Shown here piece by piece: positions 1 through 64,000 of a DNA stretch of 64,000 bases. A program made the position numbers and the translations under genes. Position 1 is the stretch's first letter. Every line of letters begins with the position of its first letter. The DNA comes from Hymenopellis radicata. Taxonomy: Eukaryota > Basidiomycota > Agaricomycetes > Agaricales > Physalacriaceae. Below the pieces are notes generated by a model that was given only the letters and a program-made list of their open reading frames with translations, did not search any database and was not told where the DNA came from. The stretch is taken from assembly GCA_015501595.1 (NCBI GenBank), contig JADNRX010000097.1:94627-158626 (forward strand), given 5' to 3'.

Positions 1-886
1 AGGAAGGCAGTGTGCTCATACACATGCGTCAGTTCTTTAGAGAACCTGCGTACACGTCGACTGTTCTTGGGTGCGTCGGGTGGTGCGAAGGATATGCGAT
101 GTCTTACGTGGCGCAGGACGTTTTTCATTCTGGCAGGCCTGTACTTTCCGATATTCTTCCTGCAGCTCAATGCCGTCAAGAGAGGGATTGACGAAGGCCT
201 CGCATTCTACGTCGTAAGCCGTACCTTATTCCACTTCGGCTTAGTGACCAAGGCGTTTTCAGATCACCGTTATGAATGGTTCGACGGTGCTAGGTCGGAT
301 TCTCGGAACTGCGTTTGTTCCGCAACTTGGAGTGTTCAATGTCGTGATACCCTGTCTGCTGGTTTGCGCTATTTTGATTTTCTGCATGCTGGTAGTGAAA
401 ACAGTTGCTGCTACTTTCACATTCGCCGTCCTGTACGGACTCTTCTCCGGAGCCTGTGAGACATGTGTCCAATAACTACCCTTCGCGCTAAACCGACGGG
501 CATTGATAGATGTCGGAATATTCGCACCCATGGTTGGTTCGTTGGCGAAGAATGACTGGGAAATTGGGGCGCGCATGGGTATCTGCTTCAGTGTTACTGG
601 TTTGTGACCTGTCAAAGTGGATATCGTGCTTTTCTTTTCTGACTATGACTTCTCTCTTAGGATTCGGCGGCCTTATAGGTCGGTTTCCCCTCCGTTCTCC
701 GTTACTTCTTTGTTAACGGCTTATATGGCGTGGCTCAGGAACGCCCATTGCGGGCGCCTTATTGACTTCTTCGTACATATGGTGGAGACCGATCGTCTTT
801 GCGGCTTGCTGGTTTCCTGCGGGGCGTTTCTACTCACCATTGCACGGTCTCTCGTTGCAGCTCAAAAGCACACGCATCGGGTATGA
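1..886 (+). CDS. MFS monocarboxylate-permease-like transporter, C-terminal part (copy 1, frameshifted)
   Basis: This is the C-terminal half of a plasma-membrane MFS carrier of the fungal monocarboxylate-permease-like group; the 5' part lies outside the window. After splicing, the pieces read FFREPAYTSTVLG, AGLYFPIFFLQLNAVKRGI, an NGSTVLGRILGTAF helix, GIFAPMVGSLAKNDWEIGAR and FGGLIGTPI. They match the neighbouring copy at 1553-3581 piece by piece, with introns in the same places (about 52-98, 214-249, 460-514, 602-660, 680-726). In the last exon the conserved VFAG(LL) reading needs one more base at 801-804 (GCGG, GCGGG in copy 2). The tail then reads LLVSCGAFLLTIARSLVAAQ to a stop at 886. Without that base the reading runs on to a different stop near 917. 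Family is clear; substrate cannot be told. Intactness is doubtful because of the one-base shift. Confidence 0.72.
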
Positions 887-1552
887 TATAGAATACACGC
901 TGGCGTGCGCCGTATAGACTGGGGCTTCCATGCTACGGACGTAATACTATGGTATGGATCCCACCTCTAGATTTGCTCGTTTCATACTAGCGTTCAATGA
1001 AAACCCATCGAATGGAAACTCGCCGTGACTTCTACGACGTGAAGTTGGCGACTGGGCGCGTCCTTCTCGCCGCCTAATGGTGCCTTCTTCCTGTCTTCGT
1101 GGACTATGCTCGAGCTCCTTCGCCAGTCTGTACGACAATGCAATCGTCTCGAAGTGCAGCTGCAGATCTCCTTCGTCGCATGTTAAGAAGCTAGTAGGTA
1201 AAATCCACATGGAGGCTGTCTTTAATTCAATGCTTGTCGGCTGCAGGTAGGATTTGCAAGTGAGCCGCCTACCAAATATGCGTTGCCGATTTCACACTGA
1301 TTGCGTCCGAAAAGATGTATGCACCTTGCGTACTTACGACTACTATTGAGTATTGACGGCGGGATACCTTGATTCGAATTCGAAGAGAGAGAAGTTCGAT
1401 CTGTATTCTCTCCCTGGCATGGCCCAGAAGCCCTGAGGCCTGAGTTATCAAGCATCACGTCCCCGTCACTGTGGCTCTCGAGATATAAATTGAAACTGAC
1501 GAAGACTCGACAGTCATTAACACCGAGACGACGCATCCACGAACATACGATC
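887..1552. other. Intergenic region between the two MFS copies
   Basis: No reading frame here resembles a protein family. Short ORFs on the minus strand (947-1210, 1222-1536) lack splice support and are probably chance. It presumably holds the terminator of copy 1 and the promoter of copy 2; no clear TATA element is seen. Confidence 0.5.
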
Positions 1553-3581
1553 CATGGTTGGGCATTGACTGCGTGTATGGTGACGTACTGACTTCATTCA
1601 GTCATTAAAACGGGCTGAAGCTGGCCTTCCGGCTGCCTCTCCTTCAACCAAAGAAGCTCCGACGAACTTGACGGCGACTCACGATGCACCGACCGCGCCA
1701 CCGACACCTAATGATGAAGGCGGCTTCAAAGGCTGGTTAACAGTTTTCGGAGTGTACGTCCCCTTTTTGAAACGTTGTTATTCGCTGTCTGACGGCCATG
1801 GAAGGTGGCTGGTCCAATTTTCGACGTTTGGGTAAGTCGCTGCGCGCACGCCTTTCTTCTCAGACGCCTACTTACTTCGAATTCACAGGTATACCAACGC
1901 CTATGGCGTGTACAACGGTGCGCTTTTTCGTTGACCCACTTGCTCATTCTGATATAGCTAATGACTATCGTCGGTGTAGATTTCTATGTGCGAGACTTTA
2001 TGGTGGAGTATTCTTCGGCCCAGCTGAGGCAAGTACCGATTCGCCAGGTCTCTCGATTCATCGCTGACTGCCATCGCCTCGAGTAGCTGGGTGGGGAGCA
2101 TACAATTGATGTTAGTCATGACTGTGGGACTAGTCAGCGGAAGACTTTACGACGCGGGCTACTTGTGGGCTTCCATTTGTCCGCCGGTGTCCTTCAGACT
2201 AACCCGCTGCACGAAGTTATCATCTTATGATAGGCGGTTGCTCCTTATTCATCTTCAGCTTGTTCATGCTATCACTGGCTCAACCTGGACAGTACTATCA
2301 AGTTAGCACGCGAAGCGTCGGTTTATGAGCGTATGCTGAACTTTTCTTAGATCTTACTCGCTCAAGGCTTCGGTGCTGGGCTGGGCATTGGCATCGTTTA
2401 TGTCCCGAGCATCGCTGTGATCTCACACCATTTCGACAAAAGCCGGGCTCTCGCGATGGGAATTGCCACGTCGGTACGCATATATTCGCGAACTCTGTCG
2501 TCTCGCGTTGAAATAAATTACGCCACAAGGGTTCTGGGTTTGGAGGCATGGTTCAGCCTATCATGCTTAACAGATTGTTCCATAGCGGCGTTGGGTTCCA
2601 TACCGGCGTCTGCGCCAGTGCTGCCCTCAATCTCGGTGTTCTTCTACTCGCTATCGCCTGCATGAGAGCCAAGCCCGCCGCTCCACGCAGATTACACCAC
2701 GAGGACAACGAAAATACTTTCGGCCGTTCGTTACTGTTCCTGCTGGAGCCCTTGTACGCGGTATCAGTTCTAGGGTAAGTTCACAGCCGGTAGTGGCGTC
2801 TTAGTTTTCTGATCGAGCTCCTTGAAGGAGCTTCTTTGCCATGGCTGGGCTTTATTTCCCCATCTTCTTCGTCCAACTGAAGGCGGTTGAGACTGGAATC
2901 GAGCCCACCTTGGCCTTTTACGTCGTCGGTTACATTCTGTTTCGTCGCGACTGATCGTTGATGTGTACCTAGCTTACCGTTTTAAACGGGTCAACAATCC
3001 TCGGTCGTATTTGTGGCACAGCGTTTGTGCGGAAACTTGGCGTTTTCAACGTCGTGCTCGTCTGTGTTCTGGGATGTACTGTACTGATATTCTCTGCTCT
3101 GGCGATAGTTGGCGCCGTAGCAACGTTCGCTTTTGCGGTGCTGTATGGCTTGTTTGGGGGTGCCTGTACGTTTCTATCGTGTTTGCTAGTGGCCGCCACT
3201 TCATCACGGATCATCTTCTAGTTATGGGCATCTTTGCACCCATGATCGGATCACTGGCCCGCACAGACGCAGAAATTGGAGCACGGATGGGAATTGGTTT
3301 CGCCGTGACTGGTGAGTTGAAGGCTCAACTGCGTGGCGCGGGTAATATTAATTACTCTTTCCAAAGGGCTGGGGGGTCTCATTGGTAGGGTCCCGCACGC
3401 GTACGCAGGACCGAACTGACGCATACCTAAAGGAACACCCATAGCTGGAGGACTCTTAACCGATTCGTATATCTGGTGGCGGCCGACGGTGTTTGCGGGC
3501 AGCTCCATGGTGGCGGCGGGTATCCTCTTCCTCGCGGCAAGGCTCGTTCGTAGTAGACAAAAGGAAAGTCCGTGGGTTTAA
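1553..3581 (+). CDS. MFS monocarboxylate-permease-like transporter (copy 2, complete)
   Basis: A 12-TM plasma-membrane carrier of the fungal monocarboxylate-permease-like MFS group. Splicing about ten short introns gives a cytosolic Pro/Thr-rich N-terminus, then GGFKGWLTVFGVWLVQFSTF, YTNAYGVYNDFYVRDF, SSWVGSIQLMLVMTVGLVSG, AQGFGAGLGIGIVYVPSIAV, FDKSRALAMGIATSGSGFGG, RLFHSGVGFHTG and later GIFAPMIGSLARTDAEIGAR and TPIAGGLLTDSYIWWRPTVF. The stop is TAA at 3579-3581. The first exon is uncertain: ATG at 1553 followed by a 46-nt intron into the exon at 1602 gives MSLKRAEAGLP, but the donor is weak. It is a tandem paralogue of copy 1. No frameshift was found. The substrate (short-chain monocarboxylate or other) is not predictable from the sequence. 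Confidence 0.85.
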
Positions 3582-3613
3582 CGACAGATGCTATATGATA
3601 TACACGACCCAGT

Positions 3614-4218
3614 TCACCCCGCTAACCAGAAAGATGATTGCGTTGGGCGAGGTATGTCTCTAAGGCCGTCACGATTGGTCCGTAAAGGGTTCGACCATGA
3701 TTCATGTACATCCCTAGACACGTAGGTACATCCTGGAGAGTCTGAGTAGAGTGACCTGAGATGAGAGAGGGAACTCACTGTGTCATCAGACTGCAGCCAA
3801 CTTGCAAGTTGACTACAGTCGTTTTCTAGGACTAGCCAGGCACTCATCAAAAATATCATGACATGGTTAAGCAGACCTGACACGTCGAAGGCAAGAGAGG
3901 AGATGGTGGCGCGCATACCCGCTAAAGCATCCGTTTGTCGCTGCGAGACTTGAGCAGCATAATTGGCGTGTACAGCTTCGCTGTGGATTCTGTCAAACCG
4001 TTCAAATATTTTGGGATCCTGAATAGAAGATAAGATAGCGTTGTGCAAGGATCAAGGTACTCGCAGTCGGAAGAGTCGATTTTGACTTTCGATGTCCGAA
4101 AGATGAGAGCAAACGAGTTATTGAACAGGCGAATACGTATGGTTGACGGGAGTATCACGCTGATGGCCGCTGATGCCCCATCACCCGGCAGGTCAGGACC
4201 TCGAAAACCAATTGCCAT
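3614..4218 (-). CDS. Uncharacterised protein; begins with the duplicated 81-bp module
   Basis: The minus-strand reading starts at 4218 with MAIGFRGPDLPGDG, the module also found at 9518. It runs through SSDCE to a good intron (about 4020-4060, GTACCT...TTCAG). After the intron two frames are open. The more protein-like one contains KIFERFDRIHSEAVHANYAA and SQRQTDALAGMRATISSLAF, but it is not the frame that continues from exon 1, so either the intron limits are wrong or a base is missing. A second intron is possible at 3801-3876. No known domain was recognised. It could be a decayed gene fragment. Confidence 0.35.
4138..4218 (-). repeat. 81-bp inverted duplication, copy A
   Basis: Eighty-one bases, read on the minus strand from ATG at 4218, match 9518-9598 (plus strand) at all but one position (GGGGC against GGGCC). 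Both copies begin with the same ATG and encode MAIGFRGPDLPGDG(A/P)SAA. Similarity stops sharply at both ends, so this is a short duplicated module about 5.3 kb from its partner, in inverted orientation. Confidence 0.9.
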
Positions 4219-4244
4219 TTCTATATATTAAGTAGTTATTTTTT

Positions 4245-5090
4245 GTGTTTGTGGTAAATCAATTGAATAATGAGTCTCTGAACTCTTACCGCTTGACCAC
4301 CATGACACCTTTGGTGTTGGTCAAATCCGCGGGCATTCCATCAGAGTGCGGGGACCTCGCCAAAGAGACTCGTGGTGGAGTTCATCTCCATTCCTCCGGT
4401 ACACTCTTGGTGGCATGTTTATTGTTTAAACTCTCTGTTCTACAATCCTTCTTTCCTTCCTGCCTTAAGGCATTTGATAGCACCTCCTTCACGACCCACG
4501 GCCACGTTCCAACTCGTGACTGTTGTTTTGAACGACGACGGCCCACGTTCGTCGTTGTTCGGTGTTTGCCGGATGCCGATCGCGATTGGCGTCTCTACTT
4601 CCTACCACGATGGCACCTCAACGACGAGGTGTCATCCAGCTCTGAAACTTCGTCTGCGCCCTCCCGGGGTCCTTTGCTCTACTTCTTTCTCTTTTTTGGA
4701 CCCCGGATCATCTTTCAAGGCTTCCAGCAGCCAAGGATACGCTCTGAGGACGACGACGACGGCCGATGTCTTGAAGAGGCTGACTGCTATCCTGTAGGCA
4801 CCCCAACGGGTTGTCTGTGCCAAGGTATGTACTCGTTCTCAAAAGTCTCCTTTCTGCCAGCACTGACGATATGTACAGTGCAACACGCGACGGTTCTTTC
4901 CATCCCCCACACCTGCTCCCAGCGCCGTTCTGCCATCTCCTGCCACCATCTCGCGGATGCCCAGCACGACCTTCCACCCGCTACCTTTGCCTGAAGCGCT
5001 CGGATGCTCGGCAAGAGACGACATGCCAGAAATCTATTTTCCCGCCCTTACACCATATCCGGCGACGACGCCATCCGACTCTTTGAGGAC
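4245..5090 (+). other. Uncertain coding region
   Basis: Two overlapping frames stay open for over 140 codons (4245-4994 and 4372-4797), and a plausible intron lies at about 4825-4878 (GTATGT...TACAG). The composition (Phe/Ser/Leu and Asp/Glu runs) does not match any family I know. It may hold part of a basidiomycete-specific gene or simply open frames in C-rich DNA. Confidence 0.2.
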
Positions 5091-5545
5091 ATTTGGATAG
5101 CTTAGCCATGGGCGGGTACCCGTTTAGCTACGTGCCAGCTGGAGATGGCTGCGCTCTATGAGACGGCAGCATCTATCCACGTTGGCACCACTCGCTTGGA
5201 GGACCTTTGTTCCAACAATGTCGGCACCTCATGCGACAGCGAACGGATGTCGAGGGGAGTCGAAGAATTGGAGCAACAACCGTCTCGCCTCACGGTTCCC
5301 TACGCAGTCGGACGATGACAAGCTCATAGGCACAGAATTGCAGAGGAGATGATGGGGAGACGATGGCGGCAAGGAGGACACGATGACACGAGAAGAAACG
5401 CATCCGTTGCTCGTTGTTCTCGTCTCCTCAGCCTCATCGGCCTCTTTCATCGTCGGTTATGCCTTGCCTCATCGTCATCCTCTTGCGCCAGCTTGCGCCC
5501 TCGTCTCTCCTTTCTTGCTGTCTCTCCTTCGTTGTGTCTGAAATT

Positions 5546-5879
5546 TTAGTGTATGGTATGTGTGCTGCACCTTTGTGCCTCATGCGCCTGCACCAAAAGA
5601 TTGATGAATTGAGATTTCCGGTTAATGAGCGAATCTGCCAACACCTCAAGGAGCTCCTTGGTGGTGCCTACGAGGGCGCGCGTCTTAAGCTCAAGAACCC
5701 TGATGGACGCGTACCCAGCAAGCCAGCCAGCAAGGGTGCGAGGACTCTCAGCTAGAGAAAGCGCGGTCAGGACGACAACGATGAAGATGAGGACGAAGAG
5801 GACGGGGACGGGGACGAACAACCGGTCAAAAAGACGCGTACGCGAGAAAGAAGAAGAGCGACAACAATGACGAGTCTTA
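5546..5879 (+). other. Possible small basic/acidic protein fragment
   Basis: One frame reads KIDELRFPVNERICQHLKEL and then a Lys/Ser-rich stretch up to a stop near 5755. Another continues across it into RGQDDNDEDEDEEDGDGDEQ and KKTRTREKEEERQQ, ending at 5870. An acidic block followed by a basic block is typical of nuclear fungal proteins, but no domain is recognisable and the joins are not secure. It may be a 3' portion of the uncertain gene upstream. Confidence 0.2.
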
Positions 5880-6379
5880 GCGTATCCACGGCGCCAACTT
5901 CCCCTTCCCGCCTAATGTGCGCTCCAGCAGTCTACGTCCAGTGAGTTCTAAGACTCCACCGACGACGATGATATGATGCGCCGTGCGGCATAGGTATCTG
6001 CTAGTATCCGTGCTGAATCCATGAAGCTACCGGCAGCCCCTTGGATTCCATCACTAGTCGCCCTTCACTGCCATAGCATCGTTCGCGCTCGAGCGCGATA
6101 TGGATCATCCAATCCACAAAACTGTTCTGCTCTCAACTCGCTAGACGTGAAGAAACGAAGCACTCCTGTCGTCCTCCACACCATTCCTTTGTCAACTTCT
6201 TTGGCACGGAACAGACGGATGTCATTACAGTCGGAGCGCATATGCGAACAAGGCGAACGAGGACAACACCTTTCAAAGAAAGCACTTACTGAATGTGAGC
6301 ACTGCTCTTTCGTCCCTCTGTCAATCTCAGCTTATATTCCGTTTAAGTTGTCTCTAACCACTGATGAGCCTACGCAGTA

Positions 6380-6862
6380 CGCAGCCAAAGTCCAAAACAG
6401 TGAATTTGACGATATCAATCATATGGCGAATGACGAACGTCTTTGACAAATTCACCAAACTCGGTTTTCGTAGTACTTGCAGTGAACCAGCATATATCAG
6501 ATTCGGGAGTGCGTGCGACAAAGATCTTGCTGTTGATATTCGGAACGGACAGCTCAAGATTGATGGGTCCGTTTCAGCATCGACTTCTTACCACTGTCAG
6601 CTAATTTCGTGAACAGCGAGACTGTATCAGGCTTCTTCGAATCTTCAATCCAAGTCATTATCGATGCCATCAAGATGCAGAAAGAATACTCTTCCGTTGA
6701 TGTCTTGATTAGTACACAGGCCAGGTCGACTCCTCGATTATGCTCATTTGAGTCACAGACTGTCCTTGTGGGCGCATTTGCCGCGAGCGACTGGCTCTTC
6801 GGCCAGCTCCGAGATACCTTGACTCAGTCTGGCATTACGGACTGCATGTGTGAGTACGCTTG
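6380..6862 (+). pseudogene. Hsp70-like (actin-like ATPase) fragment, broken
   Basis: Readable pieces are FDKFTKLGFRSTCSEPAYIRF, an intron at about 6569-6616, then FFESSIQVIIDAIKMQKEYS and TVLVGAFAASDWLFGQLRDT. This order (FDKSTKL-like, PAYIRFG, FFEPSI..I, VFLVGGFAASDWLF) is that of the large Agaricomycete Hsp70-like family, a divergent Hsp70 nucleotide-binding domain. Only the C-terminal third of that ATPase domain is present. The phosphate-binding N-terminus and the SRPDSH...NKAVADGAV segment that should follow are missing. The upstream frame (NSEFDDINHMANDER) shifts relative to the main one. I infer a truncated relic; an undetected split model is less likely. Confidence 0.6.
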
Positions 6863-6959
6863 AGAATATTCTGCAACCCGTAGCACTCACCTAGCCGTGT
6901 CTCCAGTCTGTTGCTTTCTTTGAGAAGGACGGTACATATTTTCTATGGGTGATTTGGAT

Positions 6960-7680
6960 GTACCGATATGATTTCTAGAGACAATGATGCACGGACACTT
7001 GAAAACTCCAACTCTGCAGTCAGGGGACCAGCGCCAAGTCTGTCGAGTCGTACGAGGCACCCAACGACTTCGCTCTCCAGCAGGCGGCTGCGCAGGTCGT
7101 CAATATCGTGTCCTTGCTTTCGAGTACTCTCGCCACTGCTCCTACAGATGTCACCATAGCTGCACCTCCGAATACGCCGAACCGAGGCTCCGCAGGCTGC
7201 CGCTTTCGTTGCTCCTCCTCTTGTCAACCCCGATGACATCCCGAACCGAGCGCCGCCGCCTGCTCGTGACGTCGCCACTCATCGATAAGGCCTGTTGCTC
7301 CAGTGGTCCTGACTTGTGAGTTATCATCTCACTTCAATGTGCATGCTTTCATACTCGACAAAGTTAGTGTACTCCGTGCGACACTGATTCCGGGTCATTC
7401 CCGCCTGCTACGTGCGAGGTTGAGGTCGAAGTTTTCGTGTGGCCCATTCTTCGTTCCTGCCGTTGGTATAGCCGAGTGGGGAAGTCCAGACCATGAACGA
7501 GGTGAGGATACGTCGCTGCTGATTGCCGCCTGTCCTATCAAAGAGTGACAGTGAACCTTTGTTCTCTTCAATCAGACGGCGGACCAAGCAGCACAGGCTC
7601 TGTGGCGCAGATTGGAGAGGGGCGACGCTCACATTACTGGTGACTTGTTGACTGATATCCTTAGGGCGGGTACGCCGCGT
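6960..7680 (+). other. Low-complexity ORF region downstream of the Hsp70 relic
   Basis: One frame reads SVESYEAPNDFALQQAAAQV and LSSTLATAPTDVTIAAPPNT; a shifted frame continues with AFVAPPLVNPDDIPNRAPPP. Further on, QTADQAAQALWRRLERGDAH reads to a stop near 7678. The Ala/Pro-rich text looks coding but changes frame. No domain was recognised. This may be the degraded neighbour of, or an addition to, the Hsp70-like gene. Confidence 0.25.
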
Positions 7681-7689
7681 TGATCCAAC

Positions 7690-9517
7690 TCGACTGAGGT
7701 TTAAGCCTTCCTTAAACTATGATTTAAGCCCTTAAATGTTCTTAAGGCTTAAGACTTAATGACAACACTGGGTACGCGTGGTGCCGCACCTAAAAATAAC
7801 TGGATCGTGGACGCGTTTTTGGATTGGTTGTCGTTTGTGAGTTTGGCGTTCGTCCGTAAGTTTGAGACTGAACAATCCTTAGATGCTTGTGCCCGTGTGG
7901 CGAGCGTCTGTCGATCGGAAGGTGAAGGCGCATGCGAAGGAGCACGAGAAGTACCTCCAGGATGAAGGGTTCTTCGAGATGCCTTGAGTAAGTGTCTGTT
8001 AACTGCGAACTATACTTTACTCACATGGAACTTAGTGTAAAATATCTATGTGTACTAATGAACACTTTGTTACGAACTTTGAACACTATGCGTATCTGCC
8101 TCGAACGATCCACAAGCTCAGCTGTTCTTATCCCAGTACTGCACGCTGCGAAACTCGGCATGGCGTATTCAACATGCATTCGACGTAGTTCCCCAAGAAA
8201 CCAGCTAAACCCGTCTCGTTCGCTAACATCTGATTAGCCGTGCCATATCATCATCGCCGATACTAGCGCCTCGACACCGAACATTTGGCCTCCCCTTCAC
8301 GGAGCTGACAACCGTTCCCACCGTGATAGACAAGTCACCACATCCTGCTGTCATTGTGGCCGCGGCGCTAGATAATGTTATCAAGGTATAGGTGGCGTAC
8401 GATGAGTACGTACCTCGCCCTGGGAGTAATTCGACCATTCGACAAACCTACCATAGAGGAGACGAAGACGATCTTTGATTTATCATGGCAGTGCTTCTGG
8501 CGCACCATCGTCTTTGCGCGGTCCACGCTGTCCGGGTTTGAACGCAGCACGACTCCTCCATGCCTTGGTCAAGGTCATCTCGACGAAAACATTGGGATGC
8601 GCGTCCCCAGCGCATGCAACTCGGAGACGGCCTGCACTCTGAACTGATGCCGTGCACAGTACTTTCCACCCACCATGTTCAGGGCTTTTTACAAGGAGGA
8701 AAACATCTGAGTTGATGCTTATAGCTAAGTGACATGGTCAGACCCTTGCCTGGGAGAATCATCGGCTTTGGTGCTTTGTCGGATTCGCCTCCTCTTCAAC
8801 GTCGTCGGCTGGTGTCATGGGGTGCGGCATCGGGAGTATGAACGTCGAACTGGCCAACTTTGCGGAATGAAACTTCTGGACACACGCGCTATGGAGCTCG
8901 TTGTCGGGCCCATCGCATGCAGGTAAGGTTTTCAAGATTGAACCTTTTCTTTACAAGTTAATGTTGTCCTTTACTAGACGAATACTTGTTCAAAGCCGGG
9001 TCTCGAAGAACTTCGTATTTGGTGGTCTCACAAGTCTGGACCTTGACTGCTCGTGTAGCGGGGCAATTAAGAGGGCGACGGAGGCTTAGAGTCTTAGCAG
9101 TGAGCAAGAACACATGTAGTCCCTAGGTGGACTCACACGATGCTGAGGAGGCTCCGTACTTGGGTGCGAGTACGTACATACTACAGGACGCTAAGCCGAG
9201 GCGTGAGTTCTGATGTGTGTGGATCAACACAGATCAACCAGAGTGAATCCTTGAACTCGCATTTGTTGAGCTGAATTTCTTTACCGCACTTTTAACATTG
9301 TTGAACTTTATGTTCTTTGAATTTGGACGCCTTGATCCAGTGCCTTTCTCTCCAAAGAACCTGAAATTCGACATCACACGTTGCGTCCTTCAGGTATTCG
9401 AACAGCCAGTTTTCGAAGGCCTCCTGGTTGGACGCCAGAATACAGAAATTTGTGTCTGACTAGATTAGATACTACTTACATTGCCTACCGTGACCTTAAG
9501 ACTTAAGCATACCCATT
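7690..9517. other. Gene-poor stretch with scattered short ORFs
   Basis: A TTTAAG/CTTAAG-rich tract lies at 7696-7760. Short open pieces such as RKVKAHAKEHEKYLQDEGFF (7917-7987) and FGLPFTELTTVPTVIDKSPH (8270-8335) look protein-like but cannot be joined into a gene. I see no RNA gene and no intact coding region. Confidence 0.4.
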
Positions 9518-9598
9518 ATGGCAATTGGTTTTCGAGGTCCTGACCTGCCGGGTGATGGGCCATCAGCGGCCATCAGCGTGATACTCCCGTCAACCATA
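9518..9598 (+). repeat. 81-bp inverted duplication, copy B
   Basis: Plus-strand partner of 4138-4218, differing at one base. It opens an ORF from ATG 9518 that goes on past the module for 26 further codons to a TGA near 9679. The continuation (NTSTPVDCRTWIEDVIESFS) has nothing in common with the continuation of copy A. Confidence 0.9.
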
Positions 9599-9743
9599 AA
9601 TACGTCTACGCCGGTCGATTGCCGAACCTGGATTGAAGATGTGATTGAGTCATTCAGTGATGCCGCCGAACATTCATGATGACCCACATCGTGGTACAGC
9701 CTTAAGGTTTATCAGAGACGGAGTCAGAGAGGTAGAAGAACCC

Positions 9744-10466
9744 TTACTCTTTCGTGGCAGCGTCGAGTTCCTGAAACTTGGAGCACAAATTTCGCATTTC
9801 TTGATGTCCGGTGGACATCCTTTGGGAAGAGAACTTGACAATATCGTGGTGAAATGCAGTCAGCCCTTCGACCGAGCCGAGAAAAGTTTCTATGCAAGAT
9901 GCGGTATACGCTAAATGAGAGAGTGATATCTATGAAGCGTGAGTTTGAACCAACAGCGAGAACTTCATTGTTACCTTCACGAACGAATCGAGCACTTGCG
10001 CCTTTTCCCGCCGCATGTGTGGCGTCTCGTTGGAAAGATTCTTGGCCATATAAGGAAGAATCATAGTCAAGAACACTGTCACTAGATGTCAGCACGTTGG
10101 GCGCCCAGGACGCGAAACGCCGACGCACTGTTGAAACGACCATGTAGATATCCAAAATTGTTGCTACATACTGCATGCATCTGAGTGAATTCCTAGAAGT
10201 GAATAAGTGAATGCGTTTCCGAAATTGTTTGGGAAGGAACATACTGTTTGGAAGTGGGACCAAGTCGGCTGCATCGGGGGCGCTACACGCTGTAGATCCA
10301 ATGCAACTATCTGATCGAAGATGTTGGTGAGGGCGGGGACGATGGTGGTCTGTCGGTGGGCAAGCTTTTTGAAGGAGTCAGAGAGGTCGGTGGTGTTGAG
10401 CGGTTCATTGAGGAACTTGAGAGTAGCGGAGTAGCAACTACGCGAACTATCAGCCAAAGGAGACAT
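9744..10466 (-). CDS. Uncharacterised basidiomycete protein
   Basis: The spliced minus-strand model starts at ATG 10466 (MSPLADSS), reads FLNEPLNTTDLSDSFKKLAH and PALTNIFDQIVALDLQ, then crosses an intron (about 10175-10240) into YVATILDIYMVVSTVRRRFA. It continues with SVLDYDSSLYGQESFQRDAT and GKGASARFVREGNNEV. A further intron leads to GLTAFHHDIVKFSSQRMSTG and KFQELDAATKE, stop at 9744. It is predicted to be mostly helical and soluble. I do not recognise a named domain; the text has the even codon use and conserved look of a real fungal gene. The 5' end may extend upstream by another exon. Confidence 0.5.
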
Positions 10467-10599
10467 GATTTGAACACGGACAACTTACGTCGAGTCCTCA
10501 GTGTTATACCCTTCCATTGGTGGTTTCTAGATGGTGTAGTGTCGGTGTACTCCTTGGACTATAAGGTGCTGTGAGAGTCCTAGTTGAGGCATAGCCCAT

Positions 10600-11938
10600 C
10601 TCGGCTCGGTGACGTCCTGAATGTAGGCTCTCGGATGTCAACGCGGGGCGCGTCCTTCAAGTTGATCAGCCAAATTTACGAGCCGTCATCGGTTGGGCAT
10701 GATCCAGTTTCAAGTCCGGCGTGTGCAGATGGAGTTGGCGCTGGCTGCCTCGGTAGAGTGGGAAGAGTCAGTTCTAAATGCTGTGGGCTTCGCATCTCTC
10801 TGCAACGTTTCAATTACATGCTTTCCACCGTGACACGGATGAGCTCAGCAATGAAGGGCTGCAAGACTTCGACGTTCTGGTGGCGGCTCCTATGAGGGGT
10901 ACATGCATGCAACGTCCTGTGCTGGCGTCGGCCGGGTACATAGCCGTAGCTTTCCTGAACACTCCGTCGCGTGAGGAGTGTTCGAGAGTAGAACAAATTC
11001 GTGTCAAAGTATAACACTTGCAATGTCCGTGTATATTCCGACCGCATCGGTGGCCGTCGGCTTGTTGACGCCGGACGGCGGAGGCAAACACGGCTTGTTT
11101 TCCTTCCATCAAAAGTACCTTGGGACGAAAATCGGATGTGTCCCGCGTCTTTGACTCTTTCAGTCTATCCAAAAAAGTCGAACGCTGATCTCACAGGCCC
11201 CAGACCAGGTGTACAGTTGCAGCGTTGAAACGATATCTTGATACTACCCGTTGGCAGATCGTTGTCCTGAATCCTCGGTAAACTTCTACATGGATGTTAC
11301 TTATGCATCACACAGAAAACTATCAGGAATCTGGGATGTTCGAGCGGTGAGATCTAACTTTGCCTCGTCATCTTACCCCACATCCCATCCAACGGCGACG
11401 CGATGACCGGGTGAAGGCTAGCCTGGGTTACTTCGTTACCCTACTGAGTAGAGGCGTCATCTCACCCATAAGATGTCAACCACCACCCCCAGGTTGTAAT
11501 GGCCCTTTCTGGATGAAGCGCTCTAGCCTCGAATCTTTCACTTACTTTCCAGGGCCTGCCGCATTTCCATCAGTCATCCTGTATGTCCTTTGTCCGCAAT
11601 ACCCAGTTGTTGATGATCCCGCTGACCTACGTGATGCCATCGACGTCCGTTCGTCAACCACAGTCCTTTCTCACGAAATGGGCGCTTCCGTTGGTGCGAC
11701 AATATCTCAATGCGAGAGATGCTGTTCACATCACGTCGATCTGAGTTCTCTTACTAATCCATTCTCCTTCGCAGATATGATGATTCAACAAACAATGCTA
11801 CTCTTCAGGACATAATGATAATTTGTGTATGATCCATTCTCGAGTCCCTCATAAAGAACCTCTTACTAACTTCATCATATATTTTTAGTACAAAAACTGT
11901 TCTGCGCAGTCATTTGTGTTGAAGCACAGCCGGACGGG
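10600..11938. other. Intergenic or decayed stretch
   Basis: ORFs of 60-150 codons occur on both strands (for example 10810-11172 minus, 11360-11815 plus) but none shows motifs, splice-supported extension or protein-like composition. Nothing annotatable was recognised. Confidence 0.4.
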
Positions 11939-12727
11939 ATGCCTACGCATGCAGATATTCTCCCGCTTTACGACGCTAGTCTGATAGCACCGGTACTGCA
12001 AGTGGATCTGTATGATACAGCTGACTTCGTGAACCCTCGACAAACTTTCAACGAAAAGGATTCCCAAATGTCACGAGTGGCCAAGCGCTACGGGAGATCG
12101 AAATGCGCCACCTTTGAACTTTGTTCGGTTCTGCTTGGAATGGTGGCGGTTTGTTTAAACTACCAGCTGCCTGTCACATCGGCCATTACCTCTCATATTG
12201 GCCCGCATAACCTCCACCGACAAGAAACGACAGTTATGCGAACCCGTCCGGTTCCCAGAAACGTCCTCGATCTGGAACTTGAGGATGAAGATGTCGATGC
12301 ATTGATCATGACCCTCTATGATTCCGTCGGCTATATCGCACCTCACTTCAGAAAGCAAGGCACTTCAGATACTGCGCGCTTTTGGATCGACGCCTTCTTC
12401 TTTCGTGCTACAGCCATGATTCCGCCTTCCCAGCGCGTGATCTCATCTACCGCGCAGGTGAAGCTGTTCAATAACAACTGTCAAAAGGTAACTGCTGATG
12501 TGGTGAATGCGGATGTCGTTAGACGCGAAGGACATACAGAGAGAAGCTTTTGCTTATTTTCGTTGCGGAGATCTTGCTTGTGCAGATGTTCTCCCGCTGC
12601 TTTACGATGCAAGTTTGATACTGTTTGCCTGATAATGATTGGCGCCTTCCAGTTACTGCTTCATCGAGTCCTACGTGTAGATATTCTCCCGCTTTACGGC
12701 GCCAATCAGATAGAACCGGTTTCTTGA
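11939..12727 (+). CDS. Uncharacterised 262-residue ORF with internal DNA repeats
   Basis: An uninterrupted frame of 262 codons. Its middle (DTARFWIDAFFFRATAMIPP, with the acidic LELEDEDVDAL before it) looks like a protein domain; its two ends do not. The ends include repeated text: ADILPLYDASLIAPV near the start and VDILPLYGANQIEPV at the C-terminus, from imperfect DNA repeats at 11951, 12582 and 12676. The reading may join a true exon with repeat DNA. No family recognised. Confidence 0.3.
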   Translation: MPTHADILPLYDASLIAPVLQVDLYDTADFVNPRQTFNEKDSQMSRVAKRYGRSKCATFELCSVLLGMVAVCLNYQLPVTSAITSHIGPHNLHRQETTVMRTRPVPRNVLDLELEDEDVDALIMTLYDSVGYIAPHFRKQGTSDTARFWIDAFFFRATAMIPPSQRVISSTAQVKLFNNNCQKVTADVVNADVVRREGHTERSFCLFSLRRSCLCRCSPAALRCKFDTVCLIMIGAFQLLLHRVLRVDILPLYGANQIEPVS

Positions 12728-12806
12728 AAGGAGATGGGCCGGACGCATGACATGGCGTTAAGTCGCGTTACGCGTAGAATACATCAACTGACCTAAATCC
12801 CGTCCT

Positions 12807-13292
12807 TTAAGGCTCGTATGGTCTGACCACCGGCACTCGCGCAAGGGTCAAGGCATCGTAAAACACAACGCCAGCAACTGGAATGATCATCAAAATGGCG
12901 TACGGCGAATCCAGAAGAAGACCAAATAGACAGGCCGTGGAAATCGTAAGAGATAAGAGGCCGTAATAGCGTAGCACTGAACATAGACTGAGTTTGATAT
13001 CAAGATGTTGCGATGAGGCGAATTCGCGGGCACGCTGGCCGAGTCAGGCGTGTAATGATTGGGATGATGCTGCGTTTCCAGTCACAATTGCGACGGAAAG
13101 ATGAAAGGCAAGGGCCAGGCACCCGAAAACGCGGACAATCACGTAGAGGGTGTGGTTTAGAGAGCTCAGCGCAGAGACATCTTCGCAGAGGTCTCGTCCT
13201 AGAGAAAGGACCGCCACACTGACTAATGCCAGAAACGTTACCTGCATAAGCTTAACACTAACACGTATCGGAACGAGGAAAACGACTGACAA
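12807..13292 (-). CDS. Membrane protein fragment, uncharacterised
   Basis: The minus strand reads hydrophobic segments: KLMQVTFLALVSVAVLSLGR, then LNHTLYVIVRVFGCLALAFH, and in a downstream exon LLSLTISTACLFGLLLDSPY and AILMIIPVAGVVFYDALTLA, ending VPVVRPYEP at a TAA (12807-12809). At least four membrane spans are plausible. The join between the two parts (near 12985-13040) was not resolved and upstream exons may exist. A fungal multi-pass membrane protein of unknown role is the best call. Confidence 0.4.
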
Positions 13293-13425
13293 TGATCACA
13301 AGAGGTGAAAAATCGCCGAAAACATGATTACTTATCAAGTGGAGCGATGGTATTCATCGTATTATACCTGCTGCCGTCATTGGGGCTCAGAACAGTAACC
13401 GGGACTGTCGTTGGGGGAGGTTGAA

Positions 13426-14120
13426 CTATGATTGTTGGCGGAGGGGACCTTCGAGTACTGAGATGAGTCCATGATGGCTCGTGTGATCAATCGGTTGTTT
13501 ACCTTGACCTCCGGCGTTCCACAGGTGGCGACTTACTAGAACGCAACCTTCGACCTCGGGCGATGGCGATCGACTACCTGTGAATCGCGGAGGCGTGCGA
13601 GAGCGCGACCGGGACGAACTGTGTCGTCGATATTGGGGGCCCGCGCAGAGATCTTCAAAGACAACACCAGGGCGCGCGCCGGGCGCCGGGTTCCAGGAAT
13701 CAACTCTATTCACTAGAAGCAGGTCCGGCTTCGACTTGACTCGACCGAACGTCCTCTTTCTTGAACGATGATTGAGCTGACAGTTACTAGACAACGCGTT
13801 GTAAGGCATTATTCACCGCTAGAGGTTTCCGTGTGACGTTCTCCTTGCTCGTCTACTGCTTCGTTTTGCGATGACTTGCTGGATGCCACTGAGAAAGGAT
13901 CAACCTCAGAAGGCGCTACAGTGGCAGATACCTGGTTTAAATCGGGTCTGCCCTTGGATGGTGTACGCGTAGTCATGGTTGAAGTTACGTTCCAGGCCCT
14001 AATGTCAGGGATGCTTAACATATGTGAGTACAGTCGAGGGCAGCGCTTGTCAAGCGCTTTTGTTGTCCGCATGTCATCTCTCAGCAGCCAAGGTGTAGCA
14101 GCATGATCACAAAGCTTCAC
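13426..14120 (-). other. Possible Ser/Arg-rich coding region
   Basis: Two minus-strand ORFs (14120-13809 and 13809-13426) abut. The second contains SSSRSRSRTPPRFTGSRSPS, an RS-type low-complexity tract. No RNA-binding or other domain is visible, and the frames have not been joined by clear splice sites. It may be the N-terminal side of the membrane gene at 12807-13292 or unrelated. Confidence 0.2.
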
Positions 14121-17100
14121 AAGCTAAGTGTCAGAATAGATGCCAGAGTGTATAGGACGCTCAATCGATTAGGTTCACACCATACGACCGCAGTATAGGT
14201 TCTCCGGTGACAGATTACTTGCGTACTACATTGTGTGAGACATCGCAAATCCCATCACGTTCTTCACGGTCAGTCAGGATTGTCGGCCTGTGTCTTTAGC
14301 CTTCAAAAATACAATGGGAGCGACTGATTTAGCTCACAGGCTCAATTTAACCGTGTCCTAGCTGTCAATGACAGTTACTAATAGTACGCTTGTGAAGCAT
14401 AGAAGTTGCGACGGACATAGAGAAATTACTCCATGTGCACATGTAGATCAGAAAAGACATACTTGACAAGCTGTCTCGTGAATGTCCGTCGTTACCGGGT
14501 TACAGATGAGCAACTCACATAAGGAACAGAGTATCTCGCCTATACGTCTTTCCAACCAAGGAGAGCAAAAGGAGAGGCTCTCAAACGATCAAACACGTTG
14601 GATCGCGGTATTCCTTACGGGTCGTTATCCTATCGTGTCGAGAACTCTCCGGTGAGACGAAGCTGTGCGCAGTTGCTCGCGTGTTAATAAGCACTATAAG
14701 CCATTCGTGGCATACATAACATAGGAAGATATCGCTGCCATGAATGAGCTCGGATCCAATGAATCTCGAGTTGCCGGCATCCGATCCATTGCAGTACGGC
14801 AGGATGGGAGCTGAGTACTGAGTGTTCGACTCCTTTGACAGGTACTATAGAAAGAAAAGCAGTGAGAACAGGTGACCCTTAACGATAGACACTGCCAACC
14901 TAAAGTAGAGTCGGATTCGCATTTGACTATCAATCGTCGAATGAGCGTCGGTGAAGTGCTATTCCGAGCATATGCACGCCTTAACAACATGTCCAGTGTC
15001 GAAATGGAAGACACGGAAGATGTAATATAGCTTGACAGAATAGTTGAAGATCGCGTCCTTGCATCCGGCGGCGAGAATACCGTCAAGTGGGGATATGTTC
15101 ATAAAGATGTCCGCTACCTTGCCGAACTCGCGCACGGAACCATGTCCCGACTGCTAATGGAAGTTCCATCATCACCGTCGATAGGGTTTTCCAATCCAAC
15201 GTGAATATCCTCGGCGTTTCGTGTCATTTAGATGTTGGAGCACAACTCCTCTCGTACCCTCTAGTGGCAAGAAGTCGCTGCGCTCTAGATTCAACCTGGA
15301 AACACGCAGTATTAGTCAACCTATGCGTGGATCCGGAACTCAAGCGCTCAAGCTCGAAGGATCGCTACCCTCTGATCACACGACGATAGAATCGCGTGGA
15401 GCGAGCCCGTTACCGTGCAGCATATCACGGTTTTGGAAGTCGAACAACCGGCATATCGAGAAAGGCAACGTCAACGTTGAACGGGCTTTTCAAGAACCCA
15501 TCAAGTTCGGTGGCGGCGATCAGATAAGTAAGGCATTGAATCCATATGCGCGAAGCACAAGCGGTAGGGCTCGGTCGGGGCGTGTCCTTCTAATTGTAGT
15601 ATGCAATATCCTTCACTGCGAGAACTCAGTCAGACAGGAGCTACATAACAGCATGAAAATTGCAAGAAGCCATACCACATCGCGGGATCTTCCCTTATTC
15701 TGTCGCGTAATGGGAGCCGAGGAGAGAAAGTTGTTGGTTTCTGTGGTATGTTGTTGCGACTTGTTGACGAGGTTTCAAACACCGAATTCAAAGCCCGAAT
15801 ATGGCCATGACCTCCTGCACTATGTGCCAACAATTGACATCTACTGGCACACTGAAAACCCCTCGAAAGACTAGGGAGATCAAAAATAACGCAGTCGCGA
15901 CCCAGAGAACGTTCGCCGAATGTCGGAGTGGCGCACCATTCAATGTCAATCATTTTTGAAAGCGCTGCAACCATTTTTGCATTTGATTGGGTACGTACGT
16001 CTGTGAGAGTGTTCAGTTTACCTCACGTCCCACAGAAAGATACCGAGTTCTCAGTGGTGCCACTTGTCAGGCGACTGTGGCATGTCTGGTATTCAGAGTG
16101 CTGTAATAACTTCGAGGGTCAGCGCGCTAACGGCGACTATATGGGAACTTACTGCGGCTCAGAAGACTTAGCAAGACAACATATATTGTCTTCTGTTTCC
16201 ACCCTCATTGATATGCAATCGCTAAGCAATTTAACCAAGTACCCCATGAAAGGCAGGGGAAATGGAAGGAGGATTTGCCACGTGTGTGCCGCCGGCCAAC
16301 CGCCGGCAACTAGACATGTTCGACTTCAACGTTAAGGTTACAACGGTTCTGTCGCTTCTATCGTTGCTTGGATTGGCATTTCGATACAGCTTACGACACG
16401 GCGGCGTACCAGCATGGGTAAGTGCCAATCCACTTGAAGACTCCAAGGCCCAGGTCCATTTCATTGCAACTGTTGACGCTTCGACGACTTCGATTTGCAC
16501 GAGTCTGCAGCATGGCAGATTTGCGGGAGCAGAAAGGCTTTCCTTGGATCTACCGGTCCAGATTCGCAGACGAGCCTTTCTTGAGAATCGCACTGGGTTA
16601 TTCGACCGCGGACTAGCTAAGGATAACTACGACGAGCGTGCAGGTTCCTAACTGGATCTAAACCTCTTTAGTGCGTCCCAGCTGCACTCAGACATCTGGA
16701 TTCAGCTGGATTCTTGGGAAAACCGTTACCCTGTTGGGCATGCGTGCTCAAGCGCTCACCCGTCGGCGTTAGAAATCGATGACTATTCAAAGCCGCAAGA
16801 CCCCATGTGCTGACATGCATACCTCACTGTGATAATTCTGACCTGGAAATGACAAGCCGACATTTCTCGCCAATCCCATCGGTCGGCCTCGCGCCCGGGC
16901 TGTTCATTTTGTTATGGAAGAACCTTGCAGTACATACCCGGCTGGTCTAAATCCAAATCCCCCTCTTGTAGGTTGTTCTCCCGCTGGACATCGATTTCCG
17001 ACGGCTAGCATTCCGGAGGCTGAGATCGCGCATTGATGACTCTATCCCGCAGTGTGATCATCAATACACTGGTAGCCATCCCTCAATACAGGTATTCCAG

Positions 17101-17600
17101 TAAAAGCTAAAGTGAAGAGTCGAACTAATCGTAGCCATCTCCAACGTTGCAGCCACACCCAGTCCGCGGGAATGAGCGTGGCGCAGGGAGCTGATCGAGG
17201 TTCGTATATGGAGCTGATTTACTTCGAGCCATCAATTATTTCTTCCGGATCCTCGCGGGTCCCGTTTATCCGTCGTGGTACTCTGCGCTCGGATTCGCGC
17301 CCGAGCCTGGAACTTTAAAGATGGCCGACTGGGAAGATTTACACGGCGCGGTAAAGAAGGGATTATGCAGCAGGCAGGATCAACCTGGAAATGCGTGTTC
17401 CCGGCATGGCGTCGAAGAAACTGAATGGGGCAGGGCCTCGGGTTCAGCGGATCCGATGGGCATCGAAGACCATCGAAACAGAGCAAATCCGGTGGATGGG
17501 GTTATATGCCCAAAGATCTATCTCCAACTGCTCGCGCGTTGCTGCTGTTCGCGCTTGACAATCATCGAGGCACGGTGACGTCGATCCTCCCACCCGGCCA
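14121..17600. other. Long gene-poor stretch
   Basis: No frame here shows motifs or consistent splice-linked coding text. The largest ORFs (15221-15874 plus, 217 codons; 14694-15086 minus; 16262-16651 plus) have irregular composition. I see no tRNA-like fold and no long repeats. It could contain decayed copies of genes too diverged to recognise by eye. Confidence 0.45.
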
Positions 17601-17620
17601 TCTAGGGTTTTGCCGGCGCA

Positions 17621-17627
17621 TATATAT
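17621..17627 (+). promoter_or_regulatory. Candidate TATA element of the C2H2 gene
   Basis: GCATATATATGCC lies about 40 bp upstream of the ATG at 17666. The distance is short for TATA plus a 5' UTR, so its role is tentative. Confidence 0.35.
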
Positions 17628-17665
17628 GCCATCCACAGCCGCGATCCACGCAGCTCTCACCAACC

Positions 17666-18454
17666 ATGGCTACTGTTTTCTCTCTCCCTAGCATCCAAGA
17701 AATGTTCCCTGGTATGTCTCTCTCTCTTTACTTTTGCTTATCTGGATGCTCATGACCACCAAGAACACCTACTGCGCGTCTCTCCAGAGGCGCGCGTGCG
17801 GGGTAGTGCACCACCCACCTATCTACAGCTCGAGTGCAGCTACAACGTCCTGCGGTCTGACCCGTCTGCATCCACGTTGACGCCCATCTCTGCCGTTGAT
17901 AACGATGCCAAGCCCTCCAGCGACGGATCTGAAGGCAGCGACGGTGAAGACGATATCGGCTCTAAGAAGCACCTGTGCACGACGTGCAACAAGCGCTTCA
18001 ACCGTCCCAGTAGCCTGAGAATCCACATTAACACCCATACTGGTGCCACCCGTAAGTTCTTTCTTCTTCTACCGCCTAGGCCCTGTCTGACTTCTGGTGG
18101 CTAGCTTTCCGTTGTCCTTTCCCTGGCTGTGGTCGCGAGTTCAATGTGAACAGTAATATGCGACGCCACTACAGGAATCATTCTACATCTGGAACAGCCG
18201 GCCAGGCGGAAGAAGACGTTGGTCCTCTCCCCCCCTCCTCTTCCTCGCCTGCCCCCTACCCCACTTCCCGTCAGAGTCGTGATCGTGCATCTCGTCACGC
18301 ACAGCACTACACATCATCTCCTCCTCCGTCATCCCCGCATAGTCCATCTTCGTCAAGCCGTTCATTCCATGAACCGTACAAACCGCGGGTGTTTGATCAC
18401 CAGCCGCCTCGTCCTCGCACCCGAGAGAGCGACTTACGCACCCGCATGCCGTGA
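17666..18454 (+). CDS. C2H2 zinc-finger protein (two fingers)
   Basis: Predicted DNA-binding nuclear protein of 227 residues in three exons: 17666-17711, 17764-18051, 18105-18454. The introns are 52 and 53 nt with GTATGT and GTAAGT donors, and the frame holds across both. Finger 1 is HLCTTCNKRFNRPSSLRIHI with two further residues to NTH (Cx2Cx12Hx3H). Finger 2 reads FRCPFPGCGREFNVNSNMRR, then HYRNH (Cx4Cx12Hx3H). An acidic linker (DGSEGSDGEDDIGSKK) precedes the fingers; the C-terminal tail is Ser/Pro-rich and ends RTRMP. The start ATG sits in CAACCATGG, a good context, with TATATAT at 17621-17627 as a candidate core promoter. Target genes are unknown. Confidence 0.9.
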
Positions 18455-18459
18455 TAGAA

Positions 18460-20420
18460 CTCTGTGACGTCTAGTATGATTCTCCGTTTCGCTGTATCGA
18501 TATCAATAAACCATCATACAAGCCTGTGTACATTACTGCCTGCCCGGGCATTATATCATTCTTGATTCTCATCTAACCGCCCACTGACAGCGCCCAAAAG
18601 TGCCCACGGCTTCAACGTTAAACCGCTTCTACGTCCGATTGGTTCTCTTGTGTGATGACGCTAGTAGCGAATGACCGACCAATTTATCGTGGGTATCGAA
18701 CCCGTTTCATGGCGCCCAACATCCTCCGCGCTCAGAGGGAAGTAGAATGTATTCGTTCTGGAATCCTGTCAGTTCGCATCAGTCAACTCGCCCAAGATTA
18801 CTCTATCTGATGATCAAGGAACGTCCCATGAAGATCCGTGGCGCGCCTGGTCTGGTGTAGCACGGTTAGACGGCCTCACGAGTTCGACGACGCGGGACTG
18901 TGATAATTGAATCAGTTCGTTGTCACCCAAGGCGCAGATCTTCACGAGGAAATCATGATGTCGTGGTTGATCTCCCACGATTTGTCAAGCCTTGCGTGGG
19001 TGAAGGGTCAGAAGCGATCAGCGTTCCTTCATCAGCTTAACTGAGACTCAATTGATGCCACTACGCTCACAAGGAGTTCGAGCCACTATTGTGTTATCCA
19101 ACTTGAACGCGTCCGATTGGATACCAGGCATCTAATAATGTCTGTAACTCGTCCAAGACATCACGGAGACAAGATCGGATGCATTCACTCACATTCAGAA
19201 CGATTCGTGCTACAAGCTCAAGTCCGTATAGCCGTAAGCCTGAGCCAGGTTCGAGTTGACAGTGTATCTACCGGGGTGAAGACCTCTTACTACTCAGAGT
19301 CGCAGCCCGAGACTGCGTGCGTAGGGTTGTGAGCATTCAATTCCATCGAGTGAAAGTATACGTACTTGACTCCAGTCCAGTTGAATAAGTCCCAACACGT
19401 CTTGGAATTCAAATGATGGTTCTGATACGGCGACTGTGGCACCAGCAGCACTTGGAAATCTGCACTCCATCTGATTGTAGAGACAGGAATAGTCTCAGCG
19501 CGGTGGGAACAAGTAGACTGATTTATGGAAGAGCCTGAGCAACAGCTGCTTTGAGTTAGGCTTCATCAGGAGGATTGTAAAGAGTCCTCGGAAATACTTG
19601 TGTCGCCGCCATCCCCATGACTTTCTTTACCCACCGTAATGTTAGAGTTCAGGAAGCTTGATGGCCTGATAGAACACAGTGGCGCAATTAAACTGCTTTG
19701 CGTGTTTCCTGCACCCCGAAAGATGTTAGTGCGAGATTCTTGGGGTTCAAGGAGAGGTCATATCCCGATAAAGGTAAGCGATGATCGCCTTTCAGCCCGC
19801 GAATTCAATACTGTGCGTAGAGGGCATCACCTTGAAGTCCGTAACGCGGTAAACATAGAATCGACACTCTAGATGAGCCTCTGTTACTATATCATATATA
19901 ATTCGGGTTTCTATGGCACTGGCAGAACTTAGTCCACAGCAGGCTCCAAGCGTTTATGGGCAGCTTACTGGCTTTGACATTAGACGGGCGTTGCAGTATC
20001 CAGGAATCGTCTTGTAGACTGCGGGTGTCGCCTGGGACACGGAGTCATCAGAAAGAGTATTAAATCGACCAGTGGAGTCAACGTACTCTATAAGGAAAAG
20101 CAAGAAACGCCAGAGGCATCTACCCCGTCACTCACAACTGATAGCGAGGCCTACAAGTGGCATTCTTTAAGTTTGGGGGGCGCCTTGACTCGGCCTAGTC
20201 GGGCTGTTAGATTTCTGTCATAAACAGTACTGAAGGTAGTGAGGACGAAGGCGAACGTTTCTCTCGGATTCTGATCCAGAGGAGAGGTTATTGCGGGAGG
20301 GTAGAAAGGTAGGAGCGAAACGCTGGTATGCTCAAGAAAACACGCGACGACACCGATCGGGCTCTCTGAATGACACCATACGCGTAGAGAAAACAAGTCT
20401 TCAGTAACAATTAAAAATGA
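18460..20420. other. Gene-poor stretch
   Basis: Nothing with protein-like composition longer than about 80 codons. The region holds the 3' ends of the convergent zinc-finger and methyltransferase genes and otherwise appears empty. Confidence 0.45.
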
Positions 20421-20426
20421 GCCGTA

Positions 20427-21376
20427 TCATTTACACGCGTACGCTTTTGTCCAGCTCAGCCCAATTCCTGGGCATTCATCCCACTCCTTTCGCATCGCAT
20501 CAACAAGCGCATCGTACTCCGCTTCATCCGCGACAAGACCGAGACTCAGCACAGGCCCTCTGAAGGCCGAGAAGACGCGGATGATGAAATCTGCATGAAC
20601 AAGTCCATCTTCTCCACCCCATTTACCCAGCGGAAACGAGCGCGTCTCGCTCCAGACGTTCTCAAATCCCGCATCGCGCAGCATGCCGGGTAACAACTTG
20701 GCGATGTCACTGTGCAAGTTCCTCGCCGCGTGCAGCTTCCTGAGAACCTTGTGATGAGCTTCAGTAGCAGGACCGATATTGTCGAGCCATGGGTAGACTT
20801 CGACGAATTGAACGTAGCCGCCTGGAACAAGCACTCTGTGAATCTCGCGCAATGCGGTTTTCCACTGTTCTTCCGCAAATGCTGTCATTAGGAGACGCTG
20901 GTTGATCAGGTCGAACTGGTTGCTCCATTCCAAAGGCAAGTCGAGGACCGATTGGACGGAAAAGGAAACATTCTTTAAGGTAACCGTCGGGAAGAGACGG
21001 TCTTGAATGTCGATGCCGATGAAGTCCGCATTAGGGACTTCATTGTACACTTCGCTTATCCAGGCTCCTACATCAACAATCATGAGAGGAATCCACCACA
21101 CGATAGTACCTTTTCCTTACCAGTGCCTGTAGCGGAATCGAGAATTTTGAGATCATTTCTGGGTCCAACAATCGGAGCAAAGATATTATGACGATCACAC
21201 AATTTCCTGGTCAGGTACGTGTGTTGGAGATCAAGTCTACGAATAGATGAGTTAGATCAAGCCAACAGACGATTGAACGAGCACCTTTCCCGTTCAGCGT
21301 CATCGGATGGTAGCAGGTATTTGACGCCTGGGGCAGGGTTGTACCATCGCTCGCTGGCGCGTGTGTGTGGTGCCAT
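20427..21376 (-). CDS. SAM-dependent methyltransferase (class I, UbiE/LaeA-like)
   Basis: A 282-residue Rossmann-fold methyltransferase in three exons: 21285-21376, 21121-21236, 20427-21067. Introns are 48 and 53 nt and the total length is a multiple of three. Motif I is LKILDSATGTGAWISEVY, formed exactly across intron 2. The acidic end of strand 2 is FIGIDIQDRLFP. Motif II/III is QFDLINQRLLMTAF, followed by the post-motif LREIHRVLVPGGYVQFVEVY. The N-terminus (SERWYNPAPGVKYLLPSDDA) and LQHTYLTRKLC helix are typical of fungal small-molecule methyltransferases that also include LaeA-like regulators. The substrate is unknown. No biosynthetic core gene lies beside it, so a role in secondary metabolism is not supported here. 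Confidence 0.92.
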
Positions 21377-21747
21377 AAAACTGAGAGGGTGTGATTTGTC
21401 GCTTGACTCTTCAACCTACGGAGACCCACCGCCTTTATTGCGAACGGAATACTCTGGAGCCTGGCAGGCACACGAATAGGACTAGAAACTTCCGTCCAGG
21501 TGACGAACACCGCACGCGGTAGTCGCGGTCGGCGTTCCCTTAATCCGAAAAATATGTATGGCAAACAATGGCGAAGCTTCGATAACAACGCCCAGGCTCC
21601 GGGGCGTTAATTCCCGAGTTGATAAGACAGACAAGCGCGGAAAAAAGCCTCTGCAGCAGTTGACATTCACAATGTTTAATGTACAATTCTGGGTTTTTGC
21701 TTCAATTCGGCGCCGAAAAGAAGGCGAAGATACTCACCCAGTATTGT

Positions 21748-22035
21748 TTACTTTCCCTGGGTCTTCTGGGCCTGCTGTTCTTCATAATCCGCTCGGTCCG
21801 CATCTTTGAAGGCTTGAATAATCGCCTTTCCTTCCTCGACATCGTCTTGGTCATATGTCTTTAGACCATGGGAAGCCATGAAGCCTGGCCAACCCCTGAG
21901 ACGGTGGTTATCATCTAGAGTCCGTCTACGACGCGTCACGTACCCATATGGCTTGTAATAGGAGTTGGTCGATTTTTCTTGATACCCAGAGCCATTATCG
22001 CTGCTGGATTTGGTATTCGTGCTCTTTGAGGACAT
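21748..22035 (-). CDS. Small conserved-looking protein of unknown function (95 aa)
   Basis: A single frame from ATG 22035: a Ser/Asn/Tyr-rich N-terminus (MSSKSTNTKSSSDNGSGY), then YKPYGYVTRRRRTLDDNHRL, RGWPGFMASHGLKTYDQDDV and a helical EEGKAIIQAFKDADRADYEE. The composition and Trp/Pro/Gly block look like a real short protein, probably soluble. A GTAAAC just before the stop could be a donor, giving a longer C-terminus. No domain recognised. Confidence 0.55.
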   Translation of the reverse strand: MSSKSTNTKSSSDNGSGYQEKSTNSYYKPYGYVTRRRRTLDDNHRLRGWPGFMASHGLKTYDQDDVEEGKAIIQAFKDADRADYEEQQAQKTQGK

Positions 22036-22039
22036 GTTG

Positions 22040-22860
22040 GTTCAATCTGATGTGAGAGTGATGGGATGAAGAAGGTAAGATTCGAATGTTCCCACGCACC
22101 CTGACTTCTAAACCCAAGGCCTCCGCGCGTATAAGTCGCGTATATCGGGAGACGAATGACATCAACTTACGGAAATATCAACGGGTCAAGTGCTCGTAGG
22201 TACATATGTTCGTGAGGATCCGCCACCGCCACCGCCACTCCACCTGTAGCTGTCCGAATTCCCCGAGTGTTTAAGTTCATAGCGCGTTCAACTGGCTACT
22301 TATGCTGTTGTATTAGGCACTCGTTTTCTCACAGACTTGTGCTCGACTAACGCATAAGTATCGGCAATCGCGTTGCGTCGTATATTCAATCGACATCAAC
22401 GATGTATTCAAGTTAGCATCAAAACAATTCGAACAGAGAAATGCTCTATCAAATAGAAGCATCTAGGAAGCGTTATACGACGCGTTAATAGGAACAAAAT
22501 TGAGGAGAGAACTGATCACAGACGCGATACCAATGACCCTCAACTTCGACTTGACTTCGACCTCAGATTTCCATAATGTCAGTTTCGCGGGCGGGAACAC
22601 CGTGACCATAAATTGTGTTGTCACCTTTCCGGCTTTCCTTCTTTGATATTATACTTCCCGTTCGATCTCACTCCTTCGTCTTTTCGTCTACAACCATCTT
22701 TCTTGCACGTGAAACTCTGGTTCTAACATTACTTTGGATGTGATAAATGCCAACCTTTGTCGTCAGTGTGTACAACATGACCGGCGGTCAAAAAATATCA
22801 GAACAATGGACGACTACTTATCCCAATTTGGGTCCATTGTGCTCATGTGCACAGCCCTGA
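22040..22860. other. Intergenic region
   Basis: Divergent side of the 95-aa gene. No coding text or RNA gene was recognised. Confidence 0.4.
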
Positions 22861-22868
22861 TTCTCTCT

Positions 22869-22880
22869 TATATATAAAAG
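22869..22880 (+). promoter_or_regulatory. TATA-like element upstream of the CGACC repeat region
   Basis: TCTTATATATAAAAGGA is a strong TATA consensus. Sequence downstream is C/T-rich, as in fungal 5' leaders (CCACATCACCGTCATCCAC), which would suit a transcript entering the repeat block. No start codon with a long frame follows directly. Confidence 0.4.
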
Positions 22881-23039
22881 GACGCGCTGTGTACCCAAAT
22901 GATGATTCTCCATCATTGCTTTCGTCCACATCACCGTCATCCACAGTCTCACTCTCTCATTCTTCCAGGTCCACTTCATCCTCCACAGACGAACACGACG
23001 ACACCTCAAATCTGAGCTTACGCAGGATGACCGACTGAT

Positions 23040-23790
23040 CATCTCGACGCCCCACGACCGGACGACCCACCTGCAAGTCGACCTCTGCGAGCCCCCGATC
23101 CTCAAGCAACGATTCCACAAGCCGACCGACAACACGTTTTCCCGCAAGTCGACCGCCTCTACGCCACAATTTCGACTCTCCATCCCAGAAGCCGACCGAC
23201 GACACGTTCTCCCGCCAGCCGACCGACCAACTCCACGCCACACTTTCGATCCTGCAAGCCGACCGACGACACGCCTCGACCCTCAAGCCACGATTCACAT
23301 TTTCGACTCACAAGCCGACCGACGACACGTTCTCCGATCCTCAGGCCACGATTTACCTTCAATTCCGCAACCCACCGCTCACCGCCTTCCTCAAGCACGA
23401 TTTCTTCGACTTCAATGCTGCTTTCACTACGAGGACCGCGAAGAGCTCCTGCAAGTCGACCGCTGCCCGTCCCGATTGTTAAGCCACGGTCTATCTTCGA
23501 TCCCACAAGACACGTTACTCCCGCAAGTCGACCGACTCTCAATCCCACAAGCCGACCGACGACCCGCTAGACCGACTCTACGCCACAATTTCCACTCTCG
23601 ACTCCGCAAGCCGACCTCGATACGTTCCCCCGCAAGTCGACCACGACACGCCCCGATCTCGCGCCTTCGATTTCACAAGCCGACCGCCTCTACGCCACAC
23701 TTTCAACTCCACAAGCAGACCGACTCCGCCACTCCGATTCTCGATACCGCCAGCCGACCGACGCAAGTCGACCGCTCCCCCGCCTCGCTC
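23040..23790 (+). repeat. Degenerate tandem repeats of a CAAGCCGACCGACGACACG-type unit
   Basis: The core CAAG(C/T)CGACCG recurs at least ten times at irregular 35-60 bp spacing (near 23062, 23115, 23140, 23190, 23258, 23308, 23450, 23523, 23548, 23605, 23680, 23765). It is joined by CACGTTCTCCCGC and CTACGCCACAATTTC. The plus strand is strongly C/A-biased. Several frames on both strands remain open (for example minus 23159-23548, VVGRLAGERVV-like repeats), which is a by-product of the repeat. No retrotransposon gene or LTR pair was found around it. Confidence 0.6.
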
Positions 23791-24356
23791 TGGACGAAAT
23801 TCGCATTCAGAGGCCGACGCGCTTCATGGGCGAACAACCTGTCCCGACTTCTATCATCTATGGACGACCGACTTACAGACGCACCGAATTTTAAGATTCA
23901 AGTCTCTGGATCACGATAAGGTGAGTGGATTCAGTTCCATCGCAATGTTTCTGAGCACTATCGCAGGATACCTCCCAAGTGCGAAGAGGGTGAAGCTGTC
24001 CTTTCGTTCTAGTCAGACTCAGCACTAATCCCCGTTATGTCAAGGTGAAGTTGTCTTCATCAAGTCGTCGGTGGGAACCATTGTTCCTGCCAAATATTGG
24101 TCGCGCCGGTTTGAACAGTGTCAATGGAATCATGGGAGAGAATTGTAAGATAAACGCACACAACCGCCAACAATTCTTGCAGATCTGATGGTGGTGATCA
24201 CCAGCAATATATGTAGATGACAAGGATTGTCGAAACTGGTTTGAACAATGCACAGCTCCGCAATGAAACCGGGCAGTAGAACTTCCGAGACGTAGGAGGA
24301 ATGCAAAGAATGCAGCGTGTATGTGAAATCGTAACATACAAGAATGTCTATAGCGT

Positions 24357-25630
24357 CTAACCCGTCTTGTTCTTGCTCCGTTTTCCGACCTGTGCTTGGA
24401 AACCACTCTTGATAGGGTTCACACTGCGTCGACTTCCGCACGACTCGCACGACATGAAGAAGATACGATTCTCTTTTGTTAGAAGAGTGTCCGGGGATTT
24501 GCAGGTCTTGCAGGTGACGTATTCGACTGAAACCATATAAATTAGAGTGCCGTTAGATTATAGGAAACCCATACCAATGTATCGTCGAAGAACGTTTTCA
24601 ACCTGCTTCTGCTGGAAACGACCTTTGATGACGAGGCGGCCAGCACCGTCGACACTACCAGTTGTACCCATTTCGGAAAAGAGGAATTGTATGACATGTT
24701 CGGGCTGATGATCTGTGAGTCATGGGTGGGGAAAGTATTGGCAGTTGCTTACCTGTCGATGCATTTTCTTGCAGATATCCGTAACGTTGGCGAAGATGGA
24801 ACGCTTGTTGCCTTCTCTGTGGATGGATGGAGGGGCGATGGTGTACCGCTTGCCGGATGAGGTGGATAGAAGAGATGGATTGGCCGCGTGGAGAAGAGAG
24901 TAAAAGCGTGTCAAGAGCTACAGAACGAGGGTCAATATACGGTGTATAGTTACGGACATGGCCTACCTCTGGATACATGTAGTCCCGGTCACTCTTTAGC
25001 CATGCCTCACCACCACTTCCTTCAACTGGGGGTGCGTCATGTTGAGCAAACGGATCATCGCCAAGCTCAGCTTCATCGATGTTGTCGAGATTAACGTTTG
25101 CCTCGACATCTTCGTCATCATCGTCGGCCTTTGACTTGGACTCGTTGAGCTCCTTCTCGAACGCCTCCAGATCAAACGCGGCCTTTTTCTTGGTGGATTT
25201 CTTTTTCTTTTTGAGATCGGAAAAGTCAAGATCATCACCAGCAGCAGCGGCGGCAGCTGGTGCAGTAGTTGGTGTCGAAGTACCAGAGTCATCGCCCTAG
25301 GTGCCGATCAGTATGTACTTGATTTAAGAAGAGAGATCATACCAAATCCAGTGGGATTTCCTTCTTTTTCTTCTTCTTCTTCATGTCACCGAACATTGCT
25401 TTGAATTCATCGTCTTCCTTCTTCTCTTTCTCATCGCCGCCGAGCTTCATCTGTTCGTGGGCGGTAGTAGAACCAAGATCGACTGCTTCGCCATTGATGG
25501 TGGTGTTGTCGATAGTCTCGGGTGCGGGGGCAGTGGGATCAGCGTCAGCGCCGAGAGGGTCCTCGGTGAACGCAACAATCTTTTTCTTGCGCTTTTTCAG
25601 GGAGGGATCGAATAGCGGCTCTTCAGACAT
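24357..25630 (-). CDS. SUI3: Translation initiation factor eIF2 subunit beta
   Basis: Cytosolic subunit of the eIF2 ternary complex (with GTP and initiator Met-tRNA). Five exons (25343-25630, 24967-25296, 24753-24917, 24575-24704, 24357-24526) give 360 residues in frame. The N-terminus [19 protein letters not shown] is followed by the expected polylysine boxes ([19 protein letters not shown]), the sites known in this family to bind eIF5/eIF2B-epsilon. The core includes [38 protein letters not shown] and [20 protein letters not shown]. The C2-C2 zinc finger is CKTC...CESC, ending [16 protein letters not shown] 25630 is preferred over an in-frame ATG at 25657 because it matches the family start. 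It is divergent from ATP synthase gamma, 101 bp away. Confidence 0.97.
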
Positions 25631-25731
25631 GATGATGGTGAGGATGAGGTGACTCAAGGGTGGGAAAAATGCCGTATTCGGAAGGAGAACGGGGTTGCCG
25701 AATCTGTCCGACGTTTCCTCAGTTTACTATC
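25631..25731. promoter_or_regulatory. 101-bp bidirectional promoter (eIF2-beta / ATP synthase gamma)
   Basis: The two start codons face away from each other across only 101 bp, so promoter elements and both 5' UTRs must share this stretch. No TATA box is visible. Confidence 0.75.
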
Positions 25732-26794
25732 ATGTTTGCCCGTCAGTCGCTCTCTCGGGTCGCCGCCCAAACGTCGTCGGCGCTGGCAGCGTCTCGCGGC
25801 GGTGCCAGGAATATGGCCACCCTCCGTGAAATTGAGCTGCGTCTCAAGTCGGTCCGCAACATTCAGAAAATTACCGGTGTATGCCCTCCCGCTCTGCCAG
25901 GAAAATTGGATTTATTTACGATATCTGCAGACTATGAAAATGATTGCATCCGCTGGCCTGGCTAAGGCTCAGCGTGCCATGGTGGCAGCCAAGCAGTACG
26001 GTGACGCCAACGCGGGTACGGAAAATACCAGTTGCAGCTTTGGCGAAATACTGACATTTCGCTTCAAGAGGTCTTTGCCACTTCTGACGAGGTGTCGGAG
26101 GGCAAGAAACTCTTCGTCGTCATATCCTCTGACAAGGGTCTCTGCGGTGGTATTCACTCCTCGGTCACCAAAGCTACTCGGCGCGCATTCACTGGCGTCG
26201 AATCCCCACTTGGTTCCACCGTCATAGAGGAGGACACCCCCATCATGATCATCGGTGACAAGGCCAAGGCCCAACTCGCCCGTGTGCACGCAAAGAACAT
26301 GCGCCTCACCTTCAACCAAATTGGTCGTGACGTCCCGTCATTTGCCGACGCTGCAAGCGTCGCCGACCTCATCATCACCAGCGGTGTCGAGTACGACTCG
26401 GTGGTCATCGTCTACAACAAGTTCATGTCCGCTATTTCCTATGAACCTCGTGCAATCGAGATCAAGGGAGAGAAGGCTCTGGCTGCTAGTGAAAACTTCA
26501 AGGTGTACGAGATGGAGGATGACTTCACCAGAGACCTCGCCCAATTCTCCCTCGCTAACGCCATCTACTCTGCACTCGTTGAAGGTCATGCATCTGAAAT
26601 CTCTGCCCGTCGGAACGCCATGGACAACGCGTCCAAGAACGCGACAGACATGATTGGTTCACTCCAGATGCAGTACAACCGTGGTCGCCAAGCCGCTATC
26701 ACCAATGAGTTGGTCGACATTATTACTGGTACGTGTTTGATGCTTCCAGTGGATAACTCTGGCTCACTGGTTCTCAGGTGCTAGTGCTCTGTGA
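25732..26794 (+). CDS. ATP3: Mitochondrial F1 ATP synthase subunit gamma
   Basis: The central stalk of the mitochondrial F1-ATPase. Four exons (25732-25878, 25931-26015, 26069-26728, 26778-26794) give 302 residues. The N-terminal MFARQSLSRVAAQTSSALAA is Arg/Ser/Ala-rich without acids, as expected of a mitochondrial presequence. The mature start ATLREIELRLKSVRNIQKIT and the following TMKMIASAGLAKAQRAMVAA are the coiled-coil signature. FVVISSDKGLCGGIHSSVTK and the C-terminal SRRNAMD-type helix (EISARRNAMDNASKNATDMI, NRGRQAAITNELVDIITGAS) match the ATP synthase gamma signature. The last exon is 17 nt. The model appears intact. Confidence 0.97.
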
Positions 26795-26799
26795 GCGTC

Positions 26800-27800
26800 T
26801 ACGAAGTAGTGATGGTATGTCTTCTTCTTCTTCATTATTCAAGAATGACCATTTACGAAATGATGCAGTGTCGTACTTAGACTTATTAATGGATGAAAAT
26901 CGAACCTTGTCGGACATATTTGATTGAAGAATGTTAGGAGTGTCCAATGACCAACCTTTCCATCTCAGTGCGCGCTATCGCATTTGTCTACACCCTCCTG
27001 TGGTCATCTTTGGTCCCATTGTAAGCCCTGAATCTACAAGCCCTCTCGCGACCTGCATCCAGGACGTTGTCTGTCTCGAAGAGTCGCTTAAAACCTGATT
27101 AGGGCTCAGGTGCACCAGAGTCGTTGGGATAAACGATACGGTACTGATTGGAGAACGTACAGTGAAACCTTTAACGCCACCGCCGACAACCACGATGCGC
27201 TTCTTGGCTTCCCTTGAGCAGGTCGTCCGTGGTGGAGTACCAGATCGTCGTTGAGAAGAGTCAAGAACAAGTTGGGTGCGGTGGCGACGGACATTGTAGG
27301 CGATAGAACAAGTGCGGTCTTGGTGTGAAACAACGCCGTGGGCGTTCACCCTTCTTATGCACGAACGTCGCGTCCTGAGAAGCTCCATTTGACTTGTTGG
27401 CAATTCAGGATCCATAACGGCGCGATAAATCCGGCGGAGAGCTTTCTATGGCTATTGTCTGGTGAGTGCATCGCGCCGCTCTGTCAGTCATTATCAAAGC
27501 TTCATCGGCCGGCCTCGTCTAGACTTTGAAGTTTGTACATATCGGTGATTCCCATTAGCAGCGAGCATATCGGTGGCGCCACTGCCATGGCGGAAGACGC
27601 CAGTGAGATCAAAAGAGTATCAAAAGTCACTTCCGGCATTGTTTTGATATCCAAATCAGGCTATCACTGTCAGCTGAGTTGACGGCGCTTGACAAAAACT
27701 TCTGTTCCCGCTTTTTTGGCACCACATGCTCATGAGCGCATTTGATGCCGGACCGGGATACATTTAAGAGGAACTAAAGCCTCCCAGCCCCTTTGAACGT
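26800..27800. other. Intergenic region
   Basis: Between ATP3 and the GMC gene. A 146-codon minus-strand ORF (26975-27415) has no protein-like pattern. A poly-pyrimidine tract (TCTTCTTCTTCTTCATT) follows the ATP3 stop. Confidence 0.45.
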
Positions 27801-27804
27801 TGCC

Positions 27805-30262
27805 ATGTTCTCGTCACTCTCTACCATCGTCGCTCTTTTATTTCTTTTCCCAATCGCTCAGGCTCAATGCCCCGACGCCTCGGATGCGGACTATGACTAT
27901 ATAGTTGTCGGGTCAGGTACTTTTGCGTGTATGATTTCTGAAATGACGTCGCGCTGATCGTCTCCTGAACAAGGTGCTGGCGGTGGGCCTGTTGCCGCTC
28001 GTTTAGCTGAAGCTGGATTTTCCGGTGTGTCTCTGCAGCATTCGCGTGTGGTATCAAGTCTTACTCTTGTTTCAACAGTCCTCGTGGTCGACGCGGGGCA
28101 CGACATCAATAGTATCAATACGACTATTCCTCTCTATTTTGTACGTTCCGTCGAAGGTGTGTGGTTGGCATCCCTCCTTGCCTGACTGAGTCACAATAAA
28201 CATATCTGCAGATGAAGCTCTTGAATTGGCTTATACCCTCAATGAATATCCTGCAGACTTTGAGTTCCAGAAAAGCTCGTGGTATCCTCGAGCACGCGGC
28301 CTTGGAGGTTCTACCGTGAGTGGGTTCATCCCTCGCTTTCACGCCATCAATTCAATTTGGAGCAGATACACAACGCGATGATCAACATTATCGCCGAGAC
28401 GCGCTCCGACTTTGACGGCCTCGCGTCCATGTTCAACGATTCGACGTGGTCGAGAGACAACATGCAGAACTACTTCAAGAAGATTGAGCGACACGTCTAT
28501 CCTGTCCTTAACGATGACCACGGCACCGACGGGTGGCTTACGACAAATATGAACCCTGTCCTCGCCGTGTTGAACCCGATGTTTTTAGGTATTGACATGG
28601 CCTCCGATTCCTCTAAAGCCTCTCTAAGTCTAATGACTTTTCTCAAGATCTGCAAATCGTCGACTTCATCGCTTCGATCACGCTCTCTGGTCTTCCTGTA
28701 CTCGATCTCAACAGCATTGCCGGGGACGACGCTGTGGGTGTTACTATGCCCAGTTTCACTATCACGGAAAACTACACCCGGTCTTCCGTCCGCGATCGCT
28801 TGGTCAATGTCGAAGAGACCAGCGGCCGGTTGACGTTCACGCTTGACACACTGGCGACGAAAGTGCTGACGTGCAACGACAGTGAGTCCGGTTCGGTGAA
28901 GGCTTATGGCGTGGAAATGGCCCCCGGCGCGGCGCTTCCTGTCGCCGGTAATTTTCACGGAAAGCAAGACCTGAATACGACTGTCGTCACGGCGAAGAAG
29001 GAGGTTATTGTTAGTGCAGGGGCGTTCCAGAGTCCTCAACTGGTATGCTCTCCCTCAGTTCGCAAGTCGTTTCGAAGCTAATGTCGTTCTCACAAGCTGA
29101 TGGTAATGTGCTACATACCTCTTCCCCGTTCCTCGTGATCTAATCGTCGTAGCTTTCTGGATTGGGGATCGAGAACACCTGCAGCAGTTCGGAATAGAGT
29201 CGGTGATGCATCTTCCGGGTGTTGGAATGAATATGCAAGGTGAGAGAGGTCTGTCTGTCTCGTGTACCGTGTTGCCTATTCAGCAGATCATGACGAGATC
29301 AGCGTTATCTGGCGAATGAGGCAGAACTATTCGATATTCGATGGATGTGTTCTACTTCCGGACCCAGAACAGGATCCATGTCTTGCTTATTACCAGGAGG
29401 GCCATCAGAACCTATACTCGTTCGGAGGCGCTATCTCCTCTGTGACGTCAAAGTCTCGTCCCGAATACACTGAACCTGATATGCTGACATATTGGGAGCC
29501 TGCACATTTCCAAGGATTCGTCAGAGGTATTTCTGTCCGGTTCTGTGCCCCCAAAAAGTCAACGCTAAGACCTTCAGGCTTCTCGCAGGCCCTCGTAGAC
29601 AATCCCAACACAGTCACCGCCGTACATTTAAAGGCTCATCCCTCGTCGAAGGGTACAGTCCGCTTGACTGGCTCGCATCCTCAAGATCTCCTTGATATCC
29701 AGAAGAATCATTTCCAGGGCGAGGACGGGCTGAGGGACGTGGAGGACTTGCGGAATGCGATCAAGCATTCGCGGGAGGTGATGAAGACGTTGCCTGTGGC
29801 GCTACATGTTGTTGAGGAGATATTCCCGGGGACGATGCGCAGAGTGATGAAGCCATTGACGCGCATATCTACAATAACATTTTCGGTTAGCGACGGTGAT
29901 TTTTGCAGCGAAGCGTACTGATGAGTTCACGTATGATAGGACATCACATTTGTTGCACGAACGCGATGGGCACGGACGATGGTATGCGCTTCATCGCCCC
30001 ATCATGATACATGTTAGTTAACTTGGAGGTGTGTAGACGAATACGCTGTTCTGGATGGCGATTTCCGAGTGCGGGGTGTACAAAACTTGCGGGTGGTCGA
30101 TGCCAGCTCGTGGCCCATCGTTCCAGGATACTTTGTTACCACACCTTTCTATATGGTCTGTTTTCGGTGGTTGTCTCTTTGTTTTAGTGACGCTCACGAT
30201 GTGGTATGTAGGCTTCGGAGAAGGCCGCAGACGTGATCATAGCAGCTGGAAAGTCGGCCTGA
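27805..30262 (+). CDS. Secreted GMC-family FAD oxidoreductase (two one-base shifts)
   Basis: Glucose-methanol-choline flavoenzyme (aryl-alcohol oxidase/choline-dehydrogenase-like group), predicted extracellular. The signal peptide MFSSLSTIVALLFLFPIAQA is followed by the FAD dinucleotide fold DYDYIVVGSGAGGGPVAARL, closing at VLVVDAGHD. GMC signature 1 is RARGLGGSTIHNAMINI; signature 2 is GAFQSPQLLMLSGIG. The C-terminus has GHHICCTNAMGTDDDEYAVL with the likely catalytic His pair, then VRGVQNLRVVDASSWPIVPG and SEKAADVIIAAGKSA. At least ten introns; the LM of signature 2 is a 6-nt exon (29097-29102). Two places need one added base: GGATTGG at 29159-29165 and the CCCGGGG run at 29825-29831 (PGDDAQ). 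As written the protein would break there. Substrate (alcohol, sugar) is not predictable. Confidence 0.9.
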
Positions 30263-30382
30263 GTGCTCTAACTAGTACGTTACTATACAGTACCAGTCTT
30301 CAAGCTTCAAGGACAGTTCTTCGACTTGCGTATTACTGAGATGTCGGAAAGATGTGAAGTCAAATCTGATACATTTGCGCAT

Positions 30383-30456
30383 GGGTCGATGGCGTAGTTG
30401 GTTATCGCATCTGTCTAACACACAGAAGGTCCTCAGTTCGAACCTGGGTCGACTCA
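30383..30456 (+). tRNA. tRNA-Val (anticodon AAC)
   Basis: A full cloverleaf without intron. The acceptor stem GGGTCGA pairs with TCGACTC (one G-T pair). D-arm GCG/CGC encloses TAGTTGGTTAT. The anticodon stem TCTGT/ACAGA encloses CTAACAC with AAC at 30417-30419. The T-arm CTCAG-TTCGAAC-CTGGG is followed by discriminator A at 30456. CCA is not encoded, as expected in eukaryotes. Confidence 0.93.
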
Positions 30457-30459
30457 ATG

Positions 30460-31269
30460 GGCAGAAATCAGTCATGTTTTTCGGTAGTTCCGCGGACCGT
30501 ATTTTCATTTTTACCATCGAGCACCCTGCCACCCGGGTAGAGTAGCGCAGTAAACCTCCCGGGGGGTGTAACATAGTAAGTTGTAACGGGGCCCCCAGGG
30601 CTTAGTTCTGAAACCGTTAGTAACGGTTTCGATACCAGCACGTGATGTGGCGTTGATGTGGAGCCGCCTTGAGTTCAAACTTACTTTCTCAGCGGGGGTT
30701 ATTAACTGGTTAAATTGATAATATTTGAGGTATCCTGCACAACCCTAATGTCTTTGTGGCTGCGCACTGATGCTACTAGCTCTAAAGCACCGTGATGATT
30801 TCCCCACTGTCCTCGCGAACACCAGCTAAGTAGTCTGGAACCAGTTTTGTATGCCACATTTTCTCCTGCCATCTCCAAATGCCCCTAAAATTACATCTTC
30901 TCCAAGCTCCCACTGTTCAGTTGTTATACTTACCGTTGATTTACCAAGCTGAAAGCATGAAGATGTTTATGCAAGCACGAAATCTGAACCATGAACAAGC
31001 ACAGCGGCCTAAATTACGAAGTCTCTTGACTGCTTGAGTTTTTGCAGGGGCGAGGAGAGAACAATTGACTGAGGATACTTGAAGTTGCGTGGTACTGTCA
31101 ACAGGGCAAAGTCAATCTTGCAAACTATCTAGGAAGGGCAGTCCGCAGACTGCAACCGCAACTACTAGAATGGAATTAAGATAACACGAAGCGAATGTTA
31201 GGTAATGAATGTCTGGTGGAAGGAACGACATGAGCCCACGAGTGAGAATGAATCCACTAGATCCACCTT
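30460..31269. other. Intergenic region
   Basis: Between tRNA-Val and the 3' end of the P450 gene. No coding frame or repeat was recognised. Confidence 0.5.
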
Positions 31270-33388
31270 CTAATGCACCATTGAGACGTGTAGCGGTAGC
31301 TGGCCCGCTTTCCCGTCGACAAATGGATTGAGTGCGGGTGCGAACCTCTTTTCAACAACCGCGCCTGTGTCCTTGAACTCGAATGATTTGATTAGGACCG
31401 ATAAGATGATTTTCAGCTCCATGACAGCTAACGAGAGTTAGACAACAAGACTCTGTCATACATAACGACGAACCAAGACGCCATCCAATACAGTTGCGTG
31501 GTCCATCTGCAAAAGTGGTCACATTTGCGAATGGACCATGGGGGAGCCCGGCGGAGGGCAAACCGCCGGGAACGAGCCATCTCTCAGGGTTGAATTCAGC
31601 TGCGTCGGGGCCCCAGGTCGCGGGGTTAACGTTCAGCACAGTGAATGGAATGACGAAGCGCTACTCCCAAGTCAGAATATGCATGAAGGATAACAGTCTA
31701 CCTTTGCTTACCTGCCCAGCTTTCACGTGGAAGCTTTGCGCCAATTTACCATCGAGCATCTTGATGGGCGTCTGCAACGGGATAACATCGTCGCGCGTCA
31801 CAACACGTTCTGTGTCGTGAGGTATGGGAAATAGTCGTAGTCTAATGGACCGTTAGGGCGAAGTGAAATCTGGGATCGCTACAGGTATTACTCACCCTTC
31901 GCGAGTCACAGCATCAAGGTAAGGGAGTTTGTCCAATACAGTATAGTCACCTAAGCTGATATGCTGAAGTTCTGCCCGAAGAGCAGCCTGCGCATCAAGA
32001 TCCTTAGAGAGAGCGTAAAGGGTAAACACCAGGACGTTCGAAGTCGTTTCGTGGCCAGCGATTCTGAAGTTCGCGTTAGATATGCCAGACATAGCTACGC
32101 GTCGCTCAGGTATACATACAAGAATGTGACGATCTGCAGACCTGTCAGTCATTGTGTACGAGAAGAGGAAGACCACCTACGTTGTCGAGTAATTCTTGAT
32201 GACTGAGACTTGAATCTTTGACGAGGAGAGAGAATAAATCTGTACCCGCGCGGTTGACCTCGTTTTGTTCTAAAAGCTTCTTGCCGATGTTTTGAACCGT
32301 TCTTTTGGCGACGGAGTCTTGTTGGAGTGCAGGAATAGGGAGGGACGAAACCCAAGGGAAAATACTGAGAATTAACGGTGGGAGAAAGCCGTAAGCGAAT
32401 GTCGAAAACTGTTGTACATCTGAGAGCCAGGACTCGGTAATGGTGAGAGACTCGGGGCTGTCATAAGCATAAGCCTGGCCGAAGCCAATGCTCGCAATAG
32501 CTTCAAACCTAGGTGTAGAGGTGCAAGATAAGTTATTGACTCTTATGAGATGAGACAACGTACGTGCAAGCCTCAAGGTACATTGGCATATTGAGGACAG
32601 CTGAGTTGCTACCGCTGCGCTCAATATCGGAGACAATTCTTTGGACACACTGGGAAACGGTAAGCGCATACCAATGAAGTCAATTGGATTATGGTACTTT
32701 GTCGACACACTTCCAGACATCATCGGACATGTTTCTGACGGCTCCAGCGCTACGATTGTCAGTTGAGCCTTTCTATTGTGGTCTAACGGATTTTAAGTAA
32801 GACGCACCTAAAGGCGTGCACGACGACCTTACGCAAGTGCTTATGTTCATCACCCTCGGCCCAAACGATCCCTCTGCCAAGTAACTTCTCAATGATTGGG
32901 AGAAAAGCAGGGTCCTTGACTGTAAAGGATTTCAGAGACCGAACGAACATCGTTCACAAAACTCACCATAGTTGTAAGCATCTTGGAAGATATGACGAGC
33001 GGCCAGGTTATCCGCTATTACGACCTGGAGAAACACGCGTTTCGTAACAGCTTCGGAGACCAACGGCAAAACGGCGTTACGTACGATATCAGGTCGAAAG
33101 AGAGCAGCTTTTATCCTGTACACCGGTGCAATGTTGAGGGTCCATCGCAAGTATTCAGCGACGACTTCGCCTTTGAAGACTCGTAGCTGATGTCCCCAGA
33201 GAAAACTGGCTTCGGAACGAGGCTGCCAAAAATGAATATCACGGGTAGCGAAGGGAAGGATAAATTCTCACCGCCGTCGGGAGACAACGCGTAGGTAGAC
33301 GCAAGCGACTTGTTAGAACCGAAAGGAACCAGATTGAAACGATAGCGAGGAGTACGGTCCATTCATAGGAAAAGGGTTTCGAATCCAT
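31270..33388 (-). CDS. Cytochrome P450 monooxygenase
   Basis: ER-membrane haem monooxygenase in about 12 exons on the minus strand. It starts at ATG 33388 with an N-terminal anchor (EWTVLLAIVSIWFLSVL) and ends HVSMVH at 31270. Landmarks in order are RSEASFLWGHQLRVFKGE, FLPIIEKLLGRGIVWAEGDE, HKHLRKVVVHAFSAGAVRNM, the I-helix oxygen-binding motif IAGHETTSN, the K-helix ExxR as EGLRLFP, FNPERW, and the haem-binding loop FADGPRNCIGWRLA with Cys as iron ligand. Frames agree across all joins examined, for example GAAGG|A making EGLR and TTCTT|A making FLIAGHE. It appears intact. It belongs to the many basidiomycete P450s without known substrate; its neighbour is a GMC oxidase. Confidence 0.95.
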
Positions 33389-34363
33389 TTGCGGGTGGAG
33401 ACGATCCGTCAACGAGTGAGAGGGAAACGAAAGAAATATCGTCTTATAACCGCCGTAGCCTGCTAGTTGCGGAATATCGGAAACGCAGAAGCTTAACAGG
33501 AGGACCTCGAGAGGGCTGAGAAGGTCAGTGTGAGAAAATTGAGGCCTACTCCCGGTTAATTGAAGATCTACGGAGTGGCATGGACAGCGGGAGTGATCCA
33601 TCCACCACTGGTTAAGATTGGATGGGGCATTGCACCCGCCAAGAGAGAGCGTTCCACTGTAGGGTACATTACGGCCACTCCGCGAGCGTCTGAGCTTAAC
33701 ATGGAGGCGCGTACTACCACGACGTCCGCCGTGATAATTGATTGCCTCATTGGTCCGATCAATTTAAATGATACCGCGCTCGGACTTTTCCTTTGACGAA
33801 AACGCGGCGAGAACAAGAGACAAGAGAATCGGGCTGAGAACACTAGTCCAACCTCTCTGACCAGGAGCGATGTGATGCCCACAGGAGGGTACATGGTAGA
33901 TGTCAAAGATCGATGATTGTAGAGGAACCCTAACCCTAAAATGCTTTAATAAATTTAGACTCTTCTCCTCCTCGGAGTCGTTGCCTTAACCTCCGAGTCT
34001 CACACCCATAGAGGCATTCCCGATGAGATGCTAAAGACACGACAACTTGTCGGTCTTGGTCTTCAATAAAGCAGTGCGTCATGTCAAAGAGTCCCTTCCT
34101 CCAGTGCCATGTCTTCGTTCTCCTTCCCGACCCTAACTCGGATTCAACTCGTCTATCGCACAACGCGTCTCTGTGCAATGTGTGTGATTGGATATAAATT
34201 AAGTATAGAAACTCTGGTCACGCTACGAGAATACTGCTTTTCAGCGCAGTCTTAAATACAGGATACATAGTAGGCATTGGACAGTGGACCTTGGAATGAT
34301 CGCTCCCCGGCCCTAGATTGATATTTAAGATATAATGGAATGGCAGTCGCGGCTTTCATGCAC
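33389..34363. other. Intergenic region
   Basis: Upstream of the P450 gene and downstream of the 7TM gene. Short ORFs only. It contains the telomere-like motif at 33927-33941. Confidence 0.5.
33927..33941 (+). promoter_or_regulatory. Telobox-like AACCCTAACCCTAAA
   Basis: Two CCCTAA units in a row. Such teloboxes bind telomere-repeat factors and occur in promoters of fungal growth genes; it may equally be a tiny interstitial telomere repeat or chance. It lies about 540 bp upstream of the P450 start. Confidence 0.3.
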
Positions 34364-35676
34364 TCATTTAGCTTCTCCTATAATACCACCGGTGGCGTAG
34401 CTGGACATCTCCCAGCTTCGTGCCTTGTCCGACGTCGCGTGAACGCTATCAGGCCGACCGATGCTGTTGCCCGACTGTAGAGAGATGCGCGGTGCCACAA
34501 TCATGCGAGAGCTTCGCGCCTTTGCAGGTGCATTACGAGAGACCGAAACGATGATCAAGTTGAACGTTATCCCGATTATTTGCACGATCTAGAAATGCGC
34601 GCGCCAATTGAGTCCATCACCGAAGCGTGCGGGTGGAGGAAACAACTCACCGTGTCCTGCATCAAGGAAGACGCGTTATTTGATGAGACATACATGCCGA
34701 AGAAGATGAGAGTTGTCACGGTGTACAACAGTCCGGATTCAATCATCATCACCTTCACTCTCAGGAGAGTGCCGGGATGGCGATCCAAGACTGCATCTGC
34801 CACGGGCGGAGTGAATCTCGTGAAGACGGTAGACGATCATGGCTGGATAAGTGCGTTAGCCAACCGTACATCCAGAAGACGAAACCACAGCTTACACGTA
34901 GTGAGAACATTGGTCGACAAGGTCAACGACAGCATACTCATCAGGTACGGCGTCAATTGCGAATCAACGTCCTCGTTTGGGTCAAGATGCGCTTGAGTAT
35001 AGACAGTCATCACGCCGCATACTAACCCACTTCGTCAGTGTGAGGGGGTATCATGCGTAAAAAGTCGGACCTGTCTCCGCGATCAAGAACAGCGTAGGAA
35101 AGAATATAACCACTGCCTTACGTCCATGGATCACCCAGCACCTGTAAATCTAACCAAGTCGTATGAGCCAGGACACATCACGATCGGGATCGCGCGGACG
35201 TACGAGTATGCAATCGCCCATGAATGTCTGTCCGACGTAGTCCGCTCTTTTTATGATCGCAATAGTGCTTCCCATATTGTTGAACCAGTCCGAGGGATCC
35301 CCGCGGTAGTAGATAAACCCCTCAAGATTCAGTCGAACGCTGAGGGAGGCGTTGAGAGTCGCGAATACGAGGAGCGTGATCGTGGCAAGGATCATGGGCC
35401 AATTTAGAAGATGCGTCCGCTTGAAATAGCCCTCATGCCAGACGAGCGTCTTCATGCAGAGTAGAAACGAAATGAGAAAGATCCCTGGCACTGTGCATGA
35501 GCGAGAGAAAGAGATTTCGTTCATAACCCGAAATTAAACGCACTTGTAGGCCATCAGTCCTGTACGACTTGCCAGAGTTGCTGAAATGGCACGCACCCGT
35601 ACAACACGTTTTCCGTGAACATCCCAACGACCTGCGCCTCCGCGGCACTGGATCCTGCATCTTCAGAGCTCGACAT
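34364..35676 (-). CDS. Seven-transmembrane fungal membrane protein
   Basis: Multi-pass protein of the large Agaricomycete 7TM family of unknown function. From ATG 35676 (MSSSEDAGSSAAEAQVVGMF, then TENVLYG) the spliced text runs IFLISFLLCMKTLVWHEGYF, WPMILATITLLVFATLNASL, RADYVGQTFMGDCILIYRCW, VIHGRKAVVIFFPTLFLIAE, VCGVMTVYTQAHLDPNEDVD, RVKVMMIESGLLYTVTTLIF and VQIIGITFNLIIVSVSR, ending GGIIGEAK at 34364. The family pattern (GDxxLIYRCWVI, MIIESGLLYT, VQIIGITFNLIIVR) is clear. Two joins are not clean: after LYG, and near 34800 where YRLHEIHS must shift into PVADAVLDRHPGTLLR. One-base errors there are possible. A sensory or transport role is only a guess. Confidence 0.75.
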
Positions 35677-35985
35677 CGTGTCAACTGGTTAAAACTGGGA
35701 AGAAACGCCACGGTGCTCGAGCCATTCAAAAGGCTGATGGACCATTCATCATTGAAATACACGCTAGGTACGATTCGGACGGAGGGCGCTTGTTTTTACC
35801 CCCACAAACAGTGTAATCATCAAAAAATCGCGACGAACGTTCGTCTGTAAAGATAGTCACGTTCCCCGATTGGAAAATGTGCGCAGTCTGCTTGTTGTAC
35901 GTAGTGCATCCGCCCCATGACGCTGACTGGGAAAGAAAAAGTATTCAGTTGTTGTTCTACGCTGTCGTACACATCAAAAGTCCGA

Positions 35986-38782
35986 TCACGACGTAGCTTG
36001 TCCAAAGAGCGACCAGAAATCATCACCGCCTTCGTGTGAAGACTCAAGATTGGGCGTCATGTCGAAATCTAGGTCCATGCCAACGCCATAGTCGAACGCT
36101 AAATCTACATTCGGCATGAAAGGTTCATCTGGGAACGGGTTTCCATCAAGCATCCCAAGGTACCCAAATGAACCCAAATTCGCCAACTCGGGAGACGGAG
36201 TCGGGTGGGTGGTCCACGTTTGTGGTGGGGCATGCTCATCACCGCTGCTGGCGGGATGTAAACAGGCCCCGGTGGCGTCTCCTCGACCGACTCTGAAGAA
36301 TCGATTGTTTCTGCCCCTTCCTCGCTTTCCATTCGTCGTTGGTTTCCCTTCGAACAACGTCTCGCTGTGCGTTTCTCAGTCAAGGGTTCGAGTTGCTTTC
36401 GAGATAACTTGGTCAGGATCTCGGCGATGTTTGTCGAGCTATTCCAGGATTTGCCGATCTCGTTCAGATATTGTATACAGAGCTTAGCCTGTGCCGAGAA
36501 AGTCTCAAGATCCTTCTTTGCGACGCGTAATCCCGAGCTAGCTTTGTTCGCCAGGAGAAGGAATACCGTCCCGGCTGAAAATATGGTTTGCATCATCGTG
36601 ACCGGGCAATAGCGAAGCGTATAGAGGCTTCGCCATGTTGCGACGAGTTCCATGATGTTATCACAAGCACGTTTGCATAGCTGGATACGGGGAATTCCGA
36701 ATTGATGATTAGTATGAGAAAGAGACTCATCAGTTCGGAGACATGCCTTGACATGAGCAACAGCCTCGGAATCACGTTTTCTCCGGTGGAAGAAAGGTCG
36801 ATGCAGGAGAATGAACACCGACCAAAAGGTAAGATGGACCATCAATTTGTGCGGCGTGGCAGACGAACGATTGTGTATCGTTAGTTCGACTTCTGGTGGT
36901 AACTGACTCTTCCATTCGTGCAGTTGCAGACTGAAAGGAGAATTTGAGTTCAGAAAGCACGGAGAGGCCGAGAAACCTGCTGACTCAATTCTGCTAATCA
37001 CAGCATCGCTTACTTCTATCCTCGTCCCGGTTGAATGCGTGTTGAGACTGCTTGATCTGTGGAAACATCAACAAACGGCGGCGGCATAAGAATATCTCCC
37101 ACAAACATGATTTCCATTATGTGTCTGGCAATTTGCAGTAGCCCACACGTTGCAGCGAAAGTCCTAGACAAACAGTTTGGCTGAGAGACCTTATTGGAGG
37201 GTGGGTAAATCCAGGGCGATTCGTCGTAGTCTTTGTCAATAAGCGGAACCGGTACATTCCGTTCTGATGGTAAGCTGACACCAAAGTCACGCCCGACATA
37301 GAGTGACCAGCAGACGTCCTACAAAAATGCGGTGAGGAAAGGCCAATGAAATTTGAACGAGCGGGCTACCTGACTGAATAGTGTCCAATACGCCCAATTG
37401 CGATCCACCATGTCGTCATGCGTGATCAGACTAGCTTGCACCCAGGTTGAGCTATCGAAACTGAGGCCGACTAGAAGACTGTAAACATAAGACAAGGACT
37501 GGGCACATATTGCACTCACGAGCCTGTGACAGACGCGTGCTCATACCAAAATACACATACCCAATGGTCTGTTCACCATTGGTCGAGTGGAAACTCCCTA
37601 ACAATGACAATGCGTGCACCATAGCAAGGTTCGGCTTCGCGCATTCCGATTCCCATAGTCGCTTGGCTTCATCGGAGAAATACTTACGAGACTTGTAGTC
37701 TCGTATTTTCGGATCGTCTGAAAATGCTGTGGCCAGTGCCATAAGGGCATTGTGTAGCATTGGGGAATAGTGAGATGTCTTGGGAGGCGTCTGGTGTCTG
37801 GGAACACTCAGAGCGACGTGCATATCGCGTAGAAAGAGTGCTGGAACGATGCGCAGGCACCACGACGTGAAGAACTTGAAAAGAAGATTGATTATCCTGC
37901 CTTTGTTAGGAAAATGTTTCTTCGTATGAGTTAGGTGGTTACCTGTCATGTTCTTTTCTGTCAAGGGGAACAGTGTCAGGGAGATGGCGAGACCAGTCGA
38001 AATTTGGGTCGTAATGATTTCCGTCGCTATCTGTCAGCTGGAGAACATGACGGGGCGTGTTCATCATCTTTGGAAATCTTGACAAAGATGTCGTCTTTGG
38101 AGATACGGGCACTTCTTGGAAGCGGAATGGTGCTGCTATGCCGTAGAAAAATAAATCACTGTCATGTAGCTGGTAGAGGGACATCAGTGTGATTCCCATG
38201 CAATGAAGCAAACCATTGTTGACCTTGAGATTGCGTGCAGGTACACAGAGCTCTAATGTGATATCATCTTCATCGGTTATGGATGGTTCCTTTTCTTCGT
38301 TATGAGGTATTGCGTCGCTTTCAAGTAATCCAGTCGCGTCGGGAGGTTTGAATTGAAGATAGGATGTGTGTTCATCGGATACACCCCCATGTTCCAGACG
38401 ACATTTTTCCAATAATGACTCCAGAAGGTCCACATAGCACTTGAGAGCATCTGCATGCTTTCTCATTGCTTCATAATGTGCCTCTGTCCTTGGCCGACGT
38501 GCAGTTTCGGCAGTATAGGAGCACTATCGCCAGATGTTATTCATGGAATTCCGAAAGTGATAGTTGGCGACTGACTTCGTCTTCTCGCCCGGATGATTGA
38601 CAAGACGTGCAGACTGGCTTCGCCTCGTCGCATTTCACCCGCCTGCAAAAAAAATTACACGGGTCACATTTTGAAAAGCTCAAGACGCACTTTACTCTGC
38701 ACACGTTACAGGCATGCGAGGCGTACGTTCCACGACCACGCTGGGTGGTTGGTTTCTTGGTAGAGCCGGTTCCGCGCTTCAT
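35986..38782 (-). CDS. Zn2Cys6 transcription factor with fungal-specific domain (paralogue A)
   Basis: Nuclear regulator. From MKRGTGSTKKPTT the spliced DNA-binding domain reads ACNVCRVKRVKCDEAKPVCT, then SCQSSGREDEC, giving Cx2Cx6Cx6Cx2Cx8C. RRPRTEAHYEAMRKHADALK starts the linker/coiled coil. The fungal-specific domain includes FFTSWCLRIVPALFLRDMH, HYSPMLHNALMALATAFSDD, SLLGSFHSTNGEQTIGYVYF, DVCWSLYVGRDFGVSLPSE, SATPHKLMVHLTFWSVFILL and LHRPFFHRRKRD. It is homologous along its whole length to 46231-48875, with matching introns. One intron (36681-36746) begins GC instead of GT. The acidic tail (DFDMTPNLESSHEGGDDFWS) to 35986 lies in a frame shifted from the preceding exon near 36240-36280; otherwise the protein ends at 36105. 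Resembles nirA/nit-4-type regulators in layout; targets unknown. Confidence 0.9.
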
Positions 38783-39066
38783 GGGATGTGGGACGTGATC
38801 GTTGGAAACAAGAATGGAAGGAAAGTCTTTATATGTCAATGTTCCGTCTGTTTTCCGACACAGCGAGTCGACTCCGACTGCCTATCTCGCTTACTTAAGT
38901 ATTTCAGCATTACTCAGATGTACATGCGGGGGCGTCGATAGTCCGTTCCAGGGGACATGAAGTGGTTAGAATGGCTATACCGCCGTATATGCCGAACAGT
39001 GCGACTCGCAAGTACCGTTGCCCCAATAATGAGTGAAAATTAGATGCAAATATAATACGGCGACTG

Positions 39067-39565
39067 CTATACTACCTGTGTAACGGTCAGTAGTGCCAAC
39101 GGGCCGTAGACAACAAGCGAACGTACCCGAGGCGCCAAACTAACGATTTTCCCCCAACCCTTCATTCGCAGGTCGGCACTGACGACACCACCAATACGCG
39201 TTCCCAACATTTCCCGTTTGTTGTTCAATAGAACGGCCGCATTGTCGTCGAAGCGGACCCAGCGCCCGTCTGGTCGTCGGACGGGTTTTCTTGTGCGGAC
39301 AATAACGGCGCGTCGCACGTCGCCACGGCGAACCTTGACAGCGGTTAGCGACGCCTGGGCAGCCGCAGAGACTGGTCGAGCGTCTTGGACGACACAGACG
39401 ATTTCGTCGCCGACGGAGCCCCAACCGTTGTTGACTTTATTTTTGAGAACGTTAACACATTCAATGAGGAGGGCCCCCGAGTTGTCTATGACCTGGAAAG
39501 TAGTCAGAATAGTCAATAAAACACGAAAAAAGCCGTGCATTGAGTGTTGATTTGAGGCCAATCAT
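39067..39565 (-). CDS. MRPL38: Mitochondrial large-subunit ribosomal protein uL14m
   Basis: Mitoribosomal protein L14 (yeast MRPL38). Exons 39539-39565, 39127-39492 and 39067-39075 give 133 residues. The text [84 protein letters not shown] and [13 protein letters not shown] follows the family from end to end. The first intron (39493-39538) starts GCACGG, a non-canonical GC-AG intron; the protein on both sides fixes the splice points. The last exon is 9 nt. It is divergent from hexokinase across about 200 bp. Confidence 0.95.
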
Positions 39566-39766
39566 GGCGGGAGGAGAGAGATCACGCGTTCCCGATGATT
39601 TCATTACCGACGCTTGTTTCCCTTCTACCACCACTGTTACCTCTACAAACCCCATCGAACCCGCCAACCATGGTCGCTTCACGCCGCGGAAGTGGCAGTA
39701 TCGTCCTGCCGTCAGGTCAGACGATGGCAATCCACACTAGGACTCACGATGAGGACGAGCTGCCCC

Positions 39767-41803
39767 ATGCCACCAAAAAGTATGCAATCTGCTGCCTCAT
39801 CGCGACCATCCAGACTGACCAAATGTCTCTAGGACGATGGCGGACCACCTCCGAAAATACGAGAGTCTGTAGGTAGCCAGTCTTGTCCGCAACGTCACTC
39901 TTGACAAGCTGGCAGGTTCACCTTGACGCCCCAGCGCATGCGAATGATCGTTGAGGCGTTCAAGGACACCTTGGAACTCGGCCTTCAAAAGCCTGAACAG
40001 ATTGTTGTACGTTACTCCAATTGTCTTTAATTCTATGATGCATATCTCGTCCATTTAGCCGATGATTCCGACTTTCGTCTTCGGTTGGCCATCTGGCCAC
40101 GAAGTAGGCGACTTCTTGGCTCTGGATCTTGGTATGTCCTTGCATCATTTCCGTAGGAAAGTATTTGACTTCCCTTGAGGTGGAACCAACCTTCGTGTCT
40201 GTCTTGTCACTCTCCAAGGAGAGGGCAAATTCGAGATCACACAGGCCAAGTATCGTCTTACAGAGGAACAGAAGCAGGATGATGGCCAGAAACTCTTCGA
40301 CTTTTGTGCAGAATGCCTCAAAACCTTTGTCGATACCAACCTGACCGATGAGTCTGGCGCATTGTCATTGAAGCCAGGCGAAACATTGCCGCTTGGATTC
40401 ACAGTACGTCGCTTCCCTACCACAGTTATCGCTTCGCCTAGCTAATCCGTTCATTTCCTAGTTCTCTTATCCTTGCAGGTGAGCCTTCCGCCACCTGCGC
40501 CAGGTGATTAATTCTGATGGACGTTCATTCAAGCCAAGAGAAAATCGACCACGGCGTACTTATTAGATGGACCAAAGGCTTCGGCGCGGGCGACACGGAA
40601 GGTCGCGACGTAGCTGCAATGTTCCGCCAATCTCTTGAGACATATGTACGCGTCTCCTCCTGCGCGTCAAGTAATTCCCAGTCTGACCTTGCAGTTCATA
40701 ACTTAGAAATTGCCTATCACCTTGACGGCTCTAATTAACGACACAACGGGGACTCTGATCGCCTCCCACTACGTGAACCCTAGGACCAAGATCGCTGTCA
40801 TATTCGGTACTGGTTGCAATGCGGCTTATATGGAGAAAATGAGCAACATAGACAAAATAAAGAATCTTGGTATCAACGACGATGCTGAAATGGCCATCAA
40901 CTGTGAATGGGTACGTGTCTCGCCGGTCTAGTAGTCGCTTTACTCATTACCTGACAGGGCGCTTTTGACTCGTTCCAACATGAGCATCTTCCCCGTACAA
41001 AGTACGATACCATCGTCGATGAAACGTCGAACAAGCCGGGAGAGCAAGCATTCGAGGTACTAGCACAATTTCCATGATCGCAGTACCCCTAACGTCGACA
41101 CCCAGAAACTAATTTCTGGTCGCTACCTCGGAGAAATTCTCCGTCTCGTTATCTGCGAACTCATTGACGAGGGTGTACTCTTCCTTGGTCAAGAAACGTA
41201 CAAGCTTGAGACGCCATACGTTTTTGAGACAGCCTTTTTGTCGCTTATGGAAAGTGACCCCACTGACGAACTGCTTATGATCATTGGCATATTCACCCAC
41301 TTCTTTGCTGTCGAGACAACGCTCGCTGAGCGGCAGTTCTTCAAAGCGCTTGCCAAACTCATAGGTCGGCGTGCCGCCCGTTTGAGTTCCTGCGGAATTG
41401 CTGCCATCGTGAGCAAGATGGGCTACCTTGACGAAGGTTGCGCCGTGGGAGCTGACGGTTCGCTATACAACGTAGGTCTTTCTGTTGCTTGTGGTGGCTT
41501 TGAACTTAGATCGTTTCCCCAGAAATACCCCGGTTTCGCAGATCGCGTACACGAAGGATTGCAAGACATCTTCGGCGATAAGGGGAAGTACGTACCTTCT
41601 CAGTCTCTCGGTGGTAATGAAGAGATACTAACCCCGGATACCAGAAACATTGTAACGTATCACGCAGAAGATGGTAGTGGTGTGGGAAGCGCGATCATCG
41701 CAGGTGAGCAGTCTCCATGACCTCTCACATGTGGCTTTTACCGACGTTTTCCCCAGCGATGACGAAGATTAGAAAAGATGCTGGCCTATATGCTCACGTC
41801 TAA
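39767..41803 (+). CDS. HXK: Hexokinase
   Basis: Cytosolic ATP:hexose 6-phosphotransferase, the entry step of glycolysis. About 13 exons; start MPPKRTMADHLRKYESLFTL. Motifs: GWPSGHEVGDFLALDLGGTN (phosphate-1 loop), FSYPCSQEKIDHGVLIRWTK (sugar-binding), KLPITLTALINDTTGTLIAS (catalytic Asp in INDTTG), KIAVIFGTGCNAAYMEKM (phosphate-2), NCEWGAFDSFQHEHLPRTKY, KLISGRYLGEILRLVICELI, and the adenosine motif HAEDGSGVGSAIIAAMTKIR. It ends GLYAHV at 41801-41803. All joins agree, including one where the true acceptor (CTTAG before AAATTG near 40700) lies after a nearer CAG. No lesion. Two Zn2Cys6 paralogues stand on either side of this region. Confidence 0.97.
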
Positions 41804-42037
41804 CTGCTGCTGTTTAGTATCAACGAAAGAAAGAAGGAAAGTGTGACAACAGAATTGTATGTGTATGCTGTATTCAAACTGCTACTTCCCGTACTGTGTC
41901 TTTGAAAGCAATGTAGACGATGGGCCGCGCCCTATAATTGTAACGGTCATACGGCCCTTTCAGAACTGAGTTGACGGCCCGCTGGCCGCTCAACCGCCTT
42001 TAAAACGGAGAAAGAGAAGGTTGAGAGCTACCTAACA

Positions 42038-43820
42038 ATGTTGTGGTTTCCCCTACTTCTTACAGCGAGCGCTGCATGGGCGCAATGTACTCTTGAGGCG
42101 TCAGGCAAAGATGACGCGTCTCAGCTCATTGCAGCGGCTCGATCTTGCAGGACAGTAAACATTCCCTCGGACACGACCCTCAACATCTCGACGCGACTTG
42201 ACATGACGGGGTTGAGCGACGTCACGATTGTGAGCACATGCGCGCATTATTGACAGATTGGGGATCAATCCTTTCACAGAACCTCGAGGGAACGATTCGT
42301 TTCAACCCAGACATTCCGTACTGGGTAGAGGTCAGCCAAGGCCCAAACCGTTCGACCTGGAACTGACGGCGATTGGCAGAATGCATTCCCCTTTGAGTTC
42401 CAGGCACAGGTAACGTTCTGGCTTCTGGGCGGTGAGAACATTGTCCTGAAGGGAGGAGGCACCTTGGATGGCGCCGGCCAAGTCGGTTCATCCTTCTTCT
42501 GTCTTCGAGACTCCGCTGACTGTGTTCCTGTCAGCCTTGGTATGATGCCTTGTACGTTGAACACTATATTTTCTTTCAAGTACCTCTCTGATGACTCGAG
42601 AAGCGCAGCCAACTCGTCTCTGCCGCGCCCTATCATCTTGACGATCTACCAAGGCAACCATGTCTTGGTTGAGAACATTGAGATGATCGATAGTCCAGAG
42701 TGGTTTAACCTTGTACGTACTTGGTTCTCGTGTCTTCGTGCTTACCAGTTGCCTATCATCACCACAGATATATGAAAGCAACGACGTGAGGTATAGCAAT
42801 ATGACTATCACTGCGGCGACAAACACGCATAACACGGATGGCTGGAATATCTATCGGAGCGATACCGTTACGCTTGAGCATTCTGTGATTGTGAACGGCG
42901 ATGACTGTGTCGCGTTCAAACCCAGTACGTCCGATGGTGTTGCTTCTACTGCGGTATTGGATTGAGCGATACATACATCTTTCAGATGCTACCAATATCT
43001 TGGTTTCCGATCTGGATTGTACTGGTTCACAGTACGTCAAGTTTCTTCATAATGGCAAACCTTACCGACTCGTACTTAAGCGGCATTTCTGTTGGGTGGG
43101 TTTCGTCTCCGAGTCCGTACGAAGCTGACGAAGACACATATGTAGCTCCCTCGGGCAATACCCAGAGTTCTTTGACATCGTCGAGAACGTCACTGCAACG
43201 TAAGTCTCTGTCTTCACTTTCCCTGGGGTATCAATCAACGCACCAAGTAATCCAGCGACATCAAGATGTCCAATGCGCAAAACGGCGCACGCATAAAAGC
43301 ATGGGCGGGGCCGGACGTGGGGAGCGGGATCGTGCGAAACGTCACTTTCAACAACTTTGTGGTGTCCAGCGTCGCCAATCCTGTTGTCATTGACCAGGTG
43401 TGTACTAGTTCAACTTTTCAGGTCACCTGCGAAGCCGAATTCCTTGTAGTGTTACATGACTAGTGCAGCCGACTGCTCTGCCTTCCCTTCGAACACTTTC
43501 ATCCAAGATATATGGTTCAATGGGTACCGTGGCGTCACCTCCTTTTTGAACTTACTGACTCGATGCTGTCTCCAGCATCTCGGGAACGTCGTCGGGGTCT
43601 ACAGTGGCTTCGCTCTTGTGCTCGCCAGATGGACGATGCAGTAACATCAATGTCAACGATCTGGAATTGACGTACGTCTCTCTCTTTCTCTCTCTTGACT
43701 GTTCGACTGACAGCTCTTGGTTGAACCAGCGCTGGAAAAGGCACTACAACGTACAAGTGCCAAAATGTCAATCTCACCGGTAATGCGGCGGGCCTCTTCC
43801 CGGATTGTACAGTAACATGA
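42038..43820 (+). CDS. Secreted GH28 polygalacturonase, probably exo-acting
   Basis: Extracellular pectinase cleaving alpha-1,4-galacturonosyl links. The signal peptide MLWFPLLLTASAAWA is followed by a beta-helix protein from about 13 exons. GH28 landmarks are NTDGWNIYRSD (NTD), VNGDDCVAFKPNATNI (DD pair, catalytic Asp), DLDCTGSHGISVGSLGQYPE (GHG, catalytic His) and GARIKAW (RIK). The earlier stretch includes FWLLGGENIVLKGGGTLDGA and NHVLVENIEMIDSPEWFNL. Missing Q in the DD box and the GSLGQ loop favour exo-polygalacturonase (galacturan 1,4-alpha-galacturonidase) over endo. The end is GLFPDCTVT at 43818-43820. Cys pairs near the C-terminus suit a secreted protein. It appears intact. Confidence 0.92.
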
Positions 43821-44302
43821 GTGATTACTCTGGTATTCTCCCTCAATAAAAAGGTCGACTTCTTCGTCCCGAGAGCAATGCTTCAAGAATCAAGCACTGA
43901 CAACTTCAAGAAGCAGAGAGCTCGTATTTATCATTGGGTCATAGTGTTGTGAGGTAAACGTTAGGTTTTGACGCACCTGGGGTTTCGACCGGCAAGTAAG
44001 AAACATCCTCGCCTCTGTGATGAAGAATACAGGCTGAATCAAACCGGCGAGAGGAGACGGGTGTGCTCAAAACCTGCCGGGAACAGGGCTGGGAGCCTGG
44101 GTGTAATCAAACACAAAACAGGCTCGCACCGCTTGCGCCACACGGAACAGTCGGTAACAAACCAGTTTAAACATCCTACTCCCACTAGGCTACAGCCTAC
44201 GTACGTCCATCGTCTTATGCTCGTCGCAGCTCGAGCCTCGCTGCAGCAGCTCTGAGCTGCTCGCTATAATCGGCCAGAAATTTGGAAAGAAGGACAAAAA
44301 GA
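43821..44302. other. Intergenic region
   Basis: No coding text. A near-palindrome GCAGCAGCTCTGAGCTGCTCGC lies at 44242-44263 and could form a hairpin 3' of the tRNA on the minus strand. Confidence 0.4.
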
Positions 44303-44382
44303 TGGTTCAGCCCGTGATCGAAACGGGGACCTTGTGTGCAAGCCATGTGAGACACAAATCATAACCACTAGACCACTGAACC
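44303..44382 (-). tRNA. tRNA-Val (anticodon CAC) with a 7-nt intron
   Basis: Minus-strand cloverleaf: acceptor GGTTCAG/CTGAACC (7 perfect pairs), D-arm with TAGTGGTTAT loop, anticodon stem TGTGT/ACACA. The loop is C-T-CAC-A then TGGCTTG then C, so 7 nt exceed the normal loop just after position 37, the usual tRNA intron site. T-arm CCCGT-TTCGATC-ACGGG; discriminator A. The anticodon is at 44347-44349. Confidence 0.85.
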
Positions 44383-46230
44383 ATGCTACGTTGCCTTGGC
44401 GCAGGTTCCCACGGAGTCCGTTCGCCTTATGCAGTTCATAGAGGATGCGATGTTGAACTTTGCTGTATGTCTTGTGTCGTTCGTCATACTGCATAACTGT
44501 GGCCTCTCCCTCGTTTGCGTTACGAGACGAGCCCAAATTGCTAACTAGAGACAACGGGGACGTCAATACGTTCAGTGATGTGAAAACGTTCCTGAAGACA
44601 TCTTGACGTTCGACACTTTCAGCCGGCAGGTCGGAGCCTAACCTGAGTACTGAGTCACACTCCTTCACACGAAATAACCAGCCGTTCCGTGCATATTCAG
44701 AGCGTCCCAGTGGCCCTTCTAGTGCTGTTGCTGGAGGCGGTGGAGGTGGAGGTGGCGGCACGTTATGGCGGCGTTTTGCTGCGGAACAGATGGACGCCAC
44801 ACGTCCTTGTGCTTGTCTGTTACCAAGACACAGCCCATCATCTTATTGTCGTCACCCCATGTCCCAAGGTATCGCATTTCAACTTGGAGCGCGCTCTGAA
44901 ACGCGTCGATGGGCCCGAGGTCCGTCTATCAATATATCATCTTTCATCTCTGCGGTGAAAAGAACAAGAGATACCAGATGGGTAAGTCGGTGGGCTCTTT
45001 TCAATCCCCTTGCTTACCAACACATTCAAACCGTGGGCCCGAGGGACATTTTACTTCCTTCAAGCACATTGGCAGAGGCGGTGCGATTTCACACTACGCG
45101 CCATGATCTGATCGGAGATTCTTTAAATGCAGGGGAGGGAGGCACCACACGGACGACTCTGGCGAAGATCTCGGTGGTATGTTTCCGAGACGTCCGCCAT
45201 CTGAATTTTATGTCCGAGTGCTTCCTGTGGGTCCTTGAGCGCTTTTTGCCTGAAGGGAAATGAACTACCTAAGCATCCGACATGTCGGCCACCTACCTAA
45301 GTCGTTTTCCGAAACTGAACAAGGGTGAGATGTTGAACGTTTTCGGAAATTCGGTTAACGTTCCTAGTGAGGATATCGAATGGAGCCACCATCAAGGCAG
45401 AGTAGACCGTGAACGTCATTCGTGGCGCGTCGTGAGGGTGTAGCATATGGTCGGACTCCCGCTGCCAGTAGCTGTGCATCGATCCTGCGAAGACAGACAA
45501 GGTTCGCACTGTATTGTAATAGTGAGAGCCCATATCATGATGTCAGTGATCAAGCTATCAAGTCGCTTTAAAACCATCTTTCCGCTTGGGTTCCTGCCCA
45601 CACAGAATACTCCAAGATGTCTGCGGCTGTGCAAGACCTGAACAACGAGTCAGAGCGCCCAGGCGGGAAGCCGCGCGTAAACAACTAGTGTGCTCTTGTA
45701 CCTTCTTGTACCCGTTCCAGTCCGGACGGGATGACATTCGATGAGTGCTATTCGCCTTGGCCATCAGCGGTCCCAGACGGATAACAGCCGCCTCGTGTTT
45801 ACCGCGAGGATGGGGCCGTATAAGCGCGATATCCCTATACATGTAGAACAAAGATACTATAGGGAGTTGTGGGAGACGCCCTCATGACATGTCGAGTCGG
45901 GACAAGTCGGGTATAGGGCGCTTCTGCGCAGCGTGATTCCTCATTTGTAGACACTTTGTACGAATAATGAACAAGGGAAAGGCATCCACGCAAAGCATCC
46001 TCGAATAAGCCTGAGAACACGAGCTAGCAAAAAGGACTTGGAAATCGGAAATGAACTTGAATGCCTCCGTTCGGTCCGATCGCCGGTAACGCGTTCCCTG
46101 ATAGCCATCACACAGGTTTCGGTCTGCAGTGTATAAAAGGCCCGTCTACTTTCCATGGAGCTTCCTTTCAACTCTCTTCAATTGCCCACCATTGCTCCCG
46201 ACAAAGAGCACGACGACTTCAACGACGACC
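44383..46230. other. Intergenic or unassigned stretch
   Basis: A GGN microsatellite (about 44733-44760) creates a poly-Pro ORF on the minus strand. A 157-codon plus ORF (44790-45263) and minus ORFs at 45297-45851 show no motif. TATAAAAGG at 46132 precedes the second Zn2Cys6 gene by about 100 bp. Confidence 0.4.
46131..46138 (+). promoter_or_regulatory. TATA box of Zn2Cys6 paralogue B
   Basis: GTATAAAAGGCCC lies 93-100 bp upstream of ATG 46231, the usual fungal spacing, followed by a pyrimidine-rich leader (CTTCCTTTCAACTCTCTTCA). Confidence 0.7.
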
Positions 46231-48875
46231 ATGAGTCGCTCATCCGCGCACCGTAGCAATAACAGAGTTCGCGCTCCGTATGCATCGCAGGCCTGCGACA
46301 TCTGCAGACGAAAGTGGGTGTTCTCTCTTGTCCGACGTTGGGCAGCGAGCTCATATCGTCTTGACTTTTCAGGAAAATACGCTGCGACGATCAGAGACCC
46401 GTATGTGGCCGTGTTCAGCGTCCAAGCGGCAGAACGAGGTCTGTCAGCTCCCTTCAAGATTCTAGTCAAAGCTGACGGTGGCCAAGTGCGCTTGGACAGG
46501 CGAACTCGTGCGACAGCCGCGTACGGAGGCCCACTTTGAAGCTCTGCGAAAGAGAATTGAAAGCCTTGAGGCATACAGTACCCTGCTTGAGAGCATCGTC
46601 GACAAATGCCGCGAGGAACACGGCGCGGAACATGCTCATTATCTAGATCTCCGACCCGTCAACGAATTTGAGATCGACGCCACCGAAGACAAGGATGATG
46701 CTACACAGGATCTTGTCGTCACTACCGAGAACCTCAAGGTATACTGTCTCTACTGTTGTCATTCACCTTGACTCATGATCAATATATAGCTTGAGGACCG
46801 TGACCTCGTCTTCTATGGTACGGCTGCGCCTTTCCGCTTCGCGGATTCTCCCGTGCACCAAACCCGCAGGTTCTCTGAGATCTTTGAGGACCCCACGGCT
46901 CATTATGTGCTGTGGATCCCGTCCATCCCGTCAACACCTCCCTCGACCGAAATCGTCAATCCGTCGTTCGAGTGGTCGCGTCATCTCCCAAGCGGGCCTC
47001 TTACCCGCCAAGAGCACGACAAGATCCTCGACCTTCTCTTTCGCTTCTTTACCTCCTGGTGTCTCCGCGTCGTACCCGTCCTCTTTCTGCGCGACATGTA
47101 CCGCTACATCTCGGCCCCAGGCATGCATACCAAGACTCCTCACTATTCGCCTATGCTCCATAACGCTCTTATCGCGCTGGCCACCGCGTTCTCTGACGAT
47201 CCGTTGATTAACAAGTGGGAAAACCGAGTCATGTACGCCCAGCGCGCTAAAGCCTATCTCGAGGACGAGTGTTCACAGCCCAACATATGTGTTGTTCAAG
47301 CTCTCAGTCTTCTTGGCAGCTTTCATTCGTCTCAAGGGGATCAGAATTTGGGGTATCTCTACTTCGGTCAGTACACACTGTCCCACCAGGTACTAGGCGC
47401 TAATCATTTGATGCCGTTACAGGTATGAGTACCAAAATTAGTCAAATTTTGGGACTGGGCGTTGACTGTTCACGGATGGTCAAGGCCGGTCTGATCAGTC
47501 ACGACGACATGCTTGACAGGAACTGGGCGCACTGGACTACTTTTAGCTTGGATGTGTGCTGGTCACTCTACGTCGGCAGGGACTGTTCTGTTCCGATCCC
47601 TGCTCACATCGAGGACATACCGGTGCCTTTTGTGGATTCTGAATTCGACCAAATTCCTTTCTATCATCACACTGCCAACATTCCCCCACAGCCCAGTTAC
47701 CTCAGCAAGACGTTTGCTGCGACCTGCGAACTGATCGTCGTAGCGCGGCGTGTGATGGGCGTCGTGAACGGTTTCGGCTCTAGCTCGAGCGGCAGAGGGG
47801 ACATCGTCAATGATGAGTTGATTAGTCGAATGGAGTAGGTTCATACTATTATTACTTGGGCATGATCTAATCTTTTTGCAGCGTGCAACTGAACCATTGG
47901 AAGTCCAGTTTATCGCCGGAGGTCGACCTGAACAACCATTCGCGTGCATCAGCAACGCCGCATCGCTTAATGATGCATCTCTTGTACGAATTGATGTTTG
48001 TGCTCCTTCATCGGCCGTTTTTCCATCGCAAGCAGCAACATGCGGGGAGACTGATTGATCATCGCAAGGTATCTGTTTTAGATTGGCGATTGGTTCGAGG
48101 TCGACTGACAGATTACCAGCTGTGCAAACGTGCCGCGGAACGAATTATGTCAATTCTGGAGACCTGGCAGAAACTCTATACGCTCCGCTACGTGCCTATT
48201 ACCCTTTTCCAAGCCGTTTTCAGCGCGGGTACTGTCTTTCTCTTGTTACACCGACAGGCGACTCGCTCCAGGGGTACTTCGCTCACGCGTAATCGGTCGT
48301 CTTCGAACCCCACTGCACCCTCTGCGTACCCCGTAACGCTGACTCGTGCACCCTCGGATGGTGCTGGGTCCCGACCCACTAGTGCGCACATTGTCAAGGT
48401 CGAGCTTTGCATTGGATACCTACAGGAAATTGGTCGCTCGTGGAAATGTGCTCTCAAGATTGCTTCTATTCTGTCGAAGCTGCTTGAGGAGCAAGTGGGG
48501 CCTTCTTCTGCAGCGAGCACGCCATCTGCCACCCACACTGTCAACTTGAACAAGGAAGAAGTCAGATACTCCCCCCCTCCTGGACCACCACCAGGATATG
48601 TCGACGACTTTTTCAAGTTCGATGCCGCCATTACTGTGGACCAGCCTGCGGCTGTAGCTGGATTGTTTGATACGGACTACATCCAGCTGCAGTTGGAGGA
48701 CCAATTGAAGGGCCTCTATCCGCAGACGAATGGGTTCTCTTCTTCGTTTTTATCTGCATCTCCGCAGACCCTCCAGCCTATGCAATCGACGACTGACATT
48801 GATATGTTGTTCGCCGATCTGCCAATGCTAGACAGCTACAACAACCAGTTTGCGACTGTGCAAGCTGGTAGGTAG
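46231..48875 (+). CDS. Zn2Cys6 transcription factor with fungal-specific domain (paralogue B)
   Basis: Nuclear regulator, paralogue of 35986-38782. MSRSSAHRSNNRVRAPYASQ leads to ACDICRRKKIRCDDQRPVC; the second half of the zinc cluster (CSASKRQNEC) is reached only if one base is added at about 46407-46412 (TGTGGCCGTGT). It continues RQPRTEAHFEALRKRIESLE, RFFTSWCLRVVPVLFLRDMY, HYSPMLHNALIALATAFSDD, SLLGSFHSSQGDQNLGYLYF, DVCWSLYVGRDCSVPIPAH, SRASATPHRLMMHLLYELMF, LLHRPFFHRKQQH and YTLRYVPITLFQAVFSAGTV. The C-terminus is Pro/Ser-rich, then acidic (TTDIDMLFADLPMLDSYNNQ), likely an activation region. Introns match paralogue A (after NLK, at GMST, after RK). Without the added base the zinc cluster would be destroyed. 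Confidence 0.9.
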
Positions 48876-49453
48876 CGTTCGATTATTCTCTGTGGATCGG
48901 AGAGTTAAGTATATGACTATTTTCACGATATGTTCTGTTTTAATGCCTGTATGTTACTTGATGTTGTTTTTCGTAGTACCATTATTTAAGTGTACTGTAG
49001 CTATCTTGTATTGCTTTGAATGTATCACCTTTCACTTTGCTTGTCAAGGTCCTTCCACAGTGTAAATGCATATGCCAATGTCACTGGTTCTGCACTGAAA
49101 TCTTCCCAAATATCGCTGGCCCCTCTTTATGGTAGGTTGCGGTTTCCTGAGGAGTATAAGCTTCTTGAACCCGACCCGACAGAAACAGAGGGAGATAGTG
49201 CACACAAAACACACCTTGTGACCATCCATGAGAGTAAATCCTCCATGAGTATCGATGGAGAGGTTGATGAGGGCGGCGAGACGACAAGTCCGAGCCCGGC
49301 CAATTTGATGTCGCTGCTAAAAATCTCTACTTCAGTACTTAAGTTGCGTTCGTACTTACACAGTTCCTGAACGACAAGGCTCGTGATCAACTCGCGTCGT
49401 CACGTGGCTTATGTGCTCTTTCTTTCCGCCAAGTTGCAACGCGTTCCCACCGC
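48876..49453. other. Intergenic or possible upstream exon
   Basis: A plus-strand frame (49020-49370) reads LLEPDPTETEGDSAHKTHLV and SMSIDGEVDEGGETTSPSPA, protein-like and acidic. It may be an upstream exon of the coiled-coil gene that follows, but no clean splice join was found. Confidence 0.35.
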
Positions 49454-50921
49454 ATGTTGACGTTCGCCTCCCTCTGGCAGCTCCTCTGGCCACCTGCTCG
49501 ACGACGCAGAGCTGCCATGGTCCAAGCACAAGAAGAGCGGCATCCAGTTCTCATCAACACCAACGGCATACCTGGGGGTGACGAGCAGTGGGCGGGAAGA
49601 ATGGTCAGCCACCTGCTATGGCACGGCGCGGCGCTATATTTCGGAGACCTCTTTGTCTCGTCGATCCTCCTGTGCAAGGAGTCTCCGTCCCTCAAGAATC
49701 GCCGGGATCGGGAGCGCGAGTGGATTCGCGCCGTTGTCTCTCGGAAATCATCATCACGACGTTCCCGCGATGATGTTGCCATACTGCACATCTACGGACG
49801 GCCCAGGTCTGAGAACCAGTTGATCAGCTCCCAACTGTGTGCTCCCCAACAGGCGTCCGATGAGCCTGTAGCTGCCGATCGACGACCACCGCGCTACACC
49901 CACGCACACTCGCCCACTTCTTCCATTGCCAGCTTTAGGTCATTTGTGTCGCGCTGGTCCAACGACACGTCTCGCAGTAGTCGTTCTGGCTCGAAAAATA
50001 GCTGGCCTTTCAGTCGCGACACTTGCTCCGCGGCCACTGTCGAGCCTCGTGCGGGCCACCGTATCTCCGGGGGCTCAGCTGATTTGGGCCCACCGCCTGA
50101 CATCCCTCCAGGCAACTTGGATTCGTCTGAGAATCGCATACGCATCTTCTCGAAAGGCATTTCTGACAATTATCACCTCGAGAATAATGTCTGCTCGTCT
50201 TTCACCGACATGCCCGCAGGCTTACTCTTAGTCGAGCAACTTCTCCGACTTGTGCACAGCGCGTCATATGAAGTAGGTCAGTTCAAATTTGGCGATGCGC
50301 AAAACGAAGTGCTTGTGCGTGTGATATGGAATGTGCTTCGTCGTGTAGTGCTGCATGCACTCGACAGAGGGTTCACTGATGTCGTGGAGCGCGCTGAGGA
50401 TGTCTGGAAGCCTCAAGGCTCTACGGCAGTACTCCACGCCACATCTCAAGCTGGCGAGCCTCTGAACCTCAGGTGGCTCACGGACCTGGTTGATCATCGA
50501 CACAGCCAAGACTGGCGAACTTTCAAGAAGGATCAGCATAGTGCTAAGAAGGTATGTTGTCAGGAATACTCTTCAATGTAGCAACTAAAGTTTTGTTGTA
50601 GGAACAGAAAGAGGAACTACGGACCAAGGAAAACCTGGCACAGGCAAAGAAGGACCTGCACCGGCTGACAAGGACTTGCACAGGGCTGACAAGGACCTGC
50701 GCCGGGCTGACCGGAAAGCTGAGGAGAGCAGCCGGAAAGCTGAGCAGGAGAGCAGGAGAGCTGAGCAGGAGAGCCGGAGAGCTGACGAAGAGCGCAAGCG
50801 ACGTAAAGAGGAGAGCCGAAGAGCTGAGGAGGCTGACCGGAGAGCTGAAGAGTCTGCCAAGATAATTCAGGATCTTCAGAAACGGTTGGAAGCTGCTACG
50901 CGCCCGCGTCATGATCAGTAG
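49454..50921 (+). CDS. Uncharacterised protein with C-terminal RAEE-repeat coiled coil
   Basis: A 375-codon frame starts at ATG 49454. Its N-terminal half is Arg/Ser-rich (RFVSRW-type FRSFVSRWSNDTSRSSRSGS). A domain-like part follows: AGLLLVEQLLRLVHSASYEV, RVIWNVLRRVVLHALDRGF and EDVWKPQGSTAVLHATSQAG. An intron at about 50551-50602 (after SAKK) leads to EQKEELRTKENLAQAKKDLH. The rest is a charged coiled coil of repeats (ADKDLHRADKDLRRADRKAE, KAEQESRRAEQESRRADEER), ending EAATRPRHDQ at 50921. To stay in frame one G must be added at 50663-50664 (CACCGGCTGAC; sister repeats have GGGCTGAC). No known domain recognised; a filament or scaffold role is a guess. Confidence 0.6.
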
Positions 50922-51208
50922 TGCCTCAAATTCCTGTTTTATTTTTTCCTCGTTACATTTCTGTGTTGTTGTACAAGTTGTTAAGCTCTGCAGCATGCCA
51001 CATTGTCTAGAGTATTTGCCTCAATCTATTTAATGCTGATCTTGGTTTTCAGCCGCCGTAGCCGGTACTTCACAAGTTTGAACAGCAAGTCCAGAAACTT
51101 CAGGAAGGTTCTGCTGACTAAGCCAATCATATTTTGCCCTGCCTCGACAGCTACTCTCATCTCCACTAGATTCTGCGTTCTCCTTTGTAGAAGCTGTAGA
51201 TCTATCTT

Positions 51209-52398
51209 ATGGCGAAACCTCTCACTTATTTCGATATTACTATCGGCGGCGAGCCTGCAGGCCGCATAATATTCGAGCTCTACTCTGATCTCGTACCGAA
51301 AACCACCGACAACTTTTACGCGCTCTGCCAAGGACGGACCAACGACGATGGCGTCTTTCTTGGATACAAAGGATCCGGCTTCCATCGCGTTATCAAAGGG
51401 TAAAATCTCCCATCGCCCCTACGAGATTATTGTGGCTCACGCGTCGTGCATACTACAGCTTCATGTGCCAAGGAGGTGACTTTACCAACCACAACGGCAC
51501 GGGCGGAATAAGCATCTACGGCGAGAAATTCGCAGACGAGGACTTTGCGGTGAACCACACGAAGCCGTTCCTGCTCTCCATGGCCAACGCGGGGGCCAAC
51601 ACCAACGGATCGCAGTTCTTCATCACCACGGTGCCCACGCCGCATCTCGATGGGAAGCACGTCGTGTTCGGGGAGGTCGTGCGCGGGAAGGGCATCGTGC
51701 GCAAGATCGAGAACCTGCCCGCCGGCGCGCAGGACAAGCCGTCCAAGGACGTCCTCATCGCGGACTGCGGCGCGCTCGACGCGCTCCCGGCCCTCGAGCA
51801 GGGCGGCGCGGGCGACGTGTACGAGGACTTTCCCGAGGACGACGAGCACGATATGGATAAGCCCGAGGTCGCGCTCGAGATTGCGGGCACGATACGCGAG
51901 CTCGGGAACGCCGCGTTCAAGGCGGGGCAGCACGCCGAGGCGCTGGACAAGTGGGAGAAGAGTCTGCGGTATCTGGATGTGAATCCCGTGCTGCCCGAGG
52001 ACACGCCAGCGGAGATTAGGGAAAAGTACGCGTCTCTTAAGAGCGCGCTGCTCCTCAATGGTGCACTTGCCGGGGCGAAAGTACGCCCTAGAACGGGTAT
52101 AACGCTCGCTTCGAGAGCGCTCGACATGGTACCATCCATTTCCGATGGCGATAAAGGTACTTGTATCATTATGTCGTGTGCAATGTATACTAAAGGTGTT
52201 GCAGCGAAAGCACTTTACCGCCGCGCCTTGTCACACGCGGCGCTGAAGAACGACGAAGAAGCAGAAGAGGACCTGGTCGCGGCTAACGCGCTAGTCCCTT
52301 CCGATGCCGCGATCTCTGGCGAACTTGCCAAGACGCGCGTGCGCATGAAGGAGAAGAAGGAAAAGGCCAAGAAGGCGTTCAAGAAGATGTTTGGTTAG
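51209..52398 (+). CDS. CPR6: Cyclophilin-40 (peptidyl-prolyl isomerase with TPR, Hsp90 co-chaperone)
   Basis: Cytosolic Cyp40. Exons 51209-51399, 51459-52156, 52205-52398 give 360 residues. The N-terminal cyclophilin domain has [40 protein letters not shown] (catalytic Arg in FHRVI), [20 protein letters not shown] (FFIT) and [17 protein letters not shown] spacer ([16 protein letters not shown]) leads to the TPR region: [54 protein letters not shown]. It ends in a basic tail [13 protein letters not shown]. In this family the TPRs bind the MEEVD end of Hsp90. GC-rich third positions in exon 2 suggest strong expression. The VRPRTGIT stretch between TPR helices might contain a very short intron but reads in frame. 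Confidence 0.96.
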
Positions 52399-53035
52399 AC
52401 TTGAACGTGTTAGACTGTATTAACTGTAAGAACGCATGGTTAGGTTATCTCGCTCATCACCCATGACGGCAAGCAACGGGTTGATTGGAAAATCCCCTTC
52501 ATTATGTTGACAGGCAACGTGAAAGTGTCCCTCGAACGCCGCAACTCCGCCAGAGATACTCCTTATGCCGAACAGATGATGGCAGTCGTCCTGATGAAGA
52601 TAGCGAGATACGCCCATGGACCTCCCGGCTGTTGCGCTGCAATTGTTCTAGCTCTTCAAAAAACTCCGAATAGCACGAACGCCGCGATAGCGACCAAGGC
52701 AGATCTGCGTCTTTACTCCGAGCTGCATGCAAAAAAAGTCCATATGTATAGCTGAATAAATTTACGACGATAAAAAAACAACGAAACTATCCGAATGTAA
52801 ATCCAAAAGGTCCGGGAAAGCAGCTCCTTCTTCTTTCATTCAATTCAACGTCAAAGATCTGCCAGAAATCGAATCTTCCTCCTGATTGACGCCCCTCTCC
52901 TCCTCATCCTCCTCGCGGCGAGCACAAGCCCTCGTCTAATAAATCGACCATAAAATATCGTGTGGTAACATGGGCAACGTGAACTTCTTGTCTTGCTTCT
53001 CATATTATACATATCTCCGTCTCCGTGGGAATAGA
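52399..53035. other. Intergenic region
   Basis: Between the convergent CPR6 and the membrane gene; A-rich runs (GATAAAAAAACAACG at 52770) suit 3' processing. No coding frame recognised. Confidence 0.5.
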
Positions 53036-53632
53036 TCACACCATCGTGGATGGGGGCTGACGTGGATGCGCGGGAGGCTGCTGTCGTGGTGGAGACAGTG
53101 AGCGCGAGCGACGAGGTGGAGGCGTCGCAATAGCTGGCCCTTGAGTGGTGGTGGGTATCCGGGGTGGCGGGGGTATGGATTTCGGGGTCGGCTTACGGAA
53201 CGTCTATACACTAATTAGCGAATGCCCTCAACAAGGCAAAACTAGAAGACATACATGCCGCGACATTATCATCTTTGCCATGGACACTGGTGGCTGTTTT
53301 TCGTACACAACACCTGTGTGCTCTATGAGCCGGAAAAAGCCACCGCATAAAGGGCGCAGATACGCACGACGCTGAGCCTCGACCATCTCCAGCGACATCT
53401 TATTGTCGCTGGCCGACTTTCCAGTAAATTTGCGGGCTAGGGAGCCGTGCAGTGACCGAGCCTCGTCAGGGAGGTTCTCGAGTGTAAGCACGCCCCACAG
53501 CGACAGCTTGCCGCTATGACCGCGGTGGCATCGGTAGGCCCAGAGAACGACGAGCAGGAGGCCGACGAGTGCTAGCGAAAGCACCGAGAAGGCACACGAC
53601 GAGGCGCAGTCCACGGGAATGAGCAAATGCAT
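53036..53632 (-). CDS. Small single-pass membrane protein with Pro-rich tail
   Basis: Exons 53255-53632 and 53036-53203 (intron 51 nt) give 181 residues. Near the N-terminus is one membrane span (CAFSVLSLALVGLLLVVLWA) followed by basic YRCHRGHSGK, so a signal-anchor with the C-terminus in the cytosol is likely. The middle contains ENLPDEARSLHGSLARKFTG and EMVEAQRRAYLRPLCGGFFR. The second exon is Pro/Arg-rich (PPPPRIPTTTQGPAIATPPP, SLSPPRQQPPAHP). Proline motifs of this kind can bind SH3/WW domains, but no partner is known. Confidence 0.65.
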
Positions 53633-53780
53633 CGCTGAACGTCGTGGAAGGAGGCAACCATCAAGTCTGATGGGACCTCTACTTTTAAGTATAGGCGATG
53701 ACTAAGGACCGGCTACGTGCTTCCTTCCTCCTTTTTTCCTTTTTTAATTTAATATCCGTATGGCTGCTAGCTGCATGGAA

Positions 53781-54204
53781 CTAATTATCGATCTGTTTCT
53801 CTTGATGTCTCCCCCATTCTGAATCCCCATCTCCATCTCCTCCTCTTCCCCGACCATCACCAGAAGCTCCATTCAATCTGTCGGGCGGTGTCTTTGACAC
53901 TGACACACTCGTAGTTCCACCCACTAGGTTACCAGCAGTGGATGGCCGGCCCAGGCGGGTACGATCTTCGCGCCACTGCACGAAATATTCGACGCTATCG
54001 GCATTTGCTTATCTCGTCTATGAACGCCTGAAACTCGGCCCTGTATGCACTTAATGAGAGTCTGATGCCCCTGCCGCATTTGGCGCACGACGCACAAACC
54101 TGTGTCTCATTTCTCTTCGTCTTCTGCTTCTGAGCTCCTTTGACGCCCGTCTGAGTCGGTTTCACTCCTCCGAACGATACGTATGTCCGCTCGGGATTGG
54201 GCAA
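53781..54204 (-). CDS. Uncharacterised small protein
   Basis: Minus strand: GGVKPTQTGVKGAQKQKTKR and ETQVCASCAKCGRGIRLSLS, with a CxxCxxC cluster, then YRAEFQAFIDEIS. After a probable short intron ending ...GATAG near 53994 it continues VEYFVQWREDRTRLGRPSTA and a Gly/Asp-rich tail to a stop at 53781. The Cys cluster might bind metal. The 5' end is not fixed; an exon near 54210-54480 is possible. Confidence 0.35.
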
Positions 54205-54489
54205 TTGAAGCCGTTCTGTCTACGCCGTTTACATACGCGTGTTTGTGGACACTGGACAGTGCAGCTCATATTCGTCGTCATGCTAAAGCATTGCGCCACT
54301 ATTATTACACGGATACACGAGGCGCAACTTTGATCAAATCTCAATATCTTGTTGATTGTTGATCGCCGTCCGAGGCGCGCTCTAGACTTTCTCACGTTCG
54401 TCGTAACTCTGGCGTCTTCACACACCGCAGATAACATAGGAGTCTGACGACGACTACACCACACCGTGGAGTGTGTTAACACGAACTCG

Positions 54490-55622
54490 TTAGAGATTCT
54501 TCTTCTTCTTTAGACTGCCCCTTCGTCGCATCGCGACCCCTCAAAATTCGCGTCTTATAATCATTATCCGAGCCACGTCTGACCTAGACACTTTGACCGC
54601 GGCACTTGCGACCTACATACCGTGCGTCATAGAATTGTCTGCACGTAGGTCTCAGTCGCGCCAATTGGCCTCCTCCCGACCCAAATGTCATTAGCCGGGA
54701 CCTCTGAGTACGAGGTAAGCAGACCTTCTTCCACTTTCGCACCCGGTTGGACTCAATATGGGTAATACCTCCCTAGTCCAGAGGCTTACCTCGATCTGAC
54801 AGCGGAAAGAGCTTCTAGCACTTGAAGTTGAAAAATTTCCAACGAATAATGCCCGAGGTAAGTAAGTACGTTGGCTGGGACATGGTAGACTAGCGGCGGA
54901 TAATCTGCGGTGACGGCAGGATCTACAGTTACGCCACGCCGGAACATTGTCGCGGTCATGTCAATGCCTATTGGTGGCCTACGCTGAATCGAGAACACGC
55001 GATCATGTGATGGCAGCGCTTGACGCAGTACATGGTCATTATAAGCTACAGGTGTCATTCTAGTCACATTTCAGAAGGGTCATATGGCTAGTACCGATAG
55101 ATGAGATCGGGTATACGAAGCACAACACGGCGGATGACGCGTCCCCAACCTATCCACTACTAACTCGACACATCTACGTCTCGGTACTAAGTGCATGCTT
55201 ATCTTTGTACCGCTCCCAAACATCCACCCACGCCTCATTCGGGCGTGCTCGCCAGAATAGTTGTCGAAGAAAACATCCTCCTCCTTCCAATCTGTCCAGA
55301 CGATTTCGCAGGTATCATTTATCTGAGGAGTGGCTGCCATAATACTGGTCGGTGTCAATGTCAGTCATCCAGTAAAATCTGCACCAAGACAGAAGGCCCT
55401 TTCTAGACGTTGTCGCAGCGCATTTTCAAGTGGTGGAGATGACGAACATCAACAGTGTGATAGATCCCAACGATACAGAATAAGACAATAATATAGAGAA
55501 TTCACTACATTCAAGTTCGCAGTAATAAATGTTGTATACACCCATTCCTTTGGGGGCCCGACCTTCCCATCACATACAGGAGAACGTGGCTCCATGGCTT
55601 CAGCAAAAATGCGCAAGACGCT
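54490..55622. other. Unassigned stretch
   Basis: Minus-strand pieces such as PPLVYHVPANVLTYLGHYSL (54790-54900) and CEIVWTDWKEEDVFFDNYSG (55240-55320) look protein-like but do not join into a gene. TTCTTCTTCTTTAG near 54500 is simple sequence. Confidence 0.35.
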
Positions 55623-55837
55623 TCAGTCCTCGTCATTACCCGCCGCGTCTACAATCTGACAGCCCGAATCGCTGCGCTGCCGCTTACTGCGATGCCTGTT
55701 CCAGACGTCGACCCAAGCCGCTGGTTGGGCCAAAGCATCCTTAAGGCTTCGCACGGGCTCGGCGCCACAGTCGTCAAGATTGTCATCCTCCCAACGCGCG
55801 CGTGCCTTTTTGGAGGTCTTATGTACCCAAGGCTCGA

Positions 55838-55845
55838 CTCTTGAT
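55838..55845 (+). repeat. Target-site duplication, left (CTCTTGAT)
   Basis: Eight bases directly before the left TIR, repeated exactly at 56982-56989. Confidence 0.9.
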
Positions 55846-56981
55846 TAGAGACCTCAACGAGTCCAACGCGAGTCAGACTCGCGACTCGTGACGTGGGTAC
55901 CCACGCAAAAAGAAGTCCAGTTCAGACTCGCGTCGGACTCGACTCGCGATGACTCGTGAGTCATCGCGAGTCCACTCGCGAGTACTCACCATGAGTCCGA
56001 GTCATCTCGGATACTCACGAGTACTCGCGAGTCCATACACCCCCAAGTATTCATGCGCAGCGAGCATCCCCGGGCAATGGCACGGGGACAGTCAGCTGGG
56101 CATGAGGGTATGGTGGGGGTGATGGTGGAAGGATGGTGGGGGTGGGGGTGGAAGGATAGTGGTGGTGGTGGAGGATGGTGGTGGTGGTGGTGGTGGTCGA
56201 CTCCGAACGACTCGTCGTCGCGTCCATCTCGCGTCATCCGCCTCATCGCATCGCATCCCCCTCCTCATCGCATCATCATCGTGTCGTCGTCGTCGTCATC
56301 CTCATCCTCATCCATTGTTGGCACCGCAATCCAGTTGGTGTCAGCAATCCAGTGATTGGATCGTGTGCTGCCCGTTTGCGGGGCTTACGCATCCTATCGA
56401 CGCCGACTCAAAGTCGAGCGTCGGTCATGTCGGCGCCGACTTGAAGTCGAGCGCCGATAGCGTCGTCGCCGACCTGAAGTCGAGCAACGAGTGTCCGAGT
56501 CGTGCTCCAGCTCTGCTGCTAGCGCAGAGCCAGCAGCAGCAGGCCCGGCACAAAGCCGAGGCCAAAGACACACCCCACAGGCTGCCTGACAATCGTCAGA
56601 GCAGCGGGGGCGACAATCGTCGCTCCCCAGGTGGTCGTGGTGGTGGTAAGAGGTACAGAGATATCACCCGATCAGACGCTTACGCGTCGCTTCGGGACTC
56701 GGCCCGAGTCGCCGGATCTGGCGAAATTGTTGCGTATAGCTCGTTTGAGCCACGCAAGGGTCCGTTTGAGTTGGCAAAAATTTGTAAATTAAGATAAATT
56801 ACATAGCTAAATATTTGCGAGTCATCATATGATGACTCGCAGTCAGCAGAGCCATACTCAGACTCGCGACCGGACTCGTGACTACGTGACTCGCGAGTCA
56901 CGCGAGTCCGAACGCCGACGTGCCCGAGGCGAGTCGAGTCACCAGATGACTCGGTGACTCGGTGACTCGTTGAGGTCTCTA
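55846..56981 (+). mobile_element. Non-autonomous hAT-type DNA transposon, 1136 bp
   Basis: Perfect 18-bp terminal inverted repeats: TAGAGACCTCAACGAGTC at 55846 and its exact complement ending at 56981. They are bounded by an exact 8-bp target duplication (CTCTTGAT). An 8-bp duplication and a TAG...CTA end are features of the hAT superfamily. Both ends are packed with subterminal GACTCG/CGAGTC motifs (about 55860-56030 and 56818-56970), the usual transposase-binding layout. No transposase (RNase H-like or hATC) is encoded. The interior carries a (GGT)n tract at 56145-56196, (TCATCG)n-like simple sequence, and an open frame to 56797. Confidence 0.9.
56401..56490 (+). repeat. Three 33-bp tandem repeats inside the transposon
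   Basis: CGCCGACTCAAAGTCGAGCG recurs at 56401, 56434 and 56467 with exact 33-bp spacing, each holding a near-palindrome GACTTGAAGTC. In the open frame they encode an 11-residue repeat (ADSKSSVGHVG, ADLKSSADSVV, ADLKSSNECPS). Confidence 0.75.
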
Positions 56982-56989
56982 CTCTTGAT
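56982..56989 (+). repeat. Target-site duplication, right (CTCTTGAT)
   Basis: Directly follows the right TIR and equals 55838-55845. Confidence 0.9.
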
Positions 56990-57768
56990 GGATACGAGAA
57001 AGGCCCTTTATAATTGGGATCCCATTCCGAATCCAAATCCGTGTCCTCTGATTCGGAGCAAGAGCGCTTGCCCAGAGGCGACGAAGAGTCGGTTATAAGA
57101 GAAGGAGGAAGATGAATTCGCTCGTACTCCTCTAGATGACCGGGGCCCCAGCTCATCAGGCGATTGGGGTAATCCTCCGGGAAACAGCCATGGTAGAAGA
57201 AAGGGATTGGCGGCAGAACTGACCACTGTACAAGTAACATAGCGTCCGCTAGGTCGGATGGAAGAAATGACCCCTGCTCCAAACATAGAAGGTCCTGGCT
57301 CTGAACGAGTAGGAAGCGGGGATTGAGAGCAAGTGTAACGGTCGGAAGTCCCGTATACGGTTTATCGAACCGAGTGATGGTGTGGGTGTCGGGATGTCGG
57401 ACGAATATGGCTTCCTCAAATGTAAGCGGGATGAGCATGTACTCATAGTTGCCGGTAAGCGGGAGTATCTGAAGTTCAGTTATACAGCTGATTTCTTCGA
57501 CAATACGCATCAGGTCGTCGTGAGTTGAATGTTTGCGCAGTGGAGGCTGATGTTAACTCACGTGCCCTTACAGTTGGGCGGATCATACGCCACAATCCCA
57601 CGAATTTCGGAGCGGCGCTCTCCGTGTACACCAAGAAGCTGTACAAAATATAACTGTTATCGCAATATATGTTACGGTGTCCGTTCCATGTCATGCAGAG
57701 GGAGTGCGTCATCCCGACTACTTTGTCGGGTCAATGAGACAGTAGAATCCGGCGTTCCTTCACAACCT

Positions 57769-59567
57769 TCAGTGGATCATTTGAACTTGGTAGAAATCTC
57801 TTACCGTTCTGACAATGCACGCACTGTACCGTCGGTTAGCACTCCAGTAAACTGCAGACCATGACGGAACACTCGCCATTTGTGGCAGGACATCATGCCC
57901 CCAAATGAGAGTAAAGAGTTTCCATAGAGCCGACACCATCGCAAACGTGGAAACAAACACGCTTGCAGCTGCAGACGCCGTGGGCTTCTGGCGAAACACA
58001 GGCCTCAAATATATCACAGAGGGCACCCGGACATCCAGCGCCTCGTCCCAGCCATACGACAAATAACTCTCCGTCGCTCTATCCGCCCTCGTGATGTTCG
58101 CATACGAATCAAAAGGTCGTGGCATGATCCCCCCAGATAGCACCGTCGCAGGCACCGCCGTCCCATTGATCTGCGCGAATCTCGAGAAGAGCGGTACAGC
58201 CGAGATACTCCTGTGATACGCCGCGGCGGAGGTGTACATCTGGTTTTCGCGGATGACGCCCAGGTCGAGCCGGATGAGGTGGTATATGGCCTGAAACGCG
58301 TTCTCTAGGACGTTGGCTGGGACTTGTAGGTCGGATGATGGGGGTAGGATGTCTACGATATTCAGTTGGCCTGTGAGAGAGCTTTTATGTGAGGAGGACA
58401 AAGGTTGAATTCGAAACTGTGCATACCGTATGTGCCATTAGCATAATACACTTGGATGTACGTGCCAAAGAACTGGGCTGTCTCGTTGTCGCACGAGAGA
58501 TGGCCGATGACATCTTCTCCATACGAGTGTGCACTGCCGCGATTGGATTCTGAGGACGGGGTGCCGCCGCAGACGCAGCACGGATAAACGGAGAGATCCA
58601 TTCCTGTAGCGTTTTGCGGTGTGTCTGGTCCGTGCCAGACGTCGGACGAGAGTACTACACTGATCACAAACGTTCCATGAGAGAGAGGCAAACATCGCGA
58701 CCGGGAATACACACGTTTCGTCGCTCCAGCCGTATTCCTATCTGAGAGGTTGGTGTATTGAATTAATCGACAAGCAGAGAATCCAAAGCTCGTACAGCTC
58801 CTAGAAAACCGGCCGTCCTGTCTTTTAGAGCTGCGTGGTTGAGCTCCATGGTCATGGTGTACATAATGGGAAGCCAACATCCGATAGACGCCTACAACAG
58901 CATTTAACGCGTCCCTTCAGCACTAGGAGGAATATGTGACGATTACCGATATCGAAACCCTCTCCTCCTTTCTTACAGACAACGTCAAGTTGGCCTGGAA
59001 AGAGCACCCAATGTCGGAAACGACGCGACAGCTTTACTGGGCAGCTCGTTTTGATAAGCCGTCGATATTTGGTAATCGAACGCGGACAAGTTCGTTTGTA
59101 TCGTGTCCCCAATCTTGAACGACTGCATAAAATGGCCCGCAGAATGGCGTAGCGAAGAGGGCACGAGACTACTGAAGGGGAGTGCGTTAGTTGTGTCATT
59201 GGGTGTGTATGTGAACTCTTGGACAACGTCATATGCCGCCAGCGGGACTAAAAGAATTATGAAAGTGTCAAGAGAAAGTTGAATGCAACGGCACACACTA
59301 TTGACAAAGGCCAAAAGGATTGTCAGGCTTACGAAGACGCCACAGACGATTGGCGTAGTCCATCGTCCAGGATACGCTATGCATCATTTGAAATGAGCCT
59401 ATGAAACCCAACAGACGACGAGGACACGCACGCCGCTGAAGATTGTATCCCAGTCTAAAGTTGAGGACGCCATTCACTAAATCCCGCGGTTGGGGCATGT
59501 CATTGAGGAAGAAGGAAACCAAAAGGTCAGGCCAGACTTGCACAAGACAACTCGAGTTGCAAGTCAC
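57769..59567 (-). CDS. Membrane protein with large N-glycosylated ectodomain
   Basis: Several minus-strand exons. The N-terminal part reads NGVLNFRLGYNLQRRACPRR and SFQMMHSVSWTMDYANRLW, then a span VSLTILLAFVNSVC and DTFIILLVPLAAYDVVQEFT. The long middle is rich in N-x-S/T sites (NDTT, NATG, NETA, NGTY, NGTA, NITR) and Cys (YPCCVCGG), as in an exported domain: GTFVISVVLSSDVWHGPDTP, AQFFGTYIQVYYANGTYGQL, DLGVIRENQMYTSAAAYHRS. Near the C-terminus is a second span, SVFVSTFAMVSALWKLFTLI. The join GGCACATACG|GCCAACTG (intron about 58373-58426) is exact. Others near 58890-59000 and 59310-59340 are less certain. An uncharacterised Agaricomycete membrane protein; function unknown. Confidence 0.6.
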
Positions 59568-59669
59568 AATCTACTGGATCCGGAAGGGATTGTTGATGAA
59601 TGAATGCATTGGCGGACGAACGTTCGTCGATGATGGCTATCACGTTCGAGAACACACACTGTGGGAAAG

Positions 59670-61230
59670 TTAGCACTCTAACCTGTGCGAAAGATCAGTA
59701 CTCAGTGTTGGATCAGTGCGTAACTTACTACTTATAACACGATGAGGGAGACCAGGAGAGCCTTGTGTATTGGTGACTGTAATTTCCCGCAATTAATTTG
59801 GGCGTCGAGTACATAGGTCAAAACCTAGCTGAGGTCTTGACTCATTTTACCTTCCAGAAGTTCGAGGTGAGTGTACAGCCGCGGCGTCTACTATCATCTG
59901 AGGAGGTAGGCGGGCCTTCCTGGCCTGTCTTGAAGAATGACTCTGAGCGCCGTTCGGATGTAAGAATCTAGTTGAGCAAATAGTACGACTCAACTTCTAC
60001 CCAGAAACGATGTGCACGTTGAACAGCCAATGTACAAGCGCGATGTCGTCGAGCTGGCCACCTCAGTACGTCGATGAAATCCTGGGAAGACATTGCTTTG
60101 AAAAATTAAGTTCAACGAAGAACGAAGATGACTTACTTGAACATGGAGGATACATGGTTCAGAGCTGCCATTGTAAAGGTAACACCGTGGCGTCTCACGT
60201 CGCCGGCATCCGTGTACCCTTCCCGTGTAACGAGACCAATATTCACGAGTTCATGAGAGTCTTCATTGTAATACCGTCGCCAAGACAAGCATTTGAACAG
60301 CGTGCAGCCAAGTCAAGATTCACCAGTGACTAGCAGAGTAGACTACAACAAGTCAACGAGATGTGAGGTAAGTGGTGAACGAAGGGTTGCGTCCCGAAAA
60401 GAATGAAGGTACGAGTAGAGCTACGAAGGCGGCCTTCTGGATGAAGATCATCGAATGCCTAGACCAGCAGTAAGTAACCAAATCATAAACCAATCAAATG
60501 GGCAGCATCCAGCGGCGGGAAATTGACCGTCGAACGTTAGATGGTGAACGCCGATCTGCGAGGCAAGGTCATGAGCGACATGTAAAAGCCGAGCGAGGAT
60601 ACACAGACCTTCGGATTCACGGGGACCTCGGAGATTCCTTTGTTGCTGTTGAAGAACAAGTTCATCTTGAGATATCCAAAAGTCGGGGGCGGCTGTTAAA
60701 GTCAAGGCCCTAAGACGAGAAATGAGACGAGACAGAGACTTACTGGACAAAGTAAGTAGGTCTGTGACTACGGAATCCTTCATGCGCGGTTCTCCGCGAC
60801 ACGTCGTAGTCGTCTTCCCGGATGTCTACAATGATGATCAGGTGAAGGAATATAGACAAGAGCGTCGAAAGGCGTACCATGTAGCCCAAACAAAAGTTTC
60901 AGACCGACGCGATTGCTAACGCCGACGAAAAGTAGGTAAAGGACAAGTCCGGGAGCGTCAATAACACAACGATAGTCAAGTGCCTTGCTCAGCAATGAAG
61001 GAAGAGGCTCCGCTGAGTCGTAAAAGCGCGCCAGAGTCGCCAACACCGAAGAATTCTGGCGTAGAATCCCAGGTCGAAAACTGCAATTATCAGCAATGGG
61101 GTAAACCTGAAAGCCGAAAGAATAGTCGTACAAGGGTCGTTAGCGGCACAAGGGCGTCGTCGACGGTGGCTAGAGGCGCGAGCAGCATTAGAGAGGGTAT
61201 GATCATGATGCGCAAACGCAGCCGACTTGT
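59670..61230. other. Unassigned stretch
   Basis: No family recognised. A minus-strand frame at 60448-60783 reads helical text (SRLRALTLTAAPDFW; ISQDELVLQQQQRNLRGPRE), and 60780-61133 is open but without motif. It may include further decayed parts of the ARPC1 relic or an unknown gene. Confidence 0.35.
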
Positions 61231-61979
61231 TCAGCTTTCCTCGACACCAGGCCTTGCAGAAGCAGACTTAGGCGCGCTCGTGTCGTCAAGGGTGCCGATG
61301 GGGTTCCATCCCTTCGAACCAGTGAACACATATGGCTGACAGTTATGCCCTGCAGCGACGATGGACTGCTGAGAGGGCCAATTGATGTTGTACATGGTAC
61401 CTCCAGGGTAGAGCGCGATGGTCATGGAGCTGTCGTGAGAGATGTTTTTGATGAATCGAACAGAGACGAAATAGCAAAGGCGAGGACATCTCCGGAGGGC
61501 GATAAACGCGACCGCGTGGACCCATCCACATGCAGGACTAGTGTATTCACCTCAAAGCGTATTAAAGGGTAACTTGGAGCCCCAGACAGAAGGAGCAGGC
61601 CTTCGAGTACGATTAGTATATAGAGAACGAAGGGAAAATGGCAGACTAACTTTGCGTCGACTTCCTTGATATATGCAGAGAACACTCTTGCCTTCATATC
61701 CCTGCTAAAAGCACGTTGTTCGGGTGCGATCCACAAGAGGAGCTTGCTGACCCACCAGTTATTCTCGGGATCGAAAGAACACACAGCGATAGCGCGTGCA
61801 CCACTGGCGACGGCGAACTTGTCTTCCTTGGGGCTCCAACGTACGTGCGTCGCGGCGCGGTTGATGCGGAGCAGGACGAGCGTAGGCTTCCAAATCAAGC
61901 TGCCCGTCTCCGGGTCCTGTGTCTCCTGCCATAGGCATTGCGGTCCTGGGGAAGTGACGATGCTGTTTGACGCGGGCAA
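61231..61979 (-). pseudogene. ARPC1 (Arp2/3 complex WD40 subunit) relic
   Basis: Minus-strand text is unmistakably ARPC1/Sop2-like: [72 protein letters not shown], then [39 protein letters not shown] and WNPIGTLDDTSAP. Lesions are of several kinds. The first WD repeats are missing. The segment between KLL and DMKARV (a whole WD strand set) is replaced by unrelated [12 protein letters not shown]. The codon expected for Cys after NTL is TGA. The frame changes before SPSGD. ARPC1 is normally single-copy and needed for branched actin, so a functional copy should exist elsewhere. Confidence 0.85.
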
Positions 61980-62084
61980 CGTGACTGCAGGAGGGTTTGT
62001 GATGTGACACTTGTGACATTATCCACTCTCACACAAACCACCATAGCTGTATATTCCACTCACACAAACCACCATACATTCGAT

Positions 62085-63419
62085 ATGGACCCTTGCGCTG
62101 GCCAGGTGCCACGGATAGCGACATATCGGGGATCGGTGTCCGCGTCGCGGTATACGTCCAAAATTTGCTTAGTTTCGTTCCGGCCATATGGGCACTTCAT
62201 GGATGGTACAGTGACAGAGTCTGAGCTTGCATCCGTGGAGACACAGGCGACGACGATCCTCATCACCGCCTTTGCCATCCTCATCTCAGCTATGGTGGAG
62301 GCAAAGACGCTGGGGTTGAACACCTTTAACGCGAACATCGTGCTCGATCTGAGCTGGATGAACAACACCAATGTGTTCATCTACTTCATCCTCTATATTC
62401 AACACAAGAGTCAGAGAACAATGGAAATGTGAAGTCGAGCTGGCGTGCATGGATTAGGCATGTGTGGAAGTCTTGGCGCCAGGAATGTAAGGCAGTGGCG
62501 AGTGCTCGTTTTGGACAGTGCAGCTAACCAATGAATCTCCAGATGGAAGGGAAGCAAATGATATCGAGATGAAGCCAATTGCCACTGCCTCTCCCGGGCC
62601 ACGCAAAGGAACGGTCCCTCAATCAGAACACACCCCTTTAAAAGGTACATTATTGAGATATCACTCGACTGCATGCTCATCGGTGCATAAAGCACCGACT
62701 ATCCGAAAGGAACATCTCAAGACCCTTTTTCACCATTTTGTCCTTCTTCTTGGCTCCATCCATCTATCCGTAATGTCTGCCCTGGGGCTCTGGCTTTGGA
62801 GTAACCCTCGCACATTTGGTGGGCCCGCTAGCTCACAAAACCTGTGTGCCCTAACACAGGGTACCATGACCATTATGGGTGCAAGCGTCTCTCTAGGCTC
62901 TACCACTGTGCGTGTGGTGTCGATTTGTGATGTATGGACTATTTCTTGCACCAGGAGTGAACCTTCTCTTGCCAGCTGGATTGTTCTTATGGTTGTTCAT
63001 TACACTTCAGAAAAGGTGGCGTCTTTCAGCTAAAGACCAAGGTAGAGTTCTTCCTTTCTGATTGTCTTTGATAAAAATTTGATCAGTTCTATCAGATAAG
63101 AGCAAGTGTTATCTATGGCTTACTGTTCATCCGTGGGCCAAAGAGCTCTCACAGGCGGAACTTAGTATCATTCCTGCAGTGATTGGACTTTGTTGGTTAC
63201 TTCTCGTCAATATTGTTTTTATTATAGACATCGAGCTGACACTGCTTCATAATCGACGCCTTCAAGCTACCACTGATGGAAGTACAATGGACATTTGGAC
63301 AGACATTGGCACTTCTTTTGCTTGCAGCTCCATTTCGTGATCTAGCAGAAGCCATTCTGGAGCGTCGGGAGAAGCGATATAAGAAGAAAGAAGTAGAGAG
63401 TTCAGACAAATCACTTTAA
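62085..63419 (+). CDS. Multi-pass membrane protein, uncharacterised (several one-base shifts)
   Basis: Belongs by pattern to a family of Agaricomycete multi-pass proteins: ISGIGVRVAVYVQNLLSFVP, ESELASVETQATTILITAFA, ILISAMVEAKTLGLNTFNAN, IVLDLSWMNNTNVFIYFILY, KSSWRAWIRHVWKSW, then after an intron (about 62489-62542) NDIEMKPIATASPGPRKGTV. It continues GVNLLLPAGLFLWLFITLQK, and in a late exon SIIPAVIGLCWLLLVNIVFI and TFGQTLALLLLAAPFRDLAE, ending ESSDKSL at 63417-63419. The pieces lie in different frames: shifts are needed near 62198, 62412, 62926 and 63275, and the start (MDPCAG) is out of frame with ISGIG. The amino-acid text is otherwise undamaged. Function unknown. Confidence 0.65.
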
Positions 63420-63578
63420 ACAGTGGCTGCGGGATGCTACAAGGCACTATGTGAACAGTGTTGAGATAGATGCTTTTATAATGAAAGTAATTCAAATATG
63501 AATTTAGGTCAGAGACTTTAAATTCAATTCCTATTAGAGTACTAATTGCATAAAAAAGATGGTGATCTTGGAGATATT

Positions 63579-64000
63579 ATGGAGCATGTGTTTCTTCAGC
63601 TTAATGAAGATAGTGTGATATCACTAATTAAGCAGGGGATTAATATAAATATTATAAGTGCGTAAGTCTTTAATCAGTTTAAACAAAATAAAGTAAATTT
63701 ATTTTTAGGTCAGAAGTATGGATCAGCACTTGGTATAGCTGCATATCGTGATCACATAAATGTGATTAATTTGCTGCTGCAGAAGAATATAGATGTAAAT
63801 ATTCCAGGTAAGTATTTTATATATATAGTATATAGGATTTCAGTCTGAGATTTCTAGGTGGTAATTATGGATCTGCACTCGGTGCTGCAGCGTATGGAGG
63901 AGATATAGAGATTGTCAAGCTGTTGCTGAATAAGAATGCAGATGTGAATATTCCAGGTAAGTATCTTTCATATATAATATATAGGATTTGAGTTTGAGAT
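63579..64000 (+). CDS. Ankyrin-repeat protein, 5' part (runs off the window)
   Basis: Exons: from ATG 63579 (MEHVFLQLNEDSVISLIKQG) to about 63654 with a GTGCGT donor; then 63709-63807 and 63858-63956. The last two are each 99 nt and encode one 33-residue ankyrin repeat: GSALGIAAYRDHINVINLLL...DVNIPG and GSALGAAAYGGDIEIVKLLL...DVNIPG. The introns between them are about 50 nt, AT-rich and alike (GTAAGTAT(T/C)TT...ATATATAGGATTT), so exon plus intron has been duplicated as a unit. The start codon is tentative; upstream exons (an N-terminal effector or NACHT domain is common in such fungal genes) may exist. The DNA is clearly more AT-rich than the rest of the window. Confidence 0.75.

What the first reader, a model, noticed from the sequence alone, without database searches (positions are those of the whole stretch)
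55838..56989. Complete non-autonomous hAT element caught inside a coding exon
Perfect 18-bp TIRs, exact 8-bp target duplication and an open reading frame that resumes in phase on both sides (PFSYPSRV | EPWVHKTSK) show a clean and probably recent insertion. The element encodes no transposase, so an active autonomous partner may exist in this genome. The undecayed TIRs make it a useful marker of current mobility.
Basis: partly seen in the sequence, partly recalled or inferred. Interest (0 to 1): 0.75.

Follow-up and report, generated by a model that had tools for sequence, protein, structure and literature searches.

The report
Fungal cut-and-paste transposon inside a gene
A 1.1-kilobase piece of jumping DNA of the well-known hAT class sits inside a mushroom gene; it belongs to a large family in that genome, which also carries related transposase genes that could have moved it, so it is a clear but ordinary case.

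Summary
Confirmed. Window 55846-56981 is a complete 1,136-bp element with perfect 18-bp inverted ends (TAGAGACCTCAACGAGTC) and an exact 8-bp target duplication (CTCTTGAT). Empty sites prove the insertion: a paralogue on contig C996 has one CTCTTGAT and no insert, and all 10 homologous proteins found run straight through. The genome is almost certainly Hymenopellis radicata (contig-length match). It holds 456 exact copies of the end (666 at up to 2 mismatches). Of 22 short elements read (963-1207 bp, this one included), 17 have exact 8-bp duplications. Four other full-length copies are 99% identical to this one, which supports recent movement; perfect ends alone do not, because copies near 80% identity have them too. 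The element encodes no transposase. Related hAT transposase genes exist in the genome; in five places where I read the 3' end, 16-17 of 18 TIR bases agree, and one place gives an open 833-aa gene model. Activity is not shown, and the transposase serving this exact subfamily was not read. The host copy seems to lack the N-terminal third of its relatives. Side result: subfamilies carry different subterminal repeat units (GACTCG or GATCCG), the same at both ends. New member of a known kind.

The parts
55838..55845 (.). target-site duplication, left copy (CTCTTGAT)
   Evidence: a single copy stands in the empty site on C996
55846..55863 (+). terminal inverted repeat, left, TAGAGACCTCAACGAGTC
   Evidence: 456 exact matches in the genome
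55864..56063 (.). subterminal array, left 200 bp: 10 GACTCG/CGAGTC units, palindromic ACTCGCGAGT copies
56110..56197 (.). TGG-rich tract inside the element
56397..56485 (.). 33-bp tandem repeat, 2.7 copies, inside the element
56570..56621 (.). segment that resembles the 5' leader of the C799 transposase gene (element positions 725-776; 84% over 37 bp and 77% over 53 bp)
56764..56963 (.). subterminal array, right 200 bp: 11 GACTCG/CGAGTC units
56964..56981 (-). terminal inverted repeat, right
56982..56989 (.). target-site duplication, right copy (CTCTTGAT)
56990..57552 (-). host reading frame upstream of the insertion (stop-to-stop limit at 57552; true exon start not determined)
   Evidence: homologues align from 57495 or 57471 downwards
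55623..55837 (-). host reading frame downstream of the insertion, to the stop

Best explanation
This is a non-autonomous hAT DNA transposon. A hAT transposase made elsewhere in the same genome recognises the 18-bp TIRs and (inferred) the arrays of GACTCG/CGAGTC units behind them, cuts the element out, and joins it to a staggered 8-bp cut, here CTCTTGAT; host repair then duplicates those 8 bp. Shown: TIRs, duplication, empty site, family size, near-identical sister copies, and related transposase genes ending in near-identical TIRs. Inferred: which transposase moved it, that the subterminal units are its binding sites, and that any copy is active now. The insertion cuts off the last ~73 codons of the host frame and puts ~102 codons read from the element in their place.
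For: Perfect TIRs and exact 8-bp duplication. Empty site on C996 with one CTCTTGAT, three more paralogous places that run through the junction, 10 of 10 homologous proteins uninterrupted. 456 exact and 666 near TIR matches in the genome, reversed-pattern control 0 and 1. Exact 8-bp duplications at 21 of 27 elements read, one mismatch at 3, none at 3. Duplications prefer T at position 2 and A at position 7, 24 of 48, p = 0.0002 against 0.25. Four full-length sister copies at 99%. A transposase gene with the hATC domain (PF05699, E 6.9e-10) about 230 bp inside a TIR that differs by one base, with a weak Hermes match, E 0.0098.
Against: No transposase copy was read with this element's exact TIR or its GACTCG arrays; the match of this element to C799 beyond the TIR is weak (73% over 55 bp, E 0.002; 84% over 37 bp). 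The C799 copy shows no 5' TIR up to C799:16500, so it may be incomplete. The splice model is from my own script. Three of 27 elements show no matching 8-bp duplication. Movement itself was not observed.
Confidence: 0.94

Rival explanations
1. The family is a fossil: the insertion is real, but no transposase able to move it remains, so it is not a marker of current mobility.
For: Most copies listed are well below 99% identical to this one. No complete transposase element with both TIRs was read; C505 is interrupted by a copy of this family, C80 is in pieces, and matches on C504, C643, C752, C895, C280 and others contain stops, some of which may lie in introns.
Against: Four full-length copies at 99% and an open 833-aa model on C799.
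Confidence: 0.3
2. The 8-bp-duplication element belongs to another superfamily that also makes 8-bp duplications, such as P or Merlin (superfamily properties recalled).
For: The duplication length alone does not decide.
Against: Transposase-bearing relatives with near-identical TIRs carry the hATC domain; the T2/A7 preference fits hAT (the hAT preference is recalled).
Confidence: 0.02
3. The 1.1 kb is an intron or an original part of the gene.
For: The frame stays open for about 102 codons into the element on the minus strand.
Against: Full-length near-identical copies elsewhere; 10 of 10 homologous proteins and 4 of 4 paralogous places lack it (the two sets overlap at least at C996/P0008); one CTCTTGAT in the empty site.
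Confidence: 0.01

Closest known systems
MarorhAT-10 with the non-autonomous MarorhAT-4, -11 and -12 of Marasmius oreades (PMC9674265; passages and section 7 read)
   Same: An Agaricales hAT system with short non-autonomous elements whose TIRs resemble those of a longer element that carries a hAT transposase domain.
   Different: There the transposase element is 3,396 bp, the short ones 597-631 bp, and insertions and excisions were seen; here the short ones are about 1.1 kb and movement is inferred. TIR sequences were not compared.
Hermes (hAT, solved structures 6dww, 4d1q, 2bw3, 8edg)
   Same: C-terminal part of the C799 transposase model matches weakly (residues 755-808, E 0.0098).
   Different: No significant sequence match outside that part.
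Ac/Ds of maize (recalled)
   Same: Non-autonomous element moved in trans, short TIRs, subterminal motif arrays, 8-bp duplications.
   Different: Sequence unrelated as far as tested; activity not shown here.
MITEs (recalled definition)
   Same: Non-coding, TIR-bounded, many copies.
   Different: Longer, 963-1207 bp in the 22 read, with an interior that varies between subfamilies.

Membership tests
hAT superfamily | 8-bp target-site duplication (hAT elements usually generate 8 bp: passage of PMC12730594) | tested here: met
   exact at this element and at 21 of 27 elements read; 3 with one mismatch, 3 without
hAT superfamily | duplication preference nTnnnnAn (recalled) | tested here: met
   T2 or A7 in 24 of 48 positions of the 24 duplications used, p = 0.0002 against 0.25; the 3 elements without a duplication were left out
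hAT superfamily | short TIR beginning (C/T)A-G-N-G (recalled) | tested here: met
   TAGAG..., 18 bp
hAT superfamily | transposase with hATC dimerisation domain bounded by the same TIR | tested here: inconclusive
   met for relatives at one end: C799, C505, C80, C895, C280 share 16-17 of 18 TIR bases; no transposase copy with both ends or with this exact TIR was read
hAT superfamily | catalytic DDE residues and strand-transfer activity | not tested
   no alignment to catalytic residues and no assay was made
non-autonomous element | no transposase of its own | tested here: met
   tblastn of the C799 model finds nothing in the window (E 0.01) or in 22 elements (E 0.1)
non-autonomous element | moved in trans by a partner | not testable with these tools
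   sister copies and partner genes are circumstantial
MITE | usually under ~800 bp and homogeneous (recalled) | tested here: not met
   963-1207 bp in 22 elements; identities of matching pieces to this copy range from about 68 to 92%

The most novel reading that the evidence does not exclude
Within one genome, one hAT lineage has split into subfamilies that keep the TIR but have replaced the subterminal repeat unit at both ends at once (GACTCG in one class, GATCCG in another, with mixed intermediates), in step with diverging transposases, so that the genome records a transposase changing its DNA-recognition word.
Probability: 0.2. Interest if true: 0.5.

Novelty: new member of a known kind. 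Interest (0 to 1): 0.25.

Why it matters
It is a cleanly proven insertion, with an empty paralogous site and candidate helper genes in the same assembly, so mobility of a mushroom hAT family could be tested by simple PCR in other strains. The repeat units of the subfamilies offer a small natural series for asking how transposases and their end arrays change together. Otherwise it is routine.

Tried and rejected
Long TIR pairs as autonomous copies. Five pairs of 3,274-8,557 bp (L062-L066) looked like candidates. They are copies of this family broken up by other sequence: the L065 insert holds HTH_Tnp_Tc5 and DDE_1 domains, the L064 insert has CATCAGGAAACGG at both ends, the L065, L066 and L062 inserts begin TAGTGA, TAGACC and TAGAGC, and L062 is a more complex nest; tblastn with the C799 transposase found nothing in the inserts at E 1. 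Rejected as autonomous copies.

hATC loci. None of the 30 loci fetched (L031-L060) has the TIR at up to 4 mismatches. Of 20 further stretches, L100 (C799) has it at 1 mismatch; L089 and L091 share a looser sequence at 4. The 70 hATC matches were thus not all read.

My first impression of an old family came, whose sample missed the closest copies; one search then showed four at 99%. In one search, 40 of 591 candidates were scored, 40 of 164, so both lists are partial.

Excess change inside the repeat units was not found. Between the class-majority sequences of the GACTCG and GATCCG classes, 26 of 59 unit positions differ against 66 of 113 elsewhere on one side, and 26 of 59 against 52 of 102 on the other, with the TIR at 1 of 18 and 0 of 18. 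The difference in unit density stands, but the arrays are too diverged to show unit-by-unit replacement. This counts against the novel reading.

Literature; none of the listed titles and abstract openings describes this family in Hymenopellis or Oudemansiella (one search returned no paper). The library holds open-licence papers only.

Full report
What is there. Such a pair is not expected by chance: 100 shuffles of the window gave on average 0.07 matches at up to three mismatches and never two. Inside each end lie about 200 bp rich in GACTCG/CGAGTC (10 and 11 units); the middle has a TGG-rich tract and a 33-bp tandem repeat.

The insertion is proven. With the flanks joined, the minus-strand frame runs to a stop about 73 codons past the junction. 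In the same genome, C996:16353-17095 matches the joined flanks at 91% in one piece (query 40-800), and a 151-bp read of its junction shows one CTCTTGAT and four base differences. The other three places found, C968, C1129 and C564 (71-74% identical), also run through the junction. All 10 homologous proteins found are uninterrupted there: five named Mucidula mucida, three Hymenopellis radicata, two without a name. These sets overlap: contig C996 is 193,660 bases long, the length of the contig of H. radicata protein P0008. From that I infer that the genome is Hymenopellis radicata; a genome of that species, strain IJFM A160, is described in PMC8480192 (passages seen).

The host. The homologues form a multi-copy family; the one Mucidula protein scanned, P0001, has no Pfam match at E 0.1, and P0009 only a sub-threshold one. 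Tblastn with five homologues matches the window from residue 105 of P0001 (93 of P0005, 153 of P0009) onwards and nothing before, so the interrupted copy is probably incomplete at its N-terminus, or its first exons are too diverged. In the occupied copy the frame continues for about 102 codons inside the element. What the host gene does is unknown.

The family. The end occurs 456 times exactly and 666 times at up to two mismatches in 75.5 Mb, against 0 and 1 for the reversed control. I read 22 short elements (963-1207 bp, this one included) and five long broken ones. Of these 27, 21 have exact 8-bp duplications, three differ at one base and three do not match. The 24 duplications used prefer T at position 2 and A at position 7 (24 of 48, p = 0.0002). 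Matching pieces of the 21 other short elements are about 68-92% identical to this one. A search with the whole element found 23 other places that cover it from end to end, four of them at 99%, one at 98% and one at 97%, the rest at 81-93% (40 of 591 candidates scored). None of the four 99% contigs appears among the matches to this element's flanks, so they are not alleles of this insertion. This copy belongs to a young branch of an older family.

The helper. The genome holds 70 hATC matches. On contig C799 a transposase gene ends about 230 bp inside a TIR that differs from this element's by one base. My splice model has 10 introns of 46-61 bases and 833 aa without stops; it has a Dimer_Tnp_hAT domain at E 6.9e-10, a relative in Antrodiella citrinella (36% identity over 99% of the part searched; one of 5 proteins at E 0.001) and a weak match to Hermes (E 0.0098). 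No 5' TIR was found up to C799:16500, so that copy may be incomplete. The last 478 bp of the C799 copy match down to the first base of the TIR in five more transposase-bearing places: C505 (94%), C80 (91%), C895 and two on C280 (73%); C140 matches from base 24. The TIRs read are TAGAGACCTCAACGACTC (C799, C505), TAGAGACCTCAACAACTC (C80) and TAGAGACCTCAACGAGTA (C895 and one C280 copy). This element shares with C799 the TIR, 73% over the first 55 bp (E 0.002), and two short matches to the leader upstream of the transposase gene, 84% over 37 bp and 77% over 53 bp, in the same order and orientation. The transposase that serves the GACTCG class was not read. The C504 copy is the best candidate, by pattern position only: a TIR-plus-array pattern matches 245 bp from its hATC end, and the place is missing from the list of ends with a GGATC or GGGTC first unit (100 of 101 listed).

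Repeat units. Of 22 elements, 16 have 7-12 GACTCG/CGAGTC units and 0-1 GGATC/GATCC in each 200-bp end; four have 6-10 GGATC/GATCC and 0-2 of the other; two are mixed. In the 20 unmixed elements both ends agree, while the middles do not differ much (0-4 and 0-3). The C799 end has 6 GGATC/GATCC and 2 GACTCG/CGAGTC. Genome-wide, 240 ends fit a pattern that allows either kind, 101 of them with a GGATC or GGGTC first unit. Change was not concentrated in the units, so a switch of recognition word is a hypothesis, not a finding.

How it works, and what it is. The best reading is a non-autonomous hAT element, cut and pasted by a transposase supplied in trans. TIRs, duplication, empty site and sister copies are shown; the transposase responsible, binding to the arrays and present activity are inferred. 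The closest described system that I read about is MarorhAT-10 and its non-autonomous relatives in Marasmius oreades (PMC9674265, section 7), where movement was observed. The present case looks like the same kind of system in another mushroom, and I score it as a new member of a known kind.

Noticed in passing
window 58438-59570 (-) and G000:C799:9800-10928 (-): Reading frames next to the host gene in the window have close relatives beside the C799 transposase copy (seen by eye); why the two loci share a neighbour gene is not known.
   Followed up: no
G000:C505:14943-19314: A relative of this element (93% identical, 16333-17471) lies between two exon matches of a C799-like transposase gene (16235-16336 and 17472-17624), so the family has apparently inserted into its own kind of helper gene.
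   Followed up: partly
L062, L063, L064, L065, L066: Copies of this family are landing sites for other elements: five different inserts, one with Tc5-type HTH and DDE_1 domains.
   Followed up: partly
L046:157-666 (G000:C631): A hATC locus whose 3' flank resembles the interior of this family (70-85% over pieces) but has other end sequences, starting TAGACCTGGGCAAGAGTG, and CACCCGGGTG-type repeats.
   Followed up: partly
P0008 (H. radicata, probably contig C996): The annotated protein of the empty-site paralogue seems to run through a stretch in a shifted frame compared with its relatives, so that copy may be damaged or mis-annotated.
   Followed up: no
G000:C280:62175-63341, 66356-67522 and G000:C895:14002-15587: Three very similar transposase copies, two of them about 4.2 kb apart on one contig.
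   Followed up: no
L089:807 and L091:761: Two other hATC loci share the sequence TAGAGATGTCCACGAGTG, 4 mismatches from this TIR, possibly the end of another hAT family.
   Followed up: no
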